A stretch of 64,000 nucleotides of DNA from positions 2,728,001-2,792,000 of the forward strand of contig NZ_CP012529.1 of NCBI RefSeq assembly GCF_001593285.1, read 5' to 3'. Made by a program: the position numbers and the translations under genes. Positions 1 through 64,000 of the stretch are shown here, one piece after another (position 1 is the first letter of the stretch; each line of letters starts with the position of its first letter). The notes under the pieces are model-generated. The model searched no databases. It had not been told where the DNA came from and saw only the letters and a list, made by a program, of their open reading frames with translations. The stretch comes from Psychrobacter sp. P2G3. GTDB taxonomy: Bacteria > Pseudomonadota > Gammaproteobacteria > Pseudomonadales > Moraxellaceae.

Positions 1-1675
1 CAATATCATACTGCTCTTCTAACATCCGGCGTACTTCTTCATCAACTTTTTGCTGCGTCGCTTCTGAGATAGTACGGTTACTAGAACCGAAATATCCTTG
101 CGAGCTATCATCATCTTCATACACCATAATACCAAGGGCATCAGACATACCATACTTAGTAACCATGGCGCGCGCCATTTTAGTTGCACGCTCAAAGTCG
201 TTAGAAGCGCCTGTCGACTGCTGATTAATAAATACTTCTTCAGCAATACGACCGCCGAATAATATAGCGATATCGCTTAGCATTTTTGACTTATACATAC
301 TAGTTTGATCGTGCTCAGGCAATTGCCAAGTCACACCAAGCGCAAAACCACGCGGCATAATAGTCACTTTATGCACAGGATCCGTACCTGGCAATAGCTC
401 AGCGACCAATGCATGGCCCGCCTCATGATAAGCAGTTGCACGGCGCTCTTCTTCGCGTATCACCATTGATTTACGCTCAGGACCCATGTACAACTTATCT
501 TTAGCATCTTCAAAATCATTCATGTCGACGCTAGTTTTATTACGACGTGCTGCAAACAATGCTGCTTCGTTTACAAGGTTAGCAAGCTGTGCGCCACTGA
601 ATCCAGGAGTACCACGAGCAAGTGCATTGGCATCAACACCGATAGTATTCGGTAGTTTTCTCAAATGCACTTTTAAAATTTGCTCACGGCCTTTAATATC
701 TGGCAAGCCTACTTGCACCTGACGGTCAAAACGACCCGGACGCAACAATGCTTTATCGAGAACATCTGCACGGTTAGTCGCAGCAATGACAATAACGCCT
801 TCATTACCTTCAAAACCATCCATCTCGACCAGCAACTGGTTAAGCGTCTGTTCACGCTCGTCATTACCGCCGCCCATACCAGAGCCACGATGGCGACCGA
901 CTGCATCAATCTCATCAATAAAGATGATACAAGGCGCACTTTTCTTGGCTTGTTCAAACATGTCACGTACACGAGATGCACCGACACCGACGAACATCTC
1001 AACAAAATCAGAACCTGAAATTGAGAAGAACGGTACTTTAGCTTCACCAGCAATGGCTCGTGCTAGCAACGTTTTACCAGTACCAGGAGGACCTACCATC
1101 AAAATACCACGTGGAATCGTCGCACCAAGCTTGGTAAACTTATCGGGATCACGTAAGAACTCGACAACTTCCACCACTTCTTCTTTGGCTTCTTCACAAC
1201 CAGCAACGTCTTCGAAGTTGACGTTGATTTGGTCTTCAGTCAGCATTTTAGCTTTAGATTTACCAAAGCTCATTGGACCGCCGCCCTTACCGCCAGCGCC
1301 CCCTTGCATGTTACGCATGAAGAACAAGAACAGACCAATAATCAATAGGATTGGGAAACTGGCTATTAACAATTGCATTAACACGCTTTGACGTTTAGGC
1401 GCAGTCCCTTGGACTTCGACTTGGTTCTCACGCAATAGTGGCATTAGCTGCTCATCAGTCACAGCTGGCCTAATGGTCTCAAAAGATGAGCCATTTTTCT
1501 TCTCGCCGATGATTTGCTCGCCGTCAATCTCAACACTGGCTACTTGGTTTTCGGACACTGCGGTCACAAACTCAGAGTAGTTAAGGTTATCTGGCTCAGA
1601 TGATTGATCAAAGCCACTAAACACCAGCACCAAAACGCCGATTACCACCAGCCACAATAAGGTATTTTTTACCAT
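1..1675 (-). CDS. ftsH: ATP-dependent zinc metalloprotease FtsH (3' end beyond window)
   Basis: Inner-membrane AAA+ protease that extracts and degrades membrane proteins and regulatory proteins such as LpxC and sigma-32. About 558 residues are visible from the ATG at 1675; the C-terminal end lies beyond the left edge. Visible parts in order are an N-terminal membrane segment (residues 5-20), a periplasmic region, a second membrane segment near residues 100-120, Walker A GPPGTGKT near residue 195, Walker B with [12 protein letters not shown], the second region of homology ending RPGRFDRQ, and the zinc site HEAGH near residue 417. The gene follows rlmE on the same strand with a 280-bp gap, so it probably has its own promoter. 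It is not closed in the six-frame translation because the stop is outside the window. Confidence 0.97.
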
Positions 1676-1955
1676 GTCGCTCACTAGTTATTCCCATCCC
1701 TTACTTATTGGTGTGTTTACTAAACACGTGACGCCCATATATAAATGTAATATAAATTCATCATACATTATCAGACGACTTTGCTTGAAACAAAACAAAG
1801 TTAATATATTATGATATGTGGTTTTAACCTGCACAATTCAAGCGAAAGCTGCGTTTATTCAGTTAACAATTGTAGCGGTTTTCGCACCTTATATGACGTA
1901 CTTTATAAAGTTAATAATAGACTATTTATTAGCTACAACCTATTGAAACAACAAG
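1676..1955. promoter_or_regulatory. rlmE-ftsH gap with a perfect 7-1-7 palindrome
   Basis: This 280-bp gap carries the leader of ftsH. A perfect inverted repeat, GTGTTTACTAAACAC, sits at 1713-1727, about 40 bp upstream of the ftsH start. It could be an operator or the base of a leader hairpin; its length and symmetry are seen, its role is a guess. No credible gene is present. Confidence 0.4.
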
Positions 1956-2588
1956 TTATTTTATTGCTATCCAGAACATCTCTTTTGATCGTGGTCTAGA
2001 TGCTGCAGGCTTCATACTACGAATCTTACTAAATTTAGACTGCATCTGCTTGCGTAATTCTTGTGAGCCCTCACCTTGAAACACTTTCATAATAAGCGCG
2101 CCACCTTCTGGTAAGGTATCCAAAGCAAAGTCTACAGCCAGCTCGCATAAGTACATCATTCGGGGTTGATCAATAGAACTATTCCCTGCTGTGTTAGGTG
2201 CCATATCAGACAATACCACATCTACTTGCTTGCCACCGACCTCAGCCATGATTTTGTCAAAAACTTCTGCTTCTCTAAAGTCGCCTTGAATAAACTTCAC
2301 ATCTGCTAAAGCATCCATAGGCAAGATATCAGACGCAATTAAAGTACCTCGTTCACCAACTAGTTTAATTGCAACCTGTGACCAACTGCCAGGAGCACTG
2401 CCTAAATCTACTACAGTCATACCAGGAGATATCAATTTGGCTTTATCGTTTATCTCAAGCAACTTATAAGCAGCACGTGCACGGTAGCCATCTTTTTGTG
2501 CTTGTTTCACATAATAGTCGTCAATATGCTCTTTCATCCAAGCACTACTACTTTTTGACAAACCTTTATTCTCAATACGCGTGGCCAA
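1956..2588 (-). CDS. rlmE: 23S rRNA (uridine-2'-O)-methyltransferase RlmE (FtsJ/RrmJ)
   Basis: Methylates the 2'-OH of U2552 in 23S rRNA using S-adenosylmethionine, late in large-subunit assembly. The K-D-K-E catalytic set is visible: the Lys of RAAYKLLEI, the Asp of LSDMAPNTAG, the Lys of IMKVFQGEG and the Glu of RPRSKEMFW. The SAM-binding motif is VVDLGSAPGSWSQ. I place the start at a TTG codon at 2588 (protein beginning MATRIENKGLS), because a strong AGGAG ribosome site lies just upstream and the resulting 210 residues fit the family. A longer open frame to 2645 runs through a tandem repeat and is unlikely to be translated. It is divergent from yhbY and upstream of ftsH, a classic gammaproteobacterial order. 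Confidence 0.95.
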   Translation of the reverse strand: MATRIENKGLSKSSSAWMKEHIDDYYVKQAQKDGYRARAAYKLLEINDKAKLISPGMTVVDLGSAPGSWSQVAIKLVGERGTLIASDILPMDALADVKFIQGDFREAEVFDKIMAEVGGKQVDVVLSDMAPNTAGNSSIDQPRMMYLCELAVDFALDTLPEGGALIMKVFQGEGSQELRKQMQSKFSKIRSMKPAASRPRSKEMFWIAIK

Positions 2589-2610
2589 AATACCTGCTCC
2601 TATTACTTTA

Positions 2611-2650
2611 CAACGTGACAACGTGACAACGTGACAACGTGACAATGTAC
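2611..2650. repeat. 8-bp tandem repeat just upstream of rlmE
   Basis: Four exact copies of CAACGTGA (2611-2642) are followed by a decayed fifth copy (CAATGTAC). The array lies 23 bp upstream of the rlmE TTG start, directly before the ribosome site. The unit is not a multiple of three, so copy-number change would alter leader length or the frame of any upstream start. Confidence 0.9.
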
Positions 2651-3062
2651 AACTATTTAAATTTATATTTATATTTTTTATATTCGACAGTATTTACCTG
2701 TAGTGGGGTTTAAGCATTAAATCTGCAATGCCTATTTTACTTTTAAGACTGCCTATTTAGAATAAATCTATATAGTTAATAAAATTAATAGCATTAGTAA
2801 TGATTTAACAGCTTTATGACTCAGCAGCGTCTATAATGCGGCAAGTTAATCAGTTTAACATTTTCATCACGTAAAATCGTGCAAAATACTGATGATTTCA
2901 TGCAAGATGGTCACAGATTATTTATAATGAATATTAACTTTTTTAATAACATTGTTTTAATGATATTGTTTAAATAACATTGCTTCTTATTTATTATGAC
3001 TCGTTATAACAACGCAACTATTTTAAGACTGTCTTTTATTTTTACTAGAATTTAGGAATACT
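2651..3062. promoter_or_regulatory. divergent rlmE/yhbY promoter region
   Basis: About 410 bp of AT-rich DNA between divergent genes with no credible ORF. A TATAAT hexamer at 2832-2837, preceded by GCGTC, is a candidate -10 box for yhbY, but I see no good -35 box at the usual spacing. It therefore gives only weak support for a promoter. Confidence 0.35.
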
Positions 3063-3374
3063 ATGCAACTCGATAACGCTACGATTAAACGCTTAAAAGG
3101 TATTGGTCATGAGCTCAAACCTGTCGTTATGATCGGTAATAATGGCATTACTCCTGCCATCACTGAAGAGATTGACCGTGCTTTGACTGATCATGAACTT
3201 ATTAAAGTAAAACTACCTGCTGGTAGTAAACATGACCGCGACTTGGTCAGTACGGAACTTGCTACTGCTGCTAAGGCTGAGGTGATTCATACTATTGGAC
3301 GTATGGCATTATTACTACGCCAGAATCCAAATGCCAACCCTAAGTTGTCAAACCTAGTACGCCATGCTCAATAG
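3063..3374 (+). CDS. yhbY: YhbY family RNA-binding protein (CRS1-YhbY domain)
   Basis: Small ribosome-assembly-associated RNA-binding protein of the CRM/YhbY fold. The 103 residues match the family along their whole length: RLKGIGHELKPVVMIGNNG near the N-terminus (the conserved GNNGIT loop), ALTDHELIKVKL in the middle, and IGRMALLLRQN towards the C-terminus. The ATG follows TAGGA with normal spacing. The gene is divergent from rlmE-ftsH, as in many gammaproteobacteria, which suggests joint involvement in 50S maturation. A clear intrinsic terminator follows. Confidence 0.95.
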   Translation: MQLDNATIKRLKGIGHELKPVVMIGNNGITPAITEEIDRALTDHELIKVKLPAGSKHDRDLVSTELATAAKAEVIHTIGRMALLLRQNPNANPKLSNLVRHAQ

Positions 3375-3424
3375 CAAATGAGCAATGAATGATATTGGTT
3401 AAACCCATACAACGGTTATAATTA

Positions 3425-3460
3425 TAAAAGCCGCGACGCATCATTGCTCGCGGCTTTTAT
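3425..3460 (+). terminator. intrinsic terminator after yhbY
   Basis: A GC-rich stem (AAAAGCCGCG paired with CGCGGCTTTT) with a short loop is followed by T residues. It lies 50 bp after the yhbY stop codon. Confidence 0.85.
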
Positions 3461-3516
3461 GTTATCTCTCACTTAATATATTCTATATTGAAAATCTCTG
3501 TTAGGTCACTTTTGTC

Positions 3517-4299
3517 ATGAGTCAGCTATTCAACCTAAAACTTGCAACCGAAAATCTATTTACAGATGCAAAGCAGATTGGTGTACCCATTGATCAGCTC
3601 CTGCAAATTCGAATTAGCGTAAGTGCTTCAATCATTTATCAGCCCAAGCGACAACTTTGGCTGAGTTATCAAGTTCAGCTGCCATCACCTACCTTAGCTG
3701 CGCAACTAGATTGGCCCGCATGGCAACAAACACAGGTCAGTTTCAATGATTACTTGTGGGAGCAGACTTGCTTGGAGTGTTTTATTAGTAGTAAAGCTAT
3801 TGGTGATAACGAAACGAACAGCTATATCGAAATCAACGCCAGCCCCAATGGGCAATATGCACTGTATAAGTTTAACGACTATCGCACTCCATCGACGCTA
3901 CCTCCAGAAGCATTACTACAATCAGATAGCAAGACAAAGGCTCATATCATTTGGAAAGACAACTTTTCAGGCCAACAGATAAAAAGCGTAATTGGTCTGA
4001 AACCATCTCTTAGACTGGCAAGTCTCGCTATAGATTTAACTGCTGCGAAATTTATTCCATACTATCAGTATCAACGTAGCTTTGGATTGTATTTAGAACA
4101 AATATCATCTGACTATTCCAATTCTGAATCGCCTGCTGATATTGGTATCGAGCTGCTACATCCTTGCGTAATTCTACGTTTTGATAAAACCAATTTATAC
4201 TTCGCATCGGCTCATGCTGCCCCGCCCGACTTTCATCAGCAGTATCATTGGTCAAAACTGGATTACCAAGCTGCACTGTCTAAATCAACGTTGTCTTAA
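3517..4299 (+). CDS. DOMON-like domain protein of unknown function
   Basis: This 260-residue protein resembles the DOMON-like (family 9 carbohydrate-binding-module fold) proteins found singly in proteobacteria. The recognisable stretch is at residues 85-130, with LWEQTCLECFI, then YIEINASPNGQYALYKF and the following DYRTPS. No signal peptide or membrane segment is evident, so it is probably cytoplasmic. The ligand is unknown; related domains bind haem or sugars, but no ligand residues can be assigned here. It stands alone between yhbY and a convergent CHAP gene. Confidence 0.7.
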   Translation: MSQLFNLKLATENLFTDAKQIGVPIDQLLQIRISVSASIIYQPKRQLWLSYQVQLPSPTLAAQLDWPAWQQTQVSFNDYLWEQTCLECFISSKAIGDNETNSYIEINASPNGQYALYKFNDYRTPSTLPPEALLQSDSKTKAHIIWKDNFSGQQIKSVIGLKPSLRLASLAIDLTAAKFIPYYQYQRSFGLYLEQISSDYSNSESPADIGIELLHPCVILRFDKTNLYFASAHAAPPDFHQQYHWSKLDYQAALSKSTLS

Positions 4300-4384
4300 A
4301 TGAGCTTTATAATTATTAGACGACCTTATCAGACAGCTAAAAACAGATGTTTTTGATTGCAGTTTAACAAGTATAAGAATAAAC

Positions 4385-4425
4385 ATAAAAAAACTCAGTA
4401 ATGTCATAAAGAGCATTACTGAGTT
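4385..4425 (-). terminator. intrinsic terminator after the CHAP gene
   Basis: A perfect 12-bp stem, AACTCAGTAATG with CATTACTGAGTT, is followed on the minus strand by a run of seven T residues. It lies 45 bp beyond the stop of the minus-strand CHAP gene. Confidence 0.85.
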
Positions 4426-4470
4426 AGGAGAAAACGGTCAATTTTTAGCTTACGGCTACTTAATCAGACT

Positions 4471-5199
4471 TTATTTGTCAGCCATAGCAAGGTAGATACC
4501 ACGATCTGAAGCATCATCAACGTACTGCGAATCACGCCATGTAGTATAGTTATGAACGCCGCTGTATGGGCTAATACTGTTCTGACGGAAATCAGAAACC
4601 CATCCTGAACCGTCAAAAATTTGGATATGGCCATGCGGACGTTGTGAGCTGCGATCATAGACTACGACATCACCTACTTGTGGCGGCATGTCATTGCTGA
4701 TTTTGGTAAAACCTGCGTTAGCAAGTGTGCCGCGAGAGGCATACTGATAAGCTGAAGGATTAGGCGTAAATTCGTAACCAGCTGACTGTAAAGCTTTACG
4801 TACATAACGGGCACAATATCCAGAGCTTCTAGACAAAGCAACTCGTGACGCACGAGCAGCGGCGATAGCAGGAGCTGAGTTACTATCTGGTACTCTGCTA
4901 CTAGCTTGCTGCTGACGCTCATATGATAAGCGATTGGTTAACGATGCTAACTGATATTCTTTTTGTTTGGCATGAGCACTTAAATTGTCGATAGCTTGAC
5001 TGATTTCATCATTGCTAAAGACATGGGCGCCACTATTCGTGCTATAGACGTTGCGGCTAGAACCATAGTTTTGAGAAACTGAAATATTTGTGATGGTATG
5101 ACTCAAGGTATTATTTGGTTGAAAGGTGGTTTCGGCAGCACCACTCGTTTGTGCTAAACCCATTCCCAGTACTGACAAAATTAATAAAGCTTGTTTCAT
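4471..5199 (-). CDS. secreted CHAP-domain peptidoglycan amidase/peptidase
   Basis: A likely exported cell-wall hydrolase of 242 residues. A signal peptide occupies residues 1-21, ending near SGAAET. A polar region with coiled-coil character follows (about 60-110). The CHAP domain covers about residues 125-240, with the catalytic cysteine in SGYCARYVRKAL, the catalytic histidine in RPHGHIQIF, and VGDVVVYD before it. CHAP enzymes cleave peptide stems or the N-acetylmuramoyl-L-alanine bond; the exact bond here cannot be told. The start at 5199 follows AGGTAGT. The gene is divergent from dciA. Confidence 0.85.
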   Translation of the reverse strand: MKQALLILSVLGMGLAQTSGAAETTFQPNNTLSHTITNISVSQNYGSSRNVYSTNSGAHVFSNDEISQAIDNLSAHAKQKEYQLASLTNRLSYERQQQASSRVPDSNSAPAIAAARASRVALSRSSGYCARYVRKALQSAGYEFTPNPSAYQYASRGTLANAGFTKISNDMPPQVGDVVVYDRSSQRPHGHIQIFDGSGWVSDFRQNSISPYSGVHNYTTWRDSQYVDDASDRGIYLAMADK

Positions 5200-5462
5200 A
5201 AATTTACTACCTATTTGTTAATACAAGATTGCTCGTCATCCGTGACAAAGCATTAATTGATTTAGAGGATGTACCATTGAATAACCATGATAAAATCCTT
5301 AGTACAGCAGCTAACTATTCAGTCTATGACGATTAACACAGGCATTATTGCCAGTTTGGTTATTCGCCTCTTAAACAGCTCGCTTTATATTCTATATATA
5401 CTGATATTAGGCATATTTATTTTATAAATCGGCTTTTATCACCTAATTGATGAGTAAACACG

Positions 5463-5978
5463 ATGTCAAAAAAACAGCCTAATCGTCTTGCTGAGCTTAT
5501 CGACCATCAAGCATTTGCTGGTAGCGCACTACCTCAAACACTAGCTGATGATATGCGTCTTTATACACAAGTAACCAATGAGATAAAAACGCTATTGGTA
5601 GACTGTCTACCTGAAGAAATACTTAATACCTGCTGGGTTGTAGGTCTGAGCTCTGAGCAATTAACACTAAGCGTAGCCTCAGTTACTGCAGCCAATCATA
5701 TTCGATACTTACAACATGCATATCTACAAGTACTGACAACGCAGTCAATTACATTTCAACAACTTAAGAAGATTCGCGTAGTAGTATCGAAAACCAATAC
5801 TAATAATTCATCGTATAAAGAAAAATTATCATCACTAACTAATAATCTTAAATATGATAAAGCCAATGAAAATCAGGCTCTTAGCCAAAACACAAAGCGG
5901 ACTATAGCACAGGCTGCAAAGCATGTCACCACTGATGAAAAGCTCAAAAAAGCACTTTTACGACTAGCAAATGAGTAA
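5463..5978 (+). CDS. dciA: DciA-type DnaB helicase loader (DUF721)
   Basis: DUF721/DciA proteins load the replicative helicase DnaB in bacteria without DnaC or DnaI. This 171-residue protein has the family core at about residues 10-110: a helical N-terminus (RLAELIDHQ), then the KH-like part with CWVVGLSSEQLTLSVAS and ANHIRYLQHAYLQVL. A lysine-rich, presumably disordered tail fills residues 110-171. Position supports the call, because a DUF721 gene commonly neighbours lpxC in Pseudomonas relatives. The ribosome site is weak. It converges on lpxC, with a shared terminator between them. Confidence 0.8.
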   Translation: MSKKQPNRLAELIDHQAFAGSALPQTLADDMRLYTQVTNEIKTLLVDCLPEEILNTCWVVGLSSEQLTLSVASVTAANHIRYLQHAYLQVLTTQSITFQQLKKIRVVVSKTNTNNSSYKEKLSSLTNNLKYDKANENQALSQNTKRTIAQAAKHVTTDEKLKKALLRLANE

Positions 5979-6062
5979 AAGTTCGCATCTTACAATGTAA
6001 TCTTATGTAAATAAAAACAGAAAATCGACATGGTAACGCTGCATTTTTGTAATTCTATAAAC

Positions 6063-6122
6063 AAAAAAAATCATCTGTTAGTTCTATCCCTATTAAGGAT
6101 TTGACTAGCAGATGATTTTTTT
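6063..6122. terminator. bidirectional terminator between dciA and lpxC
   Basis: A 13-bp stem (ATCATCTGTTAGT pairing with ACTAGCAGATGAT, one G-T pair) is flanked by an A run on the left and a T run on the right, so it can stop transcription from both convergent genes. Confidence 0.85.
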
Positions 6123-6276
6123 ACTGTCCAAAGCTTTTATATTGTCTAGGCTCTAGCCTAGTTATTAAAAAATATGAAAGTATATATTTTTCAATGTGAT
6201 TATAATTTGAACGTTGATATTCCCAAAATATGTAATCTTACGTAAATGTTGCGATACTTCGTGTATATTCCTGTAT

Positions 6277-7194
6277 TCATCCTTCAACAGTTAGACCTGT
6301 TAGAGGTAAATATTTGATAGGACAGGTTACATTGTCATCAAAAGTTACAATTTCAAAGTTATTTGCATCTGATAAGATTTCACGTACTAACATATTGTTT
6401 AAGGCGTGTCCTGATTTATAGGCATTAAAACGACCTATAATAGGATATCCAATCAAATATAAATCGCCTAAAGCATCTAAAATTTTATGGCGAACGAACT
6501 CATCAGCAAAGCGTAACCCACCAGCATTTAATATACGAGCATCATCAATGACAATCGCATTGTCCATACTACCGCCCAACGCTAAGTTGTTTTGTCTTAA
6601 CGTTTCAATATCTTGTAAAAACCCAAAAGTACGCGCCTCACTTAATTGCTCGATGAAATTTTGTGTTGAAAAGTTAAGCTGAGCATGTTGAAAGTCTTTA
6701 TCGAAAGCTGGATGATCAAAATCAATCTCAAAATTTAATTCAAATCCTTCATAAGGACGCAGTTCTGCCCACTTATCATCAACATCGACACGAACTGGTC
6801 GGACAATACGCAGAAACTTCTTTAACTCATCTTGTTCAGTGAAGCCTGCTTGCAATAGTAAGCCCACAAAAGGTGAGGCACTACCATCCATAATCGGAAT
6901 TTCGCTCGCAGATACTCTTATTAACAGGTTATCTATACCAAGTCCTGCTATTGCACTTAATAAATGCTCAACCGTACCGACGCGCGTACCACCAAATACA
7001 AGATTTGATGACATCATGGTATCTTGTACTAAAAAAGCACTAGCTGGAATCGGCTCACTACCCTCAATATCTGAGCGCTCAAAAACCACTCCAGTGTTAA
7101 CAGGTTGTGGATGAAACTCTAAATCAACAGGCTCGCCACTGTGCAGACCGATACCTGTAATAGCTATAGCTGTTTTTATGGTTCGTTGATTCAT
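6277..7194 (-). CDS. lpxC: UDP-3-O-acyl-N-acetylglucosamine deacetylase LpxC
   Basis: Catalyses the committed, zinc-dependent step of lipid A synthesis in the cytoplasm. The protein is 305 residues from the ATG at 7194 (MNQRTIKTAI); a frame extending to 7239 adds 15 atypical residues. Zinc and catalytic motifs are visible: the His of GTVEHLLSA near residue 77, and RHKILDALGDLYL near residue 235, which supplies the second His and the Asp. The LVQDTMMSSNLVF segment is near residue 55-67. A terminator after ftsZ and a 363-bp gap suggest lpxC has its own promoter. FtsH, at the window edge, degrades LpxC in E. coli. Confidence 0.96.
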   Translation of the reverse strand: MNQRTIKTAIAITGIGLHSGEPVDLEFHPQPVNTGVVFERSDIEGSEPIPASAFLVQDTMMSSNLVFGGTRVGTVEHLLSAIAGLGIDNLLIRVSASEIPIMDGSASPFVGLLLQAGFTEQDELKKFLRIVRPVRVDVDDKWAELRPYEGFELNFEIDFDHPAFDKDFQHAQLNFSTQNFIEQLSEARTFGFLQDIETLRQNNLALGGSMDNAIVIDDARILNAGGLRFADEFVRHKILDALGDLYLIGYPIIGRFNAYKSGHALNNMLVREILSDANNFEIVTFDDNVTCPIKYLPLTGLTVEG

Positions 7195-7421
7195 GGCTGC
7201 TTTCTCACATATTTTGTTACAATTGCCATAGTGTACCACTAGCTCCTATCAATTCGCTATAGTCAAAAATTAGTAATTTACTCATTTCTATGATTGACCC
7301 AGCTTATGATGAACTGTTTTTCATTATTAACTTATTAATGACTTGCCTAATTAACACCAATTTTTTAGCTAAAACTATGTTAAAACCTTTTAAATATCTA
7401 CTATTAACAGATTATAAATAC
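7195..7421. other. lpxC leader and promoter region
   Basis: AT-rich gap upstream of lpxC on the minus strand. Since an ftsZ terminator lies at its far side, an lpxC promoter is expected here, but no clear -35/-10 pair could be picked out by eye. The plus-strand frame over it has no family features. Confidence 0.35.
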
Positions 7422-7452
7422 AAAAAAGCCAGCGTTGCTACGCTGGCTCTTT
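7422..7452 (-). terminator. intrinsic terminator after ftsZ
   Basis: The stem AGCCAGCG / CGCTGGCT with a 6-nt loop is followed on the minus strand by six T residues. It lies about 105 bp beyond the ftsZ stop and separates ftsZ from lpxC. Confidence 0.85.
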
Positions 7453-7557
7453 ATAAAACTGACATCACTGTTGATAGTTTATTAAGACTTTATAATCTAA
7501 AAACCGTTGTAAAAACCATACAATATATTAATATTAGTGCAACTTAAAACAGATTAA

Positions 7558-8754
7558 TTACTTATTCTGCTGACGTTTAAGATAGTCTTGAATACTATTA
7601 GTTTTAGTCTGTGGTTGCTCTTGAGCAGGTGCAGAACGTGCTCCAGTATCTTGATATGCCTGATTTTGTGAATGCTTTTGACTGTTCAAAGCACTGGTAT
7701 GCAGATTGGGATCTACTGGTTGCGTGCTGGTCACAGAAGGCACTGATTGTTGAACTTTAGGTGCTTCACTCACCTTTTCATCCAACGTCAAACCTGTTGC
7801 GATAACCGTAACATGTAAATCATCGCCCATCTCTTCATCAACAACTGAACCATAAAAAATGTTCGCTTCATCAGTATCTGTGATACCTTCCACAATTTCA
7901 CTGATCTGACTGAATTCATCTAATGATAGAGTTTCTGAAGAGATAACATTGACTAATAAGCCTTTGGCATTTTCTAAGCATAGATCATCTAACAACGGTG
8001 ACTTGATTGCCTTTTCAGTGGCTTGACGCGCACGATCATCACCACTAGCACGCCCGACACCCATCATAGCGTGACCTTTAGCTGTCATCGCAGTACGAAT
8101 ATCATTGAAGTCAATGTTAACAAGACCTGAGCGCGCAATAGTTTCAGCAATACCCTGCACTGCATGCAATAACACGTCATCCGCTTTTTTAAACGCGTCT
8201 TTCATTGAGATATTACCGTAGACACTCATAAGCTTGTCGTTAGGAATAGTAATGATAGAATCAACGAAGTTTGTCAATTGCTCAATGCCTGCTTTAGCAG
8301 ATTTGTTACGCTTGCCGCCTTCAAACTTAAATGGTGTCGTAACGACCGCAACGGTCAAAACTTCCATCTCTTTCGCGATACGCGCAATGACAGGAGCTGC
8401 ACCAGTACCTGTACCACCACCCATGCCAGCAGTAATGAATACCATATCTGAGTTTTCAAGCAAAGTTCGAATCGCTTCTTCTTCGCTTTCTGCAGCTTCA
8501 CGCCCAACTTCTGGGTTAGCACCAGCACCTAAGCCACGATTACTCTTCGCACCAAGCTGCAATTTATGCGGTACTGTCAGGCGATCAAGGGCTTGTCTAT
8601 CAGTATTGGCACAAATAAACGTCACGCCTTTGATACCTTGCTGTACCATATGTTCGACTGCATTACCGCCACCGCCGCCAACACCGAATACGGTAAAACG
8701 AGCTTGGCCATTATTTTGAGGCTGGTTATCATCTGGCATGGTGTATTTTGACAT
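7558..8754 (-). CDS. ftsZ: cell division GTPase FtsZ
   Basis: Tubulin-like GTPase that forms the Z-ring at midcell. The protein is 398 residues from the ATG at 8754, which has a GGAGA ribosome site; the frame continues upstream but without family sequence. The nucleotide-binding start FGVGGGGGNAVEHM lies at about residues 20-35, and the tubulin signature GGGTGTG near residue 110. The T7 loop NIDFNDI and RASGDDRA follow. A Gln/Ser-rich linker leads to the C-terminal peptide SIQDYLKRQQNK, the docking site for FtsA and other partners. It is downstream of ftsA in the conserved division cluster and is closed by its own terminator. Confidence 0.98.
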   Translation of the reverse strand: MSKYTMPDDNQPQNNGQARFTVFGVGGGGGNAVEHMVQQGIKGVTFICANTDRQALDRLTVPHKLQLGAKSNRGLGAGANPEVGREAAESEEEAIRTLLENSDMVFITAGMGGGTGTGAAPVIARIAKEMEVLTVAVVTTPFKFEGGKRNKSAKAGIEQLTNFVDSIITIPNDKLMSVYGNISMKDAFKKADDVLLHAVQGIAETIARSGLVNIDFNDIRTAMTAKGHAMMGVGRASGDDRARQATEKAIKSPLLDDLCLENAKGLLVNVISSETLSLDEFSQISEIVEGITDTDEANIFYGSVVDEEMGDDLHVTVIATGLTLDEKVSEAPKVQQSVPSVTSTQPVDPNLHTSALNSQKHSQNQAYQDTGARSAPAQEQPQTKTNSIQDYLKRQQNK

Positions 8755-9042
8755 AAAAAAGATTCTCCAGTTGCAGATAGCGTGATGGTCGATACGTGGT
8801 AACGCACTCGCATAAAGTACTATCGACTTACTATATATAAATGCATACAAATAAAATAAGATAATAAAGCTGAGGCTTAGTTGATACGTGTCAAACCTCT
8901 ATCTAAATGCGCTACGCTAATAATATGGTCTCGCAGTACTACAGTATTTTGTCAAATAAACGTATTAATCGTTAGATTGAGATAGCGCACTTCAAAGACG
9001 ATTACAAACGTTTATGCTTTTAAATACTTTATTCTAAATACT

Positions 9043-10335
9043 CTAAAGTATTTTTTTAAGAACACTAGTGAAACGATGGCCGACACTTTGGAAAGTACCT
9101 TTTATTCGGCCCTGTTTAATAGCGTCAGGTTCACTTTGCTCACTGTGACGAAACTGCTCACTTTGACTATAGAGTAAAGTTCCGAATGCAGTTTGATAAG
9201 CACGATCATTCACCTGTATATTCAGCTGCTTAAATGACTCTTCATTATCAAAATGATTATAAGCACTGATAGCCGGATGTGTGTTAGACAGCACCACTGG
9301 CATTTTTAACAGTCTTTTGGCAAAAGGTATCATACCTTTAATGGTACTACCACCACCAGTAAGTACAATACCGCGATCGATATAACTTAACAGATCTGCC
9401 TCATGTAACTGTCGAATGACTTCAGTAAATATCTGTACATAACGCGCTTCAATAATGCGTGCTAGATTATAAAGACTGACATTGACCTCGTCACCTGTAC
9501 CTTGCGGTTTAAAAATAAAAAACGAGCTTGGATCCATACTATTTATATCGACTGTACCATGTGATTTTTTGAGCTTTTCGGCTTCTATCATAGAAATACC
9601 GATATCAGCTGAAATATCCATTGTTACTTCATGGCTACCACTTGCGATACAATGAGTAAAAATAAGCTTATTTTCTTTATACACGCAAATACTAGTAGTA
9701 CTTGCGCCTATATCTACTAGGCAAACACCTTGTTGGCGTTCTTCACCCATTAAACTATATTCGGCGCTCGTTACTGCATCAAAAACAATATGGTCGATAC
9801 CAACATCACACCCTTGCAGCAGCTTTTGTATATTTTGACGGCTAGAGACCGGCATCATCATCATGTGATACATGACTGTGATGTTTTTTGCAATCATCTC
9901 AATAGCATCATCAACCATTGCTTCTTGCTCATCAATATAAATACCTTGCTGACAGCAGTGCATCAAATAATAATCAGACGGCAAATCTTGCGATTTAGCA
10001 TTGGATAATGCTTGTACCATATCTTTAGCACGTACAGTCTCTTCCTCGACCGCTACATTACCGACACTGTTTTTGCTAGACAATTCAGGAGTAGCTAAGG
10101 TCAACCATACACTATGTACACGGCAGTTCGCTGTATCTTCAGCATCTTGAATGGCTTGTTTGATGGCACCTTGCAAGCGTTCACGATGTTTGATTTGACC
10201 TTGATAAAAATCGCTATTTTTAACTTGCCCAACACCCATAATACGTATGTCTTTTGCAGACACAACGCTGCCGATCACGACATAGACTGCAGTGGCACTC
10301 AGATGGACAACAACCAGATTTTCAGTATTTTTCAT
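9043..10335 (-). CDS. ftsA: cell division actin-like ATPase FtsA
   Basis: Actin-fold ATPase that tethers FtsZ to the inner membrane. The protein is 430 residues if it begins at MKNTENLVVV (10335); a 16-residue longer version from 10383 cannot be excluded because neither start has a strong ribosome site. Actin-family motifs are visible: VCLVDIGASTTSICVY for phosphate 2 near residue 205, and IVLTGGGSTIKGM for adenosine binding near residue 320. The C-terminus GHRFTSVLKKIL is the amphipathic membrane-targeting helix. It lies between ftsQ and ftsZ. Confidence 0.95.
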   Translation of the reverse strand: MKNTENLVVVHLSATAVYVVIGSVVSAKDIRIMGVGQVKNSDFYQGQIKHRERLQGAIKQAIQDAEDTANCRVHSVWLTLATPELSSKNSVGNVAVEEETVRAKDMVQALSNAKSQDLPSDYYLMHCCQQGIYIDEQEAMVDDAIEMIAKNITVMYHMMMMPVSSRQNIQKLLQGCDVGIDHIVFDAVTSAEYSLMGEERQQGVCLVDIGASTTSICVYKENKLIFTHCIASGSHEVTMDISADIGISMIEAEKLKKSHGTVDINSMDPSSFFIFKPQGTGDEVNVSLYNLARIIEARYVQIFTEVIRQLHEADLLSYIDRGIVLTGGGSTIKGMIPFAKRLLKMPVVLSNTHPAISAYNHFDNEESFKQLNIQVNDRAYQTAFGTLLYSQSEQFRHSEQSEPDAIKQGRIKGTFQSVGHRFTSVLKKIL

Positions 10336-10467
10336 GGTACCAAACAAATTATCGCTAAACAGGAGACTACATGACGTCTCCATTAAATCATTAGAACAGT
10401 ACTATTTTGAATTTATACATCATCTATAGCACAAAGACGGCAAAACTGTTGTACAGGTAAGACTAGT

Positions 10468-11277
10468 TTACGTTACAGGCTGAGCTACCACTGGTTCTAC
10501 TTGTGGCACTTCAGTCTTCCATGCAACGGTAAAACCGTTCTTATATCTTAAATCTACCGACTGCATATTCTCACGGCGGTCACTTAATTGATTGCTTAAA
10601 AGCTGGCTTAAATTAAGTAACTTTTGCGCGGTATTTTCGTTATCGACAATAACCCTTAGACCATTATCGAAACGTACTAACCAAGTCATACGCGGTGTTA
10701 GAATGATATCCTCAACTCGCATATCAAGCGGTGCATACCAATCATTAATCTGCTGCATTTGCTGCATAATAACAGGCGCTTGGTTCATCTCACCTTGCAA
10801 CGTAGCAAATTTTGGCTTGGTTAACTCTTCGCTGTCTGCTGGCACGAATACTGCACCTTGAGCATCGACTAAACGTTCTGTACCAAAATTGGCTACTGCC
10901 TGCTTAGGTAATGCTGTGATGACGATACCACGCTGCCAATCTCGAGTCACACTGATCTGATCGACCCAAGCAAGTCCCATTGCAATATCTCGTAACGCCT
11001 GCAAGTCAGTTGTAAAAAAACTACTTACTGTTTGCTGACTCATAGTCTGTTGCAAAGCTTGATATTGAGCAGTGGTCAAATCTTGTGTGTTGACATGAAT
11101 AGCAGCTGGCGGTGCATCACGTAGAGCCTTACCACCCATCATTAATATTAATAACAATAGCCCTACTACAAGAGTCATAAAAAAATACTTAACCCAAGTA
11201 GGTACTTGCAAGCTGGATCTCGGGCGACGGGCGTCATCACTCATCAAGTCAGTTGTTCCATTGACAGTTTGAGCCAT
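10468..11277 (-). CDS. ftsQ: cell division protein FtsQ
   Basis: Bitopic inner-membrane divisome protein that links FtsB/FtsL with the early ring. The 269 residues comprise a short cytoplasmic tail, one membrane span at about residues 29-48 (YFFMTLVVGLLLLILMM), a POTRA region (about 55-125, containing WVDQISVTRDWQRGIVI) and the FtsQ beta domain with MTWLVRFDNGLRVIVD. The stop is about 130 bp upstream of the ftsA start. Unusually, 442 bp separate it from ddlB, where the two genes are normally adjacent. Confidence 0.93.
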   Translation of the reverse strand: MAQTVNGTTDLMSDDARRPRSSLQVPTWVKYFFMTLVVGLLLLILMMGGKALRDAPPAAIHVNTQDLTTAQYQALQQTMSQQTVSSFFTTDLQALRDIAMGLAWVDQISVTRDWQRGIVITALPKQAVANFGTERLVDAQGAVFVPADSEELTKPKFATLQGEMNQAPVIMQQMQQINDWYAPLDMRVEDIILTPRMTWLVRFDNGLRVIVDNENTAQKLLNLSQLLSNQLSDRRENMQSVDLRYKNGFTVAWKTEVPQVEPVVAQPVT

Positions 11278-11719
11278 AACCGCGTTTGCCCCTATACCTT
11301 GTATATATTTTAGCTTACTAAATATTTCGATTAAATAACTACTGTTTTGCTATGACCGTTTTGCTATAAAAGCCATCAGACTTTAATGCTTTGTCTCTCA
11401 ATACACGATAAACGCCTAAAATGAGATAAATATCACCAACATAGGGTAATCATTACAATATTAACGTATTTTGATGGTAAACAATAGCCTAACCCATGCT
11501 GTAACTAGCGATTTTACACAAGTTTACAGGAAGCTGTGTTATAGCAGGGCTAGCGATACAATCTTAGGATGCATTATATCCGTTTTGTTCAATATAGCAC
11601 TAAAAATATTAGCAATTTATCTTAATAAATAGTACTAAACTCTATTTATTGTAAAGTAGCAGCGATAAGCTCTCTAACACGATACTAAAAGACAATCTCT
11701 AATGAATAGTTTCTCTCTA
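11278..11719. promoter_or_regulatory. 442-bp ddlB-ftsQ gap, probable ftsQAZ promoter region
   Basis: No credible gene is seen. A direct repeat of GTTTTGCTAT occurs near 11344 and 11360. The gap is placed to hold promoters for the ftsQ-ftsA-ftsZ unit, but this is inferred from position alone. In most gammaproteobacteria ddlB and ftsQ are adjacent or overlap. Confidence 0.45.
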
Positions 11720-12814
11720 TTAAAGTGTTTGTGCCAGTATGTGCCAGCATAAGGTATCAAAGTCCATACCTTGTGCTTTAGCTGCCATCGGGACTAAGCT
11801 ATGACTGGTCATACCAGGTACCGTATTGATTTCTAGTAACCAAAAATTGCCAGCCTCATCTTGCATAGCATCGACACGCCCCCAGCCTTTTGCATTAACG
11901 GCACGGAACGCAGCAAGGCTCAAGTCTTGCAAATGTTTTTCATCACTATTACTGAGTCCACAAGGAATATAATAGCCAGTATCATTGCGATTATATTTAG
12001 CTTCAAAATCGTAAAAGTTAGTGATATCAGCAGGTTCTAAACGAATAACTGGATAGGCTTCATCATCAATAATAACAATTGTAAACTCACGACCCGTAAT
12101 CCAGCGTTCAGCCATTACTACATCGCCACACTGTACTGCCGTTGCATAGGCAGCAGGCAACTCGTCAAGATGGTTGACCTTAGTCATGCCAATACTTGAA
12201 CCTTCATGTACAGGTTTAATAATTAAAGGTAAACCCAACATATTCACCACTTGCTGCCAGTCGGTATCAGCTGTCAACAATGAAAATGGTGCCGTTGATA
12301 ACCCGCAACCCTGCCACAACTGCTTAGTACGAACTTTATCCATTCCTAAGGCTGATGCTAAAATCCCTGAACCTGTTTGCGGAATATCAAACCATTGCAA
12401 CACGCCTTGTAGCAAACCATCTTCGCCGCCGCGACCATGTAACACGTTAAACACGCGATCATAGTCACGAAGCTCAGTAATGTCTTGATGCTTAGGATCA
12501 AAATGAGTGGCATCGACGCCTTGATTTTGTAGCGCTTGCAATACGGCGGCCCCACTGTCCAATGACACGCTGCGCTCATTGCTACTGCCACCATAAACGA
12601 CAGCCACCTTACCAAACTCACTCGCATCTTTCACTTTGCTAGGAGCGACAGTTAATAGTGTGTCTTGCTTTAGCTGGTTATTTTCCATAGTATCTTTCTC
12701 TGCTTGCGCAGCTGCTGCTAAAGCAGACTCTGGATTAGTAATAAGCGTCGTATTCTCGGCATCATTTATGGCTTCGTTGAGGTTTTTTGCATTTTCTTGA
12801 TTGTTAATAGACAT
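11720..12814 (-). CDS. ddlB: D-alanine--D-alanine ligase (DdlB) with N-terminal extension
   Basis: ATP-grasp enzyme making the D-Ala-D-Ala dipeptide of peptidoglycan. The catalytic part begins near residue 67 (GKVAVVYGGSSNERSVSL). It continues through VLHGRGGEDGLLQG, IIKPVHEGSSIGM (ATP-grasp), FEAKYNRNDTGY and LLEINTVPGMTSHSL. At 364 residues it is about 55-60 longer than usual, all in a polar Asn/Ala/Glu-rich N-terminus. The ATG at 12814 has a TAGGAA ribosome site, so the extension is probably made, although a start near residue 42 (MENNQ) is possible. It lies 27 bp after murC. Confidence 0.95.
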   Translation of the reverse strand: MSINNQENAKNLNEAINDAENTTLITNPESALAAAAQAEKDTMENNQLKQDTLLTVAPSKVKDASEFGKVAVVYGGSSNERSVSLDSGAAVLQALQNQGVDATHFDPKHQDITELRDYDRVFNVLHGRGGEDGLLQGVLQWFDIPQTGSGILASALGMDKVRTKQLWQGCGLSTAPFSLLTADTDWQQVVNMLGLPLIIKPVHEGSSIGMTKVNHLDELPAAYATAVQCGDVVMAERWITGREFTIVIIDDEAYPVIRLEPADITNFYDFEAKYNRNDTGYYIPCGLSNSDEKHLQDLSLAAFRAVNAKGWGRVDAMQDEAGNFWLLEINTVPGMTSHSLVPMAAKAQGMDFDTLCWHILAQTL

Positions 12815-12841
12815 GTAGATAGTTCCTAAAATTCTTCTAGC

Positions 12842-14281
12842 TTACTGGATATAGAGATTGTTTGCAGCCAAGTCGATGGATATCTGGCCCACATTGCCAG
12901 CACCTTGAGTGATAAGCATGTCATTTGCTTTTAATAAGCGCTGCATGACAGGTGCTAGATTGTCCTTATCAATAATCGTTGGTTCAACTTCGCCACGCAA
13001 GCGAATACTGCGTGCTAATGACTTAGTATCAGCACCCGCAATCGGGCTTTCGCCTGCTGAATATACCTCTAATAATAAGAGCTCATCAACGCTTGAGAGT
13101 ACTTCGACGAAATCATCATAACAGTCACGCGTACGGCTATAACGATGCGGCTGAAACAGCATCACTAGACGACGATCAGGAAAACTTTGACGCGCCGCTT
13201 TGATAGTGGCATCGACTTCTTTTGGATGGTGACCATAATCATCAATCAATAAAACATTACCCTCATCAATATCCACAGAGGCATGCTGCTCAAAGCGGCG
13301 GCCGACCCCTTCGAATTTCTGCAGTGCGCGCTTAATCGCTTCATCATCGACGCCTTCATCGGTCGCCATAGTGATAGCAGCCAATGCATTATAAACGTTA
13401 TGCGTACCAGGGATATTTAACGTCAAGCGTAGCGGCTCACGGTCGCGGCGCAATACGGTAAAATGTGTCTTAGTACCCTCAGTAACCAAGTCAATTGCCT
13501 GTACATCGTTAAACGGCTCAAGACCAAAAGTCAGTACGGGACGGCCAATATCATCAATCATTGCATATAGTTCAGGGTCATCACCGCACACCACAGCCAA
13601 GCCATAAAACGGCATATTTTGTAAAAACTGAATGTAAGCAGCTTTTAGTTTATCGAAGCTGTTTTCATAGGTCTCCATATGGTCTTGGTCGATATTGGTG
13701 ACAATCGCGGCCATCGGATGCAATGACAAAAACGACGCATCAGACTCGTCTGCTTCAGCAACCAAATAACGACTACTGCCAAGCGCGGCATTTTTCCCTG
13801 AGGCATTTAGCTTACCGCCAATCACGTAGGTCGGATCGAGCTGTCCTTCTGCCATCATAGTAGTCAACAAACTAGTCGTTGTGGTCTTGCCATGTGCGCC
13901 AGCAACCGCAATCCCATGACGATAACGCATTAACTCGCCTAGCATATCAGCGCGGCGAACCACTGGCAGACGCGCTTCTAGTGCTGCTTTTACTTCAGGA
14001 TTGCTGCGATCAATCGCTGACGATACGACGATGACATCCGCATTGGCGATATTTTTAGAATCATGACCAATTGATATCTTAATTCCAATCTGCTCTAGAC
14101 GTCGAGTAATCACGCTATCAGCGATGTCAGAACCGCTAACTTGATAGCCTTGATTATTCATAACCTCAGCGATACCGCACATACCTGAACCGCCAATACC
14201 GATAAAATGCAAATGCTGAATACGGCGCATTTCTGGTATCTCAATCAAACGCTTAGGTAGAGCTTTCGCAGAGGTAGACAT
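12842..14281 (-). CDS. murC: UDP-N-acetylmuramate--L-alanine ligase MurC
   Basis: Adds the first amino acid, L-Ala, to UDP-MurNAc in the cytoplasm with ATP hydrolysis. The 479 residues are normal for the family. The N-terminal Rossmann motif [17 protein letters not shown] is near residue 25, and the ATP P-loop [13 protein letters not shown] near residue 130. [12 protein letters not shown] lies in the middle domain, [14 protein letters not shown] near 345, and [10 protein letters not shown] near 370 in the C-terminal Mur ligase domain. It sits between murG (98 bp upstream) and ddlB (27 bp downstream), probably co-transcribed with them. Confidence 0.98.
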
Positions 14282-14379
14282 AAGGAGTTCTCTTTATTAA
14301 AGGCTAATAAAATATGATGAATTAAAAAACTTAGTTACGGAAAACAATCAGTCATGAAAGCAAAGGCTTATGATATAAG

Positions 14380-15465
14380 CTACAACGCTTGCCAAATGAT
14401 ATCAGCAACTTGCTTACTGGCACTACGATTAGCAAGGGCGTGACCTTTCTTTGCCATCTCCAAGCAAGTATGACGATCAAGTGCTGCAAGCTCATCACTC
14501 AAACGCTGCGGTGTCAACTCAGACTGCGGTAACAAAATTGCAGCATCGTGTGACGTCAAGGTGCGCGCATTCGCAGTTTGATGATCATCTACCGCATGCG
14601 GTAGCGGCACAAAAATCGCAGCGATACCGACATTTTGAATTTCAGTAACCGTCAAGGCACCAGCTCGGCAAACGATAATATCTGCCCAATTATAAGCAGC
14701 GGCCATATCATCAATAAATGGCTGTACAGTGAACTGATGAGCGCCTAAGTCCTCGCTATCATAAGCTGCTTTTGTAGCCGTCTCGTTGTTACGCCCACAT
14801 TGATGACGCACCTCAAAAGGACTGTCTATTAACGAAAGTGCCTTAGGTACGGTGTCGTTTAATACTTGCGCGCCAAGCGAGCCACCAACCACCAACAATT
14901 TAAGCGCTGAACTGTCATTAATGTCATAACGCTCAGTCGGTTCAGCCACACCCGTAATAGCGTTACGTACTGGATTACCAACGGTTTCAAGCTTAGCATC
15001 CTGTTCACTATTAGCAAAAGTATGCTCAAACGCCTGCATTACCTTAGTAGAAATCTTAGCCAAATAACGATTGCTCATACCGGCAATAGCATTTTGCTCA
15101 TGGATAATTAGAGGCGTATTGGTCATACGCGCAGCAATACCACCAGGCGCAGTTACGTAACCACCAAAACCCACTACCATATCAATCTGATTGCTACGGA
15201 TGATTTTAACTGCTGCCATCGTCGCTGATAGCAAGGTAAAGGGTAATTTGACTACACGCCCTATGCCTTTGCCGCGTAACCCTTGCATCGCAATAGGATG
15301 AAAAGCGTAACCAGTTGGCTTAACCAAGCCATTTTCCATACCATTCGGCGTACCTAGCCAGTGAATAACGGCACCGCGTTGGGTCAATTCCTCAGCAACT
15401 GCCAGTGCTGGGAATACATGTCCACCAGTACCAGCGGCCATCATCAATATATGCGGTGTCTTCAT
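14380..15465 (-). CDS. murG: lipid II synthase MurG (GlcNAc transferase)
   Basis: Peripheral membrane GT-B glycosyltransferase that converts lipid I to lipid II. The 361 residues show the N-terminal GTGGHVFPALAVAEEL loop near residue 12, FGGYVTAPGGIAARM near 100, the HEQNAIAGMSNR segment near 125, and the UDP-GlcNAc pocket CRAGALTVTEIQNVG near 265. HAVDDHQTANA follows. The start has AAAGG upstream. It is the first gene of the wall cluster here; the usual upstream neighbour ftsW is absent and gshB lies there instead. Confidence 0.97.
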   Translation of the reverse strand: MKTPHILMMAAGTGGHVFPALAVAEELTQRGAVIHWLGTPNGMENGLVKPTGYAFHPIAMQGLRGKGIGRVVKLPFTLLSATMAAVKIIRSNQIDMVVGFGGYVTAPGGIAARMTNTPLIIHEQNAIAGMSNRYLAKISTKVMQAFEHTFANSEQDAKLETVGNPVRNAITGVAEPTERYDINDSSALKLLVVGGSLGAQVLNDTVPKALSLIDSPFEVRHQCGRNNETATKAAYDSEDLGAHQFTVQPFIDDMAAAYNWADIIVCRAGALTVTEIQNVGIAAIFVPLPHAVDDHQTANARTLTSHDAAILLPQSELTPQRLSDELAALDRHTCLEMAKKGHALANRSASKQVADIIWQAL

Positions 15466-15702
15466 TAACGCCTGCCTTTCTTATCTGTACTAAAATGAAT
15501 ATTAAGTAGTAGCCACTGATATATTGATAGAAGTGATTCACTCTGAAGGCACATACACAAAAGCCCGCATAGTATAGAGGAATCTATGCTCATTTATACA
15601 GCATTTTATCGCTTAAATAATGGGTTAAATGGCTATAATATTAAACAATAAAAATGAGAGATATCAAAAAACTAATAACCTCTCATCTCCAAAATATAAC
15701 CC

Positions 15703-16668
15703 TTAATAACGAGCTTCTATCGCTATCATAAATTCTGTCGCAATATCAGTACCACATTGATCATCAATCTCACGTACGCAAGTCGGACTGGTCACGTTAA
15801 TCTCCGTAATCCGTCCACCGATTAAGTCTAAGCCGACGAACATTAGGCCTTTTTCTTTGACGATTGGGGCGACTACTTCTGCCACTTGGCGTTCAATATC
15901 GGTAAGCGGCATGGCCACTCCGCTACCACCAGCAGCTAGATTACCACGGGTTTCGCCTTTGGTAGGAATACGTGCCAAGCTGTAATCGATTACCACTCCA
16001 TCGACGATTAACACACGCTTATCACCCTCTTTAATCTCTGGTAAATAACGCTGTGCCATAATTGGCAAGGTTTCAAGCTCAGTTAATATTTCTAGTGTCA
16101 CCCCGATGTTTGGGCTATCAGCGGTCAGACGGAAAATGCCCGTGCCGCCCATGCCGTCTAATGGCTTGACAATGACATCTTGTTGCTCAGTGATAAATTT
16201 GCGAATATGTGCTTGTTTGCTGGTCACAATCGTTGGGCTCATATAATCGCTAAACCAAGTGGCAAACAACTTCTCATTACAGTCGCGAATCGCTTGTGGG
16301 TCATTGACCACTAGCACGCCTGCCGCTTTAGCATGATCAAGCATATAGGTCGCATAAATAAAGCGCATGTCAAACGGCGGATCTTTACGCATCAAAATCA
16401 CGTTATAGTCGCTGACCGGACCTGTCGCCTTATCACCTAACGTATAGAAATTTTCAGGGTCACGCTTTACCGTCACTGGCTGCGTATCGACCATCAATTG
16501 CCCACGATCCAACCAAAGATCATGAATCTGACAATAGCCAAGCGTGTGACCACGGTCTTGTGCTGCCCACATCATTGCCAAAGTGGTGTCTTTTTTATAA
16601 TTAACCTGTTCGATAGGATCCATGATGACGAGTATTTTTAAAGATTTTTTTTGATTTTCTTGGCTCAT
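15703..16668 (-). CDS. gshB: glutathione synthetase
   Basis: ATP-grasp enzyme that joins gamma-glutamylcysteine and glycine to make glutathione. About 321 residues from the ATG at 16668; a GTG four codons upstream is also in frame. Family motifs are KILVIMDPIEQVNYKKDTT at the N-terminus, MRKDPPFDMRFIYATYML near 100, VIVKPLDGMGGTGIF near 165, and the C-terminal GRITEINVTSPTCVREI with the metal-binding Glu and Asn. It precedes murG on the same strand with a 237-bp gap, so co-transcription is uncertain. Confidence 0.96.
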   Translation of the reverse strand: MSQENQKKSLKILVIMDPIEQVNYKKDTTLAMMWAAQDRGHTLGYCQIHDLWLDRGQLMVDTQPVTVKRDPENFYTLGDKATGPVSDYNVILMRKDPPFDMRFIYATYMLDHAKAAGVLVVNDPQAIRDCNEKLFATWFSDYMSPTIVTSKQAHIRKFITEQQDVIVKPLDGMGGTGIFRLTADSPNIGVTLEILTELETLPIMAQRYLPEIKEGDKRVLIVDGVVIDYSLARIPTKGETRGNLAAGGSGVAMPLTDIERQVAEVVAPIVKEKGLMFVGLDLIGGRITEINVTSPTCVREIDDQCGTDIATEFMIAIEARY

Positions 16669-16805
16669 GATAAGGCTCACTTACGTTATATTATGAATAG
16701 GCAGTTATAGGAAATTACAGGCACTTATTTATAGGCAAGTATTCATAAGCACCTGCAATGTAGCAAAGCTTCAATACAGCTCAAGAACAGCATTCTAACA
16801 ACAAA

Positions 16806-17549
16806 CTATACGCCGTACTGCTCACGGTAATGCTGCATTTTTGCGAGTTGGGTCGCGTCTTTATGCTGGCCGTTTTGTGCACCATGGTCGTCAGCTAAAT
16901 AACTGATTAAATCGTCAATGTTGACGAGTGCACGCACCGGTACTTTTAGGGTCGCTGCGAGCTCTTGTATAGCAGAATAATCGCTTTGGCCTTTTTCTTT
17001 ACGATCAAGGGCTACAATAATACCTGCAACGCTTGCGCCAGCTTGCTCTAATATCTCGACCACTTCGCGCATCGCTGTGCCAGCAGTAATAACATCGTCA
17101 AGTACCCAGACAGCTTTGCCACTGACATCAGCACCGACTAAGTTACCACCCTCGCCGTGAGTTTTGGCTTCTTTACGGTTATAACCCCATTTAGCATTGA
17201 TACCATGATGCAGCCATAACGCTTGCGCTGTTGCGGCAACGAATGGAATACCTTTATAAGCCGCACCAAAAATGACCAGCTCTTGCTGCTCTGCACCGTT
17301 ATTGCTAGCATCTATTTGTTCAGCCATCTCTGCGGCCAAGGCATCTGCATAACCGCGCGCTAGTAACGATAACATCTCACCAGTCGCTAGCAAGCCTGCA
17401 TTAAAAAAATACGGACTGATACGACCAGACTTAAGCACAAACTCACCAAACTTTAAAACTTGATTGTCTAAAGCCAATTGAATAAATTGATGAGATGAGA
17501 AAGAAACGTTTTGGGCAGGTTGAGCATTAGTCATTGGAGCATTGAGCAT
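16806..17549 (-). CDS. pyrE: orotate phosphoribosyltransferase
   Basis: Transfers the phosphoribosyl group from PRPP to orotate in de novo pyrimidine synthesis. The PRPP-binding motif VWVLDDVITAGTAMRE lies near residues 130-145, the FKSGRISPYFFNAG-like N-terminal motif near 40-55, and the flexible-loop basic residues in NRKEAKTHGEGGNLVG near 115. At 247 residues it is 30 or more longer than the usual enzyme: an insert after residue 80 (IDASNNGAEQQ) and a C-terminal tail account for this. The ATG at 17549 is preceded by TAGGAA. Confidence 0.95.
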   Translation of the reverse strand: MLNAPMTNAQPAQNVSFSSHQFIQLALDNQVLKFGEFVLKSGRISPYFFNAGLLATGEMLSLLARGYADALAAEMAEQIDASNNGAEQQELVIFGAAYKGIPFVAATAQALWLHHGINAKWGYNRKEAKTHGEGGNLVGADVSGKAVWVLDDVITAGTAMREVVEILEQAGASVAGIIVALDRKEKGQSDYSAIQELAATLKVPVRALVNIDDLISYLADDHGAQNGQHKDATQLAKMQHYREQYGV

Positions 17550-17610
17550 TATGGCATTCCTATCAGCAAAATAAAGGGCAAAAAATTTGCATTATTGTAC
17601 GCATTATTGA

Positions 17611-18621
17611 TCAGCTTGACCAACCATTGATGTCGTAATCCTGCATATTGGGATAACGAGTCAACAGGCCACTACGCGATGAGAGATTAAAATAGCATTG
17701 ACCATTATGGCTCACTTGTATGCCCCAGCCTAAATGGTAAGCCGCAACAATAATATGTCCCGCAAATAGCCGAATCTGACGATACTGATAACGCTGTGCT
17801 GGTTCAAGATCAAGCTGGCTAAGTAAGTAGCTACGGACATGCTGACAGATTTGCGCCGCGCTATAGCTATGATTGATAGTTTTGCGCGTACTACATTGCT
17901 TTAAAGCATGGACAGCGACGCTACATGCCATAATATCGGTAGCCAAACTGCCCTCGCCTGTCTCAAACTGCTGCGGCTGTAAAATCACTTGCCAATCATC
18001 AGCATAAAGACTGCTGAGTAACTCATCAGGATTATAACGTTTGGTCAACGCACGTAACGAGGCAGAAGACGCTTTAGTATTATTTTTATTGGAGCCATTA
18101 TCATCTTTATTAATCTTTACGGGACTATCAGCAAGCGCAAAACCATAACGATTCAGTTTTGGATAAGCGCGAATCGCCTGCTGAATATCTGACATATCTA
18201 ATAGAGTCATGTTGCTTAGCGGCGATAATAATGGCTGCTCGCTATGATTTTGATAAAAATTATCAGGAAATTCGACAAGCTTTGCCGCATTTAATAATGA
18301 CAAATGCTCAGCCAATGCCTCTGACGCAACCAACTCCCATTTCGATAAGCTGTCTTCATTAGGCTGATAAAACCGCGCAGAATTTCCATAGAGCCGTCGC
18401 AATTGGCCATTTAGGCGTCGAGCAGGCTCTGGAATATCACTTAAAGGCCGCGCAGGGTCAAGTGGCGATTGGCTCGGATCAAAGTTAGGGTGCACGATCG
18501 CAGGCTGCTTGCTATCAGGCAACGTAGACGACAGCTCAGCATTGCCTTCTGGCAGCTTATCGCCTATTGCTGCAAGTTCAGCATTGGGTAAGCGATTATC
18601 AGAAGTAGAAGGCTGGGTCAT
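17611..18621 (-). CDS. conserved hypothetical protein, function not recognised
   Basis: A 336-residue soluble protein from the ATG at 18621, chosen for its GGAGA ribosome site; an 11-residue longer frame lacks one. The first 60 residues are polar and proline-rich, and a Lys/Asn-rich linker occupies about 185-200. The rest is helical with aromatic C-terminal motifs (HIIVAAYHLGWGIQVS). No signal peptide, membrane span or catalytic motif is seen. It lies 61 bp from pyrE and 57 bp from the SDR-type gene on the same strand, so the three are probably co-transcribed. Confidence 0.6.
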   Translation of the reverse strand: MTQPSTSDNRLPNAELAAIGDKLPEGNAELSSTLPDSKQPAIVHPNFDPSQSPLDPARPLSDIPEPARRLNGQLRRLYGNSARFYQPNEDSLSKWELVASEALAEHLSLLNAAKLVEFPDNFYQNHSEQPLLSPLSNMTLLDMSDIQQAIRAYPKLNRYGFALADSPVKINKDDNGSNKNNTKASSASLRALTKRYNPDELLSSLYADDWQVILQPQQFETGEGSLATDIMACSVAVHALKQCSTRKTINHSYSAAQICQHVRSYLLSQLDLEPAQRYQYRQIRLFAGHIIVAAYHLGWGIQVSHNGQCYFNLSSRSGLLTRYPNMQDYDINGWSS

Positions 18622-18678
18622 GAAATCTCCATAAACTATAAAATATAAAATCAATTCTAATTAAATCAAACTGTCATC

Positions 18679-19518
18679 TTACTCTTGATGGCGCAAAATA
18701 TCACGATAACCTACCTGCCAGTCAGGATAATTGAGCCAAGCTAACGGAATGTTGCTATGTAAACGTTTCCCCGTAACAGTTATTTTTTTCTTATCAATAG
18801 CAGGAGGCGTCTCTCCTATCTGCTCACTTAACCAAACGCCTAGCTCAAAAGTCGTGACTGGCGCATAGTCAGTGGCGATATAAAGGGGCTTTGGCGCCCC
18901 TGTAGTCATTACATTAGCGATAATATTGACCAAATCACGATTCATAATACGATTACTCCAGTGCGCTGCTGCCACTGGCTCTTTTTGTGACTCGCGGACT
19001 TTACGTAAGCGCATTAGACGCTCGCGTCCGTAAATTCCGCTCGGACGAATGACAATGGCTTTATTACCAAAACCTTGTTGCAGCGCTTGTTCTGCTTGGA
19101 GTATCACTTTGGAAGCTTCGCGCTTAGGGGTAATAGGCGCGGTATCTTCATCAATCCATTCACCATTATCTTGACCATAAACACCCGTTGAGGAAATAAA
19201 AACAACGCGCACAAGGTTGGTTAGCTTATCCGCAAGCTCTGCTAAATGTTGATTAATCGCCAAGTAACTGTCGTGATAACCGCTGGTTGAATACTCATCA
19301 GGAGTGACGATAATTGCAATATGAGTAAAGTCTTGCAGCTGCTCAGCGCTAAGCGTCAACGCATCAGCTTGCATAAACTTTGCATTACTATTCAAATCAT
19401 AATGCTCGCGTTTACTACGAGCAAGACCTGTGACCGAGAAACCGTCCTCAGCAAGTCTATTGGTGACTGGCAGACCGATATCACCTTGTCCGATAATCAG
19501 TAAATTTTGCGTACTCAT
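18679..19518 (-). CDS. SDR-type NAD(P)-dependent epimerase-like protein (YeeZ-like)
   Basis: A 279-residue extended short-chain-dehydrogenase protein. The Rossmann motif LLIIGQGDIGLPVTNRL is at residues 5-21, close to the GxGxxG pattern of the YeeZ group. FISSTGVYGQDNGEW near 115 and VIRPSGIYGRERLM near 165 match the family's active-site and substrate regions. The ATG at 19518 follows AAGGGAT; a 7-residue upstream extension is possible. The substrate is unknown. Confidence 0.8.
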   Translation of the reverse strand: MSTQNLLIIGQGDIGLPVTNRLAEDGFSVTGLARSKREHYDLNSNAKFMQADALTLSAEQLQDFTHIAIIVTPDEYSTSGYHDSYLAINQHLAELADKLTNLVRVVFISSTGVYGQDNGEWIDEDTAPITPKREASKVILQAEQALQQGFGNKAIVIRPSGIYGRERLMRLRKVRESQKEPVAAAHWSNRIMNRDLVNIIANVMTTGAPKPLYIATDYAPVTTFELGVWLSEQIGETPPAIDKKKITVTGKRLHSNIPLAWLNYPDWQVGYRDILRHQE

Positions 19519-19664
19519 AATGCATCCCTTTTTTGGCACAATTCTGCTTTAACATCAATCTCTAGAAATGACGCTAACAGTAATATTCAAAAACCGTTTT
19601 TAACAAACAGTTTTAAAGGCAATCTGTAAAAACCTATTTTCAAAACTTCTTATAAAGCCAGCTG

Positions 19665-21785
19665 TTAAAAATAGCGTCTGTATGACAATTGCACATCGTC
19701 ATTGGCATCGACACGATCTTGCCAGTCGTAGTTGGCATTGATGCGTAATGCTTGTGTTTTATCGATATCGTATTGCAGACCTAAGCTTGAGATCGGTTGC
19801 CAATAATGACCGCGGACGTTAGAGTCGTCACTGCTGCCATGATACCAATATGGCAATTGCAATTCAGCCTGCGCGCGTAACTGATTGTTAATCTGATAAC
19901 GGCAGCCAGCATTCACGCCTGCGCCTACGCGAAAACCTTTATTAATCCCACGTCCTGCTTGCCCCTTCCCTGATAACAGGGCATAGCATAGCTGTGGTGG
20001 CATCTCACCAGTACCAGCACTAGGTGTACCGAACGCCCACGACCAACCAGTTTCATAGCCAACGCTCCCAACTAAATGGTTCCGACCCTCGGCTTGCGAG
20101 CCATCGTTCACGCGCGTCGCTTCGACACTTGCACCCCAAGTCTTGCCTTGCTTAGCAGTATTGACCGGATTAAAAGAGCGTCCGCGCAGCACGGTGAAGT
20201 TTTCTAATACCACGCTGTCAGGTTCATTGTCCTTACTGCTATCAGTATCATAAAAGCGCAGCGTAGTGGCAAGCGCTTCTAAATTAAAGAACTGTGAAAA
20301 TCCTGACGCCTGATCAAGGGTGTCATGAAAGCCTAGACGTAATCCAACATCGACATAGCTGTTGTCACCGCGCTGACCAATACCAATTTGAGCCACTTGC
20401 AAAGGATGCCTGTCGATAGGATTATTATCCGAGGCGACAATACCGTAATCTATAATCGTTTTTGGGTCAGCATCATCAGCAGATATACTTGATGCCAAAT
20501 TGCGCTCTGCTGATTTAATATTACGAGCGTCATCTTTAAATAGTTTCTGATAACCAAGCGCCGCAGCTGCCTTAGCCTTATTCAGCTCGGCTTGACGTAC
20601 GGTACTGTCAGATGGCGTGTAACGAGTATCTGCTAATATACCTTCGTTATTTAGCAGTTGAATCACGTCGGAAGGAATGACGACATAGGGCAATTGACTG
20701 AGCAAATCCTGCTCAGGACGCACGACATCAATCAAGCGTAAAATCTCAGAAGCACAGTTGTCCGTGGTGAAATAATAAGGAATGTCTAAATCTTTGGTTT
20801 CCCATACATGCAATATGATTTGTTGTACTTCCGCGGGAGTCAAATCCAACTGATACGTCCACGCATCGCGCTCATCGTCTTTGAGATACTTGGCCAGCTT
20901 CTCTGGATAAGGATCAATCTCAATTACGTTATTATAAGCACCAGTAGCCGACTTAATAGCGTAAACGACAAAAGCATCATCAGGATTACCATCGACGGTA
21001 TCGTTGAGCGCATAAGCATGATGAATTTGGCTAGGATTTGCCGCGCTTGCTGGCGAGTCAATACGCAGCAAAGTGTGAGCAAAAGCGGAGATTGGATTGT
21101 CCAAATACTCCTCGGCAAACATAATTGACAGTTGCTCAGGAGCTAGCATGGTCATCCATTTTTTAAGCTCTGGACAGTCAGCTTGCAAGCTCGAACTATC
21201 AATGCCCAAAGTCTCAGTAAGCCAGTGCGTGCGTGCTGGAAAACGACAAATGGCTGAGTTTGAGTTATTGGTAGACTGTGTGATTTGAGACGCTGCGATT
21301 TGATTGGCAAACGCGATGAGCATCGCGTCAAGCTCAGCACTGGCATCCTGTTGTCCACTCGCACTCAGAAAAAACTCTGGACTATCAATTAAGCTTTTGG
21401 GCGCACCTTTATTAAATAGCGATTTTTTATCATCTAAAAAATATAATAACCGTCGCCATGTTGTATGCTCGGCAAGATTGTCTGCCTGTACTTGCTTACG
21501 CCATGTGGCTAATAGTTGTTCGGCTTGTAGTGAATTAGCTCGATTGTTTTGCACACTCTTATCACTATCCAAATTCACCGCTTTTGCTTGAGGCGCAGCA
21601 GTTATATCAGGCGCTAATTCCCCTGTTGTCACTACTGACAATGGCGTTGGCAAAAAAGCCTGCGCATTTGCAGAGAGTAGTAGCCCAGCAATGGCAATCG
21701 GCAAACGTGCTCGATGACTACAAGCTCGCAGGCTAATTGTGCTTAAGGTACAATCTACAGATATAGAAGACGGCTTTATAGACAT
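19665..21785 (-). CDS. DUF4105 (Lnb-type periplasmic) protein with probable C-terminal beta-barrel
   Basis: A 706-residue envelope protein. A signal peptide ends near ANAQAF (residues 40-43), after an unusually long basic start. The central part (about 220-390) matches the DUF4105/Lnb N-terminal periplasmic domain, with a conserved Cys in YFTTDNCASEILRL. The last 250 residues are rich in alternating aromatic and Gly residues and end in YRRYF, typical of an outer-membrane barrel. Related proteins are often annotated as putative outer-membrane proteins. The function is unknown; a Cys/His hydrolase role is only an inference from the domain. Confidence 0.75.
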   Translation of the reverse strand: MSIKPSSISVDCTLSTISLRACSHRARLPIAIAGLLLSANAQAFLPTPLSVVTTGELAPDITAAPQAKAVNLDSDKSVQNNRANSLQAEQLLATWRKQVQADNLAEHTTWRRLLYFLDDKKSLFNKGAPKSLIDSPEFFLSASGQQDASAELDAMLIAFANQIAASQITQSTNNSNSAICRFPARTHWLTETLGIDSSSLQADCPELKKWMTMLAPEQLSIMFAEEYLDNPISAFAHTLLRIDSPASAANPSQIHHAYALNDTVDGNPDDAFVVYAIKSATGAYNNVIEIDPYPEKLAKYLKDDERDAWTYQLDLTPAEVQQIILHVWETKDLDIPYYFTTDNCASEILRLIDVVRPEQDLLSQLPYVVIPSDVIQLLNNEGILADTRYTPSDSTVRQAELNKAKAAAALGYQKLFKDDARNIKSAERNLASSISADDADPKTIIDYGIVASDNNPIDRHPLQVAQIGIGQRGDNSYVDVGLRLGFHDTLDQASGFSQFFNLEALATTLRFYDTDSSKDNEPDSVVLENFTVLRGRSFNPVNTAKQGKTWGASVEATRVNDGSQAEGRNHLVGSVGYETGWSWAFGTPSAGTGEMPPQLCYALLSGKGQAGRGINKGFRVGAGVNAGCRYQINNQLRAQAELQLPYWYHGSSDDSNVRGHYWQPISSLGLQYDIDKTQALRINANYDWQDRVDANDDVQLSYRRYF

Positions 21786-22015
21786 GAGGTAAAATCTCGC
21801 ACGTTATTATTGATAGGCTGGTAGCGCTGCTAAGGTCTAGTCAACAAGTTCTGCTAGGCTGTTGACTTAAATATTTCAAAAGTTATCTTGGAACTAAATT
21901 ATTTAATTATTTGGCTCTTAAGTATATAAATTATGTTTGTTATTATTTTACGAAAATTTATTAGATAAATGCTTTAGCTGCATACTTGTTAATACCATTA
22001 TATAAAGAGAACATT

Positions 22016-22615
22016 ATGCTCAGTTCAGCTATTCCATCGTCAATGACTATCAAAGATGGCCTATTATCCGACGCGACATGGCTTGCATCACCGAATAACA
22101 ATAGACGACCTGACGATACGACTATTGATACTATCGTCATTCATAATATTAGCCTACCACCCAATGAGTTTGGCGCCTGTGGCACTGACGGTGTGCATTA
22201 TGTAAAGGCGCTATTTACCAATCAATTAGACTGGGATGCACATCCTTATTTTCAGACAATTAGAGGCGCAGAAGTTTCAGCTCACTTATTTATCGAACGT
22301 GATGGCACCATTACTCAATTTGTAAATTTCAATGAACGCGCGTGGCATGCGGGCAGGTCAAGCTACCTTGGCCGACCTGAATGTAACGATTATAGCATTG
22401 GCATCGAGCTTGAAGGGTCAGATTTTGTGTCCTTCACCACCCCTCAATACGACACGCTCGCAGCAGTAGTCGCCGCTATATACGCCGCCTATCCTAAAAC
22501 CCGCCGACACCTAACCGGACACAGTGATATTGCACCGGGACGTAAGACAGATCCTGGTGATTATTTTGAATGGGCGAAGTTACGCGGGCTAGTGGCCGAG
22601 AAATTCTGTAAGTAG
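22016..22615 (+). CDS. ampD: 1,6-anhydro-N-acetylmuramyl-L-alanine amidase AmpD
   Basis: Cytoplasmic zinc amidase that removes the peptide from anhydromuropeptides during wall recycling. The 199 residues from the ATG at 22016 (AAGAGA ribosome site) contain the zinc ligands in IVIHNISLPP (His), in GHSDIAPGRKTDPG (His and Asp), and the intervening WHAGRSSYLGRPECNDYSIGIELEG motif, given here by its key His, Arg, Asn and Glu residues. It is divergent from the DUF4105 gene and 165 bp upstream of murJ, another wall gene. Confidence 0.95.
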   Translation: MLSSAIPSSMTIKDGLLSDATWLASPNNNRRPDDTTIDTIVIHNISLPPNEFGACGTDGVHYVKALFTNQLDWDAHPYFQTIRGAEVSAHLFIERDGTITQFVNFNERAWHAGRSSYLGRPECNDYSIGIELEGSDFVSFTTPQYDTLAAVVAAIYAAYPKTRRHLTGHSDIAPGRKTDPGDYFEWAKLRGLVAEKFCK

Positions 22616-22637
22616 CGATTACTCATAATAACAGCAG

Positions 22638-22673
22638 CATTCAATTCCACATTCAATTCCACATTCAATTCAT
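22638..22673. repeat. 12-bp tandem triplication between ampD and murJ
   Basis: Three direct copies of CATTCAATTCCA, the last ending in CAT instead of CCA. The array lies 23 bp after the ampD stop and about 35 bp before a candidate murJ -10 box. Confidence 0.85.
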
Positions 22674-22702
22674 TTATCTATGCTATAGATATGCCATGAA
22701 AA

Positions 22703-22711
22703 TGCTATAAT
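22703..22711 (+). promoter_or_regulatory. candidate extended -10 box for murJ
   Basis: TGCTATAAT at 22703-22711 matches an extended -10 element and lies 70 bp upstream of the murJ start. No strong -35 box is seen, which is usual for extended -10 promoters. Confidence 0.5.
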
Positions 22712-22780
22712 CCGTCAGTTTTTTGACAACAGTAAATCAGCAAACAACCATCCCTAAACAAATTAGCAGAATAGGTTCTC

Positions 22781-24331
22781 ATGGCAAAAAGTCGGTTATT
22801 TCGTTCAACCATGGTGGTCAGTAGCATGACCATGCTGTCGCGTATTTTAGGTTTGGTACGTGATATTGTGTTATTAGGTGTCTTTGGCGCAGGTGGCCTG
22901 ATGGATGCCTTTTTGGTCGCTTTCAAGATACCGAACTTTTTACGGCGTTTATTTGCAGAAGGCGCATTTAGCCAAGCCTTCGTTCCTGTACTGTCCGAAT
23001 ATAAAGAAAAATACAGTCTGCAACAGGTACAGATTTTAGTCAGTCGCACCTCAGGGGCGTTGTTGCTGGTTTTATCCATGCTGACAGTAGTTGTGATTTT
23101 AATCGCACCTTGGGTGGTGACATTATTTGCGCCTGGATTTGCTGATCAACCAGACAAGTTTGCCATTACTGCTGAGCTGCTCCGTCTGACCTTCCCTTAC
23201 TTACTGTTTATTTCTATGACCGCTTTTGCCAGCGGTATTTTGCAAAGTTACGGGCGTTTTGCTGCGCCAGCCTTTGCACCAGTATTATTAAACTTGTGTA
23301 TGATTGGCGGTGCGCTAATTTTCGCCCCAATGTTTGATACGCCGATTATGGCGCTCGGTTATGCAGTCGCTATCGCTGGTTTGTTACAGTTTCTGATACA
23401 GCTGCCACAGCTATGGCAACAAAAATTGCTGGTTGCACCTAAAATTGATTTTCAGCACGAAGGTGTTAAGCGTATTTTAAAATTGATGCTACCTGCTATC
23501 TTTGGCGTTTCTGTCACTCAGATTAACCTACTGCTCAATACCGTATTCGCTTCTCTCATGATAGGCGGTTCAGTCTCTTGGTTGTATGCTGCGGAACGTA
23601 TGAGCGAGCTACCACTAGGACTAATCGGTGTGGCTATCGGTACGGTTATTCTGCCAAGCTTGTCAAAAAGTGAAGCGCAAAAAGATGATGTTAGCTTTAA
23701 AAAGACCATTGATTGGGCAGCGCGACTAATTATTTTGGTTGGTGTTCCAGCATCCGCAGCCTTATTTATACTGGCAGATGTGCTCATGCAGGCGCTGTTC
23801 TTACGTGGTGAGTTTACCTTACGTGATGCACAAATGAGCTCGTTGGCGTTACGTAGTATGGCCGGCGGAATTTTGGGATTCATGCTGATTAAAATCTTTG
23901 CCCCAGCATTTTTTGCACGCCAAGATACCAGAACACCAGTAAAAATCGGTATTATTTCCGTGTTTGCCAATATGGTTTTCAGTGTTATTTTTATCGGAAT
24001 ATTTTACTTTTTCAAAATACCACTGCATGGTGCCTTGGCTTTAGCGACTACGGGTGCAGCATTCGTGAACGCAGGCTTGTTATATTACTTCTTGCACAAG
24101 CGTGAGATATTCCGCTTTGGCAGCCATTGGAAAAAGCTTTTTGCCCAGTTTGCGATTTCTACAAGCGCTATGGTCGCGGTCCTTTATGTCATGCTGCCCT
24201 ACTTCCCAACCGATGATGCTCAATGGCGACGTATAGCAGCTCTGCTCATTATGTGTGGGGTTGGCGCAGTAGTTTATGGCGTAGTCTTATTGGCAACGGG
24301 ATTCCGTCCTCGTCAGCTAAAACATGGTTAA
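22781..24331 (+). CDS. murJ: lipid II flippase MurJ (MviN)
   Basis: MOP-superfamily transporter that moves lipid II to the periplasmic face of the inner membrane. The 516 residues form about 14 membrane segments. The N-terminal signature SMTMLSRILGLVRDIVLLG is at residues 15-33, followed by the family's AFLVAFKIPNFLRRLFAEG and AFSQAFVPVLSEY segments, with arginines that line the cavity. The family often neighbours ribF; here ribF is two genes away. Confidence 0.97.
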   Translation: MAKSRLFRSTMVVSSMTMLSRILGLVRDIVLLGVFGAGGLMDAFLVAFKIPNFLRRLFAEGAFSQAFVPVLSEYKEKYSLQQVQILVSRTSGALLLVLSMLTVVVILIAPWVVTLFAPGFADQPDKFAITAELLRLTFPYLLFISMTAFASGILQSYGRFAAPAFAPVLLNLCMIGGALIFAPMFDTPIMALGYAVAIAGLLQFLIQLPQLWQQKLLVAPKIDFQHEGVKRILKLMLPAIFGVSVTQINLLLNTVFASLMIGGSVSWLYAAERMSELPLGLIGVAIGTVILPSLSKSEAQKDDVSFKKTIDWAARLIILVGVPASAALFILADVLMQALFLRGEFTLRDAQMSSLALRSMAGGILGFMLIKIFAPAFFARQDTRTPVKIGIISVFANMVFSVIFIGIFYFFKIPLHGALALATTGAAFVNAGLLYYFLHKREIFRFGSHWKKLFAQFAISTSAMVAVLYVMLPYFPTDDAQWRRIAALLIMCGVGAVVYGVVLLATGFRPRQLKHG

Positions 24332-24464
24332 AACTCAGTGTTAAAAAATAATTAGCGTACAAACTTACGAAACCAAAACAAGCTTAGTATGAGAATTGAC
24401 AGTGCATGACGTTGATAGTTGCCATAATGAGTCTTTTATGCATAAATGAATTTTGAGGACTAAT

Positions 24465-25046
24465 ATGACAACTAAACAATCTATCTTGCTACGTTTGCCA
24501 ACCATACTGGCTGCTGGCGTGTTGAGCACCGGACTAGTTATAAGTGGTTGTAGCAACAACGATAATGTAGAAACAGAGACAGCTGCCAGTAACACTGAAA
24601 ATACTGCAGATGTTGTGGAAGCATCTGAGAACGATGTAGCTGGTCAAACAGAATTAACTGATGCTGATAATGCTGTTGAAAGTCAGCAAGTAGCTGAGAG
24701 CTCTAGCTCTATTAATAAGCAAAAAAGCCTAGTTACCAATCCGACCGAAGCTGGCACACCAGAAGATACTGTCAAAAAAGCCCTAGATAGCTTATATGAC
24801 GGCGATGTGCAGCAAGCCGCTGGATACTATAAAGTAGATATGGCAAATTTTGAAGAAGAGCTGGCTAAGACTCAGTCTGCTTTTCAGCAAACTGTCGATG
24901 GCGTCACTATTACTGATACCAAATATAATGGTGATAAAACTCGTGCCACTATCACCGGTGAGCTGATGCTAAAAGGTCAAAGTGAGCCTGCACCACTGAC
25001 CTATGAATTACAGAAAATAGACAACCAATGGAAGATTTTAGGTTAA
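24465..25046 (+). CDS. DUF4878-like lipoprotein
   Basis: A 193-residue predicted lipoprotein. The ATG at 24465 follows TTGAGGAC; a TTG four codons earlier is also in frame. The signal peptide ends in a lipobox, LVISGC, near residues 24-29. An acidic, Ser/Thr-rich linker covers about 30-95. The C-terminal domain (about 100-193) begins TPEDTVKKALDSLYDGD and ends QKIDNQWKILG, resembling the DUF4878/NTF2-like lumenal domain. It lies between murJ and a convergent GNAT gene. Confidence 0.75.
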   Translation: MTTKQSILLRLPTILAAGVLSTGLVISGCSNNDNVETETAASNTENTADVVEASENDVAGQTELTDADNAVESQQVAESSSSINKQKSLVTNPTEAGTPEDTVKKALDSLYDGDVQQAAGYYKVDMANFEEELAKTQSAFQQTVDGVTITDTKYNGDKTRATITGELMLKGQSEPAPLTYELQKIDNQWKILG

Positions 25047-25071
25047 ATCTATTCCTTGTCTTTATTTAATA

Positions 25072-25683
25072 TTATTTGTCTGACGTCACTGCTTTACCTA
25101 GCATGACAACATCAGCGATGAAACCCTCCATATCGCACACTTTCGGCATATACCCCCACTGCTCAAAGCCAAGCTTACGGAATAATCCTAAGCTTGGCTG
25201 GTTATGGGCAAAGATAAGTGCGATTACATTATGAATGCCTAGACTTGGCGCTTGCGTCATCATCCAGCGCGCGAGCAAGCTACCCAGCCCTTTTCCATGA
25301 TAATCCTGATGCAAGTAGATACTGATTTCAGTGCTGATATGGTACGCGGTACGTGCATACAAATCACTAAAGCTGCCCCACGCGATGATTGGGGACGCTG
25401 TTTGCACTGCGCTTTCGGTAGTGTCAGCCGCCAATTTAACAACCGCTCTAACAACATAGATTGGGCGCGTTAGACTATTTAGATGCTCCTCAAACCATTC
25501 TGCACGCTCTTCACAAGTTACTGGAGTAAGATTAGCCGTTGCTTGTTTGCCCGCAATGCTTTGATTATAGATTGCTAAAATCTCTGGCAAATCAGCCTTG
25601 CTGGCACGCTGCACAGTAAATTGCTCATTGAGATTATATGTTGGAGAGGTCGATGGTATATCGTTCAAAGCAATGTCAGTCAT
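25072..25683 (-). CDS. GNAT family N-acetyltransferase, phosphinothricin-acetyltransferase-like
   Basis: A 203-residue acetyl-CoA-dependent N-acetyltransferase. The acetyl-CoA loop HQDYHGKGLGSLLARW lies near residues 130-145. The flanking IAWGSFSDLYARTAY and LGFEQWGYMPKVCDMEGF segments resemble the PAT/Bar and YncA branch, which acetylates phosphinothricin, methionine sulfone and similar small amines. The true substrate is unknown. The ATG at 25683 has a GGAGA ribosome site; a 13-residue longer frame lacks one. Confidence 0.85.
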   Translation of the reverse strand: MTDIALNDIPSTSPTYNLNEQFTVQRASKADLPEILAIYNQSIAGKQATANLTPVTCEERAEWFEEHLNSLTRPIYVVRAVVKLAADTTESAVQTASPIIAWGSFSDLYARTAYHISTEISIYLHQDYHGKGLGSLLARWMMTQAPSLGIHNVIALIFAHNQPSLGLFRKLGFEQWGYMPKVCDMEGFIADVVMLGKAVTSDK

Positions 25684-25998
25684 AGGGTCTCCATAGCTAA
25701 TGTTAAAGTTTGTGATAAACAATTAAAAATCACTCTTGGTTATTAAACATAGTCAATCTACAGTCGCATTTATTACAGTTATTAAAGAAGAATGGGCGTA
25801 GGCGTATATGGGATACTGCAAGCGAGATTAACGCCGTCACTCTTTTATAGTGGATTGACTATACTTGTATTATCAGCAGACTATAGGATGTTAGTATGGC
25901 TATTTTACTTTATAATGGCTGGTTTTAGACACATCAATCTTTAATAGAGATGTGTTTTTTCTTTTCTATCTGTTCTTATCTATCATAGCTGAAAATTT
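25684..25998. other. 315-bp gap between GNAT and ribF genes, with an 18-bp imperfect palindrome
   Basis: No gene is seen. TATAGTGGATTGACTATA at 25846-25863 (arms TATAGT/ACTATA) resembles sequences flanking two hairpin-repeat copies elsewhere in this window (39589-39606 reversed, 44549-44566). GGCGT/ACGCC arms lie just to its left. Confidence 0.5.
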
Positions 25999-27042
25999 AT
26001 GAACACCTATTTTCTTGAGCAACTGATTGCCTCGCCAAGCACTTTGCCTGCAAATACTAGCCCAGTAGATTTAGCGCCCTGTGTGCTGACTATCGGCAAC
26101 TTCGACGGTGTGCATTTAGGTCATCAAGCGATGTTAGCCCAAGTTCGTGACATTGCTGACGCGCAAAACCTTAGCTCTGCCGTCATGATATTTGAACCAC
26201 AGCCGCGTGAATTTTTCTCACCAGCGACTGCTCCTGCGCGCCTGACCAATCTTGCAGAAAAGCAAGCCTTGCTCGCAGAATATGGCATTGAAACACTGAT
26301 TGTAGCAGGCTTTGATAGCGATTTTCGCTCATTATCAGCGCAAGCATTCGCTGATCTTTTAGCACTACGCTTGAACGTAAAATCTTTGGTATTAGGTGAT
26401 GACTTCAAATTTGGTCATGACCGTACCGGCGACAGTCAGTTTTTGCGTGACTATGGCTTGCATGTCACCAATTTACATACCGTCACGGATGAAAGCGATG
26501 CAGCTGAGCGCATTAGCTCTACTCGTGTTCGCGATCTATTATTAGCCGGTGACCTTGACGCTGCTAACACTCTGCTCGGCCGCGACTATGCCATTACAGG
26601 GTTAGTCATCGGTGGTGATAAAATTGGTCGTACCATGGACTTCCCCACTGCTAATATCGATTTAGAACGCTTAAAACCTGCTCTACACGGTATTTTCGCA
26701 GTTGACGTGGTCAGCTTAGATGATGATGGAAAAGTAATACCTAATGGTTTAACAGCACTCGCTGTTGATGGCAAAACAGGCGTCGCAGGCTTACGTCCAT
26801 ATAGCTTGTTTGGTACAGCCAGTATCGGTACCAGACCCTCTGTCAATAAAGAGCGTGACTGGCGCTTGGAAGTACATTTTCCAGCGTTGCAAGCTGATCT
26901 ATATGGCTTGACGCTGCAAGTACGATTTTTACATTATCTGCATGGTGAACGACATTATGACGGTTTAGAGGCCTTAAAAATAGGCATTCATAACGATGTA
27001 AAAGAATTACTTGATTGGCGCTCAAAGCAGAAAATAAGTTAA
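25999..27042 (+). CDS. ribF: bifunctional riboflavin kinase / FAD synthetase
   Basis: Converts riboflavin to FMN and FMN to FAD. The 347 residues hold an N-terminal nucleotidyltransferase domain with LTIGNFDGVHLGHQAML near residue 30 (HxGH motif) and ISSTRVRDLL near 175. The C-terminal riboflavin-kinase domain has the GRTMDFPTANI motif near 215 and an LYGLTLQVRFLHYLHGE segment near 300. The usual downstream partners ileS and lspA are not here; a DUF2789 gene converges on it instead. Confidence 0.97.
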   Translation: MNTYFLEQLIASPSTLPANTSPVDLAPCVLTIGNFDGVHLGHQAMLAQVRDIADAQNLSSAVMIFEPQPREFFSPATAPARLTNLAEKQALLAEYGIETLIVAGFDSDFRSLSAQAFADLLALRLNVKSLVLGDDFKFGHDRTGDSQFLRDYGLHVTNLHTVTDESDAAERISSTRVRDLLLAGDLDAANTLLGRDYAITGLVIGGDKIGRTMDFPTANIDLERLKPALHGIFAVDVVSLDDDGKVIPNGLTALAVDGKTGVAGLRPYSLFGTASIGTRPSVNKERDWRLEVHFPALQADLYGLTLQVRFLHYLHGERHYDGLEALKIGIHNDVKELLDWRSKQKIS

Positions 27043-27069
27043 AAAGTATGCTTAATTTATAGACAGAAA

Positions 27070-27100
27070 AAAACCCACAACCTTAACGCTTGTGGGTTTT
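27070..27100. terminator. bidirectional terminator after ribF and the DUF2789 gene
   Basis: The stem AAAACCCACAA / TTGTGGGTTTT with a 9-nt loop has A and T tracts on both sides and lies between the two convergent genes. Confidence 0.85.
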
Positions 27101-27126
27101 CGTTTTAATCAATCTTTTTTATTTTT

Positions 27127-27366
27127 CTAAGCATCTGGGTGCATGCGTACATTTAAGTCATCAATAACTTCTACCCATGCCGCATCTTTTTCCCACTCTT
27201 CTTGTAAGAACATACGCTGATTATCATTCCAGACATCAGACTCTGTTAACTTCTCTTCTTTCGCTAATTTATGTTTTTCAACGAAGCTATCAATCGCTTC
27301 GTCAGAGCTATCAAGCCCTAGCTGTGCAAATAATTCATTCATATTGTATTCAGGTTCACCCAACAT
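27127..27366 (-). CDS. DUF2789 family small acidic protein
   Basis: A 79-residue acidic protein that matches DUF2789 along its length: NELFAQLGLDSSDEAIDSF near the N-terminus, HKLAKEEKLTESDVWND in the middle, and FLQEEWEKDAAWVEVIDDLN near the C-terminus. It has a strong AAGGAGA ribosome site. Function unknown; the family is small, soluble and common in gammaproteobacteria. Confidence 0.85.
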   Translation of the reverse strand: MLGEPEYNMNELFAQLGLDSSDEAIDSFVEKHKLAKEEKLTESDVWNDNQRMFLQEEWEKDAAWVEVIDDLNVRMHPDA

Positions 27367-27575
27367 ACTTTTTCTCCTTAAGTGCTACGGATTCAATTGT
27401 GCTTATTATTTGAACTAACGTATTCATTGTAGCAAGCTTTATTTTAAAAGCTGTTATTCAACGTTAATCTAACGTTATCAATTGTGTTAACGACTGATTA
27501 TCAAAAACTAGGAAATCACAGTGCATTGATAACCAAAAATTCAGCATAAATTATTAATGATGCGAATGTTAAAGT

Positions 27576-27608
27576 ACAAAAAAGCCCTCTATATAGAAGG
27601 CTTTTTTA
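27576..27608 (-). terminator. intrinsic terminator after mdh
   Basis: AAAAAAGCC pairs with GGCTTTTTT, with additional pairing inside the loop. It lies about 50 bp past the mdh stop and carries a T run on the minus strand. Confidence 0.8.
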
Positions 27609-27655
27609 CATAATACGAATTATAAATAGCGCCACAGTCTTAGCAAGCTACTTAA

Positions 27656-28639
27656 TTATGGTAATAAATGTGCTACTGCATCACGCTCTTCGCTAAGCTC
27701 TTGCTCAGTCGCCGCCATTTTCTCTTTTGAGAAATCTGATGACACATCAACGCCGTCTACGATAGACCAGTCGCCGTTAGCGCAGGTAACTGGGAATGAG
27801 TAGATTAAGCCTTCAGCAATACCGTATTCGCCGTTTGAGTAAACACCCATTGATACCCAATCGTTTTCATCACTACCTAGTGCCCACGTGCGCATGTGTG
27901 CAATGGCAGCATTGGCAGCAGAAGCGGCAGATGATGCACCGCGAGCTTTAATAATCGCTGCACCGCGCTGTTGTACTTCTGGGATATAAGTGTTTTCGTA
28001 CCAATCGCGATCTACTAGATCTAGCGCTGGCTTACCGTTTACGGTACAAGCGGTTAGGTCTGGATACTGAGTTGATGAATGGTTGCCCCAGATAGTCATG
28101 TTTTTGATGTCATTAACAGTGCTGTCAGTTTTGTCAGCTAACTGTGCCATAGCACGGTTATGATCTAGGCGAGTCATGGCAGTAAAGTTACGTGGGTCAA
28201 GACCTGGTGCATTACGCTGAGCGATAAGCGCGTTGGTATTCGCAGGGTTACCCACGACCAATACTTTTACATCACGGCTTGCAACATCGTTCAATGCTTT
28301 ACCTTGTGCTGAGAAAATCGCAGCATTGGCTTCTAGCAAATCTTTACGTTCCATACCTGGGCCACGCGGACGTGCGCCAACAAGTAATGCATAGTCGATA
28401 TCTTTAAATGCAACGTTAGCATCATCAGTTTGAACGATACCGGCCAACAATGGGAATGCACAGTCTTCTAGTTCCATGACTACACCCTTTAGGGCGTCAA
28501 GAGCTGGTGTGATTTCAAGTAATTGCAAAATAACTGGCTGATCTTTACCTAGCATCTCGCCAGATGCAATACGAAATAGCATCGCGTAGCTGATATTACC
28601 AGCGGCACCAGTCACGGCAACACGTAAAGGCTGTTTCAT
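27656..28639 (-). CDS. mdh: malate dehydrogenase
   Basis: NAD-dependent TCA-cycle enzyme interconverting malate and oxaloacetate. The 327 residues show the nucleotide-binding loop [15 protein letters not shown] at 7-21, [18 protein letters not shown] with the substrate arginines near 85-100, [12 protein letters not shown] near 130, the [11 protein letters not shown] segment with the conserved Asp and Arg, and the catalytic histidine in [12 protein letters not shown] near 190. This is the cytosolic-type bacterial branch rather than the short E. coli type. It has a GGGAGT ribosome site. Confidence 0.97.
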
Positions 28640-28973
28640 AGAATACTCCCTAATTAATTATTAGATAATGTCGTCATCATTATATAGACAGGCATATTAG
28701 ATATGGACTTGCTCAATGAGGTATAGACTTGCTCAATGGTAGCGGTCACAAACCGAAAGCTAGTGTAGCACTTCGTTCGGTAAACCGTCTAGAGATAACA
28801 ACGCGCTTACTGATGTCTATATTGTTACATTTTATACATACAAAAGTTTGTCAGCAAAAAAGACTGTCTGATTAAATAGTAAGTATAGAAAACACAAAAG
28901 CCGCCCTAAAGAGGCGGCTTTAATACGTTAATGTATATCTCTAATACTCATAAGCAGCATTGCTCAGGTATAA
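28640..28973. other. mdh upstream region with a 13-bp direct repeat
   Basis: GACTTGCTCAATG occurs at 28706-28718 and 28726-28738, exactly two helical turns (20 bp) apart and about 65-100 bp upstream of mdh. That spacing would suit a regulator binding one face of the DNA. No gene is seen apart from the terminator listed separately. Confidence 0.45.
28897..28921 (-). terminator. intrinsic terminator after the RNase T2-like gene
   Basis: AAAGCCGCC pairs with GGCGGCTTT around a short loop, with T-rich sequence on the minus-strand side. Confidence 0.75.
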
Positions 28974-29825
28974 CTATTTACCACCTGAAATAATGAAATT
29001 GTTGCCGCAACTGTTTATCACCTCATTGCATCTACCGAATTGACCACCGTCATAACAGACATGGATGTCAGTAAGCACAGACTGACGGCGACTACCAGCC
29101 TGACAGATTAAGTCAATACTAGCAGAAGACATTCCACTATTGAGACGAGTCATTTGACTAATAAAACGAGACTTTGAAACTGTGTAGCTATTGCCCGTAT
29201 TCAACTCGCTAGGTAGTTTTAATGCTCCTGCATAGTTGGTGATTTGACGAAAATAACTGCTAGCACTAAGCGGGCTACACGCACCGTAATGTTGCCATGC
29301 TTGGCTGCGCACAGTGGTATCAGGCATGATACGGTTGACTACTTTTAATTGTAATGGTGTCAGGCGCGGATCACTACCGCGTCCACAGCGCTCACCATAA
29401 CCCATATCTAAGCCAGATACTGTTAAAGAGTAACCTTCTAAACATTGACGCATACGTGCGCGTGAAGGTTGCAAATTACATAAAGCTGGAGTCATCTCAA
29501 TCATTAACACTCGCTGACCAGTCTGAACCGCATTTGCTGCCTGCGCAGGTAGTGACAGCATAACTTGTAGCAATGCTAAACCTGTAATACTTAAAGTGAG
29601 ATGACTTAGAGTAAAAGGACTTAGAGTGAAAGGATAGACTTTATCAAAAGTGGTGTTCTGACAGCTTTCTGAGCAATGCTTTTTTGATCGATCGTTTTTC
29701 AAAACCGGCTGCCATAATTGAGTCTTTGAGCTCGATACCCTAATAAACTGTTGCACATACCTCTTAACAGATGATTGAAATCTGATAGATGTCTGCATAA
29801 GCCGATTTGGGTCATTATTTATCAT
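28974..29825 (-). CDS. RNase T2-like exported protein, probably catalytically inactive
   Basis: A 283-residue exported protein, if it starts at the ATG at 29825; the start is uncertain because none of the candidates has a good ribosome site. A hydrophobic signal ending PAQAANA sits only after about 85 residues of polar N-terminus. The mature part resembles Moraxellaceae RNase T2/RNase I-like proteins, with LEGYSLTVSGL where active enzymes have a Thr/Leu-His-Gly-Leu core and AWQHYGACS where they have W-x-K-H-G-T-C. Both positions expected to hold the catalytic histidines are Ser and Tyr. Eight or more cysteines suggest disulfides. Confidence 0.65.
   Translation of the reverse strand: MINNDPNRLMQTSIRFQSSVKRYVQQFIRVSSSKTQLWQPVLKNDRSKKHCSESCQNTTFDKVYPFTLSPFTLSHLTLSITGLALLQVMLSLPAQAANAVQTGQRVLMIEMTPALCNLQPSRARMRQCLEGYSLTVSGLDMGYGERCGRGSDPRLTPLQLKVVNRIMPDTTVRSQAWQHYGACSPLSASSYFRQITNYAGALKLPSELNTGNSYTVSKSRFISQMTRLNSGMSSASIDLICQAGSRRQSVLTDIHVCYDGGQFGRCNEVINSCGNNFIISGGK
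29594..29638. repeat. 15-bp in-frame triplication inside the RNase T2-like gene
   Basis: Three adjacent, nearly identical 15-bp units encode PFTLS, PFTLS and HLTLS just before the hydrophobic signal segment. They look like a local duplication. Confidence 0.7.
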
Positions 29826-30161
29826 AAGTAAAAAAACATTCAATAGTTATTAGGCGTGAACAATACATTCAGGCAACATCATACAGTGAAATGCACCTAA
29901 GTTTTAGGTTTAAAATACCAATAATTAAAGTAGTAACTCTGAATATACAATTTAGTAAAAGTTTTTTAATAACGATAGGTTATCAGATATTAACTAAAGT
30001 AATGGTAGCAAAACTCCTTTCTTAATCTATAGCAAATACGTAAGCTGACAGTTAAGTCCTAAGCACGGCACGTATATGCTAACGATCAAGCGCTTTACTA
30101 CCACTTATAGCAGTTTAGGCCTACATTTTAATGTTTTGGTAGACCTAAGTAATGGATACCT
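29826..30161. other. intergenic region without a recognisable feature
   Basis: About 336 bp of AT-rich DNA between two minus-strand genes. I see neither a convincing terminator for the transglycosylase side nor a gene. Confidence 0.4.
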
Positions 30162-32318
30162 TTAAAACGCTGCTGGAACAGTACCCATGCGCTCACTGAT
30201 AGGCTTAGCACGACCTAACAAACTACTATAGACAGTTGCATTTTCCATTACATGTTTAACGTAATTACGAGTCTCAGGATAAGCTATTGACTCAACATAC
30301 TGATCAGAGGCCAACGAACCATAGGTAGGTTGCCAACGCTTAGCGTTGTTTGGGCCAGCATTATAACCTGCAGTTGCCAGTACAGGCTGATAGTTCAGCT
30401 TGCCTAAGATATCACTCATATACCACGTGCCATAACGAATATTGGTATCACCACTATTGGCACGGCTGGCACTATACGACTCGCCTAAATTACGGGCAAT
30501 ATACTTTGCCGTATCAGGCATTATTTGCATAAGCCCGCTAGCACCAACGTTAGAACGCGCTGATGTTACAAAGCGACTTTCTTGACGCATAATGCCGTAT
30601 GCCCATGCTGGGTCGATACCTGCCGACTGACTATAACGTACCACTGAATCTTGGTGCGGCATTGGATGTGATAGCGCCAAGCTATTTACTTTGTCAGTAT
30701 TATCAGCAGCATAGATAGCGCGATCAAGCCAGCCCATATCATGTGCTTGACGAGCTGCTGCAATAATCAAGCCATCATCACGATTATCACGTGCCTGCTT
30801 CACCGCCCAGTTCCACTCGCGATTGGCATAGGCACGGCTGGCATCTGCATTGTATAGTGCAAAAGCACGCGCAAAATGTTGGTTCTGCAAAACACGTGCT
30901 TTATCAGCATTACTTACGTTCGGCAAGCTACTACCACCTAAACTATTAGCATCAAAGCGTTGACCAACTTTATCTTTTGCCAACAAACCATAGTAATCAT
31001 TACTTTTGGCCAAATGCTGATACATTTTCTTAGCAGTATTGCGCTTACCACTGTTACTCGATTGCTCGTACGCACGTGCCAACCAATATTGCCACTGATT
31101 TAGTTTTTGAGTTTCAGCATCCATTTGTGAGATAGATTCAACTACATCATCCCAACGGCTAAAACGAATGGCGGCTTTAGCATAGTCTTCAGCTTCTTCG
31201 AAGTTGAAATCATCATCTAAGCTATTGCGGAACCAGTCAACGGCCTCAGAGCTAAAGCCATCATCGGTAGTATGGTTCATGCGCTGCACACCAATGATAC
31301 GATAAGCATAACGGCGCGTATCATCGTTTAACAGCTTCGCTGAGCGCTGATTGTCTTGTTTGATATCGAAATCTAACTGCATTGCAGCCTCGCTGTATGA
31401 CTTCTCAGCGAGTCGCCCAATCGCATACAAATATAGATATTGATTGGTTTGGTTGTTAGGCTGCATACCGAAGCGTCCAAAATAGGCGCTTGGATTCAGC
31501 TGAATCTCACTCAATGCTGAATAAGAAATGGGAGTGCCAAGGCGTGATGATAAGGCCATGATATCGCCCGTCTTGCCTTTACGTAACATACGTTTGAGAC
31601 GTGATGCCCGATCTTGATTACTGATTAGCGTATTATTATTAAGCTCAGTTGCTAGCTGATCGCACAATGCAGGCTGTTTGAGCGTGTTCAACCAAACGTC
31701 CGACTTTTCTGCCAACGCTCGCATAGTGTCGCCACCACTATTAAATCCAAGTCCAATTGCACAGCGCTCACTACGATCACCATTGGTAACCAAATTGGCA
31801 ACTTGACGTACCGACGCATAATCACCTGAAGCGGCTTTTGCTTCTGCAAAGTCAGCGACTAATTTTTCAGCCATGACAGTATCAGGATATTGACGGACGA
31901 ACTGTGATATGGCAGCAGAGCTTTGGGCATTTAAGTCCAGATTCATACGCCAATATGTTGGATACATGGCAAATAATCCGCCACTCATTAATTGCTCATA
32001 ATTAAATAGCGCACTGACATCACCACGTTCTGCAGCCAATGCAGCGGCCGTGAAATAATCCACACTATTGTCTTGCTGGTAGCTCTCACCATAAGGCGCA
32101 GGCTGTGCACAGGCTACTTGCGACAATCCAAGCGCACTCATTGCCGTAGCGACACTCAGTGCACCAATACGCAACGAGCGAGCTTGTAAGCATGCAGCGG
32201 TCATGTGGCTAAGACGTTTGGGCGGATGACTCATAGAAGCATCCATACCATTACATTTAGGCATGTCAAAATTGTTGCGGTGGCTGTTCTTGTGATTGGC
32301 AGCAGGCTGCTTTGTCAT
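30162..32318 (-). CDS. soluble lytic murein transglycosylase (Slt-type)
   Basis: Periplasmic enzyme that cleaves the MurNAc-GlcNAc bond to give 1,6-anhydromuropeptides, the substrates recycled through AmpD. The protein is 718 residues from the ATG at 32318 (AAGAGAG ribosome site). A signal peptide ends near QVACAQP (residue 70), after a long basic start. A large helical superhelix domain covers about 80-540. The catalytic SLT domain is C-terminal, with the Glu of IMRQESRF near 580, GASGLMQIMPDTA, YNAGPNNAKRW and PETRNYVKHV. Length is somewhat above E. coli Slt70. Confidence 0.93.
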   Translation of the reverse strand: MTKQPAANHKNSHRNNFDMPKCNGMDASMSHPPKRLSHMTAACLQARSLRIGALSVATAMSALGLSQVACAQPAPYGESYQQDNSVDYFTAAALAAERGDVSALFNYEQLMSGGLFAMYPTYWRMNLDLNAQSSAAISQFVRQYPDTVMAEKLVADFAEAKAASGDYASVRQVANLVTNGDRSERCAIGLGFNSGGDTMRALAEKSDVWLNTLKQPALCDQLATELNNNTLISNQDRASRLKRMLRKGKTGDIMALSSRLGTPISYSALSEIQLNPSAYFGRFGMQPNNQTNQYLYLYAIGRLAEKSYSEAAMQLDFDIKQDNQRSAKLLNDDTRRYAYRIIGVQRMNHTTDDGFSSEAVDWFRNSLDDDFNFEEAEDYAKAAIRFSRWDDVVESISQMDAETQKLNQWQYWLARAYEQSSNSGKRNTAKKMYQHLAKSNDYYGLLAKDKVGQRFDANSLGGSSLPNVSNADKARVLQNQHFARAFALYNADASRAYANREWNWAVKQARDNRDDGLIIAAARQAHDMGWLDRAIYAADNTDKVNSLALSHPMPHQDSVVRYSQSAGIDPAWAYGIMRQESRFVTSARSNVGASGLMQIMPDTAKYIARNLGESYSASRANSGDTNIRYGTWYMSDILGKLNYQPVLATAGYNAGPNNAKRWQPTYGSLASDQYVESIAYPETRNYVKHVMENATVYSSLLGRAKPISERMGTVPAAF

Positions 32319-32850
32319 ACTTGCTCTCTTTATTATATTAATGATCATTTTGCACTAGAACGCTAAATAAATAAGTCGTTCTAGCTCTCATATCTGTATT
32401 GACTGTCTAAAATAAATGCTTAAAGTTGGCAGGTATAAGATGCGTTAACTATGCGCTAAAATAGTCTAGCATTACGCTCATCTGCCAATCTAACAAATAT
32501 TTATCACTTTATTACTGTTTGCTTAGGATCGAACTAATGTACGATGATAAGGGCATAATACTCATCATACTATATTCGTCTGACTTTCAACCACCACCCT
32601 TACTATTTATCAATAAATAAGAGAGTGGCGCGTAACACAAAGGTGATATGACGTTAAACTTCTTCCATCAGCCATACCTATAACGAATTATTGATAAGCA
32701 ATTGATAGTATTATAAATAATTCATCATGATTGTAGCCGATAGTATACGGTTACTTTTCACATTACTAGATGGTTATGATAAAATACGCCACGCATTAAT
32801 GGCTTGCCGCTATATTGTTTGATAATTCTTGATAATTGTGGATTTTACTT
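32319..32850. other. divergent slt/miaB region without a recognisable feature
   Basis: About 530 bp between divergent genes, presumably holding both promoters. TATGATAAAAT near 32776 is a weak -10-like candidate for miaB. No gene or strong hairpin seen. Confidence 0.35.
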
Positions 32851-34332
32851 ATGAGTGTTTCTGTATTCGACCCCCGCATTAATGACGCTAGCTCTGAAGC
32901 TACTGTCACTGCGCCTGCTATCAATGCACTCGTAGAGCCAAATCTGGCGCAACCATCGGCCGCGACAAAGAAAGTATTTATCACCACGCAAGGCTGTCAG
33001 ATGAACGTCTACGACTCCGGCAAAATGCTTGACGTACTTGGCGATTCGCATGGCATGGTCGTGACCCATGATATCGATGAAGCCGATGTACTGCTCATGA
33101 ACACTTGTTCAATTCGTGAAAAAGCCCAAGAAAAAGTCTTTTCAGAATTGGGTCGCTGGCGTAAACTGAAAGAAAAACGTCCAGATTTAGTGATCGGTGT
33201 TGGTGGCTGCGTAGCCTCGCAAGAAGGCGATAATATTCAAAAACGCGCCCCTTATGTCGATATGATATTTGGCCCACAGACTCTACATCGTCTTCCAGAA
33301 TTATACGATCAATCGAGCGAGCAACGCGATATAGCACCTAAAAATCGTATTGGTACGATTGATATCTCCTTCCCCAGTATCGAAAAATTTGATTTTCTAC
33401 CTGAACCAAAAGTAGAGGGTTACAAAGCCTTTGTCTCTGTTATGGAAGGCTGCTCAAAGTATTGCTCGTTTTGTGTGGTTCCCTATACGCGCGGCGAAGA
33501 ATTATCACGTCCGCTTGATGATGTATTGGCAGAGATTGACAATTTAGCAGCGCAAGGTGTGCGTGAAATCAATCTATTGGGTCAAAACGTTAACGGCTAT
33601 CGCGGTGAAAAAGATGACGGCAGTATTTGCCGTTTTGCAGAGCTCCTACATTATGTCTCGCATGTCGATGGTGTTGAGCGTATCCGCTATACGACCAGTC
33701 ATCCGCTAGAATTTACTGACGATATTATTGACGCTTATGCGCAATTACCAGAGCTGGTATCGCACCTGCATTTACCAGTACAAAGTGGCTCGAATAGAAT
33801 TTTGGCAGCGATGAAGCGTAACCACACCATTGATGTTTATATCAATCAGATTAATAAGCTTAGAGCGATTCGTCCTGATATTTATTTATCTAGCGACTTT
33901 ATCATTGGCTTCCCTGGTGAGTCTGATGAAGACTTTCAAGACACTTTGAATCTGGCAAAAGAGTTGGATTTCGATCACTCTTATAGCTTTATTTATTCTA
34001 AGCGTCCGGGCACGCCAGCAGCAGAGCTTGCTGATGATGTGAGCTTTACGACTAAAAAAGCACGCTTAGCTGAATTTCAAAAAGTTATCATTGACTCAAC
34101 GCTTGCCAAAACTCATGAGATGGTTGGCACGACTGCTCGCGTATTAGTTGAACAAATTGCAGACCGTCATCCAGACTGCTTAATCGGTACTGCGGATAAC
34201 ACACGTACCGTCATGTTCCCTTATGACGTTGATAAAATGGATGAGCTACTCGGTAAAATCGTTAGTGTACGTGTGACTGACTTTGTGAGTCCGCATATGG
34301 TGAAAGGCGAGATTGTCGAAGTGTTGGCTTAA
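32851..34332 (+). CDS. miaB: tRNA-2-methylthio-N6-dimethylallyladenosine synthase MiaB
   Basis: Radical-SAM methylthiotransferase that completes ms2i6A at position 37 of tRNAs reading UNN codons. The 493 residues from the ATG at 32851 carry the auxiliary cluster cysteines in [23 protein letters not shown] and [11 protein letters not shown]. The radical-SAM CxxxCxxC is in [16 protein letters not shown] near residue 195, and a C-terminal TRAM domain follows (about 425-490). An upstream TTG would add five residues. About 45 residues precede the family core, slightly longer than usual. Confidence 0.97.
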
Positions 34333-34355
34333 ATCTTTAGAAAAATTGAATTAAT

Positions 34356-34397
34356 AAAAAAGCCGTTCGCTACTTACTTATAGCGAACGGCTTTTTT
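34356..34397. terminator. bidirectional terminator after miaB and the LysE gene
   Basis: A perfect 17-bp stem (AAAAAGCCGTTCGCTAC-type arm with its complement) with A and T tracts at its ends separates the two convergent genes. Confidence 0.9.
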
Positions 34398-34431
34398 GTG
34401 AGTCATATTAATATTAAAAATTATCCGTCTT

Positions 34432-35163
34432 TTATATCAAAAAACTATTTAACACTTCAGCCAATAAAGCTGCCGCGATTAATATAAATATTACTCCGCA
34501 ACTACGATTCAACCACGTTAAGCGATTGCCCATATCAAGCCAACTCGCTAGCTTTTTGCCACCTAGTGTATAAATAATTTGCCAAATCGTCTCACTCAAA
34601 AATAATCCTATTGTTAATAAGATATATTGTGGCCATAGCGGCGCACTAAAATTGATAAATTTTGGGAAAAAAGCGGCGAAAAACAAAATGGCTTTTGGGT
34701 TAGATAGCGATACCCATATACCAGTACGAAATAGTGTCATATTGCTCGGCGATACTTTAACTGCCGCACTCGATAGTGAGCGTGGCTTAGGCATATTAGC
34801 CGTATGTTGCATAGTAGTAGGATAGTCAGCAGCCACCTCCTTCTCCATTTCTCTGGCATCGCTCATCAAACTGCCATCACCGGCATCGCGCCATGTACTG
34901 ATACCCAAATAGATCAAATACGCTGCACCTACTGCTTTAATGACCGTGAGTAGCCAAGGTGACTGGCGACTAATCACATCCAAGCCAAGTAAGGTTGAAA
35001 GCAGTAAAATGAATAAACCAAGGCTTAACCCTGCTAACGTCCAGAGCGTCCGCTTCACCCCATAGTTCATGCCATATTGAAACGCTAGTAGCATATTGGG
35101 ACCAGGGGTCGCTGAGATAAAAAACGTACTTGCAAAAAACACCGCAAACAGATGCCAAGACAT
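34432..35163 (-). CDS. LysE/RhtB family amino-acid exporter
   Basis: An inner-membrane exporter of 243 residues with about six membrane segments. The family signature ISATPGPNMLLAFQYGMNYG is at residues 16-35, followed by LIYLGISTWRD near 85, WVSLSNPKAILFFAAFFPKF near 150-170, and two C-terminal spans. A hydrophilic insert lies at about 95-140. The ATG at 35163 follows AGGGG; a TTG one codon upstream is also in frame. Substrate unknown; relatives export lysine, threonine or homoserine. It lies downstream of argE on the same strand, with a terminator between. Confidence 0.9.
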   Translation of the reverse strand: MSWHLFAVFFASTFFISATPGPNMLLAFQYGMNYGVKRTLWTLAGLSLGLFILLLSTLLGLDVISRQSPWLLTVIKAVGAAYLIYLGISTWRDAGDGSLMSDAREMEKEVAADYPTTMQHTANMPKPRSLSSAAVKVSPSNMTLFRTGIWVSLSNPKAILFFAAFFPKFINFSAPLWPQYILLTIGLFLSETIWQIIYTLGGKKLASWLDMGNRLTWLNRSCGVIFILIAAALLAEVLNSFLI

Positions 35164-35223
35164 CAACTAACCCCTACTCTTTTATTTAAAATAAACTGAA
35201 TACATGAAAAAGATGCAAAAAAT

Positions 35224-35247
35224 AAACACCGCCATCAAGACGGTGTA
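35224..35247 (-). terminator. intrinsic terminator after argE
   Basis: ACACCG pairs with CGGTGT across a short loop, with further A/T pairing outside; the minus strand then reads into T residues. Confidence 0.65.
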
Positions 35248-35294
35248 TTTTGTGCCTATTCATATCAAATATAAACGGTCTGCTATCTAATGGA

Positions 35295-36530
35295 CTAATT
35301 AACCGTACAGCTACCTAACAACTTCTGTAAAAACCCATCACAACGCTCAATTTCGCTCAGCTCTACATACTCATCAGCTTTATGAGCCTGCTCGATACTA
35401 CCGGGACCACAGATAATCGTTGGGATGCCAGCATTGGTAAATTGCCCGCCCTCAGTTGCATAAGCTACTTTATGACGTTTATCATCGCCCGTGAGTGCTG
35501 CTATTAACGCTTGTAGCTCAGCGCTGTCGCTATCGGTCATTGCTGGTACGCTTTCTTCTTGCATCAGCTCAATACCCGTCTCCGGCGCGCGTGCTTGCAT
35601 CTGTGCGTTGAGTTCTGCAACCTTCGCCTGAATCGGCGCGAGGATATCGTCTTGTGTCATATGCGGCAGATTGCGATAGTCAAAGGTAAACTCACATAGA
35701 TTGGGGACAATATTGGTCGCCGTCCCACCCTTTATCGTGCCCACTGAAAGTGTCGAATAAGGCACATCAAACAACGCATCCCCATCATCAAGAGCACCGT
35801 CACGATGGCTCAATTCTTCCGCCAAAGTATCAACATAACCAATCAAACGACTGGCATAGCTAATGGCGTTAACGCCTTGTTTGGTCAATGACGAATGTGC
35901 AGACTTGCCATGGACGCGGCAACGATAAACAGCGATGCCTTTATGTGCCACAACCATCGTCATCTTAGTTGGTTCCCCAACAATACAATAATCAGGTGTG
36001 ATACCACGTGCTTTTAAATCTGCCAATATTAAGGGCGCACCTAAGCAACCAACTTCTTCATCAAATGATAAAGCCAAGTGCAATGGACGACGTAGCTGAC
36101 CATTTTTAGATAGCTTTGCAGCTTGTGGCAATAAAGTTAATGCGCAAGCGATAAAGCCTTTCATATCACAAGCACCGCGACCATATAGTTTGTCACCATG
36201 AATGGTCGCTATGAACGGCTCTGACGTCCATTCTTGCCCATCAACTGGCACGACATCGGTATGACCCGATAGCACAAGACCGTGATTGACTTCGTCAGCG
36301 TTTGCTCCTGCTGGCACAGTAACGAATAGATTGGCTTTATTTTTGGCTTCATTAAAAGTCAAATCTACCGTTAAACCTAAATGCTCACAATAGGCTTGTA
36401 CATCTTCAATTAATGCTAAGTTTGAATGCCGACTGACCGTATCAAAACCAATCAAGCGCGTCAGCCAATCGATACTTTTAGATGGATAGTCAGTATTTTT
36501 AAGTTGGCTATCATTATCATTTGAAATCAT
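35295..36530 (-). CDS. argE: acetylornithine deacetylase ArgE
   Basis: M20 metallopeptidase-family enzyme that deacetylates N-acetylornithine in arginine synthesis. The 411 residues show the metal-ligand motifs VLSGHTDVVPVDGQEW near 87, LYGRGACDMKGFIA near 115, SFDEEVGCLGA near 150 and the later EPTKM and histidine regions. It is about 25 residues longer than typical, mostly at the N-terminus. The start has AAGGATATCC upstream. Arginine genes are not otherwise clustered here. Confidence 0.93.
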   Translation of the reverse strand: MISNDNDSQLKNTDYPSKSIDWLTRLIGFDTVSRHSNLALIEDVQAYCEHLGLTVDLTFNEAKNKANLFVTVPAGANADEVNHGLVLSGHTDVVPVDGQEWTSEPFIATIHGDKLYGRGACDMKGFIACALTLLPQAAKLSKNGQLRRPLHLALSFDEEVGCLGAPLILADLKARGITPDYCIVGEPTKMTMVVAHKGIAVYRCRVHGKSAHSSLTKQGVNAISYASRLIGYVDTLAEELSHRDGALDDGDALFDVPYSTLSVGTIKGGTATNIVPNLCEFTFDYRNLPHMTQDDILAPIQAKVAELNAQMQARAPETGIELMQEESVPAMTDSDSAELQALIAALTGDDKRHKVAYATEGGQFTNAGIPTIICGPGSIEQAHKADEYVELSEIERCDGFLQKLLGSCTVN

Positions 36531-36667
36531 AGGATATCCTTATCAAAATATAATACCGATCCTAGAAATACGACTAGCTGTATCAAACTTGCTAAGCCTA
36601 CAAGATGTAGTACTCGCATTCGTTTTCCTTGCTACTGTAATTTTTGGGATGGTAAAAAATAAAAACG

Positions 36668-37150
36668 TTAGCCTTTTTGGAAAGAACGCTGGTGTAACTG
36701 TTTTACTTCTTCGTCTAAGCCTGCAACCGGACCATCTACTGGTACGTTCGGCGCCACTTCTTGAATTGACAAGGTATTGATGGGAGATGAGGGTTTGACG
36801 CTCATCTCATCCATCCATGCGCCTAACTGTTTTGAAGAGCTAACGTAAACAATACGCCCCAATCCTGCCCAAGCGTGAGCCGCAGAGCACATGGCACAAT
36901 GCTCACCTGAAGTATAAACCACCGCTTTTGCACGCGCCTCTGAAGTCATATTTTCCGCCGCCCATTTCGCGACAGCAATCTCAGGATGGTAAGTTGCATC
37001 GACCGTATTGGCACGGTTACGATCTTCACGCAATACATGACCCTCGCCATCGACCAACACACTACCCAATGGCTCATCGCCTGCTTCTAAAGCTTCAGCG
37101 GCAAGCTCAACACAGCGACGCAGATGTTGCATTTCATTGTCGGTTATCAT
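36668..37150 (-). CDS. nucleoside/cytidine deaminase-family zinc protein
   Basis: A 160-residue protein of the CMP/dCMP-deaminase fold. The zinc motifs are visible but variant: YHPEIAVAKWAAE in place of HAE near residue 55, and TSGEHCAMCSAAHAW in place of PCxxC near 80-95. Glu and both Cys are kept. GLGRIVYVSS follows. This variant resembles guanine-deaminase-like and nucleoside-deaminase proteins. The substrate cannot be told from sequence. It is transcribed towards argE across a 137-bp gap. Confidence 0.85.
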   Translation of the reverse strand: MITDNEMQHLRRCVELAAEALEAGDEPLGSVLVDGEGHVLREDRNRANTVDATYHPEIAVAKWAAENMTSEARAKAVVYTSGEHCAMCSAAHAWAGLGRIVYVSSSKQLGAWMDEMSVKPSSPINTLSIQEVAPNVPVDGPVAGLDEEVKQLHQRSFQKG

Positions 37151-37321
37151 AATGCTACTCTTATTCTACTTCTAATAAGTTGTTTAGTAATTAGTCTTAC
37201 TCTTGAGACAGTTTAAATCTTAATTATGTGGCTCGCAAGTTAGTATAAAGTAAGTACAAAACGGTGCGAGCCACGTGATCAGAAATAGATATATGCAGAG
37301 TTGTTGAGTTTTATTAAGTAT

Positions 37322-37975
37322 TTACGATGGATTATTCTGATTCATTACATCCAACACATGTGGCATAGGCTTTGGTAACTTACCTTCCGCTTGCAATTCT
37401 TTAGTTGTTTTAGCATCCATAGCGAGACCTGAGATTAGCGCCAACTCTTTAACAGGTTTGCGTTTGCGGGTGGCAAAGCTCACAGGCACCATACGCGCAA
37501 ACTCATAAATATAAAGGTAGGACTCTTCGCCGCCCTCATACTCTTCATCTTCTTCAAGACGAATACCGCCAATCTTAGCCAAATCCATTAGCATCTCATT
37601 TTCTTCGCTAGTTAGGCGACAATCAGTGATACCAAAACCTGTCATAAAGCCATTTGCCCACTGTTTTAACGCCATCACGCGCTCATACAAGTCATGCTCA
37701 TCGTCAGGTACTAGTGGCGTATACGCATAAGCGTCGTCTTTGTCTTTGAGCTGAAATACCGTATCCTCTGCCTCTTCAGTCAATAAAGTCAATGCAGCAT
37801 CTGGTAACGGCGCAAAGCTCAACTCTGCCAATACGGTCGCCCATTCTTGCTCAGTAGGCGCGTTGCAAGCCGTCATCAAGCCAGTCATCAAACCATGTAG
37901 CTCACAAATACTCACGTCAGTCCAATCTTCAATCGCATTTGACCAAGTATTCCAGCCAGAGATATTGTCATTCAT
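37322..37975 (-). CDS. ygfB: UPF0149 (YgfB/YecA-like) family protein
   Basis: A 217-residue acidic protein. Family features are ELHGLMTGLMTACN near residue 25, LKQWANGFMTGFG near 115 and the acidic SYLYIYEFARMVPVSF near 155. In gammaproteobacteria ygfB is typically divergent from zapA, and that arrangement is present here. In Pseudomonas a relative modulates AmpD-related gene expression; no such role can be inferred from sequence here. Confidence 0.87.
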   Translation of the reverse strand: MNDNISGWNTWSNAIEDWTDVSICELHGLMTGLMTACNAPTEQEWATVLAELSFAPLPDAALTLLTEEAEDTVFQLKDKDDAYAYTPLVPDDEHDLYERVMALKQWANGFMTGFGITDCRLTSEENEMLMDLAKIGGIRLEEDEEYEGGEESYLYIYEFARMVPVSFATRKRKPVKELALISGLAMDAKTTKELQAEGKLPKPMPHVLDVMNQNNPS

Positions 37976-38187
37976 AATAGTTGTCCCATCAATTAGTTAG
38001 CAATTATTCGTTAAAGACAGTCGCAACCTTACGATATTTGCAAGACTGCGACTAATAAAAGTAAAAAACAAAGCTCAATACGTGCAATTACTTTGTTGAT
38101 ATAGATATTATGCGGTCACCTATGGCATTATTAAACGTAACGAAGAAAATTCATCCACGCATGACTTGTTAAGGATAAAAACTGACT

Positions 38188-38628
38188 ATGTATGATCAAC
38201 TTAAAAGCCTAGAAAAAATGATACTCGATATAAAAAAGCAGTATCAGCTCGTCAGTGCTGAACTTAGCAGCCTAAAACAACAACCTAATAGTGACCCAAA
38301 AGAGCTGGCCGCCCTCCAAACCAAGCTTGATAGCAGTAGCACTGAACGTGATAACGCTAAAAAACAGCTGGGCGATCTAGATAAACGCTATCAGAACCTT
38401 GCTGAAGCCCATCATATGATCGGTGAGGAACAAGACAAGCTGCAAAAACAGCTGAGTGATTTGCAACAACAAAATAGCCAATTACAACAGCATAATGATG
38501 AGCTCAAGCAGCAAAACAGCGACATCAAAAAACAAAACCATGACTTGCAAGAGAAAAACCAGCTCGCTGCCGAACGTACGCAAGTCGTATTAAAACGGTT
38601 GACGCGTATTGATCAAATGGAAGGTTAA
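38188..38628 (+). CDS. coiled-coil protein at the zapB/TIGR02449 position
   Basis: A 146-residue protein that is almost entirely coiled coil, with Gln-rich heptads in the second half (LQKQLSDLQQQNSQLQQ). It sits between ygfB and zapA, where Pseudomonas relatives have a short (about 70 residue) coiled-coil gene of the TIGR02449/ZapB-like group. It is about twice that length. A division-accessory role is inferred from position and structure, not from a recognised domain. The ATG follows AAGGA. Gap to zapA is 107 bp. Confidence 0.65.
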   Translation: MYDQLKSLEKMILDIKKQYQLVSAELSSLKQQPNSDPKELAALQTKLDSSSTERDNAKKQLGDLDKRYQNLAEAHHMIGEEQDKLQKQLSDLQQQNSQLQQHNDELKQQNSDIKKQNHDLQEKNQLAAERTQVVLKRLTRIDQMEG

Positions 38629-38735
38629 GCATTCTTTAAATGCATGCTTTATATAAATGATACTGCGGCGTGTCATATACTGATAGCGCCACTCTACTCA
38701 TATTATTTTAACGACGTTAACTTGTAGGATCTTTT

Positions 38736-39191
38736 ATGACTGATAATAATAGCAACGCCACTCAAAACGACAAATTGCAATCTGAGCAGAATCAAAAACA
38801 GCATGAGCACGCTGACAATGCTAAATCAACCAGTGCGCAAGCAGTAACTTCTAACAATACAGCTTCTAATGCCAGCACAAAATCTGCGGCTCCTGAACCA
38901 CAAATGAAAAAAGTCGATATCGTCATCGCCGGGGTAACTTATCAGATTTATTGCCCAGTGAATGAAGAAGCAGAACTACGTTCAGCGGTCTACTACATCA
39001 ATGACTTTCTTCTAAACATTAAAAGAGAGGCACCGAATTTAGGTCAAGAGAATTTACTCGTATTATGCTGCTTGAACCTTTATGAAAAAATCCATGCGCA
39101 TAAAAAGACAGATAACGAGACTGCGCAAGCGTCCAAACAAGCTGAAGCACTACTCAGCAAAATTATGAAAGATGCACAGTCTATTTTGTAA
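38736..39191 (+). CDS. zapA: cell division protein ZapA with long disordered N-terminus
   Basis: ZapA promotes bundling of FtsZ filaments. The conserved domain is in the last 95 residues: KKVDIVIAGVTYQIYCP, the helix with EEAELRSAVYYINDF, then GQENLLVLCCLNLYEKI and a final coiled coil. The first 55 residues are an Asn/Gln/Ser/Thr-rich stretch not usual for the family (which is near 100 residues). The start has a TAGGA site, and a Met near residue 55 would give a standard-length protein. It follows the coiled-coil gene and is divergent from ygfB. Confidence 0.88.
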   Translation: MTDNNSNATQNDKLQSEQNQKQHEHADNAKSTSAQAVTSNNTASNASTKSAAPEPQMKKVDIVIAGVTYQIYCPVNEEAELRSAVYYINDFLLNIKREAPNLGQENLLVLCCLNLYEKIHAHKKTDNETAQASKQAEALLSKIMKDAQSIL

Positions 39192-39260
39192 ATTTAAACA
39201 CAGGCTCTTATCTTTCTTTGATAGTACAACATCCGCTAGTGTAGAAAGCAATGCGAATTA

Positions 39261-39548
39261 TCATTTGTAACTCTTACCAGCATGGAAGTCTGCTTGATGC
39301 TCATAGTTGCAAAAGAATAACTCTTGGTTAGCTTCAATATTGCTATCGCTGTTTGCAGCTAAGCTAGGCTTGGTTTCAAGGACGCCGCGATATTCAGCTA
39401 AGCTGTTGCCGCAGAAATTACAATGACGCGGTGTGGTCACATCGCCCTCTTTTGGCATCATGCTTTTGGGCGCTCGTGGATACATGAACTTATAAAAGCC
39501 CCACATCGAAATCCAAATAATAATGATGATAATAATCGCAGCGAACAC
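39261..39548 (-). CDS. membrane-anchored zinc-ribbon-like small protein
   Basis: A 95-residue protein from a GTG start at 39548 with a GAGGAG ribosome site. One N-terminal membrane span (MFAAIIIIIIIWISMWGFY) is followed by a soluble part with CNFCG near residue 44 and FFCNYEHQADFH near residue 78. The CxxC and later Cys and His residues could bind zinc, but only three cysteines are visible. I do not recognise the family. It is convergent with zapA. Confidence 0.65.
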   Translation of the reverse strand: MFAAIIIIIIIWISMWGFYKFMYPRAPKSMMPKEGDVTTPRHCNFCGNSLAEYRGVLETKPSLAANSDSNIEANQELFFCNYEHQADFHAGKSYK

Positions 39549-39842
39549 AGGAATGCTCCTCGGTTTGGCAGTTAATGCGCTATAGGGATATAGTCAATTC
39601 ACTCTAAAAACGTTACAGCGAGTCTGATAGAAATTTTTGCAGCCTCTGTCTGCGTAGGCACAGCAAGCAAGAACATTTTCATCAGCCTCGCATGGAACTA
39701 AAATGCATGATACTCTTATTTAATATAGGCTATAGCTATGATGTAAAGTTTACTGTAAATCATGCTACTAGTACAATCACTGCTCTGTCTACTTACTGTC
39801 GGACTAATTATTAAAAAGCTTAAAGCATTTCTTACCTGTGCA
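39549..39842. other. intergenic region carrying hairpin-repeat copy 1
   Basis: The region holds an 18-bp motif (TATAGTCAATTCACTCTA, 39589-39606) and hairpin-repeat copy 1, with no gene. The motif is the reverse of the one near copy 2 and the solitary one at 25846-25863. Confidence 0.5.
39618..39691. repeat. hairpin repeat element, copy 1
   Basis: The 33-nt core at 39639-39671 (GCAGCCTCTGTCTGCG then TAGGCACAGCAAGCAAG) is flanked by complementary arms: GCGAGTCTGATAGAAATTT on the left and the inverse of GCGAGGCTGATGAAAATG on the right. The core is identical to copy 2; the arms differ but still pair. Confidence 0.85.
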
Positions 39843-39844
39843 TA

Positions 39845-39874
39845 AAAAAACTGGCTACCTATAGCCAGTTTTTT
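39845..39874 (-). terminator. intrinsic terminator after glyS
   Basis: AAAAAACTGGCTA pairs with TAGCCAGTTTTTT around a 4-nt loop. It lies 60 bp past the glyS stop. Confidence 0.85.
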
Positions 39875-39935
39875 ATGGACGCTGTTTAATGCATAGTTTT
39901 TATTGATAGCATTTCAAATGGTTTAGACAACAACC

Positions 39936-42029
39936 TTACAGCTGCAGCTCACTAATATCAGCCACGGTTAAGAACAGCGCCCGTACCTGATTAAGCAACG
40001 CTAAGCGATTGTTCTTTAGCGCTGCATCTTCACTATTAACCATCACATTATCAAAGAACTGTGTCAATGGTTCATCTAAACTGGCTAGTGTTTGCAATAC
40101 TTGCGTGTAGTCAGCCTTTTCGAGTAGTGGTGTCACCGCTGTTTGCGCTTGACGAACGCTACTATATAAAACCTGTTCGGCAGGTTCAGCTAGCAATGCC
40201 TCATCCACCTTATCAGCAACGGTTACTTCTGACTTGGCTAAAATGTTAGCCACGCGCTTGTTCGAATCAGCCAACATTGAGGCTTGCGGTAACTCGCTAA
40301 AAGTCTGTACTGCACGAATACGCTGATCAAAATCGAGCGGCATGTGCGGATTAATCGCCTGCACCGCCTGAATAGTATCGACGCTGACGCCTTGCTCAGT
40401 ATACATTGCTCGATAGCGTGAATTTAAAAATGCCATTACTTGGGTAAAGGTATCGCCCATTTTAGCAATCTTACTGCCTTCAGTGCTAGTATAGTTTTTA
40501 ATTGCCTGCTCAACCAAAGCGACCAAATTAATCGGCAGCTGCTTTTCAATCAAAATACGCAAAATACCAATCGCCGAACGACGCAAGCTAAACGGGTCTT
40601 TTGAGCCTGTTGGTGCTTGGTCTATCGCAAAAATACCGACCAGAGTATCCAAGCGATCAGCCAGTGCTAAGCAAATACCAATCGGCGTTTTAGGTAATAC
40701 ATCACCACTAAATTTAGGCAGATACTGCTCTTCCAAACTTGCAGCAACGGCAGCAGGTTCGCCATTTAAGCGCGCATAGTAAGTCCCAGCGATACCTTGC
40801 AACTCAGGATACTCACCAACCAGTGAGCTTGCCAAGTCCGCTTTTGCCAACATCGCCGCACGTACTGTTTCCTCAATATCAATTTGCTCACCTTGTTGCT
40901 GCATAAGTGTGGCAACAAACGCGGCAAGCTTGGCAATACGCTCAGACTTCTCCCAAATCGTACCCAGTTTGTCTTGGAATACGCGAGTTTTGAGACTTTC
41001 AGTCAGTGCAAACAATGGCTGCTTTTGATCTTGTAAAAAGAAAAATTCTGCATCCGCCAAACGCGGGCGCACGACTTTTTCATTACCCTCAATGATTTGC
41101 TTAGGATCTTTTGATTCGATGTTAGTAATAAAGATAAAGTAAGGTTGCAGCTTACCTTCTTTATCAGTCAGACAAAAATACTTTTGATCCGCTTGCATAG
41201 TCGAGATAAGCGCTTCTTGCGGTACTTGTAAAAAGCGTGATTCAAAGTCAGCTCGTAGCGCAATCGGAAAATCAACCAACGCCGTCACTTCGTCTAACAG
41301 ATCCTGCGGTACAATCGCATTAGCATTTACTTGATTGGCTAGTGCTTTGACTTGGTTTTTGATGAGCATTTGACGTTTGTCAAAATCAGCAACGACTTTA
41401 AGACCTTTTAATAGCTCTTCATAGTCATTAGCATGAGCAATGGTATGATAATCAGGACTATGGAAGCGATGGCCACGGGTTTGCGTGCCGGTTTGATGGC
41501 CTTGGATAGTAGCATCAATGACAGCGTCATCCTGCATCAATACTGCCCATTGTACCGGACGGACGAATTCTTCCCTTGACGCACCTGAGCGCATACGTTT
41601 CGCTATTGGCAGGTTATCAAGCGCGGTCTGAAAAATAGCAGGTAACAGCTCCGTGGTCGCTTGACCATGAACCGTCTGCTCATAGCCAACATAATCACCT
41701 TTATCGGTGTTAATGGTCGTAAGCTCGCTTGCCTCAATACCTAGGCCTTTAGCAAAACCCATCGCGGCGCGCGTCGGATTGCCATCAGCATCAAATGCGG
41801 CTTTAATCGCAGGGCCACGCTTTTGCTCAGTACGGTCAGGTTGCTTGTCTGCAATCCCTTCAATCTGTAACGCTAAACGGCGCGGTGCGGCAAATGCTTT
41901 TATACTATCAAAGCTAATATTAGCTTCTGTTAGCTGTTCTTTGACGCTGTTCTCTAATGCATCGCGTAAGGGTTTTAAGCTCTTTGGAGGCAGCTCTTCA
42001 CACCCCAGTTCAAATAAAATTGTACTCAT
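39936..42029 (-). CDS. glyS: glycyl-tRNA synthetase beta subunit
   Basis: Beta chain of the heterotetrameric glycine-tRNA ligase, holding the tRNA-binding and anticodon-binding parts. The 697 residues match the family length. The N-terminus [17 protein letters not shown], the middle GHRFHSP and [14 protein letters not shown] ([16 protein letters not shown]) segments, and the C-terminal anticodon-binding domain are visible. The start has GGAGCAT upstream. It lies 9 bp after glyQ, so the two are translated from one message. Confidence 0.97.
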
Positions 42030-42038
42030 GGGATGCTC

Positions 42039-43040
42039 CTATTTATTGTTGTTAGTTGATTGGTTTTTATTTGACTCTTTAGTTTCAGTTGCCGTTTCAG
42101 TCTCATCTTTTGGCAAATACTTATCTAAAGCTGCTTGACGATGGTCGTCATCTGCCAATGGGAAGCCCAGCTTGGCACGCGCTTCGACATAACTGACAGC
42201 CACTTTACGAGCTAAGGTACGCACACGCAGAATAAAGCGCTGACGTTCAGTCACTGAAATAGCACCACGCGCATCGAGCAAATTAAAGGCATGTGAGGCT
42301 TTTAACACCATCTCGTACGCTGGCAATGGCAAACCTGCTGCAACCAGCTTATCTGCCTGCTCTTCGTAAAAGTCAAAAAACTCGCCCATCTTTGGCACAT
42401 CAGCGTGTTCAAAATTATAAGTGGATTGCTCAACTTCATTTTGATGAAAAACATCGCCATAAGTAACACGGCCAAATTCACCATCTGCCCAAACCAAATC
42501 ATAGACGCTATCGACGCCTTGCACATACATGGCTAAACGCTCAAGACCGTATGTAATCTCACCAGTCACTGGGAAACACTCAATACCGCCAACTTGCTGG
42601 AAGTAAGTAAACTGCGTCACTTCCATACCGTTTAGCCAAATCTCCCAACCAAGACCCCACGCACCGAGCGTAGGCGACTCCCAGTTGTCCTCAACGAAAC
42701 GCACGTCATGCACCAACGGATCGATACCGATGGCTCTTAGTGAGTCTAAATATAGCTCTTGGATATTGGGTGGATTAGGCTTTAAAACCACTTGGAACTG
42801 ATAGTAATGCTGCAAGCGGTTTGGATTGTCACCGTAACGACCGTCAGTTGGGCGGCGCGAAGGCTGGACATAAGCGGCATTCCAGCGCTCAGGACCTAAC
42901 GAACGCAAGAAAGTAGCAGTATGAAAGGTACCGGCGCCGACTTCCATATCATAAGGCTGCAATATCACGCAGCCCTTGTCAGCCCAGTAATTCTGTAAGG
43001 TTAAGATTAAATCTTGGAAAGTCATCGGTTGAGAATTCAT
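42039..43040 (-). CDS. glyQ: glycyl-tRNA synthetase alpha subunit
   Basis: Catalytic chain of glycine-tRNA ligase. The 333 residues contain [17 protein letters not shown] at the start, [18 protein letters not shown] near 40, [20 protein letters not shown] near 75 and [18 protein letters not shown] near 130, the class II aminoacylation core. A C-terminal Glu/Lys/Asn tail of about 25 residues exceeds the usual length near 300. It is followed by glyS after 9 bp. Confidence 0.98.
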
Positions 43041-43280
43041 AAGAAGATCACTATGGAATTAGGAGTGTTAGACCGAACCTGATAAACATTTATGCTCATT
43101 GTTCGTGCAGCGCATCCGGCTACATATCTATTTGCCTGCTCACCTTACTAAAAAATGGATATTTTATCCATATTTACAGCAACTAAATTTATCTTACGTT
43201 TCAAATATGACAAAAAACGCAGCTATCCTAGTAAATCAATTATCTGGTAAGTTATAAGGTTTAGAATCACATAGCAAAAA
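43041..43280. other. glyQ upstream region without a recognisable feature
   Basis: Presumed glyQ promoter region. I see no T-box or other leader structure that I can name. Confidence 0.35.
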
Positions 43281-43307
43281 AAATACCCAGATGAGTTAAC
43301 ATCTGGG
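43281..43307 (-). terminator. intrinsic terminator after the PspC-domain gene
   Basis: CCCAGATG pairs with CATCTGGG around a 6-nt loop; the minus strand continues into eight T residues. It lies about 145 bp beyond the stop of the gene. Confidence 0.8.
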
Positions 43308-43450
43308 CAGGAGGAAAAGTGTATCGCTGCTATCCTGTTATGGTCAGGCTTTTTGCTTTTTATAGGCTACTTGATATCAACTACTATTTCTTATTAATAT
43401 TAATCTTGCGTTGTTAAATTTGATGCTATTAATATTATTCTAAAAATATA

Positions 43451-43663
43451 CTACTGATAAGACTGATTGGAAGCCTTAGGCATGACAATCCATAAAACGA
43501 TATAGATTAAGATACCAGGTACTGCGGCGCTTAGAGTGGAAATTATTACAAATAGAAGGCGTACCCATGTTGGCGACCAACCTACATATTCTGCAATACC
43601 GCCCATCACACCAGCGATCATACGGCTGTTCTGTGAACGATGTAATTTTGCTAACTTAGCCAA
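43451..43663 (-). CDS. PspC-domain small membrane protein
   Basis: A 70-residue protein consisting only of a PspC domain: LHRSQNSRMIAGVMGGIAEY at residues 7-26 and a single membrane span near 35-60 (LLFVIISTLSAAVPGILIYIV). It begins at a TTG codon at 43663 with a strong GAGAGG ribosome site. In phage-shock systems PspC senses membrane stress, but no pspA or pspB is nearby, so this is a stand-alone version of uncertain role. Confidence 0.87.
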   Translation of the reverse strand: MAKLAKLHRSQNSRMIAGVMGGIAEYVGWSPTWVRLLFVIISTLSAAVPGILIYIVLWIVMPKASNQSYQ

Positions 43664-44460
43664 AGCTTATACCTCTCTTTTTAGACTTATCTTTTAATTT
43701 TACTTAATATTATTATTATGAAATTTTTAAATATTACAATTAAGAAGTTAGTCTAATGTTGTTTGAAAAACATATTCTAATAGCTATCTTTTAATTGCTT
43801 CTTACTCTTCTTAACTTACGGACAATTATAGCAACTAATTAAGCTTTATCTGTTAGCGGTGTAGGTATGGTTTGTGACTTTATGCTACTTAAACTTGCCC
43901 TAACCTGTCCTAAATGGTCTGTAACTACCTGATTCTAAATAATTATTTCAAAATGTTTCAAGAATCGCTTTGTTGCTCCTATCTTACTACTATTCTACTG
44001 GCAGTTTGCTATATACTTTTGACTTCTCACATAAGACTGCTAGATTGATACTTTAATGACTAACGAAAACTAAATAATCGAATTATTTATATACGAAATT
44101 AGTGCTATATTTTTGAAATTTATGAAGTAAATTAAACAGTTAGTTATGAACAAGTAATTGTGGAAAAGCAGCTACAAGCAAGTGATTATAAATAAAAACA
44201 TTACTATAAGTACTGCTCTGACAGCTTTTATTGGAAATAGAAATATCTAACGATGAAAAACGTTATGATTTAAACAGACTAAACTATTTATACAGGCTAA
44301 CAAAAACCAAGCAGCAGTTTACAATAAGGCACCTGTATCAAGGTGCAAAGCTTTATATAGTCTGACCTTAATAAAATCGCTATCCAATGTAATGTGTAAT
44401 AGAGAATCAATGAAATATTGTATAATCAGTCCTAAATAAAAGAAGTACAAAGATTATAAT
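43664..44460. other. 800-bp AT-rich intergenic region
   Basis: Between the PspC and NadR-like genes there is no credible ORF. A 6-bp hairpin (GCACCT/AGGTGC, 44329-44346) is present without a T run. Hairpin-repeat copy 2 follows at 44461. The length without genes is unusual for this window. Confidence 0.4.
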
Positions 44461-44536
44461 GCGCTACTAAGATGATTTTTACGCAGCCTCTGTCTGCGTA
44501 GGCACAGCAAGCAAGAAAAAATTATCTCAGTAGCGC
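44461..44536. repeat. hairpin repeat element, copy 2
   Basis: The core at 44483-44515 is identical to copy 1. Left arm GCGCTACTAAGATGATTTTT pairs at 18 of 20 positions with the inverse of GCGCTACTGAGATAATTTTT on the right. An 18-bp motif (TATAGCGGATCGACTGTA) follows at 44549-44566. The element lies 66 bp upstream of the NadR-like gene. Confidence 0.87.
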
Positions 44537-44601
44537 TGTATTTATTTTTATAGCGGATCGACTGTATAAGTAACTTTTTAGGTAAAATTTTAGGAAATAT
44601 T

Positions 44602-45651
44602 ATGTACGATAATGGCTTGATGATTGGGCACTTTGAACCACTACATTTGGGGCAGATGCGTAGTATTTTGGATGCTGCAGGGCAAGCAAAATCCTTACAC
44701 ATCATCATTACCGCTCACCCGTCACCGCACCCAGATTTCACTATTACGCTACAAGACAAAGCGCGTTGGCTCCAGATGGCTTGTGCAGATTTGCCATTTA
44801 TTCACATTCATACCACTCATGAGATTGAGCTGCCACTACACGACAGCTTCGATGATGTGACTATCGATATTGCTGCTAGCAATGCCAAATTGCAACGCCT
44901 GATTGAGGCATTAGACCTACCGGCAGAGGCCGTTTTATTCGTTGCGGACAATCATCCAGTGGCGCAGAGCAATATTCAGGAGCAATTACTAATGAAAGTG
45001 GTGACTACCCCGCTCCAGCCAGAATTTGACTCTTATGCTATCGCTCGTGATCCCGTCGCCCATTGGTCAGCGATTCATCCACAAGCGCGCGGTGATTACA
45101 CAAAGACTGTCGCTATCGTTGGCGGTGAAAGCTCAGGGAAGACCACCTTAGTTCATAAACTTGCTAACTATTATGGGGCAAGTTTTGCGCTAGAGATGGG
45201 ACGACTGTATGTCGGCACGGACCTGGGCGGCAGTGAGATTGGGCTACAATACAGTGACTACGGACCTATCGCGCTCAATCATGCCCAAGCTATGCGAGAT
45301 GCTGCTGCTGTGGCGACAGCGCCTGTCACTATCGTTGATACTGATTTTGTGACCACACAGGCGTTTTGTGAAGAGTATGAAGGACGTACCCATCCCTTTG
45401 TCAGTGCCTGTATTGATGAATTTCGCTTAGACCATACCATTATGCTGGATAACAACACGCCATGGGTTGATGATGGCATGCGCTCTTTAGGTACGCCTGA
45501 GGCGCGTGGACGTTTTGAGCAGCGCCTCGTCGATATCTTTGCACGTCACAATATAGCGCCGCATTTGATCGATGAACCCGATTATGATGCCCGCTATCAG
45601 CAAGCGTTAATCATTATCGATCAATATATTTATGGCAAAAGCCATGATTAA
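44602..45651 (+). CDS. NadR-like ribosylnicotinamide kinase with a degenerate adenylyltransferase domain
   Basis: A 349-residue homologue of NadR without its DNA-binding domain. The C-terminal ribosylnicotinamide kinase domain is well kept: P-loop AIVGGESSGKTTLVHKLA near 172-185, GGSEIGLQYSDY near 212, DTDFVTTQAFCEEYEGR near 247 and NNTPWVDDGMRSLG near 285. The N-terminal nucleotidyltransferase domain keeps IGHFEPLHLG but has Gln for the last His of HxGH (residue 18), and DSYAIAR where NadR has ISGTMIR. I infer phosphorylation of nicotinamide riboside to NMN, with little or no NMN adenylyltransferase activity. pnuC follows 79 bp downstream. Confidence 0.85.
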   Translation: MYDNGLMIGHFEPLHLGQMRSILDAAGQAKSLHIIITAHPSPHPDFTITLQDKARWLQMACADLPFIHIHTTHEIELPLHDSFDDVTIDIAASNAKLQRLIEALDLPAEAVLFVADNHPVAQSNIQEQLLMKVVTTPLQPEFDSYAIARDPVAHWSAIHPQARGDYTKTVAIVGGESSGKTTLVHKLANYYGASFALEMGRLYVGTDLGGSEIGLQYSDYGPIALNHAQAMRDAAAVATAPVTIVDTDFVTTQAFCEEYEGRTHPFVSACIDEFRLDHTIMLDNNTPWVDDGMRSLGTPEARGRFEQRLVDIFARHNIAPHLIDEPDYDARYQQALIIIDQYIYGKSHD

Positions 45652-45730
45652 TATGTTCGAAAACACCAAATTTATAAAGTTGCTTTTGTCAGTATTCTGC
45701 TGATACTCATATTTTTTAGGAAAAGAAGTT

Positions 45731-46474
45731 ATGCGCATTCAGCTATTGGACAACATTACCGGAAAGTGGGCCATGCAATGGATTGTCATCTGGTTCATTT
45801 GCGGCGTTATTGCGTTATCTACAGGGTTTTGGCTTACTACAGAACATACAACACTCGATATATTTTATTTGGGTGTCTCTTTTGTCGGTTTGGTCTGTGT
45901 GGTGTCGTTGTCCTTCCGAAAAAACGTTATGGGTAATGGCCTTGGTATGGCGGCGACCGCTGGCGAGGTAGTAGTACAAGCAACTTCTGGTGCAGTAGGC
46001 TTGATGCTGGCACCTTTATTTAACTTTTTTACCCATGTTTACGGATTATTTTATTGGTCCAAGCATACTGATCTTGATGGTGACATGGTACCTAAGTCAG
46101 CCAGTAAATGGGTCTGGCTTATCACAGCTGCGTTTATTGCCATTGGCTTAGCGCTATTCCCAGTGGTTAACGATCTACTTGCCAGCTATGGCTATGCCGT
46201 CGTAGAAGACGATAACAGCAAGTTCTTAGGGATAATTTCTTTCTTTTGGATTAACGTTTTAGCCTTCGTGCTGTCTATTACAGCACAAGCAGCAATGATT
46301 CTGCGCTATTCATTTAATTGGTGGCTTTGGATTATCGTCAACTTCGTCTGGTTGATAGTAAACTTGATGTCTGGCAACTATATTTTTGCTATTCAAACGA
46401 TGGTTTATCAAGTTAACGCCTTCATCGGCTTGTACGAGTGGCATCGTAGTGAGCAGACTTCCTTAGAAGTCTAG
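45731..46474 (+). CDS. pnuC: nicotinamide riboside transporter PnuC
   Basis: Inner-membrane facilitator for nicotinamide riboside, 247 residues with about seven membrane segments. The family features are GEVVVQATSGAVGLMLAPLFNF near 82, YGLFYWSKHTD near 112, and the substrate-pocket segment NWWLWIIVNFVWLIVNL near 200, with Trp and Asn residues in the expected pattern. It is preceded by a NadR-like kinase that would trap the imported riboside as NMN, so the pair forms an NAD-salvage unit. Confidence 0.93.
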   Translation: MRIQLLDNITGKWAMQWIVIWFICGVIALSTGFWLTTEHTTLDIFYLGVSFVGLVCVVSLSFRKNVMGNGLGMAATAGEVVVQATSGAVGLMLAPLFNFFTHVYGLFYWSKHTDLDGDMVPKSASKWVWLITAAFIAIGLALFPVVNDLLASYGYAVVEDDNSKFLGIISFFWINVLAFVLSITAQAAMILRYSFNWWLWIIVNFVWLIVNLMSGNYIFAIQTMVYQVNAFIGLYEWHRSEQTSLEV

Positions 46475-46637
46475 GTTTAACAAAGACACTAGATAGAAAA
46501 TAGATCTGCTAAAACAAGCTCTTATGACTGTATGGTCTAGCTGATAATGTGGTAGATCATCGCAAATAATGCTACAACTAGTAGTTCAGCTTAACCTTAA
46601 ATACTGAAAGAGCTTAAACACTAACAAGGAGGTTAGT

Positions 46638-47078
46638 ATGTCGCGTATCAATCGTACAGGTATGTCCAAACGTACACTTGAGCAATGGCTGAGTGAGTAT
46701 GCCGTCAGCCATCAAAACTTAATCAATAAAAAGATCCATTGGCTTTGCGTTCCTACTATCTTCGTTAGTCTGTTAGGAATGGGAATGTCGCTATCGGTCT
46801 GGTTTACATTGGTACTTAGCGCCTTAGTATTGTTGTTTTATATGCGCTTATCTACCCCGTTATTTATGGCGATGGGAATTTTTATCCTTATTTGTCTATC
46901 AGTGATGACTTTATTGCCATGGGGCTTTAAGGTTTGGGCAGCTGTCTTCATCGTAGCTTGGATTGGACAGTTTATCGGTCACAAAATCGAAGGCAAAAAA
47001 CCATCATTTTTTGAAGATTTACAGTTTTTATTGATTGGTCCAGCTTGGGTAGCCAATAGCCTTATGAAACGTGAGTAG
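46638..47078 (+). CDS. Mpo1-like (DUF962) membrane protein
   Basis: A 146-residue membrane protein of the DUF962/Mpo1 family. Conserved parts are WLSEYAVSHQNLINKKIHW near residues 17-36 (with paired His) and AWIGQFIGHKIEGKKPSFFED near 107-128 (further His and Glu), with about four hydrophobic spans. Yeast Mpo1 is an Fe(II) dioxygenase acting on 2-hydroxy fatty acids; a bacterial role is not established. Strong AAGGAGG ribosome site. Confidence 0.85.
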   Translation: MSRINRTGMSKRTLEQWLSEYAVSHQNLINKKIHWLCVPTIFVSLLGMGMSLSVWFTLVLSALVLLFYMRLSTPLFMAMGIFILICLSVMTLLPWGFKVWAAVFIVAWIGQFIGHKIEGKKPSFFEDLQFLLIGPAWVANSLMKRE

Positions 47079-47162
47079 CGATCAGATAGCAGTGATTATA
47101 GTGTTGATTGGTTATTGATCATTCTCATAAAATCTAGGGCGTGTCCTTATAAAACAAATACA

Positions 47163-47238
47163 GTGCTACTGGGGTAAATTTTGCGTAGCCTCTGTCTGCG
47201 TAGGCACAGCAAGCAAGGAAAATTTATACCAGTAGCAC
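47163..47238. repeat. hairpin repeat element, copy 3
   Basis: The core at 47185-47217 matches copies 1 and 2 except for one base (GTAGCC instead of GCAGCC). Left arm GTGCTACTGGGGTAAATTTT pairs at 18 of 20 positions with the inverse of GTGCTACTGGTATAAATTTT on the right. It lies between the DUF962 gene and a terminator. Confidence 0.87.
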
Positions 47239-47343
47239 GTTATAATAATTGTATTTTTTTACTTAGCATCGACTAGATATCGGTAACGTTTCTTTATGTT
47301 TTGAAAAGTTAATTTGAACAGCTAAAAATTTGTAAAAGCCAAA

Positions 47344-47382
47344 AAAAAGCGCCACCCAACTGATAGTCGGATGGCGCTTTTT
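47344..47382. terminator. bidirectional terminator upstream of the nitroreductase stop
   Basis: AAAAAGCGCCA pairs with TGGCGCTTTTT, with further partial pairing in the loop. It lies about 75 bp past the stop of the minus-strand nitroreductase and could also stop plus-strand readthrough. Confidence 0.85.
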
Positions 47383-47455
47383 GTTGCTGCTTCAATCATC
47401 AAACACACAATTCATATAGTATGTTCAGAAGACTAAACTATTTGATAATATTCCA

Positions 47456-48064
47456 TTAACCAAATACTTTCATACGCTCTTCAACAGACTTAAACTCTTT
47501 ATCGCCTGCTGGCTGCTCAATAGCACCGAATACCATTTGCGCATTCAATTCCCAATGTTCATCAATGTTCCAAGTGTCAGCCACTTTTTTATCGATGATT
47601 GGGTTGTAATGCTGCAAGTTAGCACCGATGTCGAGGCTAGCCAATGCTGTCCAGATTACATACTGGTGCATTGCATTGGTTTGGTCTGCCCAGATTGGGA
47701 ACTTGTCAGCATATAAAGGAGCAGCCGCTTGCATGTTTCTAATGACGCTATGGTCTTCAAAGAACATAACCGTACCAGCGCCAGCTTTAAAGCCATCCAT
47801 CTTTTGCTTGGTCGCAGCAAATTGCTCTTCATTATCGACAATACCACGTAAAGTATCTTCGGTAATTTGCCAAAGTTTTTGATGGTCATCACCAAACAAC
47901 ACAACGATACGCGTTGATTGCGAGTTAAAAGCTGATGGGGTGTGCAAAATAGCATGCTCAACCAGTTTAACGACTTCATCATTCGATACTGGTAGTTGAT
48001 TGCTCAACGCATAGACAGAACGACGCTTTTCAGCAAGTTGATGCAACTTCTGTAAATCTGACAT
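47456..48064 (-). CDS. nitroreductase family protein, Frm2/Hbn1-like
   Basis: A 202-residue FMN-dependent oxidoreductase. The family start EKRRSVYALSNQLPVSNDEVV lies at residues 12-32 (flavin-binding Arg and Ser), HTPSAFNSQSTRIVVLFG near 40-58, and the C-terminal AQMVFGAIEQPAG near 178. It belongs to the short branch typified by yeast Frm2/Hbn1 and bacterial relatives, which reduce nitroaromatics and respond to oxidative or lipid signals. The ATG has a GGAGAAG site. It opens a run of probable stress genes. Confidence 0.88.
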   Translation of the reverse strand: MSDLQKLHQLAEKRRSVYALSNQLPVSNDEVVKLVEHAILHTPSAFNSQSTRIVVLFGDDHQKLWQITEDTLRGIVDNEEQFAATKQKMDGFKAGAGTVMFFEDHSVIRNMQAAAPLYADKFPIWADQTNAMHQYVIWTALASLDIGANLQHYNPIIDKKVADTWNIDEHWELNAQMVFGAIEQPAGDKEFKSVEERMKVFG

Positions 48065-48254
48065 AGTACTTCTCCAAATTATTAATATGAATGGGTTAGA
48101 ATAAATGCTAGATGAGTATGGTTAAAGAGTTAGACTCAATAACCATTCGCTAAAACAATCTAACTGATTATAAAGAAAACCAGCTTAAACTCGTACTTTC
48201 TTTTCGTAAAAAAACTTAACAATGTAATATATTATAAAAGTTATATTAAACAAA

Positions 48255-49193
48255 CTAACCTTTAAAACCTTCAGGCAATTCTGGAGCAGGCAGACGCTTC
48301 ATATCAGAATCAACTTCACCGAAACGTTCATGACCATTGTTCCAGTCAATAATTGATTGTTCAATCTCAGCTTTGTTGTCTGCGACGAAGTTCCACCATA
48401 GTAGCACTTGGTTGTTCAAAGGCTCACCGCCGATAAACATCACACGCGTACCTTTTTTGGCGACTAGCTTAATGCTTTCATTGTTGGCGACATCGGTATC
48501 ATGAAAGCGCAGTAATTGATCTTGTGGGCATACTTTGCCTTCAGACTCAATCTCGCCTTCTGTAACCAAGATACCATATTCAAAACCTGGCTCTAAGTTG
48601 AGCGTGACTTCACCATCTTCTAAAAAGTAGACATCAATACCGACCATTTTTGAATATTGGATGGTAGGCGCTTCATAGCGCTCGCCTGATACGCTAGTAT
48701 AGCTACCTGTCGTCAGTATCATCTCCACGCTATCCTCGCGCCACGTTGGCAGCTCTGGATAATGATGGAAGTCTGGCTCAATTTCTTTATCGGTAGGCAA
48801 TGCAATCCATAGTTGTACCATGCTCAGCGCACGTGCCGCATCTGACGAGCCACCAGTATCTGGAAAGACGCTCTGCTCAGTATGGCTGATGCCTCGGTTA
48901 AGGCCTGTCCCTGCGGTCATGACGTTGACTTGATTTTTAGTGATCACTTGCTCATTACCCAAGCTGTCTTTGTGCAGCACTTCGCCATTTAACATCCAGC
49001 TAAAGGTTTGCAAATTAGTATGCGGATGACGGCCGACTTGCATGCCTGCATCATCTTCATCGAATTCAGCTGGGCCTGCATGATCCAAAAAGCACCAAGC
49101 GCCAATAGGCTTTTTGCCCGTATTGGGTAAAAGACGGGCAATTGGAATACCGCCAACATCTGCCAAACGTGGTTCTAAGATATCGATACTCAT
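48255..49193 (-). CDS. pirin family protein (longer type)
   Basis: A 312-residue bicupin. The metal-site histidines are in GRHPHTNLQTFSWML near residue 55 and in TGLNRGISHTEQS near 100, where the usual second cupin ligands lie. A C-terminal NQVLLWWNFVADN segment is typical of the branch. Pirins bind Fe, and some have quercetin 2,3-dioxygenase activity; the substrate here is unknown. Ribosome site GAGGTG. It does not carry the shared promoter module found upstream of its neighbour. Confidence 0.88.
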   Translation of the reverse strand: MSIDILEPRLADVGGIPIARLLPNTGKKPIGAWCFLDHAGPAEFDEDDAGMQVGRHPHTNLQTFSWMLNGEVLHKDSLGNEQVITKNQVNVMTAGTGLNRGISHTEQSVFPDTGGSSDAARALSMVQLWIALPTDKEIEPDFHHYPELPTWREDSVEMILTTGSYTSVSGERYEAPTIQYSKMVGIDVYFLEDGEVTLNLEPGFEYGILVTEGEIESEGKVCPQDQLLRFHDTDVANNESIKLVAKKGTRVMFIGGEPLNNQVLLWWNFVADNKAEIEQSIIDWNNGHERFGEVDSDMKRLPAPELPEGFKG

Positions 49194-49457
49194 GGTTCAC
49201 CTCTTATTATCAATTATGTGATATTCAATGGGATGTACATGACACTGTGCAAAATATGGTATGTACAAAATACAATAGGCAGAAGTAAAAGTAGCGCCGA
49301 TAAACGATTTACCTGTCATAAATATAAATGTTATCAATATTTCGATACGCTACTTTTAACTATAGTACCTTATGACTCTAATAACCTCTAAATATTAGCA
49401 TTTAAAGAGTAGCACCAAAACAGTTTAGAAACTGCTTTGGTACCTCTAAGAAGTGTC

Positions 49458-50171
49458 TTAGAAACTCATCGGCACTTCCATTAGTAGTACCTTAGCATCT
49501 TCTTCTACGTCCATCGTGAAGTTCTTAGTATCCCAAGCACCAAGTCCATCACGAGTATCCAAAGTGTTACCGTTTACGTTTACTTTACCGCTAATGACAA
49601 ATATATAGACACCGTTATTAGGGTCATTTAACTGGTAAGTCTGAGTCACGCCTTTGTCAAAATCACCCATGCTAAACCAAGCATTTTGATGAATCCACAC
49701 GCCAGCATCATCAGCGTTTGGTGACAATACTTGATTGAACTCGTTTGGCTGCATGATTTCATCCATGCGTACTTGCTGATAACGAGGCGCTACGTTCATT
49801 TTGTTTGGAATGACCCAAATCTGTAAGAACTTTACGTCCTCTTTGTCATCGCCATTCATCTCACTGTGAGTAATGCCAGTACCAGCTGACATAACTTGGA
49901 TTTCACCCGTTTCGATAATGCCATTGTTACCAATGTTATCGCCATGACCGAGCTTACCAGATAATGGAATACTGATGATTTCCATATCGCGATGCGAGTG
50001 CTTACCAAAACCTTGACCACCGATGACAAAATCATCATTGATGACGCGTAGTGCGCCAAAGCCCATACGCTCTGGGTTGTGGTAATTTGCAAAACTAAAA
50101 GTGTGCTTGCTTTTGAGCCAGCCATGGTTTGCATCGCCACGAGAATCTGCTGCATGATAGATAGTTTTCAT
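49458..50171 (-). CDS. yhhW: pirin family protein, YhhW-like
   Basis: A 237-residue bicupin close to E. coli YhhW (quercetin 2,3-dioxygenase activity in vitro). Iron ligands fit FGKHSHRDMEIISIPL near residues 56-70 (two His) and GTGITHSEMNGDD near 100 (His and Glu). The protein is preceded by AAGGATA. A shared 70-bp promoter module lies upstream (-10 box 77 bp before the ATG), identical in layout to those of yoaK and doxX. The divergent GNAT gene lies on the other side of it. Confidence 0.93.
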   Translation of the reverse strand: MKTIYHAADSRGDANHGWLKSKHTFSFANYHNPERMGFGALRVINDDFVIGGQGFGKHSHRDMEIISIPLSGKLGHGDNIGNNGIIETGEIQVMSAGTGITHSEMNGDDKEDVKFLQIWVIPNKMNVAPRYQQVRMDEIMQPNEFNQVLSPNADDAGVWIHQNAWFSMGDFDKGVTQTYQLNDPNNGVYIFVISGKVNVNGNTLDTRDGLGAWDTKNFTMDVEEDAKVLLMEVPMSF

Positions 50172-50247
50172 AATTTATCCTTATTTATTGAGGAGTTAAA
50201 CATGTCTGAAAATTTACTATTAACGAACTTGTCTAAACAATGGAACT

Positions 50248-50317
50248 ATTATAATTGTTGTTGAAGAAGAGATAAACATGGTAAATCGCAAATAACTATT
50301 CTTATTCTAAGAACAAT
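50248..50317 (-). promoter_or_regulatory. LysR-type promoter module A (upstream of yhhW)
   Basis: Read on the minus strand, an inverted repeat TTCTTAGAATAAGAAT (50298-50317 with its ATTGTT flank) is centred 55.5 bp upstream of a TATAAT box at 50248-50253. A weak TTTATC -35 box is 17 bp before it. The geometry puts the repeat near -65. Confidence 0.7.
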
Positions 50318-50452
50318 TAAACAACCTTAATAGAGTAATATATTCATAACAGAACAATCAGCATAAGCTGTTAATATTATTAATGTTAACTAAATAGAGT
50401 TAAGTCTATAAAATGTTAAATAGATAAAACCAACTAATAAGGAAAGTTAATT

Positions 50453-50788
50453 ATGTCTAATGAGTCAAACAGAGAGTCTTTAAATTACGAGCTGATCGAT
50501 AATACTGAGCGAAAACGCTTTGAGATTCATGTTGATGGTCATATTGCTTTTGAGGACTATGAGTTTTTTACCACTAGTCAGGGTGAAAAAGGCATTGAAT
50601 ATAAACATACTGAAGTGCCAAAAGAATTGAGTGGACGCGGTATCGCAGGTTACCTTGTTAAATCAATCTTAGATGATGCTGCTGCTAAAGGTTTACGGGT
50701 CAAACCCACCTGCCCTTACGTCAATTCTTATATCGACAAGCATCCAGAGTATAAAGCCAACTCTGTATTTCATGACGCAAAACCTTAA
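50453..50788 (+). CDS. YjdJ-like GNAT protein
   Basis: A 111-residue N-acetyltransferase-fold protein of the short YjdJ/PF14542 type. Its signature is VPKELSGRGIAGYLVKSIL near residues 60-78 and VKPTCPYVNSYIDKHPEYK near 82-101. Members keep the acetyl-CoA loop but often lack an obvious acceptor site, so the substrate is unknown. The gene is divergent from yhhW across promoter module A. Confidence 0.85.
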   Translation: MSNESNRESLNYELIDNTERKRFEIHVDGHIAFEDYEFFTTSQGEKGIEYKHTEVPKELSGRGIAGYLVKSILDDAAAKGLRVKPTCPYVNSYIDKHPEYKANSVFHDAKP

Positions 50789-50823
50789 TAAAGTATCAAG
50801 TCAATAATAAAAAACGAGTCAAA

Positions 50824-50855
50824 AAAAACGCCATGCTAAAAAGCATGGCGTTTTT
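50824..50855. terminator. bidirectional terminator between YjdJ-like and YcaC-like genes
   Basis: A perfect 14-bp stem, AAAAACGCCATGCT with AGCATGGCGTTTTT, around a 4-nt loop. Confidence 0.92.
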
Positions 50856-50885
50856 GATTCAACAATAAACAGTCAATAGCTTATA

Positions 50886-51554
50886 TTACTTATTGCTGTC
50901 ATCAGTTAAAGCGTTGTAGCTGTCGATTAATGGAGCATAAGCTGGGATTGTTTGATAGAAAAGGTCTAGGTACCCTTCCATATCTTCACGCCAGTCACGA
51001 CGGATTTCATTGGCTACAGCGAACCAAGTCAGTGGTTGTGCGCCAGCAGCTACCATACGATCGATAGCAGAGGTACGGCTAAGCTCATTAAATGTACCTG
51101 AAGCATCAGTCACCACAAATACTTCATAGCCCGCTTTTAGGGCAGATAACGCTGGGAATGCAACACATACTTCAGTCACGATACCAGCAATAATCAATTG
51201 CTTACGACCAGTGGCTTCAATGGCTTTAACAAAATCTTCGTTGTCCCAAGCATTGATCTGACCAGGACGAGCGATATAAGGCGCATCAGCGAACATCTCT
51301 TTTAGCTCTGGCATCATAGGACCGTTTGGACCTTGCTCAAAACTAGTCGTCATCACTGCTGGCAAGTCAAAGTACTTAGTCAATTTTGCAAGTGCCATGA
51401 CGTTATTTTTGAATTCAGCTGGCTCGATGTCACGAACTAAAGATAATAGACCTGCTTGATGATCTACGAATAACACAACAGCATTATCCAAAGATAGACG
51501 GTTGTATAAGTTGTCATCAGTTTTTAAATTTTCATTAGTATTTGAATCAGACAT
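50886..51554 (-). CDS. isochorismatase-family hydrolase, YcaC-like
   Basis: A 222-residue hydrolase of the cysteine-hydrolase superfamily from the ATG at 51554 (AAGGAAAG site). The catalytic Asp is in VVLFVDHQAGLLS near residue 20, and the nucleophile Cys in IAGIVTEVCVAFPAL near 120. The ending, including QPLTWFAVANEIRRDW and a Tyr-rich tail, matches YcaC proteins. The substrate is unknown. A promoter-like region of its own lies upstream (TATAAT at 51620-51625 on the minus strand). Confidence 0.9.
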   Translation of the reverse strand: MSDSNTNENLKTDDNLYNRLSLDNAVVLFVDHQAGLLSLVRDIEPAEFKNNVMALAKLTKYFDLPAVMTTSFEQGPNGPMMPELKEMFADAPYIARPGQINAWDNEDFVKAIEATGRKQLIIAGIVTEVCVAFPALSALKAGYEVFVVTDASGTFNELSRTSAIDRMVAAGAQPLTWFAVANEIRRDWREDMEGYLDLFYQTIPAYAPLIDSYNALTDDSNK

Positions 51555-51875
51555 AATACTTTCCTTTTTTAGTGAAAAAATCAAAGTGGTCTAGTGCCGT
51601 TATCATACACGAACCATTTATTATAGTTAAGTTTAACTTAAAACTTACTATGCAATAGTAAATATTTCTTAAAAATATATTAGCATAACAATTTTATATT
51701 TCATTAATATGCTAGTATGTTGTTTGTTAGCTTTATGTTAAAAATTCTTTTTAAATCATAATGATAGCTATTAAATTAAAAACCTATCTGAATTTAAATA
51801 TTTTTATTTATCACTTCTATCATTATTTTTATTACTGTTACTTTCTATCATTACTACTATTTAATCGATATAGCA
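51555..51875. promoter_or_regulatory. YcaC-like promoter region with palindrome
   Basis: A TATAAT on the minus strand (51620-51625) and a perfect 15-bp palindrome TTAAGTTTAACTTAA (51627-51641) sit upstream of the YcaC-like gene. The palindrome overlaps the likely promoter and differs from the operator of modules A-C. The rest is AT-rich with no gene. Confidence 0.5.
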
Positions 51876-52631
51876 TTACTTACCTGTTGCATGTTTCAAA
51901 GACTGCTTATTACGCATTTTAATTGCCGCGTACAGTACTGGTAGGATGAAAGGTGCTATCGCCCATAGACCGATATAAATGTATAATACCGCGCCAAAAA
52001 AGGCACCTAAGGTAAAGCTAGCAACCAAAGTAAAGCTATGTCTCAGACTGTCCATGTTGCAATTATTGCGATCAAATACATAGTCAGACAAGTCGATACC
52101 AAGCTGAGTAGTGTTACCTGTCATCAGTAATGTAGGTTTCATCTTACCCATTACTGTTTTACCTGCAGTATTACGAATGGCAAAAGCGGTTAGACCTAAA
52201 AAGCCAGTAAAGGCGACTTCTAGCGTACCAGCTTGCTCAAAAGGACCGAAATAGATAGCCGACGCTAAAAATGCGAGTAAAAAGGCGACTTCCGCAAACA
52301 GTAAATTACTAAGTATTGGTTTGTTTGCGCTGGCAATATTGATAGCGCGTTTGGTAAGAATGACTGTAATCAAGAATACTGGTAACGCGCCTAATTTGAC
52401 CCAAAGCCCATCACCACCTTCGACAAGTCCACCACCTGCCATCACCAAGTTACCTGTCACATGGTTGGTAAAGAAGCCGAGCAGTCCGACGAAACCAATG
52501 GTATCAATAGCACCGCCAACCGTAGTTAACATTACAGGTATCTGGTAACGTTGCCAAAACGTTAGATTAGAGTCTGGGTTGTTGTCCCGTACCTCATCAC
52601 TTTCATCTTTTCTCTCATCTATATTAGCCAT
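51876..52631 (-). CDS. YoaK/DUF1275 membrane protein, first paralogue
   Basis: A 251-residue polytopic membrane protein of DUF1275 (YoaK family). Conserved parts are TTVGGAIDTIGFVGLLGFF near residues 37-55, HVTGNLVMAGGGL near 58-70, LTAFAIRNTAGKTVMGKMKP in the middle and MTGNTTQLGIDLSDYV near 170. About six membrane segments. Function unknown. Ribosome site GGAGAG. It has the shared promoter module with the same 77-bp distance to the ATG as yhhW. It is closely related to the next gene upstream. Confidence 0.87.
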   Translation of the reverse strand: MANIDERKDESDEVRDNNPDSNLTFWQRYQIPVMLTTVGGAIDTIGFVGLLGFFTNHVTGNLVMAGGGLVEGGDGLWVKLGALPVFLITVILTKRAINIASANKPILSNLLFAEVAFLLAFLASAIYFGPFEQAGTLEVAFTGFLGLTAFAIRNTAGKTVMGKMKPTLLMTGNTTQLGIDLSDYVFDRNNCNMDSLRHSFTLVASFTLGAFFGAVLYIYIGLWAIAPFILPVLYAAIKMRNKQSLKHATGK

Positions 52632-52707
52632 TGGACTCTCCTATGAATTTTGTAAACTCATTAACAATTTTTTGTATAAACTTCTGATTACGTTCGCTGA
52701 TTTAACT

Positions 52708-52777
52708 ATTATAATTGTTGACTATAAATAGATAAACCACGATGAACACAAATATAAGTTCTTGTTTTAAGAACAAT
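52708..52777 (-). promoter_or_regulatory. LysR-type promoter module B (upstream of first yoaK)
   Basis: Inverted repeat GTTCTTGTTTTAAGAAC (52758-52774, then AAT) centred 55.5 bp from a TATAAT box (52708-52713) on the minus strand. The -35 position reads TTTATC, as in module A. The ATG lies 77 bp past the -10 box. Confidence 0.75.
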
Positions 52778-52817
52778 AGAGCTCATAATCATTCAAAAAT
52801 TGAAAGCGCTTAAAGCC

Positions 52818-53591
52818 TTAACCAATATTTCGTAAAAAATCCTTATCTCTAGACAAAATCGACAAGTAAAGAACTGGCAGTACAAATAAACCAACTGCCC
52901 AATAGCTCAACTTAACATACAGAACAGCGCCTAATAACGCACCAATCACAAAGCTCATGACCAACGCTGAGCTATGAACTAACTTTTTAGCATTCTCAGA
53001 CGTTCTATTTGATAAGTAATCTGATAGGCCTATTCCTAACTGCGTAGTATTGCCTGTCATCAGTACCGTTGGACTCATGTGCTTAATGACTGTTTTGCTG
53101 GCCGTATTACGAATCGCTAAAGCCGTTAAACCTAAGCCACCAGTTATCGCAACGGTAATAGCACCTGCATCGATAAAGGGTTGAAAAGACAAGCCCGCGA
53201 TCATAAATGCGGTCAAAAACACTGCTTCAGCTAAGAATAAATGACTCAGGATCAGCTGCTGTTTTTTGCTTTTATCTATGTATATCTTCGTTACTACTAC
53301 CGTCAAAATAAACAGCGGTACAGATGCAAGCTTAATCCATAGACCATCTTCGCCTTTCACCAAGCCGCTACCTGCTAGTACTAAGTTACCAGTAACATGA
53401 GCGGTAAAAAACCCAAACAAAGTTATAAAGCCAATGGTATCAATGGCACCGCCAACGACCGTGAGTAACACGGGCGCTTGATAACGTTGCCAAAAGCTTG
53501 ATGGCTTACCATCTTGAGCACCACTCTTATCATTCTTAGATACAGTATTGTTAGATTCAATGTTGTTAGAGGCGCTGTTATGCACTGGCAT
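52818..53591 (-). CDS. YoaK/DUF1275 membrane protein, second paralogue
   Basis: A 257-residue DUF1275 membrane protein from the ATG at 53591; a TTG three codons earlier is also possible. It repeats the first paralogue closely: FWQRYQAPVLLTVVGGAIDTI near residue 35, HVTGNLVLAGSGL, LTALAIRNTASKTVI and MTGNTTQLGIGLSDYL. The polar N-terminus is Asn/Ser-rich. Its start overlaps the end of the FMN reductase gene, so they are translationally coupled. No promoter of its own is visible. Confidence 0.87.
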   Translation of the reverse strand: MPVHNSASNNIESNNTVSKNDKSGAQDGKPSSFWQRYQAPVLLTVVGGAIDTIGFITLFGFFTAHVTGNLVLAGSGLVKGEDGLWIKLASVPLFILTVVVTKIYIDKSKKQQLILSHLFLAEAVFLTAFMIAGLSFQPFIDAGAITVAITGGLGLTALAIRNTASKTVIKHMSPTVLMTGNTTQLGIGLSDYLSNRTSENAKKLVHSSALVMSFVIGALLGAVLYVKLSYWAVGLFVLPVLYLSILSRDKDFLRNIG

Positions 53592-54132
53592 TTCCGGCAA
53601 ACACTACAAACTCATCCACAAACTTTTGCAGGAATTTTTGCGTGCGCTCACTGACGCTACCATCTTCATTTAGGCTATCAGTAGCATGGCCTAGGTATAC
53701 TTCAGGGCTAATCATCATTTGAGCCGATAGCATTTGCATGCTTTTACGGACATCGAGACCGCTAGCTCTGCCACCATAAGTGCCAGGAGACGCTGTCACT
53801 ACTGCTACTTTTTTGTCTGTCCAAGCGCTATCGCCATGAGGACGAGAGGCGATATCGATGACATTTTTTAAGGCAGCAGGCATCGTACGATTATGCTCTG
53901 GTGTGACAATCAATATGGCATCAGCATTTTTAATCTGCTTACGGACACGATCATAACTCTCAATCGTCTGGTCATCATAATCTTGATTATAAAGAGGCAA
54001 GTCTGCGATATTCACTTCTGTCACCGTGAGGCTATCTGGAAATTGCGACACCATATATTCTGCAAACTTACGATTGATTGATGCCTCTCGTAAGCTACCA
54101 ATGATTAGGGCTATATTCGTCGATGCGTTCAT
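53578..54132 (-). CDS. NADPH-dependent FMN reductase family protein
   Basis: A 184-residue flavodoxin-like NAD(P)H oxidoreductase. Typical parts are IALIIGSLREASINRKFAEYM at the start (flavin phosphate loop), VTPEHNRTMPAALKNVIDIASR near 80-100 and SPGTYGGRASG near 115. Relatives reduce FMN, quinones, chromate or azo dyes. Its ribosome site is AGGAGG with a long spacer. It lies between doxX and the second yoaK paralogue in one unit. Confidence 0.92.
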   Translation of the reverse strand: MNASTNIALIIGSLREASINRKFAEYMVSQFPDSLTVTEVNIADLPLYNQDYDDQTIESYDRVRKQIKNADAILIVTPEHNRTMPAALKNVIDIASRPHGDSAWTDKKVAVVTASPGTYGGRASGLDVRKSMQMLSAQMMISPEVYLGHATDSLNEDGSVSERTQKFLQKFVDEFVVFAGNASA

Positions 54133-54185
54133 AATGATGAAGACCTCCTCTTTACCGTACGTTAATTGATTTAATTGTGCTTAGC

Positions 54186-54215
54186 TTAGCGTTACTTAAT
54201 TTAGCGTTGCTTAGT
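54186..54215. repeat. 15-bp tandem duplication at the doxX stop
   Basis: Two direct copies of TTAGCGTTACTTAAT-like sequence (54186-54200 and 54201-54215) span the doxX stop codon and the gap to the FMN reductase gene. Confidence 0.6.
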
Positions 54216-54618
54216 GTAACGTTCTTGTTCTGGGTGCATGATCTTTATCAACTGAATAAGCGCCTGGACCATGAGCAAATATCATTAAGAAACCACCAGC
54301 CATCGCGATGTTTTTCATAAATGGGTTCATCTGTGATTCGTCATTCCAGAATTGATGGAAAATAAGCGCAGAAACGATATTGAATCCAACAAATAACAAT
54401 GATATTAGACGTGCTTTAAAGCCAATTAAGATAGCAATACCACCTAATAACTCAAGTGCAATCACTAGTGGCAATAGTAAGCTTGGTACGCCTACCGATT
54501 CCATATAACCTGCTGTTGCAGCGTAACCCGTAATCTTAGAAAACCCTGAAAAAATAAAAATCATTGATAAAAATAGGCGACCAATAGGGGCGCTCATATC
54601 TTGTAATTTATCCATCAT
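54211..54618 (-). CDS. DoxX family membrane protein
   Basis: A 135-residue, four-span DoxX/YphA-like protein. The first span and signature are GRLFLSMIFIFSGFSKITGY at residues 13-32; LVIALELLGGIAILIGFKARLI and FMKNIAMAGGFLMIFAHGPG follow. Some relatives work with sulfur or thiol oxidoreductases, but none is proven here. It begins the promoter-module-C unit: doxX, FMN reductase and second yoaK. A Met repeat at the start leaves one residue uncertain. Confidence 0.9.
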   Translation of the reverse strand: MMDKLQDMSAPIGRLFLSMIFIFSGFSKITGYAATAGYMESVGVPSLLLPLVIALELLGGIAILIGFKARLISLLFVGFNIVSALIFHQFWNDESQMNPFMKNIAMAGGFLMIFAHGPGAYSVDKDHAPRTRTLH

Positions 54619-54698
54619 TACTCTCCATAAATTTATGAATATATATTTACGAATGTAGATATATTTAAGTTTTTTTCGACTGTTTGTTCAGTGGAATT
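54619..54698. other. doxX leader
   Basis: The 80 bp between the doxX start and the -10 box of module C is AT-rich with no other feature visible. Confidence 0.35.
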
Positions 54699-54768
54699 AT
54701 TGTACACATTGACTAAATTTATATAAACAGCAATAATCACAAATATCTGTTCTTATTTTGAGAACAAT
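54699..54768 (-). promoter_or_regulatory. LysR-type promoter module C (upstream of doxX)
   Basis: Inverted repeat GTTCTTATTTTGAGAAC (54749-54765, then AAT) is centred 55.5 bp from a TACAAT box (54699-54704). The -35 position reads TTTATA. The layout is the same as in modules A and B. The yceI gene is divergent, about 290 bp on the far side. Confidence 0.72.
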
Positions 54769-55057
54769 TAATAATTACTTAATTACTTTAGCGGGGTTTA
54801 TTTATTGAAGTATTTACAACAGCCCCAAATAGTACAAAAAATAACGGAAATATACATTTTTCGATACTGTTGAGCATCAAATACAGTCGTTTTTTGCTAA
54901 ACTTATCAATTCAATGCATAAGCTATGCTTAACAAGCAAGCTTCCAAATTAAATCAGTCTTTGAGCTGATAACTGAAAAAGGCGGTATATTTACTCAACC
55001 CTGTACTTGCTTATATGTAACCTAATCAATTTACTTACTTAAAAAGGATTATCTATC
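54769..55057. other. yceI upstream region
   Basis: About 290 bp without a recognisable feature. It includes a G-rich/C-rich pair (GCGGGG, CCCC) that may form weak structure. Presumed yceI promoter. Confidence 0.35.
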
Positions 55058-55666
55058 ATGACTTTAAAATCTATCAAACAAGCAAATCGCGTTGTGGCTT
55101 TTGCTGCTATCAGTGCTCTTGGCATGCTTAGCACTTTAGGTCACGCTGCTACTTACGAGCTTGACCCTCACCATACCGCAGTGCGCTTTTCTGTCGATCA
55201 CTTTGGCACCACGACCAACGCTGGTGGCTTCCATAATCTATCGGGCACACTTGAGTACGCACCTGAAGATCAAAAAGGTTTTATAGGGATTACTATCCCT
55301 ATGGGTAGCTTGAGCACAGGCCTCAAAATCTTTGATGGACATCTAAAATCTGCTGACTTTTTTAATGTAGAAAAATACCCAACGGCTTATTTTAAATCTA
55401 CTGAGTGGCAGTTTGATGGCGATAAAGTCAAGGCAGTCAAAGGTGACTTAACGCTGCTTGATAAGACTCACCCTGTGACTTTAACGGCTACTAAGTTTAA
55501 CTGCTATGACAACCCTTTATTAAAAGCTGAAGCTTGTGGTGGTGATTTTGAAACCACTATCGATAGAACCAAATGGGGTATCGATACTTATACAGATGGC
55601 GGTATGATGAAAGACATCAAACTGGTCATTCAAGTAGAAGCCAGCAAAAAGGCAGATCTTAAATAA
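55058..55666 (+). CDS. YceI family periplasmic lipid-binding protein
   Basis: A 202-residue secreted lipocalin-like protein. Signal peptide of about 29 residues ending GHAAT. The mature part begins YELDPHHTAVRFSVDHFGTT and shows the YceI strand pattern, with DGHLKSADFFNVEKYP near 98 and LTLLDKTHPVTLTATKFN near 130. Family members bind isoprenoid quinones or other amphiphilic molecules. That suits a place beside quinone-related genes. It is divergent from doxX, and followed by a terminator. Confidence 0.93.
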   Translation: MTLKSIKQANRVVAFAAISALGMLSTLGHAATYELDPHHTAVRFSVDHFGTTTNAGGFHNLSGTLEYAPEDQKGFIGITIPMGSLSTGLKIFDGHLKSADFFNVEKYPTAYFKSTEWQFDGDKVKAVKGDLTLLDKTHPVTLTATKFNCYDNPLLKAEACGGDFETTIDRTKWGIDTYTDGGMMKDIKLVIQVEASKKADLK

Positions 55667-55721
55667 GGCTGGTTCATCCCCTTAAAACAATATGTAATAA
55701 CACATTATTTAATAGAAGTAG

Positions 55722-55747
55722 GCTGGGTTTTTTAACCCAGCTTTTTT
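55722..55747 (+). terminator. intrinsic terminator after yceI
   Basis: GCTGGGTT pairs with AACCCAGC around a 4-nt T loop and is followed by six T residues. Confidence 0.9.
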
Positions 55748-55760
55748 GATTCTGCGAGAT

Positions 55761-55800
55761 TTTGCAAGGGGAGTTCTACTTAAAGAACTCCCCTTGCAAA
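55761..55800. repeat. perfect 17-bp inverted repeat upstream of the lysR gene
   Basis: TTTGCAAGGGGAGTTCT and its exact complement flank a 6-nt loop (ACTTAA). No T run follows, so it is not an ordinary terminator. Its centre contains GTTCT-6-AGAAC, close to the operator half-sites of promoter modules A-C. It lies 53 bp upstream of the LysR start codon. Confidence 0.85.
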
Positions 55801-55853
55801 GCTATAAGATAAGATAATACGATATAGCGGGCAACGATAATAGGGTAGCTAGG

Positions 55854-56759
55854 ATGGGACAACTAGAAGATATGGCAATGTTTGTACGCATTGTCGAAGC
55901 CGGTAGTATTACTAAAGCCGCTGAGCAGTTAGATGTTGCCAAATCGGCTGTGAGTAGGCGTTTAAAGGATTTAGAGACTCGCTTGGGCAATCAGTTGATA
56001 AGCCGGACCACTCGGCAGTCTAACTTGACCGAGGCTGGTGAGCATTATTACCGACAGGCGAACAATATACTCAGTGAAGTGGACGCACTTAACGAGCAGA
56101 CCAGTGGTGCGCCTACACGCATTGAAGGCACGCTAAAGATGACAGCACCCCTGTCATTTGGGCTTATGCATCTGAATGATGTGATTGATGAGTACGCCAA
56201 TCAACATCCCAATCTAAGCTTTGATTTGGATTTTTCTGATCGACACGTTGACTTGATTGAAGAGGGTTTTGAGTTAGCCATTCGTATTAGAGAGCTACAA
56301 GACTCCAGCTATCAGGCAAAGCGTTTAGCGCTGATTCGTTATGCGCTTTGTGCCAGCCCAGAGTATTTAGAAAAGATGGGAACGCCTGAGACCCTAGAAG
56401 ACTTACAAGAACATGAGTTCTTGCAATATGGTCTGGGCAAAACAAGCACGTTAACCCTGACGGACGCGCAAGGGAAAAAACACAACCATACAATAAACGC
56501 AAAAATCAAAGCGACTAATGGTGAGTTCTTAGTGGATTTGGCAGTGAAAGGTCATGGTATTATTTTTATACCAACCTTTATCGCTTACCAAAGATTGGCC
56601 AAAGGTGAGCTAGTGCCTATTCTTAAGCAGTATCAATTGCCCACCCTTAATGCTTATGCGGTTTACCCTAAGAACCGCTTCTTGTCACAGCGCTGCCGTT
56701 ATTTGATTGACTTTATTGCAGAGCGTTTTGGCGACCATCCTTATTGGGATGAGTTCTGA
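55854..56759 (+). CDS. LysR-type transcriptional regulator, CrgA-like
   Basis: A 301-residue LysR family regulator. The winged helix-turn-helix is at residues 1-60, with MAMFVRIVEAGSITKAAEQL and KSAVSRRLKDLETRLG as the recognition part, followed by the linker and a periplasmic-binding-like effector domain (about 90-300). The type (SAVSRRLKDLE) is the CrgA/YafC/AaeR group, which often controls quinone, pirin and stress genes. It is next to yceI and the MBL-SDR pair. It is the only regulator near the three shared promoter modules. Confidence 0.92.
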   Translation: MGQLEDMAMFVRIVEAGSITKAAEQLDVAKSAVSRRLKDLETRLGNQLISRTTRQSNLTEAGEHYYRQANNILSEVDALNEQTSGAPTRIEGTLKMTAPLSFGLMHLNDVIDEYANQHPNLSFDLDFSDRHVDLIEEGFELAIRIRELQDSSYQAKRLALIRYALCASPEYLEKMGTPETLEDLQEHEFLQYGLGKTSTLTLTDAQGKKHNHTINAKIKATNGEFLVDLAVKGHGIIFIPTFIAYQRLAKGELVPILKQYQLPTLNAYAVYPKNRFLSQRCRYLIDFIAERFGDHPYWDEF

Positions 56760-56882
56760 TAAACAAATACATAATCTGACCTAACATAGTAGAACCCAAC
56801 AGTTTTCTAAAGTCGCTATAAACCTTAAAACAATGTTGCTAGTATTGTCTCAAGATATCCATCAGTCATAAGGAGATGCATT

Positions 56883-58052
56883 ATGGATTTGCAAGCACTA
56901 GGCATGAAAGCGATTAACGACTTTGATAACGTACGCCAAAGTCCACTACCTCAAGAGCGTCTAAACACAGCTCGCAAGCAGGCAAGCGCATTCAGAGAAC
57001 GCTTTATGGATGAGCCACCTGTTCAATTTTATCAAAGCGCCGATATGGTTAGAGTGCCCTACCCAACATGGTACGCTTACAGCGGCGTCTATACCCAAAG
57101 CACTTATAAATTCCCCTACCTTCATATTCTTAACCGTATTTTTATCATTCAATATCATGACTTTTTAGGCGAATTAAAGACTTTGCTGTTCTCTCCTTCT
57201 GATATCGAAGCAGACCGCGAGACGCCGTTTTTTAAGCGCTTAACGGACAAGATGCCCAACTGGTCACCGCTTGAAAGCGTGGTCGCTCCCATCATCCGTG
57301 ATGTGGCAGGTGCACTTGCGGAAGTCGGCTTAGCACCAGAAGATGTTGATTACATCAGCTATGATCATCTGCATACCCAAGATATACGTCGCTGGCTTGG
57401 CACTAAAAATACAGGCACTACAAACACAGGCACGAAAGATAACGCTGCCTACTTCCCTAATGCCAAAATTTTGGTGCATGAGCAAGAGTGGCTAAGTACC
57501 ACTGCCTTGCTGCCAGTGCAAGCGGATTGGTATTGTCCCAACGGCATCGAAGGCGTCGACCCTGATAAAGTCATTAAGTTTACTGGGAGTATCCAATTGG
57601 GCAAAGGCTTGGCGCTGGTGCATACTCCAGGTCATACCGAGGGCAATCATTCACTAGTCGCGCGCGTGCCAGATGGTATAAGAGTCACCTCAGAGAATGG
57701 CGTCGGCGCAGATGCTTACGCTCCAATGAACTCAAAAGTGAATGCCTTTCGCCGTTATGCTCAGCAGACAGGCATGGAAGTCATCCTAAACGGCAACACG
57801 CTTGAAGGCAGTAATGAACAATATATCTCGATGGTCGTTGAAAAAACCATCGCCGGTCCCTCTAAAAACCCTGACTTTCCTAACTGCGCTTCAAGCAGTG
57901 AAGCGACCCCTTACTGGCTTATCCCTGGTCATAAAGTCAGTCATCTCATCGGTGAGGCAAAATTCGGAACTTTACAGAAAAAATCGGAAAAAAGTCGCTC
58001 AGCGCAGACAACTGCCACGAAAGATAGCTCAATGCAAAAGGAAAGTGCCTAA
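56883..58052 (+). CDS. metallo-beta-lactamase-fold protein, unrecognised subgroup
   Basis: A 389-residue protein with MBL-fold signs in the centre: YISYDHLHTQDIRRW near residue 160 resembles HxHxDH (with Asp-His-Leu-His-Thr-Gln-Asp), and LVHTPGHTEGNHSL near 245 matches the third metal motif. Two further His occur in LIPGHKVSHLIG near 345. A short duplicated NTGT(K/T) stretch lies near 175-185. A C-terminal polar tail follows. Substrate unknown. The stop overlaps the next start by one base (TAATG). Confidence 0.78.
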   Translation: MDLQALGMKAINDFDNVRQSPLPQERLNTARKQASAFRERFMDEPPVQFYQSADMVRVPYPTWYAYSGVYTQSTYKFPYLHILNRIFIIQYHDFLGELKTLLFSPSDIEADRETPFFKRLTDKMPNWSPLESVVAPIIRDVAGALAEVGLAPEDVDYISYDHLHTQDIRRWLGTKNTGTTNTGTKDNAAYFPNAKILVHEQEWLSTTALLPVQADWYCPNGIEGVDPDKVIKFTGSIQLGKGLALVHTPGHTEGNHSLVARVPDGIRVTSENGVGADAYAPMNSKVNAFRRYAQQTGMEVILNGNTLEGSNEQYISMVVEKTIAGPSKNPDFPNCASSSEATPYWLIPGHKVSHLIGEAKFGTLQKKSEKSRSAQTTATKDSSMQKESA

Positions 58053-58855
58053 TGGGTTATTTTACCAATAAGACGGTTTATATTACTGGCGCAGCCTCAG
58101 GTATTGGATTAGAGACTGCTAAGCAACTGATTAACCAAGGTTCTAACCTAGTACTGTTTGATGTACAACCGCTTGATGAGGTGCTATCAAGCTTGCAAGC
58201 TATGAATAAAAATGACGCTTCAATTGCAACCTATCAGTTGGATGTGACCGATGCGGATATGACCACTAAGCAAATCGCTACAGCTGCCGAAAGCTTATCG
58301 CCAGATATTTTAATGCATTTCGTGGGGATTACAGGGCCTTGGACTTTTGATGATATGAGCCAAGAGCAATTTGAGCGGGTGATGAACATCAATCTATTCG
58401 GTACACGCAACGTACTGTCTGCTGTGCGTCCGTTTTTATCACGTGGCAAGCAAGTCATGGTTACCGCTTCCATGTCATCCTTCACTGGTAGTTATGGCTA
58501 CAGCTCTTATAGTGCCTCGAAGTTTGCCATTTGGGGCATGATGCAGTCGATAAACTTTGAATGGAAGCCATTGGGTATCGATATTACCGTCTTCGCCCCA
58601 CCGCCGATAGATACACCATTGACACAATCTGAAGTCGGCGTCATGTCGCAAGCTGGCGTCGGTATGAAAAAGTTAGCAGGTGAGCTGAAGATTGAGGGCG
58701 CGGTTAAATCCATGTTAAAAGGCGTAGAAAACCGAGAGTTTCTAGTCGTACCAGGCGTAATAGCGAACTTAATTAGATTACAGTTGCGTTTTTTTCCAGT
58801 GAAATGGGTGAATTGGATAGGCAATAAAACCGTGGCATTGTCCATAAAGAAGTAA
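58052..58855 (+). CDS. SDR family oxidoreductase
   Basis: A 267-residue classical short-chain dehydrogenase. The cofactor motif VYITGAASGIGLETAKQL is at residues 9-26, and the catalytic YSSYSASKFAIW near 147-160 (Tyr-x-x-x-Lys). A hydrophobic C-terminus with FFPVKWVNWIGNKT suggests membrane association. Overlap of start and stop with the MBL gene indicates coupled translation, so the two probably act on related substrates. The usual Asn of the NNAG motif is replaced (HFVGITG). Confidence 0.88.
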   Translation: MGYFTNKTVYITGAASGIGLETAKQLINQGSNLVLFDVQPLDEVLSSLQAMNKNDASIATYQLDVTDADMTTKQIATAAESLSPDILMHFVGITGPWTFDDMSQEQFERVMNINLFGTRNVLSAVRPFLSRGKQVMVTASMSSFTGSYGYSSYSASKFAIWGMMQSINFEWKPLGIDITVFAPPPIDTPLTQSEVGVMSQAGVGMKKLAGELKIEGAVKSMLKGVENREFLVVPGVIANLIRLQLRFFPVKWVNWIGNKTVALSIKK

Positions 58856-58880
58856 ATAGTTTGTTAATTAACTTACAGAC

Positions 58881-58912
58881 AAAAGCCAAGCATATTGCTT
58901 GGCTTTTTTTTG
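58881..58912 (+). terminator. intrinsic terminator after the SDR gene
   Basis: AAAAGCCAAGC pairs with GCTTGGCTTTT around a 5-nt loop and a run of eight T residues. Confidence 0.92.
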
Positions 58913-58933
58913 TGAAAATATACTGATAATAAA

Positions 58934-58970
58934 AAAAGCATCATCTAGTCAAAAGTCAGATGATGCTTTT
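58934..58970 (-). terminator. intrinsic terminator after hdhA-like gene
   Basis: AAAAGCATCATCT pairs with AGATGATGCTTTT; the minus strand continues into T residues. It lies 41 bp beyond the stop of the minus-strand gene. Confidence 0.85.
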
Positions 58971-59010
58971 ACTTTAATACTTTGATTTCAATACTTTTAT
59001 ATCGTCAATT

Positions 59011-59802
59011 TTAATCTAAAGTTTGCACACCGCTACCATTTACAAACAGTGTCTGACCACTCACCCACTCTGATATGGGTGCGGAAAAATACAGCATCGC
59101 ACCAGCGATATCCTCTGCTTCACCTAGACGTTTAATAGGCGTATGCGCTAGCATCTTCTCTTCAATCTCAGGCGTGAGCACTGTTTTTAGTGCGTCCGTT
59201 TGCGTGGCACCAAGGCCAACGGCATTAATACGTACTTCTGGGCCGAAGTCATGAGCTAGGTTGGCTACCATATGGTTCACCGCGGCTTTCGATGCTGCAT
59301 ATCCACTCATATCAGGGCTTTTATTGATACTCGACATCGACGTTGTGATAACGATTGAGCCGTAACCTGACTTTTTCATATGCGGTACACATAGCTGACA
59401 TAGGCGCCATGCGCTAAAGACATTTAACTCAAAATCACGACGGAAGTCATTCACCGAAATCTCAAACGGATTCTCTTGGCCACCACCGCCACCACCAGCG
59501 TTATTAATCAATATGTTGATAGAACCAAATGTTTCCATAGCTTTATCAACCATAGCGACCAAATCTTCATCTTTTAAGATATTACACTCAACCGCCAATG
59601 CTTTGACACCATAGCTTTCGATTTCTTGTGCAGCCGCTTTAGCATCGTCAATTTTTAAATCAGCGATGACAATATTTGCCCCAGCTTGTGCTAAACGTAG
59701 CGCAGAAGCCTTACCAATGCCATTGGCACCGCCAGTCACGATGGCAGTTTTGCCAGATAAATCGAATAATTTATCAAAGGTTTTAGGTTCAAATGCTTGC
59801 AT
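59011..59802 (-). CDS. hdhA: SDR family oxidoreductase, 7-alpha-hydroxysteroid-dehydrogenase-like
   Basis: A 263-residue short-chain dehydrogenase close to E. coli HdhA. The cofactor motif is TAIVTGGANGIGKASALRL near residue 19, the NILINNAGGGGGG motif near 90-102, and the catalytic Ser and YAASKAAVNH near 148-168. The C-terminal HTPIKRLGEAEDIAGAML and the final Gly-Gln-Thr-Leu-Phe-Val-Asn-Gly run follow. The true substrate is unknown; the gene symbol is by resemblance. The ATG has an AAGGAAT site. Confidence 0.85.
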   Translation of the reverse strand: MQAFEPKTFDKLFDLSGKTAIVTGGANGIGKASALRLAQAGANIVIADLKIDDAKAAAQEIESYGVKALAVECNILKDEDLVAMVDKAMETFGSINILINNAGGGGGGQENPFEISVNDFRRDFELNVFSAWRLCQLCVPHMKKSGYGSIVITTSMSSINKSPDMSGYAASKAAVNHMVANLAHDFGPEVRINAVGLGATQTDALKTVLTPEIEEKMLAHTPIKRLGEAEDIAGAMLYFSAPISEWVSGQTLFVNGSGVQTLD

Positions 59803-59875
59803 ACTTATTCCTTATAATAGTTATTTATATCATTCTTTATATTACTGGCTATAAATTGGTTGTCGGCTCTAACTG

Positions 59876-59923
59876 AACCATTTAATAAGTATGCGTGGTT
59901 TGGCGCATACTTATTAAATGGTT
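59876..59923. repeat. perfect 20-bp inverted repeat upstream of hdhA-like gene
   Basis: AACCATTTAATAAGTATGCG and its exact complement flank an 8-nt loop. It starts 74 bp upstream of the SDR start codon. There is no T run on either side. Confidence 0.9.
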
Positions 59924-60043
59924 GATGTGACAAATCATCAGTCTTTTGTAATCGACACTTTACAACGAGAACAGTCGTTATAAAAATATCGTATGTTCCA
60001 GTAGCTATTAGTATTAGAAATTAGCGCTATAAATTTTACCCAT

Positions 60044-60074
60044 AAAAAAAGCCCCACAATGAAGTGAGGCTTTA
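60044..60074 (-). terminator. intrinsic terminator after tRNA-Gly
   Basis: AAAGCCCCAC pairs with GTGAGGCTTT (one mismatch) around a 6-nt loop, with T residues on the minus strand. It lies about 20 bp past the tRNA. Confidence 0.8.
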
Positions 60075-60094
60075 GTGCTCTTTCAAGCCATATT

Positions 60095-60169
60095 TGGAGC
60101 GGGAAAAGAGATTCGAACTCTCGACCCCAACCTTGGCAAGGTTATGCTCTACCACTGAGCTATTCCCGC
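60095..60169 (-). tRNA. tRNA-Gly (GCC)
   Basis: The minus strand folds as a 75-nt tRNA. The acceptor arm is GCGGGAA/TTCCCGC, the D arm contains AGCTCAGTGGTAGAGC, the anticodon loop is CTTGCCAAG with GCC at 60135-60137 (glycine), the T arm contains GTTCGAATC, and the gene-encoded CCA precedes an intrinsic terminator. It is the only tRNA found in the window. Confidence 0.97.
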
Positions 60170-60739
60170 TGGATATCAAACCGTAATATTAATAACTACT
60201 ACGTCTCGATAGGCTGGCTATTTTAGCAAATATTCTGTGAGTGTCAATATGTTTTTTAAAAATTATTGCTAATATTGTTATTTCCAGACTAAGCTAAAGA
60301 GATAATCTGGCATAAACTACTGATTTAATGACAAGTATTAATCGTAAATTGTGTTTGGATTATTTTACGGTGGTAAGAGAAATATATCTGATGTTATGCT
60401 TATTTTGTTAATAACCATACGTTTTACAGTTGTAATATATTCATCTACCCTACTTATAACTTTTTTTATCGCTCACTCTTGTCTCCATGTACTATCACCT
60501 ACCTTGCCTTTCTGTACTTCACTTACAATCATACGTTGTATTGTTACTTTTCCTGCATTGGTTTTACCTCGTTAACATTATTATACTTATGTCTGACAAT
60601 AGTTCGGGTAAAATTTTACTGGTTAGGTAGATTAGCAAACGGTAGTAGAACTTAAATAACAAACTATCATTTTGTCTACTGTACTAATATCAGCTTTGTT
60701 CAACTTTTCTTTTTACTATTTATATCGAGGATATTTATT
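60170..60739. other. 570-bp region without a recognisable gene
   Basis: AT-rich DNA between tRNA-Gly and the M48 gene. A short plus-strand hydrophobic frame (60351-60575) begins at GTG with no ribosome site and resembles nothing I know. The M48 gene promoter probably lies at the right end. Confidence 0.4.
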
Positions 60740-61552
60740 ATGAAAAAACTGCTTACCACTACGGTAATGACAGCTTCACTGTCGGCACTTGCATTGACTG
60801 GCTGTACCAGTACCACAAATAGTGGTGCCGTTGGTGTTGACCGTCAGCAGCTGTTACTAGTCTCGAATGAGCAAGTTTTGCAATTATCAGCGCAAAGTTA
60901 TGCCAAAACAATGCAAGAAGCAAAGGCGCGCGGCTTACTCGACACCAATAAAGCCCAGCTCAATCGTTTAAAGAACATCTCTAACCGTTTAATCGGTCAA
61001 GTTGGTGTGTATCGTCCAGATGCAGTGAAATGGCAATGGGAAGTGCATACTATCAAGTCTGATCAGCTAAATGCCTTTGTCATGCCTGGTGGTAAGATTA
61101 TGTTTTATTCAGGCATCATTGACCGTCTAAACCTGACTGACGATGAGATAGCTGCCATTATGGGTCATGAGATGTCTCATGCGCTTCGTGAACATTCACG
61201 CGAGCGTATCTCACGCGAATATGCCACTCAAACAGGTATCGGTGTAGCAGCCAGTATTTTTGGTTTGTCACAAGGTCAAGCACAGTTAGCAACCGTAGCC
61301 GGCGACCTAGGTCTAAGCCGTCCGCACAGTCGTACACAAGAAGCTGAAGCAGATCAAATTGGTCTTGAGCTAATGGCACGCGCAGGTTACAACCCGCAAG
61401 CTACTATTAGCTTATGGCAAAAAATGCAACGCGCTAGCCAAGGTGAGCCACCACAGTTCTTAAGTACTCACCCGAGTAGCAGCAATCGCATTGTCGAATT
61501 ACAATCATTAATGCCTAAGGTAATGCCGCTATACCAAAAATCACGTCGTTAA
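60740..61552 (+). CDS. M48-family metallopeptidase lipoprotein (LoiP/YcaL-like)
   Basis: A 270-residue zinc protease anchored as a lipoprotein. The lipobox LALTGC lies near residues 17-22. The catalytic motif HEMSH is in AAIMGHEMSHALREHSRE near 140-155, the third zinc ligand Glu is in RTQEAEADQIGLELM near 200, and FLSTHPSSSNRI near 245 is the usual C-terminal conserved stretch. Similar lipoproteins assist outer-membrane quality control. An intrinsic terminator follows. Confidence 0.93.
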   Translation: MKKLLTTTVMTASLSALALTGCTSTTNSGAVGVDRQQLLLVSNEQVLQLSAQSYAKTMQEAKARGLLDTNKAQLNRLKNISNRLIGQVGVYRPDAVKWQWEVHTIKSDQLNAFVMPGGKIMFYSGIIDRLNLTDDEIAAIMGHEMSHALREHSRERISREYATQTGIGVAASIFGLSQGQAQLATVAGDLGLSRPHSRTQEAEADQIGLELMARAGYNPQATISLWQKMQRASQGEPPQFLSTHPSSSNRIVELQSLMPKVMPLYQKSRR

Positions 61553-61904
61553 TCGTGAGTTTTTAGACGTTATATTTTGAGTAAGTTCCTGGAATAAGTT
61601 GCTATAGATCATAACAAGCAGAGTGCAAACCATGTGTTGCGCTCTGCTTTTTTGTATCTCTAGTTAAGAAGCTTTTGCACCAAAAAACCGTTTACTCGAT
61701 AATTTTTGGCAGTTAGAGATTCTGTTCTTTAGAAGTTATATTTCTTAGAAGCCATGCCCAATTTAATAGCGCCCTGTACAGCTAGCAGCGTCTGCTATAA
61801 TGGGCACAATATGTCATTCACAAATTGCTAAATTCTAAATAGTTACCATTAGACAAAATTTATTAAGAAAAAAACATCAAGCAAGAATACATTTAAGGAT
61901 TGCT
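61553..61904. promoter_or_regulatory. bolA-like upstream region
   Basis: The region starts with the M48 terminator. A TATAAT (61796-61801) preceded by GCGTCTGC lies about 104 bp upstream of the bolA-like start and is a candidate -10 box. No convincing -35 box is seen. Confidence 0.4.
61616..61653 (+). terminator. intrinsic terminator after the M48 gene
   Basis: AAGCAGAGTGCAA pairs with TTGCGCTCTGCTT (one G-T pair) around an 8-nt loop and is followed by T residues. Confidence 0.88.
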
Positions 61905-62225
61905 ATGAATACCACACCTACTGCTGATGCTCTAAGTGCCGAGCTACAAGCCCTACAACCTCAGCATATCGAACTGATTAACGAGTCAATGAATCATGCT
62001 GGTTATTTTGAAGGTAAAGAAAGCCACTTTAAACTGACCATCGTGAGTGACGCCTTTGAAGGTAAGCGCTTGGTTGGACGCCACCAATTAATATACGGGC
62101 TGGTTACACCATTACTGACCTCACAAGGCGGCCAAGTACACGCCTTAGCTATTCATGCGTACACACCGACCGAATGGCAAGGCCAAAGCCCTGATAGCCC
62201 GTTATGTGCTGGACAAAACAAGTAG
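61905..62225 (+). CDS. BolA family protein
   Basis: A 106-residue BolA/IbaG-like protein. The family core has ELINESMNHAGYFEGKESHFKL near residues 24-45 and DAFEGKRLVGRHQLIYGLV near 49-68, and HALAIHAYTPTEW near 79-91 carries the conserved His that with monothiol glutaredoxins can bind an iron-sulfur cluster. Ribosome site AAGGATTG. It is in a small plus-strand group with the SirB2-like gene. Confidence 0.93.
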   Translation: MNTTPTADALSAELQALQPQHIELINESMNHAGYFEGKESHFKLTIVSDAFEGKRLVGRHQLIYGLVTPLLTSQGGQVHALAIHAYTPTEWQGQSPDSPLCAGQNK

Positions 62226-62299
62226 TCAGTCATATTCATATAATAATTAGATATTATAAATAAGCTTGCAAATTGCAACTGTAAAGGAAACCACATTCG

Positions 62300-62659
62300 A
62301 TGAAACATTTACATATGCTAATGGCATTACTAGTCGTTGTACTATTTTTATATCAAAGCTATCTGGTATTAAGCGCCAATAGACGGGCACCACGTGTGGT
62401 TAAAATAGCCAATCATATTGTCTATGCTTTAGTCATACTTTCAGGGGCTATGATGCTGATGCAGCTGATGAGTGCGAACGCACCTGTCCAATGGGTATTT
62501 GCTAAAATAATCTTACTTGTCGCTGCCATTAGCGCTAGTATTAAAGCATTCAACAATCATGCGACACCTACCCAAAGAAAAACAGGAATTCTCATTGCGG
62601 CTGTTGCCTACATTGGTATTGTGATACTCGCCTTTGCTAAACCTGCAAACTTATTTTGA
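62300..62659 (+). CDS. SirB2-like membrane protein
   Basis: A 119-residue protein with four hydrophobic spans, matching the SirB2 family: HLHMLMALLVVVLFLYQSYLV at the start and a final FAKPANLF. HLH near the N-terminus and the TPTQRKTG loop are seen. SirB2 proteins are of unknown molecular function. It lies 74 bp after the bolA-like gene, likely in one transcript. Confidence 0.78.
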   Translation: MKHLHMLMALLVVVLFLYQSYLVLSANRRAPRVVKIANHIVYALVILSGAMMLMQLMSANAPVQWVFAKIILLVAAISASIKAFNNHATPTQRKTGILIAAVAYIGIVILAFAKPANLF

Positions 62660-62803
62660 TCCTGATTCGATCGTCGATTTATCCTTAATAAAATTATTAA
62701 CTGCACGAAATTACATTTAATAATTGGTGTATTTTTCAATATCTTAATCACTTTATTTTTGCTATCTTAAACAAATACAATCACTTAGCCTTATGGAGCC
62801 ACT

Positions 62804-63205
62804 ATGAAAACTCTTACTGCAGCGACACTACTAGCATCAGCTGGCATTTTTGGTCTCTCAGGCTGCGCATCTACCGGTAATATCACGCCACAATATGTAC
62901 CGCCAAGTACCTATCAGAACTATAACTGCCAAACACTTAGCCAAGAATATAACCGTGTAAATCGTTATGTTGATGCCGCTCGTAATGAGCAGTCAACTTT
63001 GTCTACTTCAGGTGTCGGTGTTGGGGTTTCTGCTGGACGCTGGGGGATCTCACCTAATATCAGCTTTGGGGTTGGTAAAAGCAACAATACTAAAGCCCGC
63101 GATGCTAAGTTATCACGGCTTTACGGCGAGCGTGACGCGATTGTTCAATCTGCCCGTATCCAGCGTTGTAGCTTCGTCAATGGCGTTAAGATTTATGGTG
63201 AATAA
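62804..63205 (+). CDS. small lipoprotein of unknown function
   Basis: A 133-residue predicted lipoprotein with lipobox GLSGC near residues 17-21. The mature part is rich in Ser, Asn and Gly, with a VGVGVSAGRWGISPNISFGVG patch that hints at a hydrophobic membrane-interacting loop, and two later cysteines. No domain is recognised. The ATG follows ATGGAGCC. A terminator lies downstream. Confidence 0.7.
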   Translation: MKTLTAATLLASAGIFGLSGCASTGNITPQYVPPSTYQNYNCQTLSQEYNRVNRYVDAARNEQSTLSTSGVGVGVSAGRWGISPNISFGVGKSNNTKARDAKLSRLYGERDAIVQSARIQRCSFVNGVKIYGE

Positions 63206-63250
63206 ATAAACTATATATAAAGTCGTTAAGGTATTATCGTTATCTCATCA

Positions 63251-63285
63251 AAAAAGCCAATACGCAATTAACGTATTGGCTTTTT
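63251..63285. terminator. bidirectional terminator between lipoprotein and trxC
   Basis: AAAAAGCCAATACG pairs with CGTATTGGCTTTTT around a 7-nt loop and separates the convergent genes. Confidence 0.92.
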
Positions 63286-63322
63286 GTTGTCTAATCATAA
63301 CGAGCAATAACTCAGTCTAAGA

Positions 63323-63760
63323 TTAAGAATTTAAGCTTTGCACCCATTGAACGATTTGTCCGCTAGGTAATGCGCCTGACTGACGCGCGACTTCTTTACC
63401 GTTTTTAAAGGCCACCATCGTCGGCAAGCTGCGAATATTGTAAGGTGCAGTTGCTTGCTCGTATTTATCAGTCTGTACTTTAGCAAAGACCACTTGTGGC
63501 AATTGACTGGCTGCCGTCTTAAACTGTGGCGCCATCATAATACAGGGCTGACACCAGCTCGCCCAAAAGTCAATAATGGTCAATACATCGTTTTTTTGAA
63601 TGATTTTATTGGCTGTTTGCGCGTTTAGCTCATGAGGGCTACCGGTTAATAATGGTTGACCGCATTTACCACATTTTGGCGCAGCACTCAGCCGTGCAAT
63701 TGGTACACGATTGGTTGCTTGGCAATGCGGGCATACTAGATGAGAGTTTGGCTCACTCAT
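63323..63760 (-). CDS. trxC: thioredoxin 2-like protein (TrxC) with WCQPC active site
   Basis: A 145-residue thioredoxin with the N-terminal zinc domain of TrxC: CPHC near residue 10 and CGKCG near residue 30. The active site reads FWASWCQPCIMMAP near residue 67-80, where the usual thioredoxin has WCGPC. The rest of the fold (KVQTDKYEQ, RSLPTMVAFKNGKEV) is normal, with the cis-proline in LPTMV. It begins at an ATG with a CAGGAG site. Probably a cytoplasmic disulfide reductase; the Gln may change its redox potential. Confidence 0.92.
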   Translation of the reverse strand: MSEPNSHLVCPHCQATNRVPIARLSAAPKCGKCGQPLLTGSPHELNAQTANKIIQKNDVLTIIDFWASWCQPCIMMAPQFKTAASQLPQVVFAKVQTDKYEQATAPYNIRSLPTMVAFKNGKEVARQSGALPSGQIVQWVQSLNS

Positions 63761-63861
63761 TATAGAACTCCTGTTTCAATGGCTATCATGATTTATTTTT
63801 ATTCAAACTATTCACTAAGCCATGTTAAATATACCATAACACTGTACTTATCCATTATCCA

Positions 63862-64000
63862 TTATCCAAGTGCGTTAATGGGTATTTTTAGATAACGAGT
63901 ACCGTTGTCTTCTGGCTTTGGAAAGTGACCAGCATCAATATTGACTTGTACCGCTGGAATAATCAGACGTGGCATTCCAAGAGTAGCATCACGACGTTCA
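63862..64000 (-). CDS. C-terminal end of a probable MBL-fold metallo-hydrolase (5' part beyond window)
   Basis: Only the last 45 residues are visible, running off the right edge. They include ATLGMPRLIIPAVQVNI and ending KPEDNGTRYLKIPINALG, which I recognise from the C-termini of MBL-fold hydrolases of the ETHE1-like branch. The stop is TAA at 63862-63864. The call rests on this tail only. Confidence 0.6.
   Translation of the reverse strand, partial: ERRDATLGMPRLIIPAVQVNIDAGHFPKPEDNGTRYLKIPINALG

Follow-up and report, generated by a model that had tools for sequence, protein, structure and literature searches.

Which regulator commands the three alike promoters in this region of the Psychrobacter sp. 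P2G3 genome, and which signal would they answer? In the window, i.e. the whole 64-kb stretch of DNA analysed, three minus-strand promoters share one rigid module of about 79 bp, consisting of a TTGTTCT-N7-AGAAY dyad, a TTTATC -35 box, a 17-bp spacer and a TANNNT -10 box. Judged from sequence comparison, the common switch of these promoters, and of a fourth one elsewhere in the genome, very probably belongs to the nearby LysR-type regulator encoded from position 55854, here called LysR-55854.

The initial annotation had placed the modules on the minus strand before the pirin, first yoaK and doxX genes, and all three were found there. The distance of 55.5 bp from dyad to -10, centre to centre, was recovered in all three copies, as were the -35 hexamers (TTTATC, TTTATC and TTTATA for pirin, yoaK and doxX, respectively), each with a 17-bp spacer, and the distances of 77, 77 and 81 bp from the end of the -10 to the ATG. 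The remaining DNA is indeed unlike between the modules: the flanks differ and mainly the conserved positions agree. The proposed palindrome GTTCTT-N5-AAGAAC held in part, being perfect in the yoaK copy but carrying one mismatch in each of the doxX and pirin copies. At up to 2 mismatches the bare palindrome gave 7 matches in the window against 3.3 expected, a number reached by 7 of 100 shuffles; being not above chance, it was rejected as evidence by itself. A relaxed form, NTTCTT-N5-AAGAAN, occurred at 12 distinct places of the genome versus 6 for the reversed control, and therefore the extended module was used in its stead. A T-N11-A dyad is present in the modules. It lies about 65 bp upstream of the predicted start, if transcription begins at the conserved A located seven bases 3' of the -10, and the layout agrees with the suggested one of a LysR-type activator.

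An extended element, ATTGTTCTNANAANAAGAANNNNTATTTG, was derived from the three window copies. At up to 3 mismatches it matched only four places in the 3.37-Mb genome, while the reversed control gave 0. Searching with a sequence profile built from 41 module copies, the four of this genome included, also revealed four matches (E-values from 8e-17 to 6e-14), the next match having an E-value of 0.06. The three promoters of the initial annotation thus become four. The additional module is situated 1.8 Mb away, upstream of a probable glutathionyl-hydroquinone reductase gene. Based on gene spacing, doxX, the FMN reductase gene and yoaK2 form a probable operon, with yoaK2 probably as the third gene; yoaK2 is listed from a TTG, and its true start may be further in. 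No module was found at the YcaC-type gene of the window, and its membership in the regulon is uncertain.

Table. Promoter modules and neighbouring genes in the window (dyads, boxes and predicted starts are given in window coordinates).
Feature	Coordinates	Strand	Domain or profile score	Remarks
doxX module	54690..54768	-	63.2 bits	dyad 54749-54765 (GTTCTC-N5-AAGAAC), centre 54757; -35 TTTATA 54727-54722; -10 TACAAT 54704-54699; predicted start near 54692
first DUF1275 (yoaK) module	52700..52777	-	61.1 bits	dyad 52758-52774, centre 52766; -35 TTTATC 52736-52731; -10 TATAAT 52713-52708; predicted start near 52701
yhhW-type pirin module	50239..50317	-	58.6 bits	dyad 50298-50314, centre 50306; -35 TTTATC 50276-50271; -10 TATAAT 50253-50248; predicted start near 50241
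pirin (YhhW/quercetinase type)	49458..50171	-	PF02678 + PF17954	own module
YcaC-type cysteine hydrolase	50886..51557	-	NF041461, over cut-off	downstream of yoaK1
DUF1275 (YoaK-like) membrane protein 1	51876..52631	-	PF06912	own module
DUF1275 (YoaK-like) membrane protein 2	52818..53600	-	PF06912	overlaps FMN reductase gene
NADPH-dependent FMN reductase	53578..54132	-	PF03358	second gene of probable doxX operon
DoxX-family membrane protein	54211..54618	-	PF07681	first gene after doxX module
YceI-family protein	55058..55666	+	PF04264	between doxX module and lysR
LysR-type regulator, 301 aa	55854..56759	+	HTH_1 + LysR_substrate, over cut-off	divergent from module in relatives

LysR-55854 is one of 20 LysR proteins encoded in this genome, with PF00126 at 73.5 bits and PF03466 at 128.9 bits, both over cut-off. 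A survey of 60 Psychrobacter genomes revealed the module in all 47 genomes with a LysR-55854 orthologue versus one of the 13 without (Fisher p 9e-12, uncorrected for shared ancestry). This co-occurrence is in part gene linkage, since doxX, pirin and lysR are usually found together. Of 24 LysR-less genomes, 20 (three of them less than 90% complete) lacked any match, at E <= 1e-60, to this pirin. In the four that do carry the pirin gene, two modules are without the outer half-site, one is truncated at the edge of a contig and one, in genome G043, is intact despite the absent orthologue, which makes this genome the exception. At up to 3 mismatches the genus search gave 165 matches versus 14 for the reversed control, so that the weakest single matches are noise. 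In the first genus search the sites of genomes G176, G262 and G276 were weak or not assignable; G176 gave no match in the profile search, whose sample of 60 genomes ran without G262 and G276. All four LysR-less genomes with a match in the first genus search were retained in its Fisher table.

For 105 of the 106 module copies in the 60 genomes, the gene that follows encodes a DoxX, pirin, hydroquinone-reductase, DUF1275, YcaC-like or FMN-reductase protein; the remaining copy lies at a locus edge and was read as a pirin module in a separate analysis of the locus. Modules before unrelated genes, which the initial annotation had named as the outcome that would speak against a regulon, were sought in these genomes and none were found. 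An FMN reductase gene has its own module at two sites, and a separate ycaC-like gene, 32-33% identical to the one in the window, bears it at four. Among 119 distinct genus sites, 116 have the -10 TANNNT at a single offset. At 40 of the 106 copies the divergent neighbour is a LysR-55854-like gene (39 whole genes and one remnant), while no LysR adjoins the other 66. The gene yceI is the divergent neighbour at nine sites, and its position in the window is that of lysR in many other genomes. What comparison of the genomes examined documents is a module of constant spacing that stands before these genes only and that both co-occurs with and adjoins this one LysR group; the proposal of the gene at 55854 as candidate regulator is strongly supported by this adjacency and co-occurrence in relatives.

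The operator also occurs elsewhere in the Proteobacteria, as revealed by a protein-blind scan of 257 Gb. A LysR-55854 homologue is divergent at 15 of 20 named operator loci outside Psychrobacter. In the reverse test, 29 homologues of 44-56% identity were picked by protein alone and 440 bp around and upstream of their start were searched at up to 3 mismatches; 21 bear the operator (shuffled control 17/580) and the other eight do not. Although it was no search criterion, TTTAT was found at the right offset in 20 of these 21. The -10 TANNNT has the same offset in 18 of 23 outside sites, two of which (L190 and L193) were classed as outside by identities alone.

Taken together, LysR-55854 is likely to be the direct activator of a four-promoter regulon that would answer quinone-type or electrophilic compounds. 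This regulon would comprise the doxX-FMN reductase-yoaK2 genes, yoaK1, the yhhW-type pirin gene and the distant glutathionyl-hydroquinone reductase gene. One dimer of the LysR tetramer would occupy TTGTTCT-N7-AGAAY at about -65 as the recognition site, and the other would contact the conserved DNA between dyad and -35, ATTTGYAATTAT...GTTTATC, as the activation site. A quinone-type or electrophilic aromatic compound would bind or modify LysR-55854, which may then shift on the DNA and bring in RNA polymerase at promoters whose -35 is poor and whose -10 is fixed. We infer binding, activation instead of repression, the inducer class and the start sites. The quinone or electrophile role is proposed because of the gene content and the parallel with E. 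coli YhaJ, which the initial annotation had not drawn, and the effector class is a guess from this gene content.

It is a real possibility, if on the less probable side, that operator and LysR are paired correctly and that the signal is another one, e.g. hypochlorite or chloramine, a plant or fungal phenolic, a redox-cycling metabolite or the redox state of the membrane, with quinones incidental. Such genes answer hypochlorite and other electrophiles too in some bacteria, and DUF1275, YceI and isochorismatase-like proteins are not known to be linked to quinones in any fixed way, which favours a different signal. The same can be said of the response of E. coli YhaJ to DNT products and hydroquinone alike (PMC5031710) and of the co-induction in P. 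fluorescens, which is described against a fungus (PMC5557065). A quinone-type signal is favoured by glutathionyl-hydroquinone reductase, for which quinone conjugates are the named substrates and whose gene follows the fourth promoter here and the module at 10 of the 106 genus sites, and by pirins, which are reported as quercetinases (PMC5557065).

That LysR-55854 represses in the absence of inducer, the effect being mainly derepression, or also represses its own gene, is considered unlikely. In 31 of the 40 divergent cases the dyad centre is 12-55 bp away from where lysR starts, which suits autorepression, whereas a dyad at -65, a weak -35 box and an almost invariant TTTAT are in keeping with activation. 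The roles of LysR-55854 in activation and repression are compatible with each other.

It is very improbable that the modules are bound by another regulator, be it one of the other LysR proteins of this genome or a protein outside this family, and that LysR-55854 is a passenger of the cluster. In the window yceI separates lysR from the modules and no module was found 5' of lysR itself, where only an unrelated hairpin lies; together with the module retained in G043, this would suit a passenger. However, when the neighbours were annotated with the full set of 20 LysR proteins of this genome, no other LysR adjoined any of the 106 sites. Modules away from the cluster, for instance those of the hydroquinone reductase, are found in genomes having the lysR gene, and the searches outside the genus led from protein to operator and from operator to protein alike. 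Recent duplication of one promoter without a common regulator, to which the location of the three modules within 4.5 kb and their like length and spacing might point, is rejected since the flanks differ and conservation of the same positions extends over genera, classes and unlinked loci.

For LysR-55854 as activator, a wider role can be put forward tentatively, with considerable doubt: an old LysR-operator pair whose dyad/-35/-10 geometry was kept from Alpha- to Gammaproteobacteria could act as a general quinone/electrophile sensor, its enteric role having been taken by the unrelated YhaJ, and may sense electrophiles directly via Cys166. This residue, within a CASP motif, is conserved in 108 of the 111 distinct homologues with 44% identity or more; the two further LysR proteins encoded in this genome whose xASP motif matches carry I or V in its place.

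Titles and abstract openings found by searching open-access literature showed no description of this LysR group with this operator. The pair is judged to be newly recognised and widely conserved, its general type being already known. It provides a precise DNA code for a stress regulon of many Psychrobacter and scattered other Proteobacteria, with the likely regulator named, and ties the poorly understood DoxX, pirin, DUF1275 and YcaC-like proteins to one signal.

By structure and NCBIfam model, the nearest LysR kin of LysR-55854 are CrgA and the YafC/AaeR/TtdR subgroup. The closest solved structure is 3hhg (E 6.5e-51), which we take to be CrgA of Neisseria meningitidis; CrgA controls the quinone reductase gene mdaB and answers an electrophilic lactone. 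The best NCBIfam model, YafC (NF040888), scored 237 bits versus a cut-off of 470, and LysR-55854 was therefore rejected as a YafC equivalog. E. coli YafC, encoded between dkgB and yafD, is 36% identical, and no module was found near its gene in a 6-kb stretch. In Firmicutes, the quinone regulons of MhqR, YodB/CatR and QsrR place a DoxX-family protein, an FMN-dependent reductase and a dioxygenase under one quinone-sensing regulator; unlike LysR-55854, these regulators are non-LysR repressors.

In E. coli, the hydroquinone-induced YhaJ regulon is described to include yqjF (DoxX), the pirin-like yhaK and yhhW, ygiD and ybiJ (PMC5031710), and yqjG, encoding a glutathionyl-hydroquinone reductase, follows yqjF. 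In Pseudomonas fluorescens In5, quercetinases/pirins, azoreductases, YqjG and DoxX are reported to be induced together against a fungus (PMC5557065). Like the YhaJ regulon, the one predicted here has a LysR-type activator, several scattered promoters and DoxX and pirin-like targets; the described YhaJ box is TCA-N7-TGA (PMC5031710), in contrast to TTGTTCT-N7-AGAAY here. A YhaJ orthologue as regulator was rejected: the best of the 20 LysR proteins, L028, shows 24% identity, and LysR-55854 is not among the YhaJ matches. The E. coli K-12 stretch from yqjC to cyuA has no module. These differences point to one set of detoxification genes being controlled by two LysR proteins that are unrelated and have different operators. 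LysR-55854 and YhaJ would therefore be well suited to a clean study of how one regulon replaces another, and a second candidate promoter for aromatic/quinone biosensors is added beside yqjF/YhaJ.

The pirin, first DUF1275 and doxX promoters of the window share one promoter module with a fourth promoter elsewhere in the genome. When the first A of ATTGTTCT is numbered 0, the dyad TTGTTCT-N7-AGAAY (the operator) is centred at 11, TTTATC lies at 41-46 and, after a 17-bp spacer, TANNNT at 64-69; the spacing figures given for the three window copies in the initial annotation were exact. An A at position 76 is also kept across the genus, with C ahead of it at over half the sites, and if this A is the start, as predicted from the sequence, the dyad centre would lie at -65. 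The fourth module has the -10 box TAAACT at the same spacing and precedes the gene of a 326-aa protein, which we take from its sequence to be a glutathionyl-hydroquinone reductase (YqjG/Xi-class). The start of this gene is located approximately 288 bp from the dyad centre, thus giving a longer leader.

Copies of the promoter module in Psychrobacter sp. P2G3 (window positions, except where a genome contig is named)
Module	Position	Strand
yhhW-type pirin promoter	50239-50317	minus
first DUF1275 gene promoter	52700-52777	minus
doxX promoter	54690-54768	minus
fourth module, upstream of the gene for the 326-aa protein	G000:C1:950120-950194 (same genome)	

The bare palindrome is unremarkable in the AT-rich DNA of the window, while the extended element gave four genome matches at ≤3 mismatches against none for the reversed control. 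A sequence-only profile built from 41 module copies of the window and its relatives also returned four matches in the genome (E-values of 8e-17, 3e-16, 2e-15 and 6e-14), the next being 0.06. These scores are flattered because all four copies sit among the training sequences; fairer measures are the gap to the fifth match and the pattern drawn from the three window copies alone, which found the fourth module at 2 mismatches. Just downstream of the regulon cluster (window 47456-49193) there are a further pirin gene and a small gene, nitroreductase-like by eye and with no NCBIfam match; no module of their own was found for these two genes.

At E ≤ 1e-4 the profile detected 106 sites in 60 Psychrobacter genomes, and loci were extracted for all of them. 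The downstream gene was defined as the first recognised within 480 bp, named by its best blastp match to the proteins of the window with a script that favoured recognised genes. It was a yhhW-type pirin gene at 40 sites, doxX at 38, hydroquinone reductase at 10, DUF1275 at seven, another pirin subfamily and a ycaC-like hydrolase at four each, and FMN reductase at two. At the one site left without a gene the locus ended, and a separate reading of it gave the pirin. The distance from module to gene exceeded 300 bp at two sites only: in G057 (L281) a broken doxX, in pieces, lies between the module and the next recognised gene, with the second DUF1275 gene following, and in G085 the module is the outer of two adjacent ones before a pirin. 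Modules before unrelated genes, named in the initial annotation as evidence against a regulon, were sought at all 106 sites of the 60 genomes, and beyond these two cases none was seen. An AraC-type regulator gene (by eye) was noted upstream of one hydroquinone reductase, in two ORFs as if split (L016:1575-2153 and 2193-2600, minus strand).

The genome encodes 20 LysR proteins, against all of which the divergent neighbour within 480 bp of each site was annotated. LysR-55854, the product of the lysR gene at window position 55854, was the best match at 40 of the 106 sites and none of the other LysR proteins at any; the remaining neighbours were N-acetyltransferase (19), yceI (9), unrecognised (7) or nothing listed (31). 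In the window, yceI occupies the place held by lysR in many other genomes. One of the 40 neighbours is a remnant covering residues 140-215 beside a hydroquinone reductase module (L306:2746-2973, G170). A similar remnant, residues 140-204, lies beside that module in G186 (L079:6076-6270), as if in both genomes a second lysR copy had formerly been divergent there. An orthologue at E ≤ 1e-80 (96% identical in G164 of the same genus) was present in 81 of 105 genus genomes. Of 194 genomes from elsewhere in the family, only G107 had one, and there a module with 2 mismatches lies between lysR and doxX. The genus pattern search at ≤3 mismatches (165 matches vs 14 for the reversed control) gave a site in 79 of the 81 genomes with the gene versus 4 of 24 without, and a looser pattern gave one in both missed genomes. 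By profile, the module was present in 47/47 genomes with the gene versus 1/13 without; neither shared ancestry nor gene linkage is allowed for in these co-occurrence tests. Taken with the neighbour counts, the co-occurrence supports the proposal of the gene at 55854 as prime candidate regulator. An interrupted orthologue was observed in G023 (C2:475596-478508), with residues 1-234 and 232-299 about 2 kb apart; the single pattern match of that genome is not near it.

The orthologue is missing from 24 genomes of the genus. Twenty of these, including three that are <90% complete, gave no match to this pirin at E ≤ 1e-60. Of the four retaining pirin, G274 has a contig that stops at the gene, and G124 and G238 carry a module without the outer half-site (31.4 and 23.9 bits); these two look alike and may represent a single event. 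G043, with an intact pirin module (51.7 bits), no LysR orthologue and a closest LysR relative of 37% identity, is a real exception.

Outside Psychrobacter, 257 Gb of named genomes were scanned with the operator pattern plus TTTAT, using no protein, which gave 93 stretches, 80 of them listed with titles. Among those listed, 15 of 20 loci not labelled Psychrobacter had a divergent LysR-55854 homologue (44-80%). Of the remaining five, the site is followed by hydroquinone reductase in Alteromonadaceae, by a ycaC-like gene in a 'Proteobacteria' MAG, by the pirin in Bisgaardia hudsonensis and by a pirin at the locus edge in Sneathiella chinensis; the fifth, a Kangiella MAG, is not judgeable. The only betaproteobacterial locus (Alcaligenaceae MAG, weak label) has 75-79% identity with proteins of the window, which could reflect misbinning of the contig or recent transfer; a 'Proteobacteria' MAG contig with lysR, also weakly labelled, is 76% identical. 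Some downstream genes in Cocleimonas and Enterovibrio are of other kinds. Across the operator from the LysR homologue, L175 (Cocleimonas) has a gene for a UmuD-like protein and L177 (Enterovibrio) one for a protein of metallo-beta-lactamase fold, both named by eye, which may mean a broader regulon in these two.

In the reverse test, a class-wide search matched 60 of 369 genomes at E ≤ 1e-65, from which the 29 top-ranking LysR homologues of other families were taken. For 27 of these the locus of about 3 kb held yceI, pirin, doxX, hydroquinone reductase or FMN reductase, in 20 cases not yceI alone. The operator, often as TTGTTGC-N7-AGAAC, occurred at ≤3 mismatches within 440 bp in 21 of 29 (17/580 shuffles); the other eight did not come within that mismatch limit. 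TTTAT, which is outside the search pattern, stood at the expected offset in 20 of the 21 copies. A strict TANNNT box was found in only 3/29 and.A...T was kept in 19/21; the -10 geometry is thus conserved, its sequence less so.

In the proposed mechanism, a LysR tetramer would bind the dyad near -65 with one dimer, its second dimer would lie on the DNA as far as the -35, and an inducer would shift the protein so that RNA polymerase is helped. TTTAT is a poor -35 hexamer for the polymerase yet nearly invariant, which suggests that the regulator reads it too. Passages of PMC5031710 place DoxX- and pirin-type genes among the targets of the E. coli LysR-type regulator YhaJ, with promoters responding to hydroquinone, and passages of PMC5557065 describe pirins/quercetinases, azoreductases, YqjG and DoxX as induced together in Pseudomonas fluorescens In5 against Rhizoctonia. 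Going by gene content and these parallels, the inducer may be a quinone-type or electrophilic aromatic compound. Approximately 53-94 bp upstream of lysR (window 55760-55801) lies a perfect hairpin with 18-bp arms around AAGGGGAGTTCT...AGAACTCCCCTT (z-score of the folded stretch -4.8), with one genome copy at ≤3 mismatches; among seven relatives read, only G248 (L083) has a clearly similar one.

Judged by sequence, LysR-55854 belongs with CrgA, YafC, AaeR and TtdR, and it falls below the YafC model cut-off. Cys166 is retained in 108 of 111 homologues; a cysteine in the CASP motif is common in this subgroup, so its conservation is a lead only. LysR-55854 as a YhaJ homologue was ruled out, as it is missing from the YhaJ blastp matches and the YhaJ box, according to PMC5031710, is TCA-N7-TGA, in contrast to TTGTTCT-N7-AGAAY of the modules. 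Searches of an open-access library listed no account of this LysR group or operator, and it may be described elsewhere. A LysR regulon for aromatic or quinone stress is already known in kind, while the regulator-operator pair, its reach and the contrast with YhaJ look new.
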